A stretch of 41,421 nt of DNA from the NCBI GenBank assembly GCA_017554385.1, contig JAFZIL010000080.1:1-41421 (forward strand). Direction: 5' to 3'. The position numbers were made by a program, and so were the translations under genes. Positions within the stretch are counted from its first letter, which is position 1. Each line of letters begins with the position of its first letter. This document shows positions 1-41,421 of the stretch, one piece after another. The DNA comes from Prevotella sp. Lineage in GTDB: Bacteria; Bacteroidota; Bacteroidia; Bacteroidales; Bacteroidaceae. The notes under the pieces are model-generated. The model searched no databases. It had not been told where the DNA came from and saw only the letters and a list, made by a program, of their open reading frames with translations.

Positions 1-22
1 GTAAGTTATTACTCCTGTTGTC

Positions 23-140
23 TGTCCAAATGTGTCCAATAGTGTCCAAATGTGTCCAATGTGTGCCACGTGGGGACATCGGTTAGCAATCCAATGGTGT
101 CCAATGCGTGCCAGTCGGAGACATTGAGCTAGCATTTGCC
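23..140. repeat. TGTCCAA 10-bp tandem repeats and a diverged longer duplication
   Basis: Positions 23-62 are four 10-bp units beginning TGTCCAA. From about 51 a longer unit starts (GTGTCCAATGTGTGCCA, then a GGGGACAT segment and TTAGCAAT) and is repeated in diverged form from about 96 (GTGTCCAATGCGTGCCA, then GGAGACAT and CTAGCAT). This gives a nested pattern: a short repeat inside an imperfect duplication of about 45 bp. I see no flanking target-site duplication or transposase. Function unknown. Confidence 0.7.
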
Positions 141-141
141 A

Positions 142-164
142 ACGTTGGGATTTTTCCCAAACGT
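142..164 (-). terminator. Hairpin downstream of mnmE, possible terminator
   Basis: The segment pairs ACGTT-GGGA with TCCC-AAACGT around a short A/T loop, with one bulged base. It lies about 137 nt past the mnmE stop. It lacks a clear T-tract on the minus strand, so termination is only a guess. Confidence 0.25.
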
Positions 165-300
165 ACAAATAACGTACAAAAATGAGCGAAAAAAATATCA
201 CCAACGATTAACGCTGATGATATTGCGAGTGTGGAAATGCTTGATATTAAACGGCTTATGTCATATCGAGTAATATCGAGTGATAACCGCTAATCGTATT

Positions 301-1677
301 CTATTTTCCCACGCAGAAGTGCTGAAAGATGTTTTCAAGGACTTCGTTGGGGGTTATCTGGCCGCCGGTGATTTCGGCAAGGATGTCGAGGGTGAGGCGC
401 AGGTCTTCGGCAAGGAGGTCGCCACTTAAATGTTGGTTCATGCCCTCGAGAACGCGGGCGATGCCTTCGTGAGCACGTACCAGCGCATCGTAGTGACGGG
501 CACTGCTGACGATGACATCAGATTCGGAAAGCGAGGGGATGTCGGCTGCCTGATAGATGATAGATTCCAGTTCGTCGAGGTTTGTACCATATTTGGCGCT
601 GATGGCCAAGAAACGAGCGGATTGAGGAAGGTTGAGGGACAGTTCCTCATGGGTTTGACTTGTATGCTTGTCGACCTTGTTCTGTATGATTATCAGCGAT
701 TTGCCTTTACATCGCTCTTCCATTTCTTTAATATCGCCTGAGTCGAGCTTCGCATCGATGAGCCAGAGGACGATGCGGGCTTTCTCGATGGCAGCATAGG
801 TACGCTCGATACCTATTTGCTCTACTTTGTCGGTGGTTTGACGGATGCCCGCGGTATCGATAAAGCGGAAAGTCACTCCTTGGATGTCGATGGTGTCTTC
901 GATGGTGTCGCGTGTGGTGCCATGAATATCCGAAACGATGGCACGATCCTCATTCAGCAGGCGATTGAGCAGGGTGGATTTGCCCACGTTGGTCTTGCCG
1001 ACGATGGCTACTGGAATGCCTTGTTTCAAGGCTTGTCCCGTCTCGAAGCTATGGGCAAGGCGCGAGATGTGTGTATCAATTGCCTTAGTAAGTGCCGACA
1101 GCTCCCTACGGTCGGCAAATTCGAGGTCTTCGTGGTCGGAGAAGTCGAGTTCTAGTTCAAGGAGCGAGGTGAGCTTCAGCAGCTGTTCTCTTAATCGAGA
1201 CAGTTCTGTGGAGATGCCGCCACGCAATTGGCTCATGGCCATCTGGTGGGTGGCGCGGTTGTTGGAGGCAATAAGGTCGGCGACGGCCTCTGCCTGGCTG
1301 AGGTCCATCTTGCCGTTGAGATAGGCCCGTTGGGTGTACTCGCCTGGGCGGGCTATGCGACAGCCGTGCTGCACAAGTAGTTCCAACACCCTGTGTAATA
1401 TGTAAGCGGAGCCGTGACAGCTGATCTCGGCACTATCTTCGCCCGTATAGGAATGGGGCGCCTTGAACACGGAAACCAGCACTTCGTCGAGGAGCTTTGA
1501 GGTTTGAGAATTGTCGATGATGTGGCCGTAATGAATGGTGTTGGCGGGAGCCTGCGTGAGGTCCTTACTGAACACATGAGAAAGAATCTCAAGTGACTGG
1601 GCACCTGAGATTCTTATGATTCCTAACGCTCCGCCAGGAGCAGTTGCCAATGCACAAATGGTATCCACAAACCTCAA
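301..1677 (-). CDS. mnmE: tRNA uridine-5-carboxymethylaminomethyl modification GTPase MnmE
   Basis: MnmE works with MnmG to modify U34 of certain tRNAs in the cytoplasm. All landmarks are present. The N-terminal folate-binding domain starts at DTICALAT. The inserted G domain has GKTNVGKS at residues 227-234, TTRD at 254-257 and DTAG at 274-277, and NKVD follows. The protein ends in FCVGK, the family's C-terminal Cys motif. Length (458 aa) is normal. The start is odd. No in-frame ATG exists: a TGA lies just upstream, leaving TTG at 1677 or GTG at 1668 as start. GTG would give (M)DTICALAT, which matches the usual family N-terminus best. The start sits inside a heptamer repeat array. A second degenerate heptamer run encodes the loop SQTSKL (residues 57-62). 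It is the last gene of the PD40-udp-mnmE operon. Confidence 0.95.
   Translation of the reverse strand: MRFVDTICALATAPGGALGIIRISGAQSLEILSHVFSKDLTQAPANTIHYGHIIDNSQTSKLLDEVLVSVFKAPHSYTGEDSAEISCHGSAYILHRVLELLVQHGCRIARPGEYTQRAYLNGKMDLSQAEAVADLIASNNRATHQMAMSQLRGGISTELSRLREQLLKLTSLLELELDFSDHEDLEFADRRELSALTKAIDTHISRLAHSFETGQALKQGIPVAIVGKTNVGKSTLLNRLLNEDRAIVSDIHGTTRDTIEDTIDIQGVTFRFIDTAGIRQTTDKVEQIGIERTYAAIEKARIVLWLIDAKLDSGDIKEMEERCKGKSLIIIQNKVDKHTSQTHEELSLNLPQSARFLAISAKYGTNLDELESIIYQAADIPSLSESDVIVSSARHYDALVRAHEGIARVLEGMNQHLSGDLLAEDLRLTLDILAEITGGQITPNEVLENIFQHFCVGK
1494..1514 (-). repeat. Degenerate heptamer run inside mnmE
   Basis: Three 7-bp units (plus strand GCTTTGA, GGTTTGA, GAATTGT) resemble the array at the gene's own start. 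They encode the loop residues around SQTSKL in the N-terminal domain, just before the conserved DEVLVSVFKAPHSYTGED segment. The reading frame is kept. Confidence 0.5.
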
Positions 1678-1693
1678 ATCTCAAACCTCAAAC
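1666..1693 (-). repeat. Heptamer array spanning the udp stop / mnmE start junction
   Basis: Read on the minus strand, four 7-bp units (GTTTGAG, GTTTGAG, ATTTGAG, GTTTGTG) follow directly on the udp stop codon TAG. They contain both possible mnmE start codons (TTG 1677, GTG 1668) and the in-frame TGA before them. Because the unit is not a multiple of three, loss or gain of one unit changes which frame precedes mnmE. Confidence 0.85.
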
Positions 1694-2572
1694 CTAAATG
1701 CGGTCGAGCACTTTGGTGATGAGCGTATCGATGCTGTTCTTGTACTCGGTATTCATTTCCTTGGCATAGCGGTTGGCAATGACCATACAGCAGGTCATAG
1801 CACGATGGCCAAGCAGCGAGGCAAGACCGGCAAGGGCCGACGACTCCATCTCGAAGTTGCAGATATTCATGCCGTCATATTCGAACGACTCGATCTTCTT
1901 GTTCTGGTCAGGGTCGAGAACATCGGCACGGAGCACGCGTCCCTGTGGGCCATAGAAGCCACCGCAAGCCACCGTATATCCCTTGACCATATCGTCCTGT
2001 GCCACCTGGTCGATGAGGGCTTTGTCGGCAACAGCCACGTATGGGGCGCCCTTGATGGGATTCCACTGCATGTGCTCGCAGAAGGCTTTCTCCATTTCCA
2101 GGTCGCAGACGTTGTTGCGTCCGGCATAGTAGTTGAGCAGACCGTCGAAGCCGATGCTCTTGACCGAGGCGATGAAGGTGCCTACGGGCGTATAGGGCTG
2201 CAGGCCTCCACAAGTGCCTATGCGTACCATAGTGAGGGTACGGTGCTCAGGACGTTCCTCGCGCGTGGCGTAGTCGATGTTGGCAAGGGTGTCGAGCTCG
2301 TTGGCTACGATGTCGATGTTGTCGCAGCCGATGCCGTGACTCTGACAGGTGATGCGCTTGCCCTTGTAGGTACCCGTGATGGTGTGGAACTCACGGCTGC
2401 TGACCTCGCACTCTTTCGTGTCGAAGTGGTCGGCAACGGTGTTTACTCGGGCTGGATCGCCCACAAGGATAATCCTGTCTGCCATCTGTTCGGGCTTAAG
2501 GTGCAGATGGAAACATGAGCCGTCTTCGTTGATGATCAGCTCGGAGGGGGCGAATGTTTTAGCTTGACTCAT
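1694..2572 (-). CDS. udp: Uridine phosphorylase-type nucleoside phosphorylase
   Basis: The 292-residue protein has the NP-I nucleoside phosphorylase pattern. There is a phosphate-binding ILVGDPARV near residue 36, SHGIGCDNIDI in the middle, a RIGTCGGLQ segment, and the ribose-binding FEMESSALAGLA followed by VIANRY near the C-terminus. The family cleaves uridine with phosphate to uracil and ribose-1-phosphate (nucleoside salvage, cytoplasm). The ATG at 2572 is 12 bp after the upstream PD40 gene, and the TAG stop abuts the heptamer array before mnmE, so the three genes are probably co-transcribed. Uridine specificity is inferred from overall similarity; another nucleoside phosphorylase of the family remains possible. 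Confidence 0.88.
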   Translation of the reverse strand: MSQAKTFAPSELIINEDGSCFHLHLKPEQMADRIILVGDPARVNTVADHFDTKECEVSSREFHTITGTYKGKRITCQSHGIGCDNIDIVANELDTLANIDYATREERPEHRTLTMVRIGTCGGLQPYTPVGTFIASVKSIGFDGLLNYYAGRNNVCDLEMEKAFCEHMQWNPIKGAPYVAVADKALIDQVAQDDMVKGYTVACGGFYGPQGRVLRADVLDPDQNKKIESFEYDGMNICNFEMESSALAGLASLLGHRAMTCCMVIANRYAKEMNTEYKNSIDTLITKVLDRI

Positions 2573-2584
2573 AGTAATAGGCGT

Positions 2585-3754
2585 TTAGTTAGACAATTCG
2601 TTGTTTCTTATTTCTTTCTCGAGGAACTGTATCTGCAGCGCCAGCCGGTGCTGCTGCTCTTCGAGTTCAAGTATCTCGCTATACAGGCGGTTGCGGTCAA
2701 GTACCGAGGCGTTGGGATAGTCATTGCGGTCTTTCAGCAGCTTTGCGGAGACATTGTCGTAGATCTTCTGCATGGAAAGCAATTCACGCATACGTGAGGC
2801 ATTGTCAGGGTCACGGAAGTCGTTGAAGGAACGGCATACGGTCTTGTCGTCGACAATGAAAGTGAAGCTGCCCTTCGACTCATTGCGCTTCTGGCGTGCA
2901 ATGTCAGACGACTGGCGCAGGCGCTCCAGGCGCTGCAGGGCTGCTGTGCGCTGACGGTTGTTGCCCCACGTGTCGCTGATCTGGGCAATATTGGCGAAAC
3001 GACGGATGGCCGTGCCTCCAATGGCATCGATATCGTAGACACTCCTCGTAGCAGAGGGAACGAACGTATAGACACACACCATACCCTCCGGCTGACGGCG
3101 ACTGGATGCGAAGAAGCCGATGGAATCCTGCTCGCTGATGACATAGAGAAAATCGTCAGCTTCGGAATTAAAGGGCAATCCGATATTCTCAGGCTTCAGG
3201 AAGCGTCCGCTCTCAGCATCAAAACGCGTATAGTAGATGTCATAGCCTCCAAGGCCTCTGCCGCCACGTGCTGCGAAAAAGAGTGTCTGCCCGTCGGGCA
3301 TCATGTAGGGGAAGCCCATATCGGTAAGGCCGTCTTCTTCAAGTCCCTTCAACGGTTCGGGCGTGCTCCACTCGTTTGCCAGCAAATCGCAGGAATAGAG
3401 ACGCATGCCGCCATTGCCGTTGTTCATGGAGAAGACGCACTTGTTGCCCAGCTCGTTGACATAGACAATGTCACTTGCCTGACCAGGGGCGTGAAAGAAA
3501 TCTTTGTACGTACTGAGACTTCCTTCCTCCCGGTTGGTATAGAAGGCATCAAGCAACTGGTTGCGACTAACAACGACACTATCGATAAAGGTTACCTTCT
3601 GGGTAGCCGAAAGCATCTCTGTGAATCGGGGATTCTCTGCAGGAGCCTCGACCTTTGGGGTTTTCTTTGCAACGACTTTCTTCTTTTGTGCAGATGCAGG
3701 CAGCACAGCAGCGAACATCGACAGCAGAAGAATAATTTTGCCTGTTTTCATCAT
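2585..3754 (-). CDS. Secreted PD40/TolB-like beta-propeller protein
   Basis: The chosen start (ATG 3754, MMKTGKIILLLSMFAAVLPASAQ) gives a clean signal peptide cut after ASAQ; the longer frame upstream lacks a good start. After a basic linker come WD40-like PD40 repeats with the typical phrases FPYMMPDGQTLFFAARGGRG and GGYDIYYTRF (about residues 140-190), and a second DxxFLYVISEQDSIGFFASSRR unit. The last third (about 270-389) is charged and probably helical or coiled coil, ending in repeated Glu/Gln/Leu segments. PD40 proteins are often periplasmic or envelope-associated; no enzymatic motif is visible. It heads the operon with udp and mnmE and has its own promoter. Precise role unknown. Confidence 0.75.
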   Translation of the reverse strand: MMKTGKIILLLSMFAAVLPASAQKKKVVAKKTPKVEAPAENPRFTEMLSATQKVTFIDSVVVSRNQLLDAFYTNREEGSLSTYKDFFHAPGQASDIVYVNELGNKCVFSMNNGNGGMRLYSCDLLANEWSTPEPLKGLEEDGLTDMGFPYMMPDGQTLFFAARGGRGLGGYDIYYTRFDAESGRFLKPENIGLPFNSEADDFLYVISEQDSIGFFASSRRQPEGMVCVYTFVPSATRSVYDIDAIGGTAIRRFANIAQISDTWGNNRQRTAALQRLERLRQSSDIARQKRNESKGSFTFIVDDKTVCRSFNDFRDPDNASRMRELLSMQKIYDNVSAKLLKDRNDYPNASVLDRNRLYSEILELEEQQHRLALQIQFLEKEIRNNELSN

Positions 3755-3775
3755 CTTAATGTTGTATTGAACAAG

Positions 3776-3806
3776 CAAAATTACAAAAAATGTGCCGACA
3801 AACAAT
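3776..3806 (-). promoter_or_regulatory. Bacteroidetes-type promoter for the PD40-udp-mnmE operon
   Basis: On the minus strand TAATTTTG (3776-3783) fits the -7 consensus TAnnTTTG, and a TTG (3803-3805) lies 19 bp upstream as the -33 element. Transcription would begin just before the ATG at 3754, giving a very short leader. Confidence 0.7.
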
Positions 3807-3831
3807 GAATAGCGCGTCGAATTAATTCTTT

Positions 3832-4581
3832 TTAAGAATCTTCGATAAGCAAGCCGCTGTCAGCAAGGGCACGCCAGACAGAGAAACGGGCCTCTGGATT
3901 CAGCCGCTGCATCTCCTCAAACAAGCGGACAACCGAGGTGCGATGGGTGTCATGCTCGTAGGGACAGAGCAGCTTTTGCTTCTCATAGCCACGCAGTTCG
4001 GCATAGCGGGCAATGTCTGATTCAGGTACCATGCAGAGAGGGCGGATAATGGCAATGGGCATCTTTCTCAGCTGTAGACGTGCAGGCATCGTGCCGAAGC
4101 GCCCCTGGAATGTGAGGTTCATCAAGGCGGTATGGATAAGGTCGTCCTGATGATGGCCAAGGGCTATTTTGTTGCAACCCAGTTGTTGAGCCAGGTTGAA
4201 CATCTGCTTACGACGGTTCCACGAGCAAAGGAAGCAGGGAGGCTTGGATTTGAACTGAGGATCGGTAACTGACAACTGAGAGTCGAAGCTGGTAGTGACA
4301 ATGTGCAAGGGAACGTCGAGGTCGTCGCAGAATTGTTGCAGATAATCGGTGGAACTCTCATACCGGATGTTTTCCATCCGCACATGGATAGCCTCAACCC
4401 TGAAACGGGGATGGTTGATGCGCGAACGACGGGCAAGCATTTCCAACAGGCATAACGAATCCTTGCCACCCGAAAGGCCTACGAGGACGTGGTCGTCGTC
4501 CTCGAGGAGCCGATAGGTGGCAAAGGCCTTGACAAAACGTTCGTTGATGCGATGCTCCAACTGTTCCAGTTCGGTTCTCAT
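3832..4581 (-). CDS. ttcA: TtcA-family tRNA 2-thiocytidine biosynthesis protein (PP-loop ATPase)
   Basis: The 249-aa protein carries the PP-loop SGGKDS (residues 37-42), CFLC (C116, C119) as the Cys pair, a third Cys at 206 in LLCPYEH, and GHHQDD (142-147). This is the pattern of TtcA enzymes, which hold an iron-sulfur cluster and thiolate C32 of tRNA. ATG 4581 directly abuts the trpA stop codon, so the gene is at the 3' end of the trp operon transcript. A loop of about ten residues (SQLSVTDPQF, 101-110) just before the CxxC is encoded by heptamer repeats. A related PP-loop tRNA thiolase with another substrate cannot be excluded. Confidence 0.82.
   Translation of the reverse strand: MRTELEQLEHRINERFVKAFATYRLLEDDDHVLVGLSGGKDSLCLLEMLARRSRINHPRFRVEAIHVRMENIRYESSTDYLQQFCDDLDVPLHIVTTSFDSQLSVTDPQFKSKPPCFLCSWNRRKQMFNLAQQLGCNKIALGHHQDDLIHTALMNLTFQGRFGTMPARLQLRKMPIAIIRPLCMVPESDIARYAELRGYEKQKLLCPYEHDTHRTSVVRLFEEMQRLNPEARFSVWRALADSGLLIEDS
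4253..4280 (-). repeat. Heptamer run inside the ttcA-like gene
   Basis: Four 7-bp units on the plus strand (AACTGAG, GATCGGT, AACTGAC, AACTGAG) encode most of the loop SQLSVTDPQF before the CxxC motif. Three of four units are near-identical and the frame is open. Confidence 0.65.
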
Positions 4582-5358
4582 CTATTCAGAAAGGGCTTTG
4601 AACAGACGGTCGAGTGCGCCATCGGCACTTCCCTCCTCGCTGAGCAGGGTGACGAACTTCGAGCCGATGATGGCACCGGCGGCGTTGGCTTGTGCACTTT
4701 CAAGGGTCTGCTTGTTCGAGATACCGAAGCCAATCATGCGCGGATTGCGCAGATGCATGGCGTTGATACGGCGAAAGTATTCCTGCTTCTGCTCGTCGAA
4801 CGACTTCTGAGCACCTGTAATGGCGGCACTCGAAACCATATAGATGAAGCCGTCGGTATGGTCGTCGATGAAGCGTATGCGCTCCTCCGAGGTCTCAGGC
4901 GTGATGAGCATGATGACGCGCAGGTCGTAGCGGTCGGCCACAGGCTTCACCTCGTCCATATAGTCCTTGAAAGGCAGGTCGGGGATGATCATGCCGCTGA
5001 CACCGCTCTCCACACACTGCTGGCAGAAGCGCTCGATGCCCATCTGCATGATGGGGTTCAGATAACCCATCAGCACCAACGGGATGCGCACTTCGTCCTT
5101 GATGGCCTTCAACTGGTCGAAGAGCGTCTGCAGGGTCATACCGTTTTTCAACGCAGTGGTGGCAGCGTCCTGGATAACAGGGCCGTCGGCCATAGGGTCG
5201 CTGAAGGGAATGCCCACCTCAATCATGTCGATGCCGCGACGCTCTAGGGTGCGGATGACGTCGGCTGTGCCGTTGAGCGTGGGTGCTCCTGCGCAGAAAT
5301 AAAGCGAGAGGAGCTTGCGGTCTTGTCGCTGAGAGAAAAGTTGATTGATCTTATTCAT
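4582..5358 (-). CDS. trpA: Tryptophan synthase alpha subunit
   Basis: The 258-aa TIM-barrel protein cleaves indole-3-glycerol phosphate to indole and glyceraldehyde-3-phosphate, passing indole to TrpB. The catalytic signature is clear: [16 protein letters not shown] with the acid residues E47 and D58, followed by [20 protein letters not shown] and, near the end, GFGISNKQT and GAIIGSKFV for phosphate binding. Length is slightly below the usual 265. It is the last trp gene of the operon and abuts the ttcA-like gene. In this operon trpA and trpB lie at opposite ends. Confidence 0.97.
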
Positions 5359-5373
5359 TGTCTTATCGTTTTT

Positions 5374-6036
5374 TTATGGATGCTTGAGGTCATTGATAAA
5401 CTGTCGGAGCAGGGCTACATCCTTCACGCCAGGAGCAGTCTCGAAGCGCGAGTTCAGGTCGATGCCGAAGCATTTCTCATGATGGAAGGCTTCCACACGC
5501 ATGGCGTCGTCAGGCCCTATACCGCCACTAAGCAGGAAAGGCACGTCACCGTCATAGGCTTGAAGCACGCTCCAGTCGAACTGCTCGCCGCTGCCACCCA
5601 CCGTCTTGCACTTGGTGTCAAAGAGAAAGTAATCCACGCAGTCGGCATACGCCTTATACGTCGCTACATCGTCGGTCTCAGCCACGCTGATGGCTTTCAT
5701 CATCTTGATGCCGTCACCTAATGTGCGTCGCAGGTTACGGATGAGCGTAGGCGTTTCATGCCCGTGCAGCTGAACAATGTCAAGCCCGCAACTCACCACA
5801 CGTGTGATGACATCCTGAGCCGTAGGGTCGACAAAGACACCTACCTTCTTGGGGGCGAGGAGCGATGTGAGCGGCGAGAGTGGAGCTTCGTCGGGCAGGA
5901 GGCCGGCACGTATGGGGAGCATGCTCACAAAGCGGGGCGACTTTGGCCAGAAAATCATCCCTATCCAGTCGACACCGAGTGCCGCGACCTCGCGAATATT
6001 GTCGGCCTCGCGCAAGCCACATACCTTAATTATCAT
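5374..6036 (-). CDS. trpF: Phosphoribosylanthranilate isomerase
   Basis: TrpF converts N-(5-phosphoribosyl)anthranilate to the deoxyribulose form. The 220-aa protein begins with KVCGLRE, which contains the catalytic Cys6, and continues with DWIGMIFWPKSPRFV, VGVFVD, VQLHGHE, YFLFDTK, GGSGEQFDWS and the phosphate-binding LSGGIGPDDA and GIDLNSRFE. Its ATG overlaps the trpC stop by 4 bp, which suggests translational coupling. Confidence 0.97.
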   Translation of the reverse strand: MIIKVCGLREADNIREVAALGVDWIGMIFWPKSPRFVSMLPIRAGLLPDEAPLSPLTSLLAPKKVGVFVDPTAQDVITRVVSCGLDIVQLHGHETPTLIRNLRRTLGDGIKMMKAISVAETDDVATYKAYADCVDYFLFDTKCKTVGGSGEQFDWSVLQAYDGDVPFLLSGGIGPDDAMRVEAFHHEKCFGIDLNSRFETAPGVKDVALLRQFINDLKHP

Positions 6037-6767
6037 ATTCTACTGATCAACTGTTGCAAAGCCTGTCCAGGGTCGGCTTCGCGCATAAACGTTTCACCGA
6101 TAAGGAAGCCACGAAAACCTGCCTGACGCAGTTCGTGTATGGTCTCAGGACGGGAGATGCCGCTCTCGCTTACCTTCACAGCATCCTTCGGAAGCAGTTC
6201 AGCAAGACGGAAAGAGTTCTCAACATCGGTGACAAACGAGCCGAGATTTCGATTGTTGACACCGCACATATCAGGCTCCAAGTCAGCATATTCCAGCTCT
6301 TCGTTTGAGTGCATCTCAAGCAGCACCTCCAAGCCCAGCTGATGGGCAGTGTGCAGGAGTGTTTTGCACTCCTGTTTGGTGAGGCACGCAGCGATGAGCA
6401 GTACGGCAGAGGCACCGCAAAGTAGCGCCTCGTAAAGCTGCAGCTCGCTGACGACAAAGTTCTTGTAGAGCACAGGAATGGTCACACCCGAGCGGCGAGC
6501 CGTACGGATAAAGTCGTCGTGACCACCGAAGTAGTGCTTGTCGGTGAGGATGCTCAGAGCGGCGGCACCGTTCTGCTGGTAGGAAAGGGGAATGACGTCT
6601 GCCCTACCCTCTTCCTTAATCCAGCCTTTGGACGGCGAACGACGCTTGAACTCGGCAATGATGCCGCTATCACTATCAAGCAGAGCCTGGCGCATCGAGG
6701 GTTTCGGAGCAAGCATCTGCTCCAGCTCCTCGTGCTTGTGGGCAACAATCTCCTGAAGGATGTCCAT
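6033..6767 (-). CDS. trpC: Indole-3-glycerol phosphate synthase
   Basis: The 244-aa enzyme forms the indole ring. It has the conserved EFKRRSPSKG at residues 39-48 (catalytic Lys), VLYKNFVV, LLIAACL, LLEMHSNEE, GVNNRNL and, near the end, VSESGIS and GFLIGETFM. Spacing from trpD is 4 bp, and its stop overlaps trpF. TrpC and TrpF are separate proteins here, not the fused form known from enterobacteria. Confidence 0.97.
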   Translation of the reverse strand: MDILQEIVAHKHEELEQMLAPKPSMRQALLDSDSGIIAEFKRRSPSKGWIKEEGRADVIPLSYQQNGAAALSILTDKHYFGGHDDFIRTARRSGVTIPVLYKNFVVSELQLYEALLCGASAVLLIAACLTKQECKTLLHTAHQLGLEVLLEMHSNEELEYADLEPDMCGVNNRNLGSFVTDVENSFRLAELLPKDAVKVSESGISRPETIHELRQAGFRGFLIGETFMREADPGQALQQLISRI

Positions 6768-6771
6768 GAGG

Positions 6772-7770
6772 TTAGCTGTTTAGTTCCACAAACTTCTCGA
6801 ACGTCTTCCAGGCGCGTCCGCTCTCAATCGACTCGCAGGCAATGGCGATGCACTCCTCGATGCTCTTCTGTCCTTTCTCCAACACCTGAATGCCAAAGGC
6901 AGCATTAGCCATCACCACCTGTTTCTGACCGGGCAAGGCGCGGTTCTGCAGCACGGCGTCGAAAATCTGGGCGGCCTCGTCCTCCGAAGCACCGGCAACG
7001 AGTTCCTCGGGCTTGATAATGTCGAAGCCCAGATCCTTGGGATGGAAGATGCGCTCGTACTGGTTGGTTGTCACCTTGAAGTCGCCTGTGAGTGAAATCT
7101 CATCATAGCCGTCGATGGAGTTCACAATGCCGTAGTCGATGCCCAGCTTCTGATAGACATTATTGTAGAGTCGCATCTGGTCGAGGTTGGCCACACCGAG
7201 CAACTGGCATTTCGGCTGACTGGGATTGACGATGGGGCCGAGCAGGTTGAAGATGGTGGGGAACTGCAGGGCCTTGCGGATAGGACCTACGAACTTCATG
7301 GCGCTGGCAAAGAGCTGGGCATGCAGATAGACGATGCCGCACTCATTGATGGAGCGGTTGAGCTTGTCGATGTCGTTGGTGAACTGAATGCCGTGATGGG
7401 CAATGACGTTTGACGCTCCGCTGGTCGATGTGGCTGCATAGTTGCCGTGCTTGGCAACCTTGTAACCGGCACCTGCAATAACAAAGCATGAGGTGGTGGA
7501 GATGTTGAAGGTGTTCTTGCGGTCGCCTCCCGTTCCCACAACATCGATGTAGCGGTCGCAGTCGAGCGGAGCATGCACTCCCGTCTCTAACACACCGTCG
7601 CGGAAGCCTAACAACTCGTCGACAGTCACACCGCGCATCTGCAGACAGGTGAGCAAGGCGGTGATCTGCTCGTTGGGATATTCACTATGGGTGATACCAA
7701 TCAGGATCTGTTTCATTTCCTCACGGGATAGCTCCTCGTGATTCAATAGCTTGGTTAAGATTTCTTTCAT
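6772..7770 (-). CDS. trpD: Anthranilate phosphoribosyltransferase
   Basis: The 332-aa protein transfers phosphoribose from PRPP to anthranilate. It shows VVGTGGDRKNTFNIST (GTGGD at residues 79-83), KHGN at 107-110 followed by the Ser/Thr-rich SGASNV, and LLGPIVNPSQP. Its start codon overlaps the trpG stop by 4 bp. It is not fused to TrpG. Confidence 0.97.
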   Translation of the reverse strand: MKEILTKLLNHEELSREEMKQILIGITHSEYPNEQITALLTCLQMRGVTVDELLGFRDGVLETGVHAPLDCDRYIDVVGTGGDRKNTFNISTTSCFVIAGAGYKVAKHGNYAATSTSGASNVIAHHGIQFTNDIDKLNRSINECGIVYLHAQLFASAMKFVGPIRKALQFPTIFNLLGPIVNPSQPKCQLLGVANLDQMRLYNNVYQKLGIDYGIVNSIDGYDEISLTGDFKVTTNQYERIFHPKDLGFDIIKPEELVAGASEDEAAQIFDAVLQNRALPGQKQVVMANAAFGIQVLEKGQKSIEECIAIACESIESGRAWKTFEKFVELNS

Positions 7771-8330
7771 AACTCTATAAAGTTTTTAATGATGATTCTT
7801 CCTTGTGGGGTGAGCACACTCTCGGGGTGGAACTGAATGCCGTGAATGTCGAGCGTCTTGTGGCGCAAGGCCATAATCTGTTCCTCATCACTCTCGGCGG
7901 TAATCTCTAAGCAGGCGGGAAAATCCTCACGCGATACCACCCAAGAGTGATAGCGGCCCATCGTAATGCGACTGGGAAGCTCGGCAAAGATTGGGTCGTT
8001 GCCCAATTGCGTGCCCTCGGTGGCTACGCCGTGAAACACCTCGCTCAGGTTCTCAAGCTTTCCGCCAAAGGCTTCGCCGATGGCCTGATGGCCGAGACAC
8101 ACACCCAGAATAGGTTTCTTGCCGGCGTAGGTCTTGATGACATCGAGCAGCAGGCCTGCCTCCGACGGGATGCCAGGACCGGGCGAAAGGATAATCTTGT
8201 CGTAGACTTCCAAGTCGGGAAGCTCGAACTGGTCGTTGCGAAGAACGGTGACTTCGGCACCCAGTTCCTTTACAAGATGACTCAGATTATAAGTGAACGA
8301 GTCGTAATTGTCTATGATAACGATTTTCAT
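7767..8330 (-). CDS. trpG: Anthranilate synthase component II (glutamine amidotransferase)
   Basis: The 187-aa class I amidotransferase supplies ammonia to TrpE. The triad is visible: Cys78 in GVCLGHQAIGE, and His168 and Glu170 in GIQFHPESVLTPQG. DNYDSFTYNL and SPGPGIPSEAG are also typical. It lies 32 bp after trpE across a short 10-bp tandem repeat and overlaps trpD by 4 bp. Such subunits can be shared with folate synthesis (PabA), but the operon context favours TrpG. Confidence 0.95.
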   Translation of the reverse strand: MKIVIIDNYDSFTYNLSHLVKELGAEVTVLRNDQFELPDLEVYDKIILSPGPGIPSEAGLLLDVIKTYAGKKPILGVCLGHQAIGEAFGGKLENLSEVFHGVATEGTQLGNDPIFAELPSRITMGRYHSWVVSREDFPACLEITAESDEEQIMALRHKTLDIHGIQFHPESVLTPQGRIIIKNFIEL

Positions 8331-8335
8331 AATTC

Positions 8336-8365
8336 TCCGTGTTTATCCGTGTCAATCCGATGCTA
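8336..8365 (-). repeat. Three 10-bp tandem units between trpE and trpG
   Basis: Plus-strand units TCCGTGTTTA, TCCGTGTCAA and TCCGATGCTA are consecutive. The last one contains the trpE stop codon. The array fills nearly the whole 32-bp gap before trpG. Confidence 0.7.
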
Positions 8366-9757
8366 CATTTTTTCTGCCATTAGTATCGCACGGCGCAGGG
8401 CACCGAGCTTGTTGTTGACCTCTTGCAGCTCATACTCCTCACTGCTCTTGGCCACGATGCCACCACCTGCCTGGAACCAGAGCTCGCCATTACGCGAGAC
8501 GAAGGTGCGGATGGTGATGGCCTGATTGAGGCTGCCGTCAAGACCAATCACACCGATGCAGCCACCATAGGCTCCGCGGTTGTGCGGTTCGTATTCCGAG
8601 ATGAGCTGCATGGCGCGAACCTTCGGGGCACCACTAAGCGTACCGGCTGGGAAGGTGTCAATAAAAGCCTTGATGGGGTCGGCAGCGTCGTCGAGCTGTC
8701 CCGAGACGCGACTTACCAGGTGGATGACGTGCGAGTAATATTGCAGATCCTTGTAGAAGTCGACCTTCACGTCGTGGCAGTTACGGCTCAGGTCGTTACG
8801 CGCCAGGTCCACAAGCATTACGTGCTCTGCATTCTCCTTCGGATCGTTGCGCAGATACTCGGCACCCTGACGGTCGGCTTCTGCATTACCCGTACGCTTC
8901 GTCGTTCCGGCAATGGGGTCGATGTAGGCACGACGGTCAGCTGTGATGCGGCAATGGGTCTCGGGCGACGAGCCGAAAATGCGGAAACCGCCGAAGTCGA
9001 AATAGAACAGATAGGGACTGGGGTTAATGCTTCTCAGCGCACGATAGAGGCGGAAATCATCGCCCTCGTATTTCTGGATGAAGCGGCGCGAGAGTACAAT
9101 TTGAAACACATCACCGCGTAGACAATGTTTGATGCCCAGACGTATGTTTGCCTTATGCTCCTCGTCGGTAAGCGTTGAGCGTACGTCGCCCACCGGATGG
9201 AAGTCATAGGCCTGCACGTTAGCCTTGTTCATGGCCTTCAGCGTCTGGTCGATGTTGCTTTCTTCACCCAGCGTCACGATCTTCAACAGGTTGTTGAAAT
9301 GGTCGAAGACAATCACCACCTTATATAATATATAAAGTACGTCGGGGGCATCGTTTTTCTCCATCGTCTCGTCCTTCACGTCGATGTTCTCGAAATAGCG
9401 CACGGCATTGAACGAGGTGTAGCCGTAGAGTCCGCACAACGAGGCATCGTCGCCTGTGACATTCAGGCGGTCTACGAGGGCGTGTATGGCTTCGGCTGTT
9501 CCGTAGTTGTTATCAATGGTGTGCTGTTCCTGACTGCCGTCAGGAAAACTCACGGTTGCTATACCATGCGCTACGGCAACCGAGGCAATGGGGTTGATGC
9601 CGATGAAGGAACGTGAGTTGTCCTTGTCGTGATAGTCAGAGCTTTCCATCAAGGCGCTCTGCGGATAGATGTCGCGCAGCCGCATATACACACCGACAGG
9701 CGTATACAGGTCAGCGAGGATGGTTTTCGATGATGTAGTGAAATTAAAAGTTTCCAT
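8363..9757 (-). CDS. trpE: Anthranilate synthase component I
   Basis: The 464-aa protein converts chorismate to anthranilate with ammonia from TrpG. The C-terminal chorismate-binding half contains IVLSRRF, SPSPYLFYFDFG-like NPSPYLFYFDF, GSSPE, PIAGTTKRTG, ENAEHVMLVDLARND, GTLSGAPKVRAM and YGGCIGVIG. The N-terminal LMESSDYHD (E38-S39) matches the Trp-binding element of feedback-inhibited enzymes, so allosteric inhibition by tryptophan is expected. The start overlaps the end of trpB by 14 bp. Confidence 0.96.
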   Translation of the reverse strand: METFNFTTSSKTILADLYTPVGVYMRLRDIYPQSALMESSDYHDKDNSRSFIGINPIASVAVAHGIATVSFPDGSQEQHTIDNNYGTAEAIHALVDRLNVTGDDASLCGLYGYTSFNAVRYFENIDVKDETMEKNDAPDVLYILYKVVIVFDHFNNLLKIVTLGEESNIDQTLKAMNKANVQAYDFHPVGDVRSTLTDEEHKANIRLGIKHCLRGDVFQIVLSRRFIQKYEGDDFRLYRALRSINPSPYLFYFDFGGFRIFGSSPETHCRITADRRAYIDPIAGTTKRTGNAEADRQGAEYLRNDPKENAEHVMLVDLARNDLSRNCHDVKVDFYKDLQYYSHVIHLVSRVSGQLDDAADPIKAFIDTFPAGTLSGAPKVRAMQLISEYEPHNRGAYGGCIGVIGLDGSLNQAITIRTFVSRNGELWFQAGGGIVAKSSEEYELQEVNNKLGALRRAILMAEKM

Positions 9758-10946
9758 ATTCTCCTGCCATTTCTTTGTTCTTCAAATAGGTTTCTACGTC
9801 CTTGTCACCTCGTCCACTGACAGTGAGCACCACCACATCGTCTGGCTGGAAGCTCATTTTCGAAAGGGCGGCTACGGCGTGGGCACTCTCCAAGGCGGGA
9901 ATAATGCCTTCTAAGCGCGTCATCTCGTAGGCGGCACGCACGGCCTCGTCGTCGTTGATGGAGTAGACGGTGGCGCGATGCTGCGAGGCAAGGTTAGCAT
10001 GCATGGGGCCGATGCCGGGATAGTCGAGACCAGCCGAGATGCTCTCTGCCTCGATAATCTGACCGTCGGGAGTCTGCATGACCAGCGTCTTCGAACCATG
10101 TAGTATGCCCATCCGTCCTGCATGAATGGTAGCGGCAGTATGGCCTGTGTCGGCTCCTTGTCCTCCAGCCTCAGCCAAGACGATCTTCACCCGCTCGTCG
10201 TCGATGTAGTGATAGATGGTACCGGCAGCGTTGCTTCCGCCACCCACGCAAGCCATCAGGTAGTCAGGATAGTCGCGCCCAATCTTCTCCTGCAGTTGCT
10301 CCTTGATCTCCTTCGAGATAATGCTTTGCAGGCGTGCTACCATATCTGGATAGGGATGCGGGCCTACGGTACTTCCTATAATATAGAAGGTGTCGGCAGG
10401 ATGGCAGCACCAGTCGCGTATGGCCTCGTTGGTGGCGTCCTTCAACGTCCAGTTACCCGTCTTTACGGGGCGCACCTCGGCACCCAGCATCTTCATGCGC
10501 TCCACGTTCACGTGCTGGCGCTCCACATCGAGTGCTCCCTGATACACAACACAGGGCATATCCATCAAGGCGCATACCGTAGCCGTTGCCACTCCGTGCT
10601 GTCCGGCTCCCGTCTCGGCAATAATTCGCTTCTTGCCCATCTTCTTAGCGAGCAGAATCTGGCCGATGGTGTTGTTGATCTTGTGTGCTCCCGTGTGGTT
10701 CAGGTCTTCACGCTTCAGATAGAGCCGACAGCCGTACTTCTGGCTCATTCGCTGTGCCAGATAGAGTGGCGACGGACGCCCCACATAGTCGCGCAGCAGC
10801 GACATGTATTCATCCTGAAACTCGCGGCTCTCCAGAATCGGCAAGTACTGCTCCTGCAGATTCCTCACCGTAGCATAGAGAATCTCGGGTACGTAGGCAC
10901 CACCGAAATCTCCGTAAAAACCTTTTTCATCTACTAAATAACCCAT
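9744..10946 (-). CDS. trpB: Tryptophan synthase beta subunit
   Basis: The 400-aa PLP enzyme condenses indole with serine. The PLP lysine is K89 in HTGAHKINN. Other landmarks are GDFGGAYVPE, RPSPLYLA, AETGAGQHGVATA, the phosphate-binding CVGGGSNAAG and the C-terminal VVLTVSGRGDKD. It is the first structural gene of the operon. It starts right after three 31-bp repeats and an attenuator, so transcription into it depends on the leader. This is the ordinary TrpB1 type. Confidence 0.97.
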   Translation of the reverse strand: MGYLVDEKGFYGDFGGAYVPEILYATVRNLQEQYLPILESREFQDEYMSLLRDYVGRPSPLYLAQRMSQKYGCRLYLKREDLNHTGAHKINNTIGQILLAKKMGKKRIIAETGAGQHGVATATVCALMDMPCVVYQGALDVERQHVNVERMKMLGAEVRPVKTGNWTLKDATNEAIRDWCCHPADTFYIIGSTVGPHPYPDMVARLQSIISKEIKEQLQEKIGRDYPDYLMACVGGGSNAAGTIYHYIDDERVKIVLAEAGGQGADTGHTAATIHAGRMGILHGSKTLVMQTPDGQIIEAESISAGLDYPGIGPMHANLASQHRATVYSINDDEAVRAAYEMTRLEGIIPALESAHAVAALSKMSFQPDDVVVLTVSGRGDKDVETYLKNKEMAGEYGNF

Positions 10947-11039
10947 ATCTGTTTACTTTTATACTATTCTTAGCTTAATCTGTTTACTTTTATACTATTC
11001 TTAGCTTAATCTGTATACTTTTATACTATTCTTAACTTA
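10947..11039 (-). repeat. Three 31-bp tandem repeats between attenuator and trpB
   Basis: Units are 10947-10977, 10978-11008 and 11009-11039. The first two are identical and the third differs at two positions. There are no spacers. Each unit contains, on the sense strand, AAGAATAGTATAAAAGTA; the last copy abuts the trpB ATG. The array starts at the T-tract of the terminator hairpin. It may act as an A-rich ribosome-loading leader, but that is inference. Confidence 0.9.
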
Positions 11040-11068
11040 AAAAGACTCGCCGTAAGAACGACGAGCCT
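11039..11068 (-). terminator. Attenuator terminator hairpin of the trp leader
   Basis: On the minus strand GGCTCGTCG (11059-11067) pairs with CGGCGAGTC (11044-11052) in nine pairs, two of them G-U, around a six-base loop, and five T follow. It lies between the leader peptide gene and trpB and has the form of an intrinsic terminator. Confidence 0.85.
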
Positions 11069-11137
11069 TTCAGTTTAGTTTTGTGTTAAAATATACACAA
11101 GGCCAGCTTCTCACGACAGTTTAGTATCTTGAGCAGC
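11039..11137 (-). promoter_or_regulatory. trp attenuator with alternative 1:2, 2:3 and 3:4 pairings
   Basis: Four segments can be traced on the RNA sense strand. Segment 1 (GGCGCTGCTC, ending at 11131) directly follows or overlaps the second Trp codon and can pair with GAGAAGC plus GCC in segment 2 (11101-11112). Segment 2 (CGTGAGAA, 11108-11115, and GGCCTT, 11099-11104) can instead pair with TTCTTACG (11051-11058) and AAGGCT of the terminator's 5' arm, forming an antiterminator. Segments 3 and 4 form the terminator. A ribosome stalled at the Trp codons would cover segment 1, free segment 2, and permit the antiterminator. This matches classical ribosome-mediated attenuation; pairings were worked out by eye. 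Confidence 0.82.
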
Positions 11138-11168
11138 GCCACCAATATGTATTTGTCTGTTGTTTCAT
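11121..11168 (-). CDS. trpL: trp leader peptide with tandem Trp codons
   Basis: A 15-codon frame runs from ATG 11168 to TAA 11121 and encodes MKQQTNTYWWRCSRY. Two adjacent TGG codons are at positions 9 and 10, the arrangement used by attenuation leaders to sense charged tRNA-Trp. It begins about 20 nt past the promoter -7 box and ends about 50 nt before the terminator stem. The peptide itself probably has no function beyond being translated. Confidence 0.88.
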   Translation of the reverse strand: MKQQTNTYWWRCSRY

Positions 11169-11188
11169 TTCTATAAATTATTACGTTG

Positions 11189-11219
11189 CAAAAGTAAGCA
11201 TAATTATTCAATGCCGCAA
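11189..11219 (-). promoter_or_regulatory. trp operon promoter
   Basis: On the minus strand TACTTTTG (11189-11196) matches the Bacteroidetes -7 consensus, and a TTG within GCTTGCGG lies 20 bp upstream. The start of transcription would be near 11182, about 15 nt before the trpL ATG. Confidence 0.78.
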
Positions 11220-11314
11220 GCTTTTTAACGGATATTTTTTCAAAATCATGCAAATATTGACATTTTTAACTAATCTAAACATAGAAAGCACATTTATATG
11301 CAATCCATAACTGC

Positions 11315-13744
11315 TTAATATGAAAGTTGGGTAACATATCTCACTGTCTTCATCCCTAATGCCGAAGCTGAAAGGGTTACTGGGCCTGCTTTCTGACCTG
11401 CACGCAGTATAACGGTACAAGTTCCATTGAAGAGAGAACGTTTGTTGCCTACCGTTAGTTCGTTAGAGTTGATGTCACCGCTGATGACGCCTACGATGCG
11501 AGCATCACCGCTCACTTCGAATTGAATCTCGTCAGTGGCAGTCTTCACCACCCTACCCTTCTTGTCAACTGCTTGCACCTGAACGTGCAAAAGATCCATC
11601 CCGTCGGCTTTCCACAAGTCTTCACTTTTCTGTTTGCGAGTAGTAACTGGACGGTCGCCCGTTAATACCAAACGTACAGCCTCACCCGTAGTCTCAATGC
11701 GATGGCGAGCTACGATCTTACCACCGCTACGTGCTACTGCTTCTAAACTGCCTGGCTCATAGACAATGTTGTCCCAACGAATCTGATTGCGGCGTTTGGG
11801 ATCAGTAGGATTCTTCTCCGTTCCTAAACTTTTTCCATTAAGAAATAGTTCTACCTCTTCTGCATTCGTGTAGGTATAGAGCGAGAGTTTCTGTCCGAAC
11901 ACCCGGTTCCAGTGGTCGCTCATACCATCGTTACCCGTCTGTACGCCATTCCACATCTGGTCGCCCTTCCTGTCGATAACGCCTATGTGTACTACAGGCT
12001 CGTCAGGGCAGAAGAAACTCTTCATCAAAAACGCTTTAGGCTTGGGATTCAGCGCAATATCGAATACACCTTGGTTCCATCCTTTGGCAGGCCACCCCTG
12101 ACTTTCTCCAAGATAATCGATAGCTCCCCAGTATGCAAGCCCCATCACCTTGTCGAGTTCCATCTCGAACCAGTTCTGACCCATAGCTGCCACTGAGGCC
12201 TCACTCTGGTAGAACGTCATCCAGGGGAAGCGTTTTCCGTCTCCGGGGAAGTACATGTAACGATAGTTGTATGCCTGGATGTCGGTGATACGTGCAAGGT
12301 CACAAGGCAAGGAATCTGTCTGCCAGTTACGATAACGCGGATGCATGGCCACAGTAACTTTTCTCGTAGAGTCATAACGGGCCACAAGCTGACGCATCAA
12401 CTTATACATCGTTACACCGTAATCATTATACGGTTGGTTGGGATCCTGCTGAAGCTCGTTGCCTAAACTCCATAATACCACTGAAGGAGAGTTACGGTCA
12501 CGTTTCACCCACTCGGTTACGTCATCCTGCCATAGATTCTGAAACTTCACACGCCCTCCGGTATGCTGTCGCGTCCATTTGTCGTACAACTCGTCAACGA
12601 CCAGAATGCCGTACTTATCACATAATTCTATGAACTCGCGGCTATAGGGATTGTGCGAAGTACGGATATGGTTAATCCCATATTGTTTCATCAGCTGGAT
12701 GCGCTTTTCTATGGCACGAGGATAGGCAGCAGCACCAAGAGCACCTAAGGAGTGATGATTAGCATAACCCTTCAGCAACACTTTCTTTCCATTCAGCTTC
12801 AAACCGAAGTCGGCGCCAGTCTCTATCGTTCGAATGCCGAATTGTGAACGTACCTCATCGGCAACAGTACCGTTCTCTCGGTAGAGCGTCACCACCATTG
12901 TATAGAGGTAGGGATGGTCGGTGTCCCATAGTTGCGGATTAACTATTTCTATCTCAGGAAGTTGTTGTTCGATGGTACGTGACGGTGTATTACGTAATAC
13001 CACATCCTTCCCCTCATAGACCTGCTGACCATCTGGTGCATACACACACACGCTGACAGGCATCTTCTTGTCTTTTCCACGGGTGGTCACTTCTACAGAG
13101 ACCGACACATATTTATTATTACGCGTAGTGATGTAGAGTGGATGACGTTCGAAGAACACATCCCTGCTTGTTGACACGAGACGCACATCACGGAACAAAC
13201 CGCCTCCAGTATACCAACGGGAATTATTGGGTTCGCGAGTGTCTGCCAGCACTGCCAGCACATTGTCCTTACCAAACTTCAGTTTGTCTGTAACATCAAG
13301 TTCAAAGCCAACATATCCATAATCTGTCCCACCGATTCGATCTCCGTTCAAATAGATATCGCCAACATACATGATTCCGTCGAACTGCAGCAATAGCCTA
13401 CGGCCTTTCAGCGTGTCGGACGGAGTCAGGTGTAGCCGGTACCATCCGCACCCCATCTCCTTGAATCCGCGGCTCGACAGCCGGCTCTTGATATTAGCGG
13501 CAGGATCGTCATTATCAGCTTTCTCATCGCTTGAAGGAGCTACCCAAGGCTGCTCAATCTGGAAGTCATGGGGTACGTCGACCACGCGCCATGCACTGTC
13601 GTCGGTCTTTGGTGACGCAGCTTCAGCAACGTCTCCAGCATGAAATCTCCATCCATAATTCAAGTTCTGAACACAACGCATTTGGGCATGCACCACGCCA
13701 AACGACATCATCGACAGCAGCAATAGCAGATAAAGTTTTTTCAT
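11315..13744 (-). CDS. Secreted glycoside hydrolase family 2 (beta-galactosidase-like)
   Basis: ATG 13744 gives an 809-aa protein with a signal peptide (MKKLYLLLLLSMMSFGVVHAQ); the longer frame would start with TTG. Order of domains: sugar-binding jelly roll (about 25-190, with CGWYRLHL and GGLFRDVRL), an Ig-like domain (190-300), the TIM barrel (about 310-600) and C-terminal beta domains (about 600-809, DUF4982/Big-like). The acid/base Glu is E430 in LWSLGNELQQ and the likely nucleophile E515 in YQSEAS. RTSHNPYSREF is the usual GH2 barrel signature. The substrate may be a beta-galactoside or beta-glucuronide-type plant or host glycan; sequence alone does not decide. It stands alone between the trp promoter and the biotin-carrier cluster, with its own promoter. 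Confidence 0.9.
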   Translation of the reverse strand: MKKLYLLLLLSMMSFGVVHAQMRCVQNLNYGWRFHAGDVAEAASPKTDDSAWRVVDVPHDFQIEQPWVAPSSDEKADNDDPAANIKSRLSSRGFKEMGCGWYRLHLTPSDTLKGRRLLLQFDGIMYVGDIYLNGDRIGGTDYGYVGFELDVTDKLKFGKDNVLAVLADTREPNNSRWYTGGGLFRDVRLVSTSRDVFFERHPLYITTRNNKYVSVSVEVTTRGKDKKMPVSVCVYAPDGQQVYEGKDVVLRNTPSRTIEQQLPEIEIVNPQLWDTDHPYLYTMVVTLYRENGTVADEVRSQFGIRTIETGADFGLKLNGKKVLLKGYANHHSLGALGAAAYPRAIEKRIQLMKQYGINHIRTSHNPYSREFIELCDKYGILVVDELYDKWTRQHTGGRVKFQNLWQDDVTEWVKRDRNSPSVVLWSLGNELQQDPNQPYNDYGVTMYKLMRQLVARYDSTRKVTVAMHPRYRNWQTDSLPCDLARITDIQAYNYRYMYFPGDGKRFPWMTFYQSEASVAAMGQNWFEMELDKVMGLAYWGAIDYLGESQGWPAKGWNQGVFDIALNPKPKAFLMKSFFCPDEPVVHIGVIDRKGDQMWNGVQTGNDGMSDHWNRVFGQKLSLYTYTNAEEVELFLNGKSLGTEKNPTDPKRRNQIRWDNIVYEPGSLEAVARSGGKIVARHRIETTGEAVRLVLTGDRPVTTRKQKSEDLWKADGMDLLHVQVQAVDKKGRVVKTATDEIQFEVSGDARIVGVISGDINSNELTVGNKRSLFNGTCTVILRAGQKAGPVTLSASALGMKTVRYVTQLSY

Positions 13745-13799
13745 CGTTTCCAAGTATTTGTTTCAGTAGTTAGTTGATACTTCTCTGTTCAAAGCGATG

Positions 13800-13830
13800 C
13801 AAAATTACTACTTAATTTTTAATTATGCAA
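13800..13830 (-). promoter_or_regulatory. Promoter for the GH2 gene
   Basis: Minus-strand TAATTTTG (13800-13807) fits the -7 box and a TTG at 13828-13830 lies 20 bp upstream. The leader to ATG 13744 would be about 50 nt. Confidence 0.7.
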
Positions 13831-13962
13831 CTATTCTAATGATTTTGTGGTAAACTGCTAGTGATGCGAAATGCAAAGGATGCTCTTTCGTTGGGCAAAG
13901 AAGTATGAAGCGAACGGTAAAACAAGTTGTTATGGCAAAACGATAAACACAACCTTGCTCAA

Positions 13963-14007
13963 CCGAAAACAGGAGGGCGCACGTGCGTCCTCCTGCTAGC
14001 TTTTCGG
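13963..14007 (-). terminator. Strong hairpin terminator after the biotin-carrier gene
   Basis: CCGAAAA pairs with TTTTCGG on the outside, and inside a near-perfect 24-bp palindrome pairs AGGAGGGCGCAC with GTGCGTCCTCCT. Both strands end in TTTTCGG. It lies 35 bp past the stop of the minus-strand BCCP gene. Only minus-strand genes surround it, so it should end the mce-mmdA cluster. Confidence 0.85.
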
Positions 14008-14041
14008 TTATTCTCCTTGGAATCACAAGGAGAAGATGCAT

Positions 14042-14476
14042 TTACTCGATAACCACGAGAGCATCGTCTTCCATAACTGTTTCGCCAACCTTCACGCAGA
14101 TAGCGGTTACCTTACCGGCCTTTTCAGCCTGAAGGGCATTGGCCATCTTCATAGCTTCGAGCACAATGACGGTGTCGCCTGCCTGTACATCGTCGCCAAC
14201 GTTGACCTTAATCTCGGTGATGACACCAGGCAGCGGAGCCTTGACGGCAGCATTCTTGTTGACTGATGCTTTGTCAGCAACCCCTGCGTCCTCGGACTTC
14301 TCAGCACTCTCGGCAGGCTTGCCCAGTACCGGCTTTTTCTTCTCGGGCTCGGGCTCCTTCTCCATTTCGACCTTATACTCCTCACCGTTCACGGTGACAG
14401 TAACGATGTTTTCCTCGATGTCGCCAACGGCAACTTCGTACTTCGTTCCGTTGATAGTATATTTGTATTCTTTCAT
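14042..14476 (-). CDS. Biotin carboxyl carrier protein of a biotin-dependent (de)carboxylase
   Basis: The 144-aa protein has an N-terminal beta segment (MKEYKYTINGTKYEV), a Lys/Pro/Glu/Ala-rich linker (about 38-75) and a C-terminal biotinyl domain with LEAMKMANAL, where K110 is the biotin attachment site. This form accompanies methylmalonyl-CoA decarboxylase or propionyl-CoA carboxylase subunits in Bacteroidetes. It follows the MmdA gene and a 50-residue protein. Whether the complex decarboxylates with Na+ export or carboxylates propionyl-CoA cannot be read from this subunit. Confidence 0.92.
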   Translation of the reverse strand: MKEYKYTINGTKYEVAVGDIEENIVTVTVNGEEYKVEMEKEPEPEKKKPVLGKPAESAEKSEDAGVADKASVNKNAAVKAPLPGVITEIKVNVGDDVQAGDTVIVLEAMKMANALQAEKAGKVTAICVKVGETVMEDDALVVIE

Positions 14477-14489
14477 AGTTCTTTGTGAT

Positions 14490-14642
14490 TTAGGGGTGAG
14501 CAGTCATGGTCTGAGCATAGCCGTTCCACTGGGTTTGGCGCTCAGCAATCGTAATGATGCCCGGCTCAATATCGTGGACATTATTGCCTAAATGCTCATG
14601 CAGGGCAAGAGCAATGGCTGCATAAATCTCATTCTTATTCAT
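14490..14642 (-). CDS. Small protein between MmdA and the biotin carrier
   Basis: A 50-aa frame from ATG 14642 (alternative ATG 14648) begins MNKNEIYAAIALALHEHLG, continues with NVHDIEPGIITI and ends YAQTMTAHP. It has no membrane segment. The pattern of a short AAIALAL helix followed by VHDIxxxIITI resembles the C-terminal piece of the small gamma/delta/epsilon subunits of Na+-translocating decarboxylases (OadG, MmdD/MmdE), and the location fits an accessory subunit. It overlaps neither neighbour and sits 13 bp from each. The assignment to a named subunit is tentative. Confidence 0.65.
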   Translation of the reverse strand: MNKNEIYAAIALALHEHLGNNVHDIEPGIITIAERQTQWNGYAQTMTAHP

Positions 14643-14655
14643 AAGCATCTTGTAA

Positions 14656-16221
14656 TTACATGGGAATATTTCCGTGCTTCTTGGCGGGCAGGGCATCGCG
14701 CTTGGTAGCAAGCTGGGCAAGACCACGGCAGATGCGGAAGCGCGTGTTACGCGGCTCGATCACATCATCGATGTAGCCATACTTTGCTGCCTGATAAGGA
14801 TTAGCGAAGAGCTCGTTGTACTCGTCCTCCTTCTCAGCAATAAAGGCCTTCACATCCTCGCCAGCCTCCTTCTTGGCCTTGGCCTCCTTGGCATAGAGCA
14901 CGGCAGCAGCACCGGCAGCACCCATCACAGCAATCTCAGACGACGGCCATGCATAGTTAAGGTCGGTGTGCAGCTGCTTACAACCCATCACAATATGAGA
15001 TCCGCCATACGATTTGCGCAGGGTTACAGTAATCTTGGGCACGGTAGCTTCACCGTAAGCGTAAAGCAACTGGGCACCATGCAGAATGACGGCATTGTAC
15101 TCCTGGCCTGTACCGGGCAGGAACCCAGGAACGTCGACGAGCGAAACGATGGGGATATTGAAGGCGTCGCAGAAACGTACAAAGCGGGCACCCTTACGCG
15201 AAGCGTTAACATCGAGCACACCGGCATAACATGAGGGCTGGTTCGCCACGATGCCAACGCTCTGGCCGTTGAAGCGGGCAAAGCCCACGATAATGTTCTT
15301 GGCAAACTTAGGCTGCACCTCGAAGAACTCGCCGTTGTCGACCACAGCACCGATAACCTTGTACATGTCGTAGGCTTCGTTGGGGTTCTCAGGGATAATC
15401 TCGTTCAGGCTATCCTCCATGCGGTTGATAGGGTCATCGCACTTCTTGCGGGGAGCCACCTCCATGTTGTTGGAAGGAATATAGGAAAGAAGGGTCTTCA
15501 GCATTTGAATGCCTTCTTCCTCAGTCTTGGCAGTGAAGTGGGTAACACCCGACTTCGTGGCATGCACGCTGGCACCACCAAGGTGCTCCTGATCGATGTC
15601 CTCGCCTGTGACGGTCTTCACAACCTTCGGGCCGGTAAGGAACATATAGCTCGTGCCTTCCATCATCAGGGTGAAGTCAGTCAGTGCAGGGCTATAGACA
15701 GCGCCACCGGCACAGGGGCCGAAAATACCGCTAATCTGGGGGATAACACCAGAGGCAAGGATATTGCGTTCGAAGATTTCAGCATAGCCAGCCAAGGCAT
15801 TGATACCTTCCTGGATACGTGCACCGCCCGAGTCATTGATGCCGATGACAGGGGCACCCATCTTCATAGCCATATCCATGACCTTGCAGATTTTCTGGCT
15901 CATGGTCTCACTGAGAGAGCCTGCATGAACAGTGAAGTCCTGTGCGAAAACAAATACCAGACGGCCGTCGATGGTACCACTACCAGCCACCACGCCATCG
16001 CCAGGGAACTGTTTCTTCTCCATGCCGAAGTTGTGGCAACGGTGCTCCTTGAACATGTCGTACTCTTCGAACGAGCCCTCGTCGAGGAGCATGTCTATAC
16101 GCTCGCGTGCAGTGTACTTACCACGCTCGTGCTGTTTCTGAATGGCTTTCTCACCACCACCGAGACGAGCCTGTTCGCGCTTCTCGATGAGCTGTTTAAT
16201 CTTTTCTAATTGCTTTGACAT
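14656..16221 (-). CDS. mmdA: Carboxyltransferase: methylmalonyl-CoA decarboxylase alpha / propionyl-CoA carboxylase beta subunit
   Basis: The 521-aa protein has the double crotonase fold of acyl-CoA carboxyltransferases. The N-half has [30 protein letters not shown] and [11 protein letters not shown]; the oxyanion glycines follow in [16 protein letters not shown]. The C-half has [22 protein letters not shown] and [12 protein letters not shown]. It transfers CO2 between a methylmalonyl/propionyl-CoA and biotin on the carrier protein. With the epimerase upstream it fits the succinate-propionate route. The membrane beta subunit expected for a sodium pump is not nearby. Confidence 0.93.
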
Positions 16222-16235
16222 TGTTATGTTTGTTA

Positions 16236-16267
16236 TTACGTTATTTCGTTTTTACGTTATTTCGATT
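16236..16267 (-). repeat. Two 16-bp direct repeats between mmdA and mce
   Basis: Units 16236-16251 and 16252-16267 share TTACGTTATTTCG and differ only at two of the last three bases. They fill over half of the 53-bp gap between the epimerase and mmdA genes. Confidence 0.75.
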
Positions 16268-16274
16268 GAATCTA

Positions 16275-16685
16275 TTACTCAGGATGCTCACAGAGCTCGG
16301 TCAAAACGCCACAGGTGTTCTTCGGATGGAGGAAGGCGATGTTCAGGCCTTCAGCACCCTTGCGGGGAGCCTGGTCGATAAGACGCACGCCCTTCTCGCT
16401 AACCTCAGCCAGTGCGTTGACCACACCGTCCTCAATGCAGAAGGCTAAATGGTGAACGCCCTTGTTACCTTTATCGAGCCACTTCTGGATGGTGCTCTCG
16501 GGTGATGTGGGCTCCAACAGTTCGAGCTTCACCTCACCGCACTTCAGGAAGGCAGTCTTCACTTTCTGGTCCTCGACTACTTCGGTTGCATAACACTCTA
16601 AGCCCAATACGTCCTTGAAGAACGGAAGGCTCTCCTCAATGCTCTGGACGGCAATGCCCAGATGCTCAATGTGCGAAATTTTCAT
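16275..16685 (-). CDS. mce: Methylmalonyl-CoA epimerase
   Basis: The 136-aa protein is a two-module VOC-fold enzyme that interconverts (R)- and (S)-methylmalonyl-CoA. Metal ligands are recognisable: His8 in HIEHLGIAV, a His in GVHHLAFCIED and the Glu in GVLTELCEHP near the C-terminus. It is the first gene of the mce-mmdA-small protein-BCCP cluster and has its own promoter. Length is normal for bacteria. Confidence 0.94.
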   Translation of the reverse strand: MKISHIEHLGIAVQSIEESLPFFKDVLGLECYATEVVEDQKVKTAFLKCGEVKLELLEPTSPESTIQKWLDKGNKGVHHLAFCIEDGVVNALAEVSEKGVRLIDQAPRKGAEGLNIAFLHPKNTCGVLTELCEHPE

Positions 16686-16716
16686 TTACTTAAAAGTTTA
16701 AGATTAAAAACTGCTA

Positions 16717-16724
16717 CAAAGGTA
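16717..16724 (-). promoter_or_regulatory. -7 box for the mce-mmdA cluster
   Basis: TACCTTTG on the minus strand fits TAnnTTTG. A TTG upstream is only 16 bp away, shorter than usual, so only the -7 element is confident. Confidence 0.55.
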
Positions 16725-16793
16725 CAAAAGATATATGAAACAAGCGCTTTTTTTGGCTTTATTTAATAAAAAAACGCCATATACGTCAGAAAG

Positions 16794-16813
16794 CGGATGG
16801 TAAGAGTCATCCG
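16794..16813 (-). terminator. Possible terminator of the TonB-receptor transcript
   Basis: CGGATG and CATCCG form a six-pair stem with an eight-base loop 14 bp after the receptor stop codon. No strong T-tract follows directly; a T7 run lies about 20 bp further on. Confidence 0.4.
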
Positions 16814-16826
16814 TAATTAACAGAAA

Positions 16827-19208
16827 TCACAATTCTATAATGATTCTTCCGTTAATTTGTCGCCCCGTCAGATAGTTGGGAACAGCCCATTGGCGGTTCG
16901 ACACATCAGTAACCCAATAATAGCTGTTCACATTAGAGATACCAAAAAGATTCAGGCAGTCAAGTCCCAGCCAGATACTTTTTATAGGTAAGTGGCGAGA
17001 GGTGAGTTGTGGGTCGTAGGCCAAATAGCTCATACCAATATCGGCACGACGGTAGGCAGGCGCACGGAAGTTCTGTCCCTCCAATCCACGGTGGGGAGCA
17101 CCAAAGGGAAGGCCATCGGCATAAGCCAGACGCAACGTCATCTTCCAACGTTCTGTTCCCGGGAAATAATCTGTAAAGTGGAAGTTCACAGCATAACGCT
17201 GATCAGTAGGCATAGGAACCCACACACCGTTCATCTTCTGTTGTGTACGCATTAGAGAAAATGATATCCATGAGTCAGTACCTGGAACGAATTCTCCATA
17301 TAGCTTCAGGTCGAGGCCAGCGGCATAGCCCGAACAAAGGTTCTCTCCATAGTAGGTCACCTTTACATTCTGCACATTATAAGGAATCAGGTTGGACAGT
17401 GCCTTGTAATAAGCTTCACCAGTGAACTTGAAGGGACGGTTATTCATCCGGAAGCGATAATCCATAGCAGCCAGGAACTGAAGTGAACGCTGGCTCTTGA
17501 TGTGGTTGTTGAGTTTGGCAACCGTAACACTACCTACAGTAACCGTATCACGCAGTTCCTTATAGAAAGGTGCCTGATAGTAAAGGCCTGTAGCCAAGCG
17601 CAATGTCACATTCTGATTCCACGAAGGAACCACTGCCAGCGATACGCGGGGGGATACTATAGCCTCGTTGTTAAACGACCAATGGGCGAACCTAAGACCA
17701 TAGTTCAACGTATAGAAGGTTTCACCTCCAGATCCCGTCCATCTGAAGATATCCTGTATATAGGCTTCGGTGCGACGTGAAGAAAGATCGTTCTGTGAGG
17801 AGAGTGTGTATATCAAGTCAAGCCGTTGCCCGTTATGGGGGACGGAGTAGCCGCTCGAGTCACGCATTTCCCACTCACGGCTCTGCTCTTTCACATGTTC
17901 CCACTTGACTGTAAGTCCCGTTTCCAGTTCATGGCGTAGAAACTTCTTCTCGACAATGAGCTTCAGACTCTGCACGTTAGCCGTCAGGTAGTTTCGAGCA
18001 TGCTCCATATAGGTGCCCACACCAAGATTCTCTGACGACTGTGTATCATCAAGCCAGTACTGTCCCTGAATGTCATAAGTCTCCTGTTCTTTGGTGTGGA
18101 ATGCCGACCATAGCAATTTCACATTGGTAGAATCACCGAAATGACGTGTAATGGATGCCGTCCCAAATAGCGTACGGAAGATGTCTTGTTCCTGTCCGTC
18201 GAAATAGACACGAAACGACTTCACGTCTTCCATCGTTCCAAAAGAGGTCTCACGATCCTTGGGTTTGAAATTGTAATGGTTCTCAGATATATTCCCTAAG
18301 AAACTCAGCGTCCATCTGCTATTTGGCTCGTACGTGATATAAGACTGATAATCAAGGAAGTTCGGCTTGTACTCTCCTGTCGTTTCGAGGGAGCCGAGAA
18401 GGTATCTGTTGGTCTTGTAACGCAGGCCATGACTCATAGAGAAATGCTTTCCACTTGTGCCTACATAGCCACTGGCACCAAGCAGCGAAGCCATCGCCGA
18501 GGCTTCAAACTGCTTCGGTCGCTTATAGGTAATATCGAGTGCCGATGACATCTTGTCGCCATACTTAGCCGAGAAACCTCCAGACGAAAACCCAATCCTC
18601 TCGACCATGTCGGGATTGATGACAGATAGTCCCTCCTGTTGTCCGCTACGGATAAGAAGCGGACGATAGACCTCTACCTGATTGATATAAACTGAGTTTT
18701 CGTCAAAGGACCCGCCACGCACATTATACTGACTGGACAGCTCGTTATGGGTTGATACGCCTGCCTGCTGCTGAATCATTTCCTCAACGGCATTGCCAGA
18801 AGTCGAAGGCACTGACTTCAAGTCTTTCAGATCCAACTGTTCCATCTGATCGGTCTGACGGCGTTTCTCAGTTACAATCACCTCGCCAAGTTCCTGATTG
18901 GGAAACATCTGAATCTGTAATGTCTGGGTACCTCTTGGATTTCGTAGTACACGGGTACGCGTCTTGTAGCCTACCATTGAGAATTTAACAACGACTGAAT
19001 CTTTCGACTGCAACGTCAATTGGAACTCACCCTTCAAGTTTGTCATCGCTACGGCAGCCTGTTCGATACACGACACCGTGGCCAACTCAAGCGCGTTACC
19101 GTCTTCGTCAGCAACCTTGCCCTTCAATGTGAACGACTGAGCCATCAACCATGTACTCGTCATCAGCATAACAAGCATTAGCATTAACCGTGTCATGTTC
19201 GATTTCAT
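16827..19208 (-). CDS. TonB-dependent outer-membrane receptor
   Basis: ATG 19208 gives 793 aa; one codon further up is only a TTG. A signal peptide (LMLVMLMTSTWLMAQS) leads to a carboxypeptidase-regulatory-like domain (about 24-110, FTLKGKVADEDGNALELATVSC), then a plug domain (about 115-225, with VSTHNELSSQYNVRGGSFDENSVY split by normal residues, and SGGFSAKYGDKMSSALDI) and a beta-barrel to the C-terminal LTGRQINGRIIIEL, whose last residues fit the barrel-closing strand. The substrate is unknown. There is no SusD partner next to it, so this is not a typical SusCD locus. It is 38 bp downstream of a GNAT-like gene and may share its transcript. Confidence 0.9.
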   Translation of the reverse strand: MKSNMTRLMLMLVMLMTSTWLMAQSFTLKGKVADEDGNALELATVSCIEQAAVAMTNLKGEFQLTLQSKDSVVVKFSMVGYKTRTRVLRNPRGTQTLQIQMFPNQELGEVIVTEKRRQTDQMEQLDLKDLKSVPSTSGNAVEEMIQQQAGVSTHNELSSQYNVRGGSFDENSVYINQVEVYRPLLIRSGQQEGLSVINPDMVERIGFSSGGFSAKYGDKMSSALDITYKRPKQFEASAMASLLGASGYVGTSGKHFSMSHGLRYKTNRYLLGSLETTGEYKPNFLDYQSYITYEPNSRWTLSFLGNISENHYNFKPKDRETSFGTMEDVKSFRVYFDGQEQDIFRTLFGTASITRHFGDSTNVKLLWSAFHTKEQETYDIQGQYWLDDTQSSENLGVGTYMEHARNYLTANVQSLKLIVEKKFLRHELETGLTVKWEHVKEQSREWEMRDSSGYSVPHNGQRLDLIYTLSSQNDLSSRRTEAYIQDIFRWTGSGGETFYTLNYGLRFAHWSFNNEAIVSPRVSLAVVPSWNQNVTLRLATGLYYQAPFYKELRDTVTVGSVTVAKLNNHIKSQRSLQFLAAMDYRFRMNNRPFKFTGEAYYKALSNLIPYNVQNVKVTYYGENLCSGYAAGLDLKLYGEFVPGTDSWISFSLMRTQQKMNGVWVPMPTDQRYAVNFHFTDYFPGTERWKMTLRLAYADGLPFGAPHRGLEGQNFRAPAYRRADIGMSYLAYDPQLTSRHLPIKSIWLGLDCLNLFGISNVNSYYWVTDVSNRQWAVPNYLTGRQINGRIIIEL

Positions 19209-19246
19209 CAAGATAATAACGTCAGGTAGGCCTATTTATTGTCTTC

Positions 19247-20251
19247 TTAATCACGATAAAACCAAGACAACAAACGATTGGCCCATCCGATAGAGCTACG
19301 AAACCAACGGTAGGTACTTGTAGGTTTGCCACCGAATCTCAGGATGAAATCCCTAAAGCGATTCTTTCGGAAAGGCAAGCCAACATCAAGGAAGCAGATG
19401 TGGTCGTAACCACGCCGATGAGCATCCTTGATTGCGTGCCATATCGTCAGTTCATCCGGATGCAGCCACGCATACGACTTTCTTCTAAATGCTGAATACC
19501 ATAGATAGACATTGTTCTGCATGTTTTCGTGTCGACCACTATATACTACTGCCGAACAACCAATCACATGATCATGATAATGAGTAATATACAAACGACC
19601 ATTTCCCTTCTCCATCAATCCCCTAAAAAAACTCTCATGAGGAATATAGCGCTTGGGTTTTAACCAGTTATGCCGACGAAGCAAACGCATGAAATGTTGA
19701 AAATCCTTATTGTCAGCCACCTCGCGAGTCACCACGCCACGTGCGTAGGCCGTATCTATACGTTTCTGCATGCGTGGAGTAATGCGCTCCTCAGGAGTAT
19801 GTGAATGCAAAGAGTTATGGATGCTCATCCATCGCACAGGAAAGAACCCAGCATCCCGAAATTCCTTATAGCCAAACATTTTCTGAGTCAGATGGCTCAC
19901 TTCGACGTAGAGCACTCGATGCCCTAATATCGAAGTGAGCTTCTGCAACATCATAGCAAACAGAGCAGAATGGCTAACGGCTGACTGTGATTGTAGGTAG
20001 ACACCTTCGCCCAACACACGACAATGGGTGTAGAGATAAGGAGGGAACCAGGACGACTTGTAACGTACAAGTGCAAGCATCTGAGCTACAACCGTGCCGT
20101 CACTCTCCTCTACTACAACCATGTATGGTTTCTGACGAGGTGTCAGCTTACTGAGCACAAACAATTGCCGACTGTGGAAGAAATTATCCTCCGACAGTCC
20201 CTCAGGCAGGTCTTCTGCCTTGCTGTAGATGATGGTTCTCAGTAGCGACAT
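19247..20251 (-). CDS. GNAT-fold (FemAB-like) acyltransferase-type protein
   Basis: The 334-aa protein shows the two-lobed GNAT pattern: an N-terminal lobe with VVAQMLALVRYK and YLYTHCRVLGEGVY, and a C-terminal lobe with GRLYITHYHDHVIGCSAVVYS, LHPDELTIWHAIKDAHRRGYDHICFLDVG and FRDFILRFGG. The last motif resembles the FemAB/BioF2-like group, which transfers aminoacyl or acyl groups to cell-wall or lipid precursors. No signal peptide. It lies between glnN and the TonB receptor, but the combination does not point to a known pathway. Substrate not assignable. Confidence 0.65.
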   Translation of the reverse strand: MSLLRTIIYSKAEDLPEGLSEDNFFHSRQLFVLSKLTPRQKPYMVVVEESDGTVVAQMLALVRYKSSWFPPYLYTHCRVLGEGVYLQSQSAVSHSALFAMMLQKLTSILGHRVLYVEVSHLTQKMFGYKEFRDAGFFPVRWMSIHNSLHSHTPEERITPRMQKRIDTAYARGVVTREVADNKDFQHFMRLLRRHNWLKPKRYIPHESFFRGLMEKGNGRLYITHYHDHVIGCSAVVYSGRHENMQNNVYLWYSAFRRKSYAWLHPDELTIWHAIKDAHRRGYDHICFLDVGLPFRKNRFRDFILRFGGKPTSTYRWFRSSIGWANRLLSWFYRD

Positions 20252-20293
20252 GGCTCTGGCTATAATCTAAGATGTGCCGGAGACGACGACATG

Positions 20294-22516
20294 CTATCTT
20301 ATGAAGAGCAGTTCGCGATACTTAGGCAGGGTCCACAGCCCGTCTTCCACAATCATTTCCAGATGGTCGGCCTCGTAGCGTATGTCTTCCATCTTAGGAC
20401 AGACGGTGTCATGATAGGCAATGGCACGCTGATGGATATCCCCAATTCGGTTGGCTACACGACGAGCCTCCGTCAGTTCTTCAACCAACTGCTCAATGCG
20501 CTCCGTACGCTCAGCAATCTCTTCTATCAATTTCATGTTGCGAGCCGACAGTCGATTGGCCTTCTCTTCACTGAAAACACTCTTCATGCCCTGAACGTTC
20601 TTGATGAGCTGACTTTGGTAGTGGGTTCCCACAGGGATGATATGGTTCATGGCCATATCGCCCAGCACGCGAGCTTCAATCTGAACGGTTTTCACGTACA
20701 TCTCCCACTTCACCTCATTGCGAGCTTCCAGTTCCTTGCGATTCATCACTTTCGTACTCTCAAACATACGGATTGTAGATTCATCGAGGTAGTGTTCAAA
20801 GATTACCGGACACGACTTCTCCACATCCAATCCACGGCGCGCTGCCTCCTTTACCCATTCGTCGGAGTAACCATTGCCATCGAAGCGAACGGGCTTGCAG
20901 ACAACGATGTCTTCGCGTAGCACGTCAATGATAGCGTGGAACTTAGCCGTATGGCCAGAATTAGGTGAATACTCCGGTTTCTTGGAGTATTCGGCTATCT
21001 TATCGTCAACACGATCCTTGAACGACTGAAGAGCTTCTGCCATTGCTGCATTCAGCGCAATCATGGCAGATGCGCAGTTGACGCTCGACCCAGGTGCACG
21101 GAACTCAAAACGATTGCCAGTGAATGCAAAGGGCGACGTACGATTACGGTCGGTATTGTCGACAATGAGGTCAGGAATCTGCGGAATGTCTATCTCACGC
21201 GAAAGATCCGAGTCTTGAGTCATAAGATTGGAAGTATGCTCTATGGTGTCGAGCATGTCAGACACATACTTTCCAAGGAAACTCGAGATAATTGATGGAG
21301 GTGCCTCATTGCCGCCCAAACGATGGGCATTGGTAGCACTCATAATGCTGGCCTTGAGCAGTCCATTGTGCTTGTAGACAGCCATGAGCGTCTCAACGAT
21401 AAACGTGATGAATCGAAGGTTCTCTTCCGGAGTAGTGCCCGGGGCATGCAACAGGACACCCGTATCGGTGGAAAGACTCCAGTTGTTGTGCTTACCCGAA
21501 CCGTTGACACCATCGAAGGGCTTTTCATGAAGCAGGACCCGGAAGCCGTGCTTGCGTGCCACCCTCTTCATCAACGACATAAGCAGCATGTTATGGTCAA
21601 CGGCAAGATTACACTCCTCGAAGATTGGAGCCAACTCGAACTGATTGGGTGCCACTTCGTTATGACGCGTCTTACAAGGAATCGCAAGTTCTAAAGACTG
21701 TATCTCAAGATCTTTCATGAAGGCTTGTACGCGATCAGGGATGGTGCCAAAATAATGGTCATCCATCTGCTGGTTCTTAGCACTCTCATGTCCCATCAAC
21801 GTACGACCAGTCATCAATAGGTCAGGACGAGCTGAATAAAGCCCCTCGTCAACAAGGAAATACTCCTGTTCCCAACCCAGATTCACATGTACCTTTGTTA
21901 CGTCGTCATAAAAGAACTTACAGACATCTGTCGCAGCTTTGTCCACTGCATGGAGGGCACGCAGCAAAGGAGCCTTGTAATCGAGGGCTTCGCCAGTATA
22001 TGCTATAAAAATGGTTGGGATACACAACGTGTCGTCGATAATAAAAACTGGACTCGTAGGATCCCACGCAGAATAGCCACGAGCTTCAAAGGTGTTGCGA
22101 ATGCCGCCATTAGGAAATGAAGAAGCGTCAGGTTCTTGCTGTACAAGAAGTTTACCGCTGAACTTTTCCATCATGCCACCTTTCCCATCGTGTTCAACGA
22201 AAGCATCGTGCTTCTCAGCAGTTCCCTCAGTCAGAGGTTGGAACCAGTGGGTATAATGGGTACATCCCATCTCTATTGCCCACTGTTTCATCCCTGCAGC
22301 TACTGCATCGGCTATTGAACGGTCGAGCCTCGCACCGTTATCTATTACATCAATCAACTTGTCGTAGACAATCTTCGGCAAGTATCTGTACATCTTCTCA
22401 CGATTGAACACATACTTGCCAAAATACGCTGACGGGCGCTCCTTTGGTGCTTCCACATCGAGAGCACGCTTCATAAAGGCCTCTTCTACTACTTGGAATC
22501 TTAAGTTGTTTGCCAT
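20294..22516 (-). CDS. glnN: Type III glutamine synthetase
   Basis: The 740-aa length, far above the 450-470 of GSI, and the N-terminal RPSAYFGKYVFN identify the GSIII family common in Bacteroidetes. The catalytic core has VNLGWEQEYFLVD (glutamate-binding region), PCKTRHNEVAPNQFELAP, HEKPFDGVNGSGKHNNWSL split as normal, and FTGNRFEFRAPGSS. It joins ammonia to glutamate using ATP. The C-terminal 150 residues are helical. It is 17 bp downstream of an outer-membrane protein gene and probably shares its promoter, an unusual pairing. Confidence 0.96.
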   Translation of the reverse strand: MANNLRFQVVEEAFMKRALDVEAPKERPSAYFGKYVFNREKMYRYLPKIVYDKLIDVIDNGARLDRSIADAVAAGMKQWAIEMGCTHYTHWFQPLTEGTAEKHDAFVEHDGKGGMMEKFSGKLLVQQEPDASSFPNGGIRNTFEARGYSAWDPTSPVFIIDDTLCIPTIFIAYTGEALDYKAPLLRALHAVDKAATDVCKFFYDDVTKVHVNLGWEQEYFLVDEGLYSARPDLLMTGRTLMGHESAKNQQMDDHYFGTIPDRVQAFMKDLEIQSLELAIPCKTRHNEVAPNQFELAPIFEECNLAVDHNMLLMSLMKRVARKHGFRVLLHEKPFDGVNGSGKHNNWSLSTDTGVLLHAPGTTPEENLRFITFIVETLMAVYKHNGLLKASIMSATNAHRLGGNEAPPSIISSFLGKYVSDMLDTIEHTSNLMTQDSDLSREIDIPQIPDLIVDNTDRNRTSPFAFTGNRFEFRAPGSSVNCASAMIALNAAMAEALQSFKDRVDDKIAEYSKKPEYSPNSGHTAKFHAIIDVLREDIVVCKPVRFDGNGYSDEWVKEAARRGLDVEKSCPVIFEHYLDESTIRMFESTKVMNRKELEARNEVKWEMYVKTVQIEARVLGDMAMNHIIPVGTHYQSQLIKNVQGMKSVFSEEKANRLSARNMKLIEEIAERTERIEQLVEELTEARRVANRIGDIHQRAIAYHDTVCPKMEDIRYEADHLEMIVEDGLWTLPKYRELLFIR

Positions 22517-22533
22517 TATTAGTGTTAGTCTGG

Positions 22534-23142
22534 TTAATCACCCAAGTCGAACTTGTAGCCTATAGAAAGGATAAAAGCACTGTTACGCATTGCGTCTCCA
22601 TCCTTGTTAACCTTAGATAGACCAAGATGATAGCGGAAGTCCACCACAAACGTATCACCATCGCCCAAATTCAAGTCGGGCTCAAACGAAACACCGATGG
22701 GCAGTGAAAACGCTGTCGACTTATAGTAATCCTTGTACTTGTTACCAAGGACATCCTTACTATCTCCATCCACTTTAGCACTAAGGAGGAATCCAATCTG
22801 GGGAGCTGCTTCGAAGGCAAGCCAGGATGTAGCATAATACTTGAACAACGGACCAACATTCAGGTAATCCAATGAAATGTTTTTGTCGATAGCCTTACTC
22901 TTGGCTCCGAGATCGTCCCAAGACAGATTAATACCAACAGCCAACTTGTCAGTCAATCCATAGGTTATTGCTTCACCAATGCCCCAACCTATACAAAACT
23001 TAGTATCATCGCTGCCAGTGAGTGTTGCAGCATTTAAATTAAGAAGAGACACCGATTTCCAGTCACCCTTTGTCTGGGCGTTCACATTAACGGCAACCAT
23101 TATTGCGGCTGCAACCATTACTAAAATCCTTTTCATTTTCAT
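22534..23142 (-). CDS. Outer-membrane beta-barrel protein
   Basis: ATG 23142 gives 202 aa with a signal peptide ending in VNVNAQ; the longer frame would start with a TTG. The mature part alternates hydrophobic and polar residues in short strands: IGWGIGEAITYGLTDKLAVGINLSW, LNVGPLFKYYATSWLAFEAAPQIGFLL, FVVDFRYHLGLSKV, and the end SAFILSIGYKFDLGD, a classic barrel ending in aromatic residues. This is the small OmpA/OprF-type barrel common in Bacteroidetes. Function unknown. It is the first gene before glnN. Confidence 0.75.
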   Translation of the reverse strand: MKMKRILVMVAAAIMVAVNVNAQTKGDWKSVSLLNLNAATLTGSDDTKFCIGWGIGEAITYGLTDKLAVGINLSWDDLGAKSKAIDKNISLDYLNVGPLFKYYATSWLAFEAAPQIGFLLSAKVDGDSKDVLGNKYKDYYKSTAFSLPIGVSFEPDLNLGDGDTFVVDFRYHLGLSKVNKDGDAMRNSAFILSIGYKFDLGD

Positions 23143-23185
23143 TTCATTATTTAGATTAAACAATAATATGAGGATGATTCCGCTG

Positions 23186-23217
23186 CAAAGTTAATGTAAA
23201 TTGTACAAATAGCCAAA
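23186..23217 (-). promoter_or_regulatory. Promoter upstream of the barrel protein and glnN
   Basis: Minus-strand TAACTTTG (23186-23193) with TTTG 20 bp upstream (23214-23217) is a full match to the Bacteroidetes promoter layout. Confidence 0.78.
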
Positions 23218-23224
23218 GGAAAGA

Positions 23225-24097
23225 CTATTTTTCTTCGTCTATGAACCGTCGGGTAATATCTGTATAGCTGTCTATGCGACGGTCTCGAAGGAAGGGCCAC
23301 CAACGACGCACATTCTCAGAACGATGTAAGTCAATGGCTACGATGATGCTCTCCTCTTCATCAGTCGATGCCTCGTAATGAATCTCACCCTGTGGACCAC
23401 AAACAAAAGATGTTCCCCAAAATGGCACTCCATCTTCATCGCCCACACGATTCACAGCCACCACCGGAAGACCGTTTGCAACAGCGTGCCCACGCATTAC
23501 CGTCTGCCAGGCCATGCGCTGGCGCTGTTGTTCTTCCTGCGTGTCGTTGGGATCGTAGCCAATGGCAGTAGGATAGATTAGCATCTCCGCACCTTGCAGG
23601 GCCATGAGGCGTGCGGCCTCCGGATACCATTGGTCCCAGCATACCAACACTCCTAAGCGACCCACAGAAGTCTGGATGGGATGAAAGCCAAGATCGCCTG
23701 GTGTGAAATAGAACTTTTCGTAGTAGCCAGGATCATCAGGGATATGCATTTTTCGATATTTGCCCGCTATCGTACCATCTTTCTCGAAGACCACTGCAGT
23801 ATTGTGATAAAGACCTGGAGCACGACGCTCGAAGAGCGATGTAACCAACACCACACCAAGTTCCTTTGCCAAACGTCCATATACATCAGTAGAAGGACCT
23901 GGAATTGGCTCGGCCAGATTGAAGTTTTCTACGCTCTCCACCTGACAGAAGTAGAGCGAATTATGAAGTTCTTGCAGAACGATAAGTTCAGCCCCACGTT
24001 TGGCAAGGTCGCGGATGCCATCACACAGTCTTTCTATGTTGTTCACGATGTCAGCAGTATTATGCTGCTGGAGGAAGCCTACTTTCAATTCTTTCAT
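23225..24097 (-). CDS. aguB: N-carbamoylputrescine amidase
   Basis: The 290-aa carbon-nitrogen hydrolase converts N-carbamoylputrescine to putrescine. The Glu-Lys-Cys triad is in place: E43 in VLQELHN, K116 in KYRKMHIPDD and C153 in VLVCWDQWYPE. FTPGD before the Cys and GTSFVCGPQGEI after it are typical. The preceding gene encodes agmatine deiminase, which produces the substrate, so the pair forms the agmatine-to-putrescine route. Confidence 0.94.
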   Translation of the reverse strand: MKELKVGFLQQHNTADIVNNIERLCDGIRDLAKRGAELIVLQELHNSLYFCQVESVENFNLAEPIPGPSTDVYGRLAKELGVVLVTSLFERRAPGLYHNTAVVFEKDGTIAGKYRKMHIPDDPGYYEKFYFTPGDLGFHPIQTSVGRLGVLVCWDQWYPEAARLMALQGAEMLIYPTAIGYDPNDTQEEQQRQRMAWQTVMRGHAVANGLPVVAVNRVGDEDGVPFWGTSFVCGPQGEIHYEASTDEEESIIVAIDLHRSENVRRWWPFLRDRRIDSYTDITRRFIDEEK

Positions 24098-24125
24098 TTT
24101 ATAGAAGGTTATAGGGATGACGGGA

Positions 24126-25091
24126 TTAGGTTAAGACACCCTCTGGAAACTGCATGGTGCAGCAGTGGAGCGAACCATGCTGACAGATGATGCTACGACA
24201 GTCTATCGCAACTATCTCACGGTCAGGGAATGCCTGGCCAATGATGCGAAGAGCCTCTTCGTCTAAGTCTGGCTGGGAATATACAGGACAGAGTACGGCA
24301 CCATTGACAACAAGGAAATTAGCGTATGTGGCAGGTAGTCGCAGGCCGTCTTCATCATATATGGCTTGTGGCATGGGAAGCTTAAGCAACCGGTATGGAT
24401 GCCCGTTGAGCGTACGAAACGTGCGCAACTGGTTCTCCATCAGCCTTAACTCCTCGTATTGCTCATCAGTAGGGTCGTCACAACCTACATATAATAAGGT
24501 GTCGTCAGGGGCTATGCGCACCAACGTATCGATGTGACCGTCGGTATCATCACCGGTCAGTTGTCCATAATCAATCCATAGGACGCGCTCGACACAAAAC
24601 CACTCCTTCAGACGCTCCTCAATCTGCTCCTTACTGAGAGGCTGGTTTCGATGGGGAGCCAGCAAACAACAAGTAGTGGTAAAAAGTGTGCCCTTGCCGT
24701 CACTCTCAATAGAGCCTCCTTCAAGCACGAAATCAAGATGGCTGACATATTCTCCCCTCACGCGTCCTTCGTCATACAGACGACGATTGAGCGCATTGTC
24801 GAGTTCGGCAGGAAATTTCTCACCCCAACCATTAAACTTGAAATCCAGTAATTGACAATGATGGGAATCATCAATGAGTGTGATGAACCCATGATCACGA
24901 GCCCAAGTATCGTTAGACGGAGGTCCAACTACCATCAGAGACTCGCGCTTGCTGATCTCACGGGCCATAATCTCGTAGTTAGCCGTAATCTCATCAAGCA
25001 TATAATGCCAGTCGGTATCAGCGTGAGGCCAAGTCAGCTGCACCCCACTCTGCGGTTCCCATTCTGCTGGTAGTCGATATCTCATATTCAT
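24126..25091 (-). CDS. aguA: Agmatine deiminase (peptidyl-arginine-deiminase family)
   Basis: ATG 25091 gives 321 aa (a GTG at 25106 is possible but less likely). The start MNMRYRLPAEWEPQSGVQLTWP is the family signature. The guanidino-binding residues are recognisable in WARDHGF and DDTDGHIDTLVRI, and the catalytic Cys is C310 in GSLHCCTMQFP. The motifs deviate from the commonest forms (WARDHG rather than WMRDTG, SLHCCTMQ rather than NIHCITQQ). Adjacent aguB supports agmatine as substrate. It follows dnaB by 30 bp with no visible promoter, so it likely shares its transcript. Confidence 0.88.
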   Translation of the reverse strand: MNMRYRLPAEWEPQSGVQLTWPHADTDWHYMLDEITANYEIMAREISKRESLMVVGPPSNDTWARDHGFITLIDDSHHCQLLDFKFNGWGEKFPAELDNALNRRLYDEGRVRGEYVSHLDFVLEGGSIESDGKGTLFTTTCCLLAPHRNQPLSKEQIEERLKEWFCVERVLWIDYGQLTGDDTDGHIDTLVRIAPDDTLLYVGCDDPTDEQYEELRLMENQLRTFRTLNGHPYRLLKLPMPQAIYDEDGLRLPATYANFLVVNGAVLCPVYSQPDLDEEALRIIGQAFPDREIVAIDCRSIICQHGSLHCCTMQFPEGVLT

Positions 25092-25121
25092 ATCGTTATT
25101 TCTCACTTATGATATCTCATT

Positions 25122-26687
25122 TTAGAAAGGTGCAGGCCCCATATCTGGTGGAGGCAGAGGAGCACCAGAAAAGGGATTGTAGTCACCAGCCGACATGTCT
25201 CCGTTGTCAGCACCATTGAGTTTAGAACCCAAAATTTCACCGTCGTTGCCTTTTGCCTGCGAAGCAGTTCGATGGTCAAGTCTACCATCTTCTGGATTCT
25301 CAAAACGAGTAAATTCTCCACGGAATGTCAGTAGGACATCGTCAGTACGACCCTTTCGGTGCTTGGCAATGATAATCTGAGCCATACCATGCAGGTCACG
25401 TCCATTATCATCTTGATAGATATGATAGTATTCTGGCCGGTGTACGAAGAGCACCATATCTGCATCCTGCTCAATGGCACCCGACTCACGCAGGTCACTG
25501 AGCTGGGGACGCTTTCCCTCAAGGCCCTCACGGCTCTCTACTCCACGATTCAACTGCGACAGGGCAAGGATAGGTATTTCAAGTTCTTTCGCCAAACCCT
25601 TAAGCGAACGAGAGATGGTCGACACTTCTTCTTGTCGCGAGGAGAAACGCATGCCATTGGCATTCATCAGTTGCAGATAATCAATCATGATAGCCTTCAC
25701 GCCATGCTCACGAACCAGACGGCGTGCCTTGGTACGCAGCTCGAAGACTGAGAGTCCAGGTGTGTCATCTATATAGATAGGTGCTCCCTGTAGTGCTGTG
25801 ATACGTTTGTCAAGACGGTCCCACTCATCAGGTTGTAGCTGTCCGTTTAGAATCTTCGAACCAGGAATCTCACAAACATTAGATATCAGACGGTCTACCA
25901 GCTGCTGGTTCGACATTTCGAGCGAGAAAAAGGCCAAAGGTACCTTGTAATCGGCAGCAATGTTCTTAGCCATTGACAATGCAAACGATGTTTTACCCAT
26001 TGCCGGACGTCCTGCAATGATAATCAGGTCGCTTGATTGCCAACCGCTCGTAATCTCGTCAAGCTTATGGTAGCCCGAGGCCACACCTGTCAAGCCCCCC
26101 GTATTGGCAGCGGCCTTATTGATGGCCTGTAGTGCCTGAACAATGACAGGATCTATCTGGGTGTAGTCCTTCTTCATATTCTTCTGCGAGAGTTCGAAGA
26201 GGGAGCCTTCGGCCTCCTGCATTAGATCGTCTACGTCAATGGTCTCGTCAAAAGCCTTGGTTTCAATGCTTCCAGCAAACTGGATGAGCTGGCGGGCAAG
26301 AAACTTCTGGGCAATGATGCGTGCATGATACTCCACATTGGCACTCGTGGCCACACGACCTGAAATCTCAGCAATGTAAGCGGGACCACCAGCCTCTTCA
26401 AGCGATCCATTCTTAGCCAGTTGTTCAGTCACAGTAAGAACGTCGACGGGACGCTCGGCCATCGACAAGTCACGAATGGCTGAATAGATCATCTGGTTTC
26501 GCGGTTCGTAGAAGCTCTCAGGATAGAGCATCTCACAAACGACTGCATAGGCATCTTTGTCTATGAGTAAGGCACCAAGCACTGCCCTTTCCACTTCAAG
26601 TGCCTGTGGCTGCAGGTGGGCGTAAGTATTATCTATAGGTTGTTGCTTGACAGGTTTGCGCCTGCCGCTATTCTGCTGTTCTGACAT
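25122..26687 (-). CDS. dnaB: Replicative DNA helicase DnaB
   Basis: ATG 26687 gives 521 aa; the frame continues upstream only to a TTG. An N-terminal helical domain (about 20-170, PQALEVERAVLGALL) precedes the RecA-like helicase with Walker A GRPAMGKTS at 226-234, Walker B IMIDYLQLM, and the QLNRGVESR and LRESGAIEQDADMVLFV motifs. It unwinds DNA at the replication fork. The last 60 residues are a low-complexity, Gly/Asp/Pro-rich tail. No intein or insertion. Confidence 0.97.
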   Translation of the reverse strand: MSEQQNSGRRKPVKQQPIDNTYAHLQPQALEVERAVLGALLIDKDAYAVVCEMLYPESFYEPRNQMIYSAIRDLSMAERPVDVLTVTEQLAKNGSLEEAGGPAYIAEISGRVATSANVEYHARIIAQKFLARQLIQFAGSIETKAFDETIDVDDLMQEAEGSLFELSQKNMKKDYTQIDPVIVQALQAINKAAANTGGLTGVASGYHKLDEITSGWQSSDLIIIAGRPAMGKTSFALSMAKNIAADYKVPLAFFSLEMSNQQLVDRLISNVCEIPGSKILNGQLQPDEWDRLDKRITALQGAPIYIDDTPGLSVFELRTKARRLVREHGVKAIMIDYLQLMNANGMRFSSRQEEVSTISRSLKGLAKELEIPILALSQLNRGVESREGLEGKRPQLSDLRESGAIEQDADMVLFVHRPEYYHIYQDDNGRDLHGMAQIIIAKHRKGRTDDVLLTFRGEFTRFENPEDGRLDHRTASQAKGNDGEILGSKLNGADNGDMSAGDYNPFSGAPLPPPDMGPAPF

Positions 26688-26720
26688 GACGAGAATAATG
26701 TTTGACTTCAAAAACTGATG

Positions 26721-26752
26721 CAAAAATACTATATTTCTCCCAATCTGCCAAA
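26721..26752 (-). promoter_or_regulatory. Promoter of the dnaB-aguA-aguB transcript
   Basis: Minus-strand TATTTTTG (26721-26728) fits the -7 box and TTTG at 26749-26752 lies 20 bp upstream. Confidence 0.75.
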
Positions 26753-26826
26753 TTTACTTTAAATGGGTTGGCTTAAAATAGTTTAAAATACAACATCACT
26801 ACCATTCTGTTTTCAATTATTATGCC

Positions 26827-26834
26827 TACCTTTG
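26827..26834 (+). promoter_or_regulatory. -7 box for the UbiA-family gene
   Basis: TACCTTTG on the plus strand, 53 bp before the ATG at 26888. The -33 element is not clear. It forms a divergent promoter region with dnaB. Confidence 0.6.
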
Positions 26835-26887
26835 CCCATGAAAAGACCCACTCAAATAAAATCTCATCATAAAATAGACGCACCTTC

Positions 26888-27778
26888 ATGAAGAACCTAT
26901 TCATGCTCCTAAGGCCGCACCAATGGCTAAAGAACCTGTTTGTCTTTCTCCCGGCCTTCTTCGACAGGCACATCACTGACCCGGACTACCTGCTACCATC
27001 ATTCGCGGTATTTGTGGCTTTCTGCTTTGCTGCCAGCGGTATCTATTGTCTCAACGACATTATCGATGCTGCAGCTGACCGCATGCACCCCGTTAAAAAA
27101 CTCAGGCCGATAGCCAGCGGAGCCATATCGAAGACATCTGGCTACATGCTGATGGTTCTCTGCCTGCTACTGTCGATGTCAATCATTGCTGTTATGGGTA
27201 AACACACTGCTGCCAACACAACGGCTCTCATAGCCATTGTCGGCACTTACATTGTTATGAATACGGCCTACTGTGTGTGGCTTAAGCATGTGGCTATCGT
27301 CGACGTGTTTGTCATAGCCACGGGCTTCGTGCTGCGCATATTCGCCGGAGGCTATTCCACCTCCATTAACTTGTCATCATGGCTGGTACTCATGACGTTT
27401 CTTATTGCACTATTTCTGGCCTTTGCCAAACGACGCGACGACGTGGTTATCTATGAGTCAACCGGATTACTGGCCCGCAAGAACGTGGGACATTACAACA
27501 TCACCTTCATGAACCAAATCATCGCTATCATCGCAAGCATCACCATAGTCTGTTACATCATGTACACAGTATCGCCTGAGGTGACACAAAGATTTCACAG
27601 TTCCTACATCTACACCACCTCTGTCTTCGTATTGGCAGGCATCATTCGCTACCTACAGCTCACCATCGTCGACGACAAGAGCGGCAGTCCCACGCGGGTA
27701 CTGCTCACCGACCGTTTCATCCACATCTGCATAGCCGGATGGTTACTTGCCTTCTTCATCATCATCTATCTGGGTTGA
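26888..27778 (+). CDS. UbiA-family prenyltransferase, decaprenyl-phosphate phosphoribosyltransferase-like
   Basis: The 296-aa integral membrane protein has about eight to nine hydrophobic helices. The first Asp-rich motif is NDIIDAAADRMHP (N56, D57, D60, D64) followed by KKLRPIASG; the second lies in FAKRRDDVVIYE. The N-terminal LLRPHQWLKN and the HP-x-K following the motif are typical of the group related to the mycobacterial enzyme that moves phosphoribose to polyprenyl phosphate in arabinan precursor synthesis. In Bacteroidetes its product is not settled as far as I know. It is a single-gene unit, divergent from dnaB and convergent with the acyl-CoA synthetase. Confidence 0.82.
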   Translation: MKNLFMLLRPHQWLKNLFVFLPAFFDRHITDPDYLLPSFAVFVAFCFAASGIYCLNDIIDAAADRMHPVKKLRPIASGAISKTSGYMLMVLCLLLSMSIIAVMGKHTAANTTALIAIVGTYIVMNTAYCVWLKHVAIVDVFVIATGFVLRIFAGGYSTSINLSSWLVLMTFLIALFLAFAKRRDDVVIYESTGLLARKNVGHYNITFMNQIIAIIASITIVCYIMYTVSPEVTQRFHSSYIYTTSVFVLAGIIRYLQLTIVDDKSGSPTRVLLTDRFIHICIAGWLLAFFIIIYLG

Positions 27779-27825
27779 ACGATGATGTATTCTGATTGTG
27801 AGGGGCTCTGACAATATCTATATAC

Positions 27826-29889
27826 TTACGACTTTTCAACAAGTATTCGTGCATCCACAGCAATCACCTCGTTCTCATCAGCCAACAACGGATTGATGTC
27901 CATCTCCTTGATCTCTGTTGCAAAACGCAACAAAGTCGACAGGCGAACGATAATCTCGGCATACCTGCGCTCGTTGACACCCTTCTGTCCTCGCGTACCT
28001 TTTATTATTTTATATCCGCGCAGGGAGTGAATCATGCTGTAGGCCTCCTCATAGCTCAAGGGAGCAAGACCACTACTCACGTCCTTTAATACCTCTACGA
28101 AGATGCCACCCATTCCGCAAAGTACAACGTGGCCAAAGCGTGTCTCGTATTTCGCACCAATAAATAGTTCTGTACCCTTGATCATCTTCTGCACCATCAC
28201 AGCCGTTGCGTCAGTAATCTGCATCATGCGGTCGAACTCCATAGCAAGATGGTCTTTGGTACGAATATTCAGTGAAACGCCGCCCACATCACTCTTATGA
28301 ACAGGACCAACGACCTTAGCTACCACTGGGTAGCCACACTTCTCTGCAAAGTCAATGATTTCCTCTTTCTTATCGCTCACAAATTCAGGTACAGTGGGTA
28401 TGCCTGCACTTGACAGTAATTCGTGTACCAAATGAGGTGCGATATAGCCGCTGTCCTGAATACCATCGATAATTCGGCGTATACGAGGCACGTCAACACC
28501 CAGTATCTCAAGGGTCTGATCGGCTGGAGCCGGCGTCTTCATTATCTGTGTCAACGCCGTTGCCAATGTTACCTCGTCACTGAAGTTCACGTGTCCACGA
28601 CTTAGGAACTCCTGTACCTCTGGGCCAGCGGTGTTTACACTGGGAAGTACGGGGAAGATTGGCTTTTTACACGTTAGGATCTTCTTATGAAGCACGTCAT
28701 AGGTCTCATAGACCTGCACCAGTCCTGGTGTGCCAAAAATGACCATGATGGCATCAATATCGTCGAACTTGTTCTCGCAATAGTCAATAGCCAGCGACAA
28801 CTGCTCAGCACCTCCTGTAGCCAAGATGTCAATGGGATTGGCCACCGACGAGCCGGGGAATAGCTTCGACTTCAGCTCTTCAGCAACAGGCCCAGTAAGA
28901 GGAGGCACGTTCATTCCACCTTTCGACAGGGCGTCTGTCAGCATCACACCAGGTCCGCCAGCATGTGTTACGATGGCGAAGTTCTTGCCAGAGAAACGGG
29001 GCAACGTGAAGATACATCCCACGGTGGTCAGCTCCTCACGCGAGAAACACCTGACAATACCCGCCTTACGGAAAAGTGCTTCAACAGCCGAGTCACTCGA
29101 AGCGATGGCTCCCGTATGGCTACTGGCAGCACGGCTACCACTTTCCGAAGAGCCTGCTTTAATGGCAGCTATGCGACAGCCCTTCTTGATAAGAGAGGTG
29201 GCATGATAGAGCAGTTTGTCGGGGTCGGCAATGTTCTCGATATAGAGTAGCTTCACCAACGAGTCACGCTCGGCATCGAAATGCTCATCCATGTATTCGA
29301 GCACGGTCTCAATGCCTATCTGTTTGCCGTTGCCTATACTCCACACCGAATTGAAAGCAAGTCCCTTAGTAACAGCACTTTCAAGAATGAAAACGGCGGT
29401 AGCACCAGAACCGGAGATGAAGTCAACGCCTTGGGGTTTCAGTTGAGGGATGGGTTTCGTGAACACTGAGTGATGCCAGCGAGTAAGTAGGCCGATGCAA
29501 TTGGGGCCGATGAGAGCTGCCCCGAATTTCTCACATGTATCGAGAATCTGCTTTTCGAGTACAGCACCTTCATGGGTCTCCTCGCCAAAGCCTGCCGAGA
29601 GGATGATGAACGCACGTACCTGCTTCTCAGCAGCAAGGTACTCTACATACTGGGGACAGAACTTCGCTGCCACTACAATGATGGCAAGGTCAGTAGGTGG
29701 CACCTCTTTCACGTCATGAAACACTTTGATACCCTGCACCTCGTCTTCCTTCGGGTTGACGATACGCAGGACACCCTTGAAACCACCTGCCAGGAGGTTG
29801 CGTACGACCGCACCTCCTGGCTTGTGAACGTTGTTTGAGCCACCAATTACTACAATGCTCTCGGGCTCTAATAATTGTTTGTTTATCAT
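27826..29889 (-). CDS. ADP-forming acetate/acyl-CoA synthetase
   Basis: The 687-aa protein fuses the alpha and beta parts of ADP-forming acetyl-CoA synthetase. It has a CoA-binding Rossmann domain (about 7-130, VIGGSNNVHKPGG, NPKEDEVQG), a ligase-CoA domain with the phospho-accepting H258 in SSHTGA, and a C-terminal ATP-grasp domain (about 470-687, VVAKVVGPVHKSDVGGV, ELFIGAKYETRFG, EMDINPLLADENEVIAVDAR). It makes ATP from acetyl-CoA or other acyl-CoAs while releasing the acid. The preceding protease gene ends 48 bp upstream and I see no promoter in between. Confidence 0.93.
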   Translation of the reverse strand: MINKQLLEPESIVVIGGSNNVHKPGGAVVRNLLAGGFKGVLRIVNPKEDEVQGIKVFHDVKEVPPTDLAIIVVAAKFCPQYVEYLAAEKQVRAFIILSAGFGEETHEGAVLEKQILDTCEKFGAALIGPNCIGLLTRWHHSVFTKPIPQLKPQGVDFISGSGATAVFILESAVTKGLAFNSVWSIGNGKQIGIETVLEYMDEHFDAERDSLVKLLYIENIADPDKLLYHATSLIKKGCRIAAIKAGSSESGSRAASSHTGAIASSDSAVEALFRKAGIVRCFSREELTTVGCIFTLPRFSGKNFAIVTHAGGPGVMLTDALSKGGMNVPPLTGPVAEELKSKLFPGSSVANPIDILATGGAEQLSLAIDYCENKFDDIDAIMVIFGTPGLVQVYETYDVLHKKILTCKKPIFPVLPSVNTAGPEVQEFLSRGHVNFSDEVTLATALTQIMKTPAPADQTLEILGVDVPRIRRIIDGIQDSGYIAPHLVHELLSSAGIPTVPEFVSDKKEEIIDFAEKCGYPVVAKVVGPVHKSDVGGVSLNIRTKDHLAMEFDRMMQITDATAVMVQKMIKGTELFIGAKYETRFGHVVLCGMGGIFVEVLKDVSSGLAPLSYEEAYSMIHSLRGYKIIKGTRGQKGVNERRYAEIIVRLSTLLRFATEIKEMDINPLLADENEVIAVDARILVEKS

Positions 29890-29913
29890 AGTAATATCGA
29901 GGTTTATGAAGAC

Positions 29914-29939
29914 AAGGAGTTATTGGCTCCCAATTCCTT
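29914..29939 (-). terminator. Hairpin overlapping the protease stop codon
   Basis: Outer AAGGA/TCCTT and inner ATTGG/CCAAT pairs form a stem with a three-base bulge, overlapping the TAA of the protease gene. No T-tract follows on the minus strand; weak candidate. Confidence 0.3.
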
Positions 29940-32900
29940 ATCGAATAACAACACGTGACGAACCGTCGCTGTAACGGTAGATGTTGATGCCACGCGATGG
30001 CAGGTTGAGTCGCACACCTCCAGCCGAGTAGATACCCTCCAATACGGGTTGCTTCGCAGCATCGGTGCCTACATGAGCAATTCCGTCAGGATGTGCTATC
30101 TCGCTGAAGGCCTCAATATCGTCCTCCGACACGAATATGTAGCGCTGGTTCTTGTCTGAGTTGCCGAATTTGAAGTTTACATTGGACAACGAACCTAAAT
30201 TAAGCGTCGGATTAAAGGTGCCCATCTGCATCGACTTATCGGTGCCGCTTGCGTTCCACGTCATCCAATAACTCTGGGCTGTGAACTTCTTGTTTGTCTC
30301 GGTATTGCTGACCACGACGTCCTGACGACCTGGTAGCAGCTGGAAGTTGCAAGCTTCGCCTCCGGTAGTAGAAAGCGAGGGCGATGTCGATGAGTGGGTG
30401 ATATACTTACCGGTAGCCGCATTGCGGAAACGGTAATAGCCTGTTTGGGGGAGGAACTCAACATACCATGCAGCAGAATCGTTCAGCTCGCTGAGTTCCG
30501 AGAGTGTGAACTTATTCCAACGCAGACCGTTGTTCTTACGTTCGAAGACGAAGCCGTCATTCAGACCGCAGTCTTCGCTCTCACTCTTGATGTAGTACTT
30601 CTTGCCATCCTCGAAGTTAAAGGTATAACCGGGCACACCATTGCTGTAGCTACCCGTAGGACAGAGACCGTCGATATAGAGTGCATAGAGCAGGGCACAG
30701 CCACCGATATACTGAATAGCGGTGTGCTTATCCTTGTCAGCTCCGTTGACAAACCAGTCATAGCTGGCATTGGTTCCCCATCCATGAACACCGTCACCGG
30801 TCATATAGACATCCATGCTATTTGTGTTCTCAAGGAAGTGCAGCGTCTTGTTGGCCCAAGCGCCCAACCACTTGCCGTGGGTAGTGTTCTCGCGCAGGTC
30901 GGCACAATTATACCAACGCCAGTGGGTACCTACGCCCACGCCATGGCCGGTCTCATGAAGAACGGTACCAATAGCCTGATAAGCAGCGTTCGGGCCTATG
31001 CGCATCCAACCGCCATAAGAGCAGTCAGCCGTAGGTGTATCGGCACCATAGTGTCCTTGAAGGGTAAAGCCCTTAATGGCAGTCCATTCGTTCAGGTAGT
31101 CCATTGTTTCCTGAATAGCCTTACGACAGCGGCTGTTTGCATCCTCGGTAGGTGCTCCTTCATTCCATGTACCTACGCAGCTGCCTTGAGGCAAAGTCAT
31201 AATCTTCATTGACTTGCCATAGCCCACGGCATAGGTATTGGTGATGCCATAAGCACGCACATAGTAGGCGGTAGCAGGTTGCATGTCCTTGATGTGGAAG
31301 ACCATGCCTTTTTGGCTATAGTAGAAGGTACAACGGTGGTCGGCAATGGTAGGCTCCGGCTCAGTACTCCAACAGAAGCCGCGCTCCTTATAGCCTGCAC
31401 CTGAGAACGTTGCACGTAGCAAGGCTCCGTGGGCACCAGGTATATAGAAAGTAGTATTAGTAGAAACCGTAGGCGTATTGCCCGAACCATTTGCAACAAG
31501 GAACAACAGCTCAGCAGTCTCCAGCGCCTCAATCTCAGCGGCAAGCTCCTCACTGGAAGCATCACCATTCTGTACCAGTACCTTGGCCTTGTCAATCTCT
31601 GCTTGGAAATCGGCAGCACCTTCCTTACTACCGTCGTAAGCCTGCTCGGCGGCATCGATGGCAGCCTGCAAGGCGGCATATTCGGCTATTGAGATGCGTG
31701 CAGCCTCGATAGCGACAGAAAGCGCCTTTGAAGCAGCTTGTATCTCCGACATGTCCGACGCGGCAGTCATCGCCTTCGCAGTAGCCAATGCCGTACTCAG
31801 GTCTGTAGCTGCCTTCGTCGACATCATGCTTTGCTGCAGTGTCTCACCCTCAGTAATGATGCGCTCTAGCTCGGCAATCACCTCATCGGCTCCTACCACA
31901 CCTATTTGATACAGGCGGAAATTGTCTACACAAAGCCAGTTGCCTGTTGCACCTTCAGCCTTGAACCCAATCTCCACTTCACCGCTAATGCAGGTGAACA
32001 CCACCGAGTAGTCAGCGGGTGTGTAGACCGTCGTCTTCTGGTCGCCGGCATAGATCCATGCACCTACACATTTCTGCGTAGTATTGTTCTGGTTCAGGTT
32101 CTGGGCAGCCACCGTCAGCTTGTACTGTCCGTTAGGCAGGCTAATGAGCTGCTTGATGCTGGCATCTCCAACCTTCTGTCCCTTGTCGACCCACTTCTCC
32201 ACATAGGTCGTTCCGGCTTTCTTGGTAAACGAAGCGTTGGTCTGGCTCTTCATGTTCTCCTGTGTCCATCCGTTAGTACCGCTGTTCTCGAACGAAGGAT
32301 TGTTAATGTACGATGTACAGTCGAGTGGGTTGTCCTCAGAGATATTCTTGTTTCTGTAGGTCTGGATAGCAGCTTTCAGCGTTTCAACACTCTGAAGAAC
32401 TGCCAACACATCAGCCTCCGCATTGTCGTAGATGGCTTGTGCTGCATCGATGGCCTGCTTCAGTTCGTCGGCTCCGACTCCGTTGCCAGAGCCATAGAAG
32501 CCGTTGGCCTCGTCGATAACCTCCTGTAGCATGGGCTTTGCATTGATGTCAGTACCCTCGATTTTCACATAGTCTATGACGAGGTTGGCCGAATTGGCCG
32601 AACCGTTATCAACAGCCTGATAGCCAATGCGCAGGTTGCCCGTCGTGGCCTTCGTCAGCTCGAACGTAATCTTATCGAGTGTCCACTCCTTTGAGGGATA
32701 GCTCTTTACAGTCGACTTGGCTGTCTGCCCGGAAGTGGGAATCCATGCCAGCATCGACGTGCCGCCCGTGACACCCTTACCATTATAAGTAGGCACGCTG
32801 ACGGTATATTTACCTGCGGGCAGGGTTATGGTCTGATGGTAGTAGAACTGCTCGCCCCAACCAGTAGAGAGGGCCAGTCCACCGCCAGCCTCACCGTCAT

Positions 32901-33168
32901 AGCCTTTGTCTGGAACTACGCCTCCATTGAAGGTGCCCTTGAAGCCAAACTCGTAGATACCCGTAATAGTATAGTTATGGGTGAAGCCTTGAGTCCATCC
33001 GTCGATAGGCTTGATTTCCTGTTTCACCTCTGCACTACTTGTAGCAGGATAGTCGAAATGGGAATCGAAGCCGTAGTTCGAAAGAAAGCAACTTGTCACG
33101 TCTGTCTGTGCGCTGGCGGGCATTATCGTCGTCAGGAGCATCAGAATAAACAATGTAGTTTTGTTCAT
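29938..33168 (-). CDS. Large secreted zinc-metalloprotease with carbohydrate-binding-like and FIVAR-like domains
   Basis: The 1076-aa protein has a signal peptide (cut after ASAQ20). In order: a jelly-roll, carbohydrate-binding-like domain (about 25-205), a helical FIVAR-like segment (210-272), a second jelly-roll (about 285-420, INNPSFENSGTNGWTQ), Ala-rich FIVAR-like helices (425-555), an Fn3-like domain (565-655), a metallopeptidase domain (about 660-840) and a ricin/lectin-like region (850-1010). It ends in a tail with GIYSAGGVRLN and GINIYRYSDGSSRVVIR, like the C-terminal sorting segments of Bacteroidales secreted proteins. The zinc site is HETGHGVGVGTH (residues 738-749). The first HExxH is normal, but the third His is one residue later than in HExxHxxGxxH metzincins. 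Likely acts on mucin or plant glycoproteins; inference. Confidence 0.82.
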   Translation of the reverse strand: MNKTTLFILMLLTTIMPASAQTDVTSCFLSNYGFDSHFDYPATSSAEVKQEIKPIDGWTQGFTHNYTITGIYEFGFKGTFNGGVVPDKGYDGEAGGGLALSTGWGEQFYYHQTITLPAGKYTVSVPTYNGKGVTGGTSMLAWIPTSGQTAKSTVKSYPSKEWTLDKITFELTKATTGNLRIGYQAVDNGSANSANLVIDYVKIEGTDINAKPMLQEVIDEANGFYGSGNGVGADELKQAIDAAQAIYDNAEADVLAVLQSVETLKAAIQTYRNKNISEDNPLDCTSYINNPSFENSGTNGWTQENMKSQTNASFTKKAGTTYVEKWVDKGQKVGDASIKQLISLPNGQYKLTVAAQNLNQNNTTQKCVGAWIYAGDQKTTVYTPADYSVVFTCISGEVEIGFKAEGATGNWLCVDNFRLYQIGVVGADEVIAELERIITEGETLQQSMMSTKAATDLSTALATAKAMTAASDMSEIQAASKALSVAIEAARISIAEYAALQAAIDAAEQAYDGSKEGAADFQAEIDKAKVLVQNGDASSEELAAEIEALETAELLFLVANGSGNTPTVSTNTTFYIPGAHGALLRATFSGAGYKERGFCWSTEPEPTIADHRCTFYYSQKGMVFHIKDMQPATAYYVRAYGITNTYAVGYGKSMKIMTLPQGSCVGTWNEGAPTEDANSRCRKAIQETMDYLNEWTAIKGFTLQGHYGADTPTADCSYGGWMRIGPNAAYQAIGTVLHETGHGVGVGTHWRWYNCADLRENTTHGKWLGAWANKTLHFLENTNSMDVYMTGDGVHGWGTNASYDWFVNGADKDKHTAIQYIGGCALLYALYIDGLCPTGSYSNGVPGYTFNFEDGKKYYIKSESEDCGLNDGFVFERKNNGLRWNKFTLSELSELNDSAAWYVEFLPQTGYYRFRNAATGKYITHSSTSPSLSTTGGEACNFQLLPGRQDVVVSNTETNKKFTAQSYWMTWNASGTDKSMQMGTFNPTLNLGSLSNVNFKFGNSDKNQRYIFVSEDDIEAFSEIAHPDGIAHVGTDAAKQPVLEGIYSAGGVRLNLPSRGINIYRYSDGSSRVVIR

Positions 33169-33207
33169 AGTTAGTAATGATGATTTAGGATGTTAATGAT
33201 TTCTGTG

Positions 33208-33215
33208 CAAAGATA
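33208..33215 (-). promoter_or_regulatory. -7 box for the protease gene
   Basis: TATCTTTG on the minus strand, about 40 bp before the ATG at 33168. A GTG sits where the -33 TTG would be. Confidence 0.6.
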
Positions 33216-33227
33216 CGAATAATTTTT

Positions 33228-33258
33228 GAATAAACACTATATGTGTTATTCTTTTTTT
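33228..33258. terminator. Hairpin between the YjbH-like and protease genes
   Basis: GAATAAACAC pairs with GTGTTATTC (one bulge) around a short loop, and on the plus strand a run of seven T follows. It lies right after the minus-strand YjbH-like gene. Because the T-run is on the plus strand, it is either a poor terminator for that gene or blocks antisense transcription. Confidence 0.45.
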
Positions 33259-33261
33259 CAA

Positions 33262-34035
33262 TTAAAGCAGACCAATACGCAAACAGAGTCCTGCAGAGAT
33301 GTATTTGGCATCCTGAAGCGAAGCCTGGATTAGCAAATAGCGCAGCAACTCGCAGTCGACGCCGAAGTTGAAGCTTTCGCCGTCGTATTCGCCAATGATT
33401 CTCAACGGTTTGTAGAAAGAAGGCTGAAAGGTCAGTCCACCGACCACACCGTCCCACTTGTGGTTGAAGTCACGCTTCCATTTCCGATAGGCAATATGGG
33501 CACCGACACGATTTCCACCAAGGTCCACATGTTTCGTTGCAGCCACAAAGAAGTTGCGATAGAAATTGCTGCCCGACTTCCCGTTGTCGCCAGTGCCCCA
33601 CACGTCATTTCCGCCTACGACTACAGCGGGCCAGTAGCGTCCTTCCTCCAATGGGCGTAGTCTTACGGTGAAATAGCGGTCTTTCGCATAAAAGCCCGAC
33701 TTCTGGTCCGGGTCAAGGTTGCGATGCAGTTTCCATAGCGTGTACCCATAGCCTAATTCTATCCATTTAAAGGGAGTAATGCTCAGGTAGTTGGTAAACG
33801 AGTTGAACTTCTCGCCATCATACTTCATGCCGTCAGGAATCATGTGGGCATCAACATAATGGGCTCCCACACGTGCCACGCCCGCCGTGTCCATTTCTGC
33901 CGTCGGAACATGGATGAGTCCCGGCGTACCCACATGTTGCTGAGCACTTGCGGTGGCAAGCGGCAAAAGAGCCATCGTTAATAGTATGGCGAACGACTTG
34001 CCCATCTTCTTTATATATGTAATCATATCTCTCAT
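33262..34035 (-). CDS. YjbH-domain exopolysaccharide-type envelope protein (N-terminal-half-like)
   Basis: The protein (257 aa from ATG 34035; 34026 or 34005 are alternative starts) has a signal peptide ending ATASAQ and then QHVGTPGLIHVPTAEMDTAG, the opening motif of YjbH/GfcD-type proteins. Next comes a beta-barrel pattern with SITPFKWIELGYGYT, DRYFTVRLRPLEEG and PAVVVGGNDVWGTG. In E. coli YjbH belongs to an exopolysaccharide secretion operon; there it is about twice this length. Here a second, different barrel protein is encoded just upstream, so the two may together correspond to one YjbH. The start codon lies in a heptamer array and is coupled to the previous gene. Confidence 0.72.
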   Translation of the reverse strand: MRDMITYIKKMGKSFAILLTMALLPLATASAQQHVGTPGLIHVPTAEMDTAGVARVGAHYVDAHMIPDGMKYDGEKFNSFTNYLSITPFKWIELGYGYTLWKLHRNLDPDQKSGFYAKDRYFTVRLRPLEEGRYWPAVVVGGNDVWGTGDNGKSGSNFYRNFFVAATKHVDLGGNRVGAHIAYRKWKRDFNHKWDGVVGGLTFQPSFYKPLRIIGEYDGESFNFGVDCELLRYLLIQASLQDAKYISAGLCLRIGLL

Positions 34036-34070
34036 CTTTCATTTCTCATCTCTCATCTCTCATCTCTCAT
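34029..34070 (-). repeat. Six heptamers across the stop/start junction of the YjbH-like pair
   Basis: Plus-strand units are CTCTCAT, CTTTCAT, TTCTCAT, CTCTCAT, CTCTCAT, CTCTCAT. The stop codon of the upstream gene (34053) and the start codon of the downstream gene (34035) are both made of repeat units, 17 bp apart. Since 7 is not a multiple of 3, unit gain or loss would change the upstream gene's C-terminus and the spacing. Confidence 0.9.
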
Positions 34071-34958
34071 CTTCCCCGTTCCCCAAGGAACACTGACAGG
34101 ATAGACGCGCTCGTTCTCCTCGGGGTCAGTGGTATACATCTTCATTGACAAGGCATCGGCCTGTGCATTGTAGGTCAGGCGGAAGTTGGATGCCGGACGC
34201 AAGGTGAGCTTACCTTTCCTCCAGCCATATTGGGGCAGCATCATGATAATCTTGAAGCCACCTGCCTCACGATAACGGCTGTTCTTACGCTGATGCAGCT
34301 GACCATAGAGACCTACGGTGCAATGGCTGAAATGACGCATCACATCAAGCTGCACACCAAGGTCTTCATTGACGTAACGTCCACCACTTAAGAAAAACTC
34401 CGTATTCCAACGATCCAGCCACAAACGGGCTCCACCAATGGCAGTAAAACAGTCGATGGCACCAAAATCTACAGCCTTGGTCTCCTCAACAGCATTTCCA
34501 TAGCGATACACGGCATCACCTGCGGCCAATCGCCAATGGCCTGTATAGCCAGCCTGAGCCTGAAGCATAAGCCAGGAGGTAAGGGGAAGCATGGCCCGCA
34601 GGTCTACACCATAACGGTCAAGTCCGAACAGACCTCCCGACAGCTTGGTATGGAAATTGCCAAGATGCAGTTGTTTTGCCAACACAGCATTGGTCAACCT
34701 AACGATATTATGCTTTGTCTCATAGCCTTCGTTAATGAGGGGGATGAATGCCTGGGCACTGAACAGGAAGTCGTTGCCCATGTGCCATTTGATGCCAGGT
34801 GTCAGGTTAAGCAGTACGTTATATAGACGCACATAGTTCACATCGGCATAGCTTAGATCGGCACCAGCAAAGACTTCAACCTGTCCGGCTTCAGCTTCCT
34901 GAGCCATTCCTGCTACGGAACAGCATGAAATGATGATGATGATGAAAAGACGTTTCAT
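34053..34958 (-). CDS. Secreted beta-barrel protein paired with the YjbH-like protein
   Basis: ATG 34958 gives 301 aa with a signal peptide (MKRLFIIIIISCCSVAGMAQ). The rest is beta-rich: VEVFAGADLSYADVNYVRLYN, LNLTPGIKWHMGNDFLFSAQAFIPL, TKLSGGLFGLDRYGVD, RLWLDRWNTEFFLSGGRY and KLTLRPASNFRLTYN. The LYNVLLNLTPG and FIPL parts recall the second half of YjbH proteins, but I cannot confirm it. The last residues (MRDER) are encoded by heptamer repeats. It heads a two-gene operon with a divergent promoter next to the fusion gene. Confidence 0.65.
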   Translation of the reverse strand: MKRLFIIIIISCCSVAGMAQEAEAGQVEVFAGADLSYADVNYVRLYNVLLNLTPGIKWHMGNDFLFSAQAFIPLINEGYETKHNIVRLTNAVLAKQLHLGNFHTKLSGGLFGLDRYGVDLRAMLPLTSWLMLQAQAGYTGHWRLAAGDAVYRYGNAVEETKAVDFGAIDCFTAIGGARLWLDRWNTEFFLSGGRYVNEDLGVQLDVMRHFSHCTVGLYGQLHQRKNSRYREAGGFKIIMMLPQYGWRKGKLTLRPASNFRLTYNAQADALSMKMYTTDPEENERVYPVSVPWGTGKMRDER

Positions 34959-34963
34959 GGGTG

Positions 34964-34994
34964 CAAAGTTACTAAAAGTCGAGTGAAATGCAAA
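34964..34994 (-). promoter_or_regulatory. Promoter for the YjbH-like pair
   Basis: Minus-strand TAACTTTG (34964-34971) with TTTG 19 bp upstream (34991-34994). The -7 box is only 5 bp from the ATG at 34958, so the mRNA would be leaderless or the ATG is slightly misplaced. Confidence 0.7.
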
Positions 34995-35023
34995 AGAAGT
35001 TACTGAATAAATATGGCTGTTGT

Positions 35024-35055
35024 TTTGCAAATTACACAAAAAAGTAGTACTTTTG
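35024..35055 (+). promoter_or_regulatory. Promoter for the fusion gene and AmpG-like gene
   Basis: TACTTTTG (35048-35055) with TTTG (35024-35027) 20 bp upstream. It gives a leader of about 22 nt to ATG 35084. Confidence 0.8.
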
Positions 35056-35083
35056 CACGGAAAATCAAGCAAACGACATACCT

Positions 35084-38000
35084 ATGAGAGAAAATATCGA
35101 CGTTTTCCTGCCTTGCGACGATATACTGGCAGCAAAACAAACCATAGCCCAGTTGGAGCGAAGCACGATGCTGCGATCGGTCACATGGATCGTCGGTAAC
35201 AATACGGCACCCGACAACCGCCCTTTTATCGTGTCCAACAACCTGACGTCGACCGACACTATCCGTCAGATAGCGGCCAACGCATCTGCCGACTATGTGC
35301 TGATGGTTACCAAACCTACGCCAGTATCCTTTGGCGATGGAGCCATTGAACGCCTTATTCATGCTGCCTCCGACAGCGATGCTGCGATGGTCTATGCCGA
35401 TCACTTCGAGAAACGCCTTGAGAACGGAAACGAAACCGTGACCCGCCATCCTGCCATTGACTATCAGACGGGGTCTATACGCGATGACTTCGACTTCGGC
35501 TCTGTGCTCCTTATCCGAGGTGACCATCTCCGTGAATGGGCCGGGAAGACCGAGACCGTCAGCTATCAGTATGCAGGTCTCTACGATCTGCGTCTCTTCC
35601 TCAGCCGTCAGGGCGAACTGCTCCATCTGAACGAATACCTATATACTGAGGTGGAAAGCGACACCCGTGCCAGCGGTGTGAAGCAGTTTGACTATGTCAA
35701 TCCTGCCAACCGCGATGTGCAAGTGGAGATGGAGCAGGTGGCAACAGCCCACCTAAAGGCTATCGGAGCTTGGATCGACACGTCAAGCCGGGAAGCGGTG
35801 GACTATGCCGAACAAGAGTTTGAATACGAAGCCTCAGTCATCATTCCCGTGTTCAACCGTGCCAAGACCATCGAGGATGCCGTCAGCAGTGCGCTCTCGC
35901 AGAAGACCGATTTCAAGTTCAACGTCATTGTGGTCGACAACCACTCTACCGACGGAACAGGCGAGATACTCAAGCGTATTGAGAACCCAAAACTTATCGT
36001 TCTCACTCCCAAACGCACCGATCTGGGTATTGGCGGCTGCTGGAACATGGCGGTGAACGACTGCCGTTGCGGACGCTTTGCCGTACAGCTTGACAGCGAC
36101 GACCTTTACTCCTCGCCACAGACCCTACAACGCATCGTCAACGCTTTCTACGAGCAGCAGGCAGCAATGGTGATAGGCTCCTACCGTATGTGCGACTTCG
36201 AGCTGAACACGCTTCCTCCAGGACTGATTGCCCATAAGGAATGGACTGACGAGAACGGTCCAAACAACGCGCTGCGCATCAACGGTCTTGGTGCACCGAG
36301 AGCTTTCTTTACGCCCTTGCTACGCCAGGTGCAACTGCCGAACACAAGCTATGGCGAGGACTACGCCATGGGGCTCTGGTTCTCGCGCTACTTCCGCATA
36401 GGGCGCATCTACGACGAGCTCTATCTCTGCCGACGCTGGGGAGGCAACAGCGACGCTGCACTATCCGTGGAACGGGTCAATGCGAACAACCTATACAAAG
36501 ACAGACTGCGTACTATGGAAATCAAGGCAAGGCAGCGACTGACCACCGCTGACACAGGCCTGTCGCCACTGAAACGTTACTTTGACCGCCAGCTGAGGCT
36601 TTGGCCGGAAGTGATGACGCGCTACCGTGAGCTGAACAGCATTGAGACCCGTCAACTGCCTCTTGAGGTAATGACACTGAAAGCACAGTTCAATCCTGCC
36701 CGCATACGGTCAACCGGTGCTACCATCACCAAAGAGGCCATCGGCGAGAGGCCATGCTTCCTCTGCGAACAGAACAGACCGAAGGAGCAGATGCACAAGG
36801 TACAGGACGGACGTTTCGAGCTACTGGTCAATCCCTACCCTATCCTTCCGATGCACTTCACGCTGCCTCTGCGCCGACACCAGCCACAGCTCATACGAAG
36901 CATGTATGGCGAGATGCTCCATCTGTTGCGCCTATATCCTGAACTGACGGTGTTCTACAATGGTCCGCTATGCGGAGCCTCGGCTCCCGACCATGCACAC
37001 CTGCAGGCCGGCACGAGCGGTATGCTGCCGTTGCAGACGGAATGGAACAGGTTGGCACGCAGCATCAACGTTATCGTGGAGCAAGGCGACGAGGCTACCA
37101 TCGGCATCATCGAACAGCTGCCTTGGCCAGCCTTTGCCATCCGTTCCAAGAGCAAGACCATGGGCGAGCGCCTGTTCCGCGAGGTCTACGACGCGCTTCC
37201 CATAGCCGACGGCAATACCGAGCCCATGATGAACATCGTGGCATGGCGGCAGGGCGGCCAGCTCATCTCCGTAGTGATGCCTCGTGCCAAACATCGTCCC
37301 GACTGCTATTTCAAGGATGGAGAGCAACAACTGCTCGTCAGCCCCGGTGCCCTCGACATGGCCGGAATGCTTATCATGCCTCGCCGCGAAGACTTCGATC
37401 GTATCACACCCCAACAGGCACTTGCCGTATTACAGGAGTGTGCACTACCTGCCGACATATTCCAGACAGTGGTGGAACGCATCAGCAAGAACGACAAGAA
37501 AGGCATTCTTGACGCGGCTCGCGAACAGAAAGAACCCATCGTCACCGTGGGCATCGTCGATGGACAGAAGATCAACTTCGTACTGAATGCTCCTTTCATA
37601 GCCAAAGGCGAGGTGATTCAAGGCGAGCAGGAGGTGGAACTGGCCGACGGAGCCATCCTCTGGCACGGCCAGCAATACCGCGAACTGCTCTTCACTCCCC
37701 AAGAGCCACAGGCTTCGTTCTCGCTGCGCGACGTCACCATCGGTGTGAACTTCCACTGGGAGCGACAGGAGACGCAGACGTTCCGCGGAAAGCTGTGCCT
37801 CAGGGTAGAAGCCGACAGCATCTGGGCCATCAACGAGCTCGAAGTGGAGTCATACCTGGAAAGCGTGATATCAAGCGAGATGAGTGCCACGTCGTCGTTA
37901 GAACTGCTGAAGGCCCATGCCGTCATATCGCGTTCATGGCTATTGTCCCAGCTGGAACGACGAAACAAGGAGAAAGACTCCAAGGACAACAGTTTCTTCT

Positions 38001-38746
38001 CGTTTATCAAGAAAGACGACGAGCTGCTGCGGTGGCACGGACGCGAGGACCACACACTTTTCGACGTCTGTGCCGACGACCATTGCCAGCGCTATCAGGG
38101 TATCACCAGGGCATCGAACCCGCTGGTTGCCAAAGCTATAGCTTCCACGCGCGGACAGGTGCTCTGCTACGACAACGAGCTGTGCGACACCCGATTCTCC
38201 AAGTGCTGCGGCGGTCTGACGGAGGAGTACCAGTATTGCTGGGAAGACACTCCCAAGCCCTATCTCGTATCCGTGGCCGACCCCTTCTGCAACACCCACG
38301 ACCCCAGAATCCTGAAGCAGGTACTCAACGACTACGATCAGGAGACGCCCGACTTCTACCGCTGGAAGGTCTGCTACTCGCAGGCTGAACTCTCGGAACT
38401 TATCGAGCGTAAGCTTCATCTGGGTCTCGGCACCATCGAGGACCTTGTCCCGTTAGAGCGAGGGAAGAGCGGCCGAATATGGCGGCTCCAGCTGGTCGGA
38501 TCGGAACGCAGCTTCATTATCGGCAAAGAGCTGGAGATCCGACGTGCGCTCAGTGAGACCCATCTCTACAGTTCGGCATTCGACGTGGAGCGTAAAGACG
38601 ACGTGTTCGTTCTCAAAGGAAAGGGCTGGGGCCACGGTGTAGGCCTGTGCCAGATTGGCGCCGCAGTGATGGGCGAGCGTGGATACCAGTACGACGAGAT
38701 ACTCTTATATTATTATAAAGGTGCAGAAATCAAGAAAATCTATTAG
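35084..38746 (+). CDS. Four-part fusion: GT-A-like, GT2, DUF4922/HIT-like and SpoIID/LytB domains
   Basis: The 1220-aa protein has no signal peptide or membrane segment, so it should be cytoplasmic. Residues 1-240 look like a degenerate GT-A domain ([27 protein letters not shown]). Residues 248-480 are a GT2 domain: [31 protein letters not shown] and the DxD-type QLDSDD (D337-D340). Residues 520-790 contain CFLCEQNRP (C558, C561), [14 protein letters not shown] and HAHLQAG (H637, H639, Q641), an HxHxQ motif of HIT-type nucleotidyltransferases or hydrolases (DUF4922). Residues 815-1220 are SpoIID/Lyt[21 protein letters not shown] with the probable catalytic E932, and [13 protein letters not shown] (1181-1193) near the end. 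SpoIID proteins act on denuded glycan strands outside the cytoplasm, so a soluble form is unusual. The AmpG-like gene follows 3 bp later. Confidence 0.85.
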
Positions 38747-38749
38747 TCT

Positions 38750-40126
38750 ATGAGCGAAACAAATACCGGTTGGCAACACTACAGGAAGTCGCCCTGGAGT
38801 TGGATTCCCACACTCTACGTTGCCGAGGGACTGCCCAACGTGATTGTGATGACAGTGGCAGTGGTGATGTATATGCAGCTGGGGATGAGCGATACCGACA
38901 TTGCGCTGTATACCAGTTGGCTGGGTCTCCCTTGGGTCATCAAACCCTTCTGGAGCCCCTTCGTCGACCTCTACAAGACCAAGCGCTGGTGGGTACTTGC
39001 CATGCAGGCTCTGTTGGGCTCTTCGCTCGCAGGCGTGGCCTTTACGCTGAACGCCTCGTTCTGGTTCCAGGGAACGATGGCCTTCTTCTTCCTCATGGCG
39101 TTCTCCAGCGCCACCCACGACATTGCTGCCGACGGCTACTACATGCTCGAGCTCGACGAACACCAGCAGGCTTGGTTTGTAGGCATCCGCAACACGTTCT
39201 ACCGGCTCGCCGTCATCTTCGGCAATGGCGTGCTCATACCACTGGCAGGCATGCTCCAGTTGGTCTTCCGTAACGAGCTGGCCTTCACGTGGAGCATCGT
39301 GTTCTACGGACTTGCCGGACTCTTTCTGGCCGTCTGGCTCTATCATGCCTACATCATGCCGAACAGTGAGAAAGGGAATGAAGAGTGTGGAGCGGAGAAT
39401 GTAGAGTTTGCTACCGCCCCACAGGACAATACCAGTAATGCGGTAGCAAACTCTAAACTCTACACTCTAAACTCTCAATTGAAAGAGGCTCTCCAAAGCT
39501 TCTTCACCAAGTTCCCGCTTCGTGAGACGGTCTTCGCCATGCTGTTCCTTCTGTTCTACAGGTTTCCGGAGGCGTTGCTTACTAAGATGTGTGCAACGTT
39601 CCTCATGCGTCCGGGTTCTGAGGGAGGACTTGGCCTTTCGCCACAGGAGTTCGGACTTGCCAGCGGCACTGTAGGCCTCATCGGACTTACGCTTGGCGGA
39701 ATCCTCGGAGGCATCCTTGCCAGCCGCGACGGACTGAAACGCTGGCTGTGGCCCATGGTGTGCGCCATCACCCTGCCCGACATTGTCTATGTCTACATGA
39801 GCTTTGCCATGCCCTCGAACCTGTGGCTCATCAGCCTCTGCCTGTTCATCGAGCAGTTTGGCTACGGGCTTGGCTTCACCGCGCTCACACTCTACATGCT
39901 CTATTTCTCTATGGGTCAGTTCAAGACATCGCACTATGCCATCTGCACCGGCATATCCTATCTGGGACTGATGCTCCCCGGCATGCTGTCGGGCTACATG
40001 AAGGACTCTATGGGCTATCGTTCCTTCTTCCTTGTCGTCATGGGCCTGTGTGTCATCACCTTTGCCGTAGCCGCCTTCGTCCGTATAGATCCTGAGTTCG
40101 GGAAGAAGAAGAAAGGCAACAACTGA
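38750..40126 (+). CDS. AmpG-like MFS permease with an in-frame loop insert
   Basis: The 458-aa membrane protein begins YRKSPWSWIPTLYVAEGLPN and continues with WLGLPWVIKPFWSPFVDLY and SSATHDIAADGYYM, the signature of the AmpG/SLC33-type family. AmpG imports anhydromuropeptides released in wall turnover. About 12 hydrophobic segments are visible. Between helices 6 and 7 an acidic/Ser/Asn-rich loop (residues 205-244, NSEKGNEEC to LNSQL) is encoded by an inverted-repeat element flanked by heptamers. Start ATG 38750 is 3 bp after the fusion gene's stop, so translation is probably coupled. Another sugar or acyl-CoA substrate is possible. Confidence 0.82.
   Translation: MSETNTGWQHYRKSPWSWIPTLYVAEGLPNVIVMTVAVVMYMQLGMSDTDIALYTSWLGLPWVIKPFWSPFVDLYKTKRWWVLAMQALLGSSLAGVAFTLNASFWFQGTMAFFFLMAFSSATHDIAADGYYMLELDEHQQAWFVGIRNTFYRLAVIFGNGVLIPLAGMLQLVFRNELAFTWSIVFYGLAGLFLAVWLYHAYIMPNSEKGNEECGAENVEFATAPQDNTSNAVANSKLYTLNSQLKEALQSFFTKFPLRETVFAMLFLLFYRFPEALLTKMCATFLMRPGSEGGLGLSPQEFGLASGTVGLIGLTLGGILGGILASRDGLKRWLWPMVCAITLPDIVYVYMSFAMPSNLWLISLCLFIEQFGYGLGFTALTLYMLYFSMGQFKTSHYAICTGISYLGLMLPGMLSGYMKDSMGYRSFFLVVMGLCVITFAVAAFVRIDPEFGKKKKGNN
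39362..39482 (+). repeat. Inverted repeat with heptamer arms inserted in the AmpG-like gene
   Basis: GAGTTTGCTACCGC (39404-39417) and GCGGTAGCAAACTC (39440-39453) are perfect 14-bp inverted repeats around a 22-base loop. Outside, the left arm (units like GAAGAGT, GTGGAGC, GGAGAAT) and right arm (TAAACTC, TACACTC, TAAACTC) are heptamer runs that remain partly complementary (16 of 24 positions by eye). The whole is in frame and lies in the central loop. No transposase and no clear target duplication. Confidence 0.85.
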
Positions 40127-40130
40127 CGCC

Positions 40131-41039
40131 TCAGATTCCGAGACCTCCTTGGAACGAAACGTCGACAGCCTTGCTCTGCAGAATGCGTGAGTGAGGCGGT
40201 ACGTCGTGAGTGAGCCAGATGTTACCACCAATGACCGAGTCGTGGCCTATGCGTATACGTCCGAGAATGGAAGCGTTGGAGTAGACCGTCACATTGTCCT
40301 CCAGAATGGGATGGCGCGGCACGTTGAGCATATTGCCGTCGGCATCGTACTTGAAGTTCTTTGCACCGAGCGTCACGCCCTGATACAGCGTCACGTGGGA
40401 ACCAATGACCGACGTCTCGCCGATGACTACGCCCGTACCGTGGTCAATGGCAAAATACTCGCCAATCTGCGCCCCGGGATGAATGTCGATACCCGTCTTC
40501 GAGTGGGCCTGCTCCGTGATGATACGGGGAATCACAGGAACCCTCATCTTGTGTAACGCATGCGCAATACGGTAGTGGGTCATCGTGTTCACCACCGGAT
40601 AGCAGTAGATCACCTCGCCATAGTTCGTGGCAGCAGGGTCGTTCTGGAACATCGCCTCCACATCCGTATATATCAGCCGCTTGATCTCGGGCAGCTCGTC
40701 AATAAACTGTAGGGCAAGACATTCAGCTGACGAGAGCACGTCGGACTCGGCACAGTCCTCGCAGAACTGCAACCCGCGTGCTATCTGCCTGCGGAGCACA
40801 GTATAGAGCTCCTCCACATAAACGCCAATGTAATAGGAACGTATCTGCTCGTCGGGCTGACGCTTATAGAAATAATCGGTAAAGATAATGCTCTTTGCCA
40901 AGGTGATAATGCGTCGCACCTCGTCTACTTCAGGCAGCGGTGACGAACCTTTTGGCATCATCGCTCCCTCGCGCTCCGCTTGTTTTGAGAGCTTCTCAAC
41001 GTTGCGAAGCAACACTTCGTTGATATGTCTTTTCTCCAT
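40131..41039 (-). CDS. cysE: Serine O-acetyltransferase
   Basis: ATG 41039 (MEKRHINEVLLRNVEKLSKQ) gives 302 aa; the longer frame upstream runs into leader sequence. The N-terminal half is helical. The C-terminal left-handed beta helix has the hexapeptide repeats GIDIHPGAQIGEYFAIDHGTG (written with usual breaks), VVIGETSVIGSHVTLYQGVTLGA and, near the end, IGHDSVIGGNIWLTHDVPPHS. The catalytic His is in IDIHPGA/AIDHGTG. The enzyme makes O-acetylserine for cysteine synthesis. It ends 4 bp from the convergent AmpG-like gene. Confidence 0.93.
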   Translation of the reverse strand: MEKRHINEVLLRNVEKLSKQAEREGAMMPKGSSPLPEVDEVRRIITLAKSIIFTDYFYKRQPDEQIRSYYIGVYVEELYTVLRRQIARGLQFCEDCAESDVLSSAECLALQFIDELPEIKRLIYTDVEAMFQNDPAATNYGEVIYCYPVVNTMTHYRIAHALHKMRVPVIPRIITEQAHSKTGIDIHPGAQIGEYFAIDHGTGVVIGETSVIGSHVTLYQGVTLGAKNFKYDADGNMLNVPRHPILEDNVTVYSNASILGRIRIGHDSVIGGNIWLTHDVPPHSRILQSKAVDVSFQGGLGI

Positions 41040-41069
41040 GATTCTAATCCAGTTTAAGCTTTCTGCGTG

Positions 41070-41077
41070 CAAAGGTA
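41070..41077 (-). promoter_or_regulatory. Proximal -7 box for cysE
   Basis: TACCTTTG on the minus strand, about 30 bp before ATG 41039. The -33 region is not clear. Confidence 0.6.
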
Positions 41078-41156
41078 GGAAATATTTGTGAACTACGTGG
41101 CATGAACGACCAACTTTTTCGCATTCATGGCAATCTGTATGGCGTAAAAAGACCCC

Positions 41157-41201
41157 CAGGGACAGGCAAAATGACACGCCGTATCAAAGAGTCTGTCCCT
41201 G
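41157..41201 (-). promoter_or_regulatory. Nine-bp inverted repeat in the cysE leader
   Basis: CAGGGACAG and CTGTCCCTG are perfect inverted repeats with a 27-base loop, between the two candidate cysE promoters. It could be a leader RNA hairpin or a protein-binding site. It does not fit a riboswitch I recognise. Confidence 0.5.
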
Positions 41202-41229
41202 CTATACTTGTACTTCGTCATACAAAGTG

Positions 41230-41237
41230 CAAAAGTA
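41230..41237 (-). promoter_or_regulatory. Distal -7 box upstream of cysE
   Basis: TACTTTTG on the minus strand about 190 bp before ATG 41039. If used, it gives a long leader containing the inverted repeat at 41157-41201. Confidence 0.5.
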
Positions 41238-41262
41238 CGCCAGCCGCCCCACATGAATTCAT

Positions 41263-41300
41263 TTTCCCACTTTCCCGCTTTCCCACTTTTGACATTTGAC
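41263..41300. repeat. 8-bp tandem repeats upstream of cysE
   Basis: TTTCCCAC, TTTCCCGC and TTTCCCAC are consecutive, followed by degenerate copies to about 41300. The sequence from 41330 to the window end is AT-rich and gene-free. Confidence 0.65.
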
Positions 41301-41421
41301 TTTGTCGTGGATTAGCTGTTGGTGGGTTAGGAAGGGTCTATAAGGGGAAGTAGTAGATAATAGGTAATAATGATCCTATTAATATTTTAGATATATTATA
41401 TAGAATATAATATATATATAA

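What the first reader, a model, noticed from the sequence alone, without database searches (positions are those of the whole stretch)
35084..38746. Cytoplasmic four-domain fusion with a SpoIID domain
Two GT-A-like domains, an HxHxQ nucleotide-handling domain (DUF4922) and a SpoIID/LytB domain with its Glu and [10 protein letters not shown] motif are joined in one protein lacking a signal peptide. SpoIID normally works outside the membrane on peptidoglycan strands. Putting it in one chain with glycosyltransferase and nucleotidyl chemistry suggests a cytoplasmic glycan-processing machine.
Basis: partly seen in the sequence, partly recalled or inferred. Interest (0 to 1): 0.8.

Follow-up and report, generated by a model that had tools for sequence, protein, structure and literature searches.

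The report
Fused cytoplasmic cell-wall recycling protein
A Prevotella-like bacterium carries one large protein, with no export signal, that joins sugar-transfer, nucleotide-handling and cell-wall-cutting domains next to a cell-wall-fragment importer, and gene patterns suggest it may do the job of a standard recycling enzyme (AnmK) that many of its relatives lack.

Summary
One 1220-aa ORF (35084-38746, +) joins tandem GT-A domains (A), a DUF4922 domain with the Ap4A-phosphorylase fold (B) and a SpoIID/LytB domain with its catalytic Glu (C), without signal peptide; an AmpG-like importer starts 3 nt downstream. The fusion is not unique: 69 of 80 named loci, nearly all Prevotella/Prevotellaceae, carry it whole; elsewhere A, B and C are often separate neighbouring genes before ampG. 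Stand-alone C proteins also lack signal peptides and form one clade (57 rows, 100/99) apart from exported SpoIID proteins. Sampled C+ genomes always hold an AmpG-like gene (79 of 79; outside the order 33 of 33), and C is complementary to AnmK, the anhydroMurNAc kinase: AnmK is in 12 of 79 C+ against 182 of 216 C- genomes; outside the order 14 of 33 against 51 of 51. I propose that C opens the 1,6-anhydro ring of AmpG-imported GlcNAc-anhMurNAc in place of AnmK. This would fill a published gap: Tannerella forsythia uses that disaccharide without a predicted AnmK (PMC7670621). Activity is untested; roles of A and B are open.

The parts
35084..38746 (+). Four-domain fusion ORF (A-B-C), 1220 aa, no signal peptide by hydropathy
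   Evidence: same architecture whole in 69 of 80 named loci
35084..35803 (+). A, domain 1 (aa 1-240): GT-A-like fold without a DxD motif, probably non-catalytic
   Evidence: AF2 model; K4CP match over both domains; alignment of 22; residues
35828..36547 (+). A, domain 2 (aa 249-488): GT2 glycosyltransferase, DSDD (aa 337-340) and ED (aa 425-426) invariant in 22 of 22 aligned
   Evidence: Pfam PF00535; structure matches
36563..37513 (+). B (aa 494-810): DUF4922, GalT/Ap4A-phosphorylase-like HIT-superfamily domain
36992..37006 (+). H637-x-H639-x-Q641 motif of B, invariant in 21 of 21 aligned
37526..38743 (+). C (aa 815-1220): SpoIID/LytB domain of the non-exported clade
   Evidence: TIGR02669 176.2 bits; tree
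37877..37879 (+). Glu932, aligned to the SEM glutamate of SpoIID
   Evidence: alignment to 4rwr; E in 139 of 140 C-type rows, gap in 1
38051..38086 (+). H990...C996-ADD-H1000-C1001: Cys/His motif resembling the C-x4-H-C of SpoIID 5i1t (zinc role recalled, not tested)
   Evidence: invariant in 23 of 23 BLAST-selected rows; 5i1t sequence seen
38624..38653 (+). [10 protein letters not shown] motif (aa 1181-1190)
38750..40126 (+). AmpG-like MFS permease, 3 nt after the fusion's stop codon
   Evidence: TIGR00901 E=9.8e-48, 162.8 bits (below the curated cut-off of 350); AmpG-like gene in 71 of 80 named loci

Best explanation
The protein is a cytosolic peptidoglycan-sugar salvage enzyme coupled to AmpG. 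AmpG brings GlcNAc-1,6-anhydroMurNAc (with or without peptide) into the cytoplasm. The SpoIID domain binds this disaccharide, which is the normal product of a lytic transglycosylase, and runs the chemistry backwards: Glu932 helps open the 1,6-anhydro bridge with water (or a sugar acceptor), giving GlcNAc-MurNAc. MurNAc can then go to a MurK-type kinase and MurQ etherase, or to AmgK/MurU. So C replaces AnmK by unrelated chemistry. The GT2 domain and the Ap4A-phosphorylase-like domain handle the GlcNAc and nucleotide side of the same salvage; their exact reactions are open. Shown by computation: domains, absence of an export signal by hydropathy, gene order, co-occurrence with AmpG-like genes, complementarity with AnmK, conserved catalytic residues. 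Inferred: localisation, substrate, ring opening, roles of A and B. Layered confidence: cytosolic and in peptidoglycan-fragment recycling about 0.85; SpoIID domain catalytic about 0.75; 1,6-anhydro ring opening in place of AnmK about 0.5.
For: No export signal in the window's protein; the aligned stand-alone C rows mostly start near MxEPxVxVGI. 54 of 56 stand-alone C-type proteins stay below 2.0 in N-terminal hydropathy, against 0 of 17 of the other SpoIID proteins; the two sets separate at a 100/99 branch. AmpG-like gene (E 1e-21 or better) in 79 of 79 C+ and 28 of 216 C- genomes of the order; outside it 33 of 33 C+ and 9 of 31 C-. AnmK in 12 of 79 C+ against 182 of 216 C- (by family: C only 20, AnmK only 71, both 11, neither 7 of 109); outside the order 14 of 33 C+ against 51 of 51 C- (p=2.5e-10). 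No AnmK match in the window's genome, which is 81% complete. NamZ, a BadF-type kinase and MurQ lie in the same stretch in 13, 16 and 12 of the 33 fetched order stretches that hold C. The T. forsythia operon reads gtf-gtf-lytB-ampG-ybbC-murTKQ (PMC5388701). T. [quoted passage not shown] A SpoIID relative yields mainly non-anhydro products from denuded glycan, i.e. can use water (PMC6635528). Glu932 conserved in 139 of 140 rows, gap in 1.
Against: No activity was measured; the only solved relatives found are three SpoIID chains. Co-occurrence is confounded by descent, although the pattern repeats outside the order, where 11 of 16 C+ genomes of one family (f128) lack AnmK and 5 keep it. 12 C+ genomes of the order and 14 outside it keep AnmK, so C is not a strict substitute; 34 of 295 genomes have neither. 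In one AnmK-less C+ genome (G521) the C gene holds an in-frame TAG. MurQ is absent from 32 of 79 C+ genomes. None of the queried recycling neighbours lies beside C in 78 named loci, many of them short. Outside the order the fetched stretch holds AmpG in 6 of 19 cases and a GT4 gene in 9 of 19. T. forsythia extracts hold lytic transglycosylase and muramidase activity not assigned to genes, so another route to MurNAc is possible. Localisation rests on hydropathy and context only.
Confidence: 0.5

Rival explanations
1. C is a cytosolic muramidase or lytic transglycosylase that trims imported peptidoglycan oligosaccharides longer than a disaccharide; the loss of AnmK is a by-product of a periplasmic NamZ/NagZ/MurT route that delivers plain MurNAc.
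For: SpoIID relatives cut denuded glycan (PMC6635528); NamZ lies in the stretch in 13 of 33 order loci with C; T. forsythia AmpG imports GlcNAc-MurNAc as well as GlcNAc-anhMurNAc.
Against: The disaccharides are the reported main AmpG substrates in T. forsythia and hold no MurNAc-GlcNAc bond for such an enzyme to cut (established chemistry). Growth on GlcNAc-anhMurNAc without AnmK still needs ring opening.
Confidence: 0.2
2. The A-B-C set builds a new glycan or glycoconjugate in the cytosol (for example a surface glycan precursor), and C edits or releases it; the link with AmpG is incidental.
For: GT2 domain with intact DSDD and ED; a different glycosyltransferase (GT4) lies in the stretch in 9 of 19 loci outside the order; K4CP-like tandem fold.
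Against: AmpG-like gene in every C+ genome examined for it (79 of 79, 33 of 33); peptidoglycan-sugar genes around C in many order loci; no flippase or polymerase among the selected neighbours that I scanned, which is a part of them only.
Confidence: 0.15
3. C is a non-catalytic muropeptide-binding module that controls A or B.
For: No activity known; a fused binding domain would fit allosteric control.
Against: Glu932 in 139 of 140 rows with 1 gap and H990 in 140 of 140; GWGHGVG invariant in 23 of 23; outside the order 11 of 19 fetched stretches hold C without A or B.
Confidence: 0.1
4. The protein is exported by a route without a classical signal and acts in the periplasm like other SpoIID proteins.
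For: Seven of 64 fused relatives have a hydrophobic N-terminal stretch in my ORF calls, some of them on starts longer than the aligned one.
Against: Stand-alone C proteins begin directly at the conserved domain, while SpoIID paralogues in some of the same genomes carry signal or lipoprotein leaders. The GT2 and DUF4922 domains belong to classes that use nucleotide substrates (established knowledge).
Confidence: 0.05

Closest known systems
SpoIID lytic transglycosylase (PDB 4rwr, 5i1t, 5txu; Pfam PF08486, TIGR02669)
   Same: Homologous domain, aligned Glu, Cys/His motif, GHGVG motif
   Different: No signal peptide, own clade, fused or linked to GT and DUF4922, beside AmpG; below the cut-off of the SpoIID equivalog TIGR02870 (140.5 against 234.75 bits)
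T. forsythia operon Tanf_08345-08385 (gtf-gtf-lytB-ampG-ybbC-murTKQ; PMC5388701, PMC7670621)
   Same: Similar gene set and order: two gtf, lytB, ampG, ybbC, then MurNAc genes
   Different: Genes separate there; lytB given no role in the passages and section part I read; here A, B and C are one chain and NamZ, MurQ and the kinase are not adjacent. I did not have its sequence in hand
AnmK (PF03702), 1,6-anhydroMurNAc kinase
   Same: Proposed step: opening of the 1,6-anhydro ring in the cytosol
   Different: Unrelated protein; no phosphorylation proposed; genomic occurrence complementary
Yeast Ap4A phosphorylase Apa2 (4i5t) and the GalT/ADP-glucose phosphorylase branch
   Different: Substrate unknown; Pfam ATP_transf only 14.8 bits against a 23.5 cut-off
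K4 chondroitin polymerase (2z86/2z87)
   Same: Two GT-A domains in tandem
   Different: Domain 1 here lacks a DxD; domains set differently (rmsd 21); no polymer known

Membership tests
SpoIID/LytB (PF08486, TIGR02669) | Profile match above the curated cut-off | tested here: met
   82.4 bits over 23; 176.2 over 83.3
SpoIID/LytB (PF08486, TIGR02669) | Catalytic Glu | tested here: met
   Glu932 aligned with the SEM glutamate of 4rwr; E in 139 of 140 rows, 1 gap
SpoIID/LytB (PF08486, TIGR02669) | Lytic transglycosylase activity | not testable with these tools
   needs protein
Exported SpoIID as usually described | Signal peptide or membrane anchor | tested here: not met
   hydropathy only:
Stage II sporulation protein D equivalog (TIGR02870) | Score over the equivalog cut-off | tested here: not met
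   140.5 against 234.75 bits
AnmK (PF03702) | Sequence membership | tested here: not met
   not among the 10 Pfam families listed for the protein at E up to 1; no AnmK match in the window's genome
DUF4922 (PF16269) | Profile match and HxHxQ | tested here: met
   201.5 bits over 23.6; H, H, Q invariant in 21
Ap4A phosphorylase | Fold | tested here: met
Ap4A phosphorylase | Pfam ATP_transf over cut-off | tested here: not met
   14.8 against 23.5 bits; substrate not testable here
GT2 (PF00535) | Profile, DxD and ED motifs in domain 2 | tested here: met
   81.5 bits over 23.3; DSDD and ED invariant in 22
GT2 (PF00535) | The same in domain 1 | tested here: not met
   no Pfam match; no DxD
AmpG (TIGR00901), downstream gene | Score over the curated cut-off of 350 bits | tested here: not met
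   162.8 bits; none of 295 order genomes reaches it, yet the T. forsythia AmpG (27% identical to E. coli's) is shown to work (PMC7670621)

The most novel reading that the evidence does not exclude
The single chain is a phosphorolytic muropeptide-sugar salvage machine that bypasses both AnmK and NagZ: C opens the anhydro ring (GlcNAc-anhMurNAc to GlcNAc-MurNAc), the GT2 domain works in reverse with UDP (GlcNAc-MurNAc + UDP to UDP-GlcNAc + MurNAc), and the Ap4A-phosphorylase-like domain splits UDP-GlcNAc with phosphate (to GlcNAc-1-P + UDP), regenerating UDP and saving the energy of the glycosidic bond. Consistent with it, not proof: among matches of E 1e-28 or better to the NagZ model, frames of 450 aa or less occur in 0 of 34 C+ and 4 of 34 C- genomes examined, and the window's genome (81% complete) has only weak matches (best 6.2e-5). 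Most genomes of both groups have frames of about 1000 aa instead.
Probability: 0.1. Interest if true: 0.92.

Novelty: new variant of a known kind. Interest (0 to 1): 0.75.

Why it matters
Cell-wall recycling affects growth on scavenged wall sugars, beta-lactam responses in some bacteria and the release of immune-active fragments. Many sampled genomes of the order lack AnmK (101 of 295), and for T. forsythia it is stated in print that the fate of anhMurNAc without AnmK is unexplored (PMC7670621). A non-exported SpoIID clade that tracks AmpG and is complementary to AnmK gives a testable candidate gene. It would also be a SpoIID-type enzyme working inside the cell, possibly run in the ring-opening direction, and would give a functional frame for DUF4922 proteins of these bacteria.

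Tried and rejected
Fusion as the key novelty: rejected, because split and part-fused forms are common. Lytic transglycosylase acting forward on the imported disaccharide: rejected, since it has no MurNAc-GlcNAc bond. NagZ as a discriminator between C+ and C- genomes: not informative; no genome of 68 reached the family's cut-off, and most strong matches are frames of about 1000 aa in both groups, which I take to be GH3/beta-lactamase fusions like those scanned (L234, L248). MurQ as a partner: positive but loose (47 of 79 C+, 25 of 216 C-). Promoter and terminator scan of 34900-41421: no more sites than in shuffles. tRNA scan: none. NCBIfam rows far below cut-off, including a 15.3-bit match (cut-off 204.5) of the 34056-35072 gene to a toxin-subunit model, look like chance leader-peptide matches. 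Literature listings: 'DUF4922' 2 papers, both on plant GGP; SpoIID, AmpG, Bacteroid, peptidoglycan recycling 1; Tannerella, AmpG, peptidoglycan, SpoIID at least 3 of 4 terms 14; peptidoglycan recycling, Bacteroidetes and others at least 4 of 5 25, 20 listed; SpoIID, LytB, cytoplasmic, Bacteroid 1; AnmK, Bacteroid and others at least 3 of 4 48, 15 listed; lytic transglycosylase, AnmK and others 8; Tannerella, MurU, AmgK, AnmK at least 3 of 4 13, 10 listed; SpoIID, Bacteroid, peptidoglycan 5. In these listings and in the passages, one outline with abstract and one section part that I read I saw no report of a cytoplasmic SpoIID in recycling; most subscription papers are not held.

Full report

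Names used below. A = tandem GT-A module, B = DUF4922 module, C = SpoIID module. C+ genomes hold a C-type SpoIID.

Fusion and fission. Of 80 named loci found with the A profile (the best 80 of 589), titled Prevotella, Prevotellaceae, close genera, and in one case each Bacteroidaceae, Bacteroidales and 'uncultured bacterium', 69 carry A-B-C in one whole ORF, 4 are cut by a contig edge and 7 have A, B and C in two or more ORFs. I infer that the window is from a Prevotella-like genome.

Cytoplasmic location. The window's protein has no signal peptide or membrane segment by hydropathy. Of 56 stand-alone C-type proteins (one pair identical, one truncated), 54 have a best 11-residue hydropathy below 2.0 in the first 60 residues; the exceptions are 2.09, on a start longer than that of its near-twin, and 2.08. 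All 17 other SpoIID proteins are at 2.15 or more, and most show clear signal or lipoprotein leaders. The tree puts all 57 C-type rows (with the window) on one side of a 100/99 branch; nine rows of the other kind are on long branches. Later checks: five more C-type genes gave 0.78-1.24; of eight more of the other kind, five gave 2.35 or more, one (L258, a long start) 1.09, and two gave no row. Against: 7 of 64 fused relatives reach 2.0 in my ORF calls, some on starts upstream of the aligned one.

Link to AmpG. In 295 genomes of the order, C is in 79 (profile E about 7e-79 or better; the next genome is at 8e-16). All 79 have an AmpG-like match of E 1e-21 or better, against 28 of 216 C- genomes; ten genomes with weaker matches were counted as lacking it. 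B is in 76 of the 79 and in no C- genome, after one weak match (G190, 3.1e-5) was dropped. Outside the order 33 of 33 C+ and 9 of 31 C- genomes have the AmpG-like gene at the same threshold. The AmpG model's curated cut-off is reached by none of these genomes, so paralogues may be counted.

Complementarity with AnmK. AnmK is in 194 of 295 genomes of the order: 12 of 79 C+ and 182 of 216 C-; 34 have neither (Fisher p=2.6e-28, not corrected for descent). By family: C only 20, AnmK only 71, both 11, neither 7 of 109. Outside the order: the phylum sample of 247 holds 67 genomes beyond the order with a SpoIID match; all 33 that I class as C-type (each confirmed by BLAST) and 31 of the 34 others were tested. 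AnmK is in 14 of the 33 C+, one of them a 77-position fragment at a contig edge, and in 31 of the 31; it is also in 20 of 20 of the listed genomes without a SpoIID match (177 such genomes exist in the sample). p=2.5e-10 for 14 of 33 against 51 of 51. Of the 31, 14 were checked by BLAST as the other kind, the rest are classed by the shorter Pfam span. In one family (f128) 11 of 16 C+ genomes lack AnmK and 5 keep it; one of the 11 (G521) has an in-frame TAG in C. So in the 84 genomes tested outside the order AnmK is missing only where C is present; in the order 34 genomes miss both.

Neighbourhood. In the 33 of 40 order stretches that hold C, NamZ is found in 13, a BadF-type kinase in 16 (Pfam PF01869 in the members scanned from L067 and L063; the L076 gene scanned, not checked to be that BLAST hit, had no Pfam match) and MurQ in 12. 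In the 78 named loci that hold C none of the seven queries, two of them NagX-like, matched; many of these stretches are short. The window's genome has a MurQ domain elsewhere. Outside the order (19 stretches), a GT4 gene is in 9, A or B in 8 and AmpG in 6. MurQ at E 1e-48 or better is in 47 of 79 C+ and 25 of 216 C- genomes.

Active sites. Glu932 aligns with the SEM glutamate of SpoIID 4rwr and is kept in 139 of 140 C-type rows, with 1 gap. His990, Cys996, His1000 and Cys1001 are invariant in 23 BLAST-selected rows; the 140-row count for the last three is circular, since that motif chose the rows. B's H637, H639 and Q641 are invariant in 21. The GT2 domain's DSDD and ED are invariant in 22.

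Literature. In T. forsythia the operon Tanf_08345-08385 reads xanthan lyase, gtf, gtf, lytB (amidase enhancer precursor), ampG, ybbC, then murTKQ (PMC5388701, passages). The organism grows on GlcNAc-anhMurNAc, a substrate of its AmpG, shows only restricted growth on free anhMurNAc, and has no predicted AnmK; the authors say that the further path of anhMurNAc remains to be explored (PMC7670621, passages and first part of the Discussion). The same paper says that P. gingivalis lacks AnmK. [quoted passage not shown] I did not have the T. forsythia genome, so the identity of Tanf_08360 with C is inferred from gene order and name.

Interpretation. The simplest reading is that AmpG delivers GlcNAc-anhMurNAc, that C, whose relatives make exactly this kind of anhydro end, opens its 1,6-anhydro ring, and that AnmK is thereby dispensable. 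This explains why sampled C+ genomes all hold an AmpG-like gene, why AnmK is often lost where C is present, and why the disaccharide but hardly free anhMurNAc feeds T. forsythia. It does not explain A and B, the C+ genomes that keep AnmK, the genomes that lack both, or the GT4 neighbour outside the order. The bolder reading, a phosphorolytic cycle through the GT2 and DUF4922 domains, is given as the novel case at probability 0.1.

Verdict. Observation confirmed; interpretation partly supported and sharpened. Interest 0.75, because it turns a published gap into a gene-level hypothesis with a simple assay; novelty: new variant of a known kind.

Noticed in passing
G000:C4, L251:1858-4629 (+): A sensor histidine kinase (HAMP, HisKA, HATPase, weak Cache match) is joined in one 924-aa ORF to a MurQ-like MurNAc-6-phosphate etherase domain (TIGR00274 321.9 bits over 302). 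A kinase physically joined to a cell-wall-sugar enzyme looks unusual.
   Followed up: partly
window 29938-33168 (-): 1076-aa secreted-looking protein with DUF5013 matches and a HETGHGVGVGTHW metallopeptidase-like motif.
   Followed up: no
window 33262-35072 (-): Two adjacent genes, one matching YjbH (E=4.5e-15) and one only weakly (E=0.14), divergent from the fusion.
   Followed up: no
L231, L232, L235, L239, L240, L242, L244, L245, L250: Outside the order, the fetched stretch around C-type SpoIID genes holds a GT4 glycosyltransferase gene in 9 of 19 cases, often next to C.
   Followed up: partly
L169:12436-13688 (Prevotella disiens record): The C gene is split into two overlapping ORFs of 209 and 226 aa.
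   Followed up: no
L063, L065, L066, L067, L069 and others: AmpG-like proteins of about 600-630 aa in many order loci; the AmpG model matches in two pieces split near model position 165, suggesting a long insertion.
   Followed up: no
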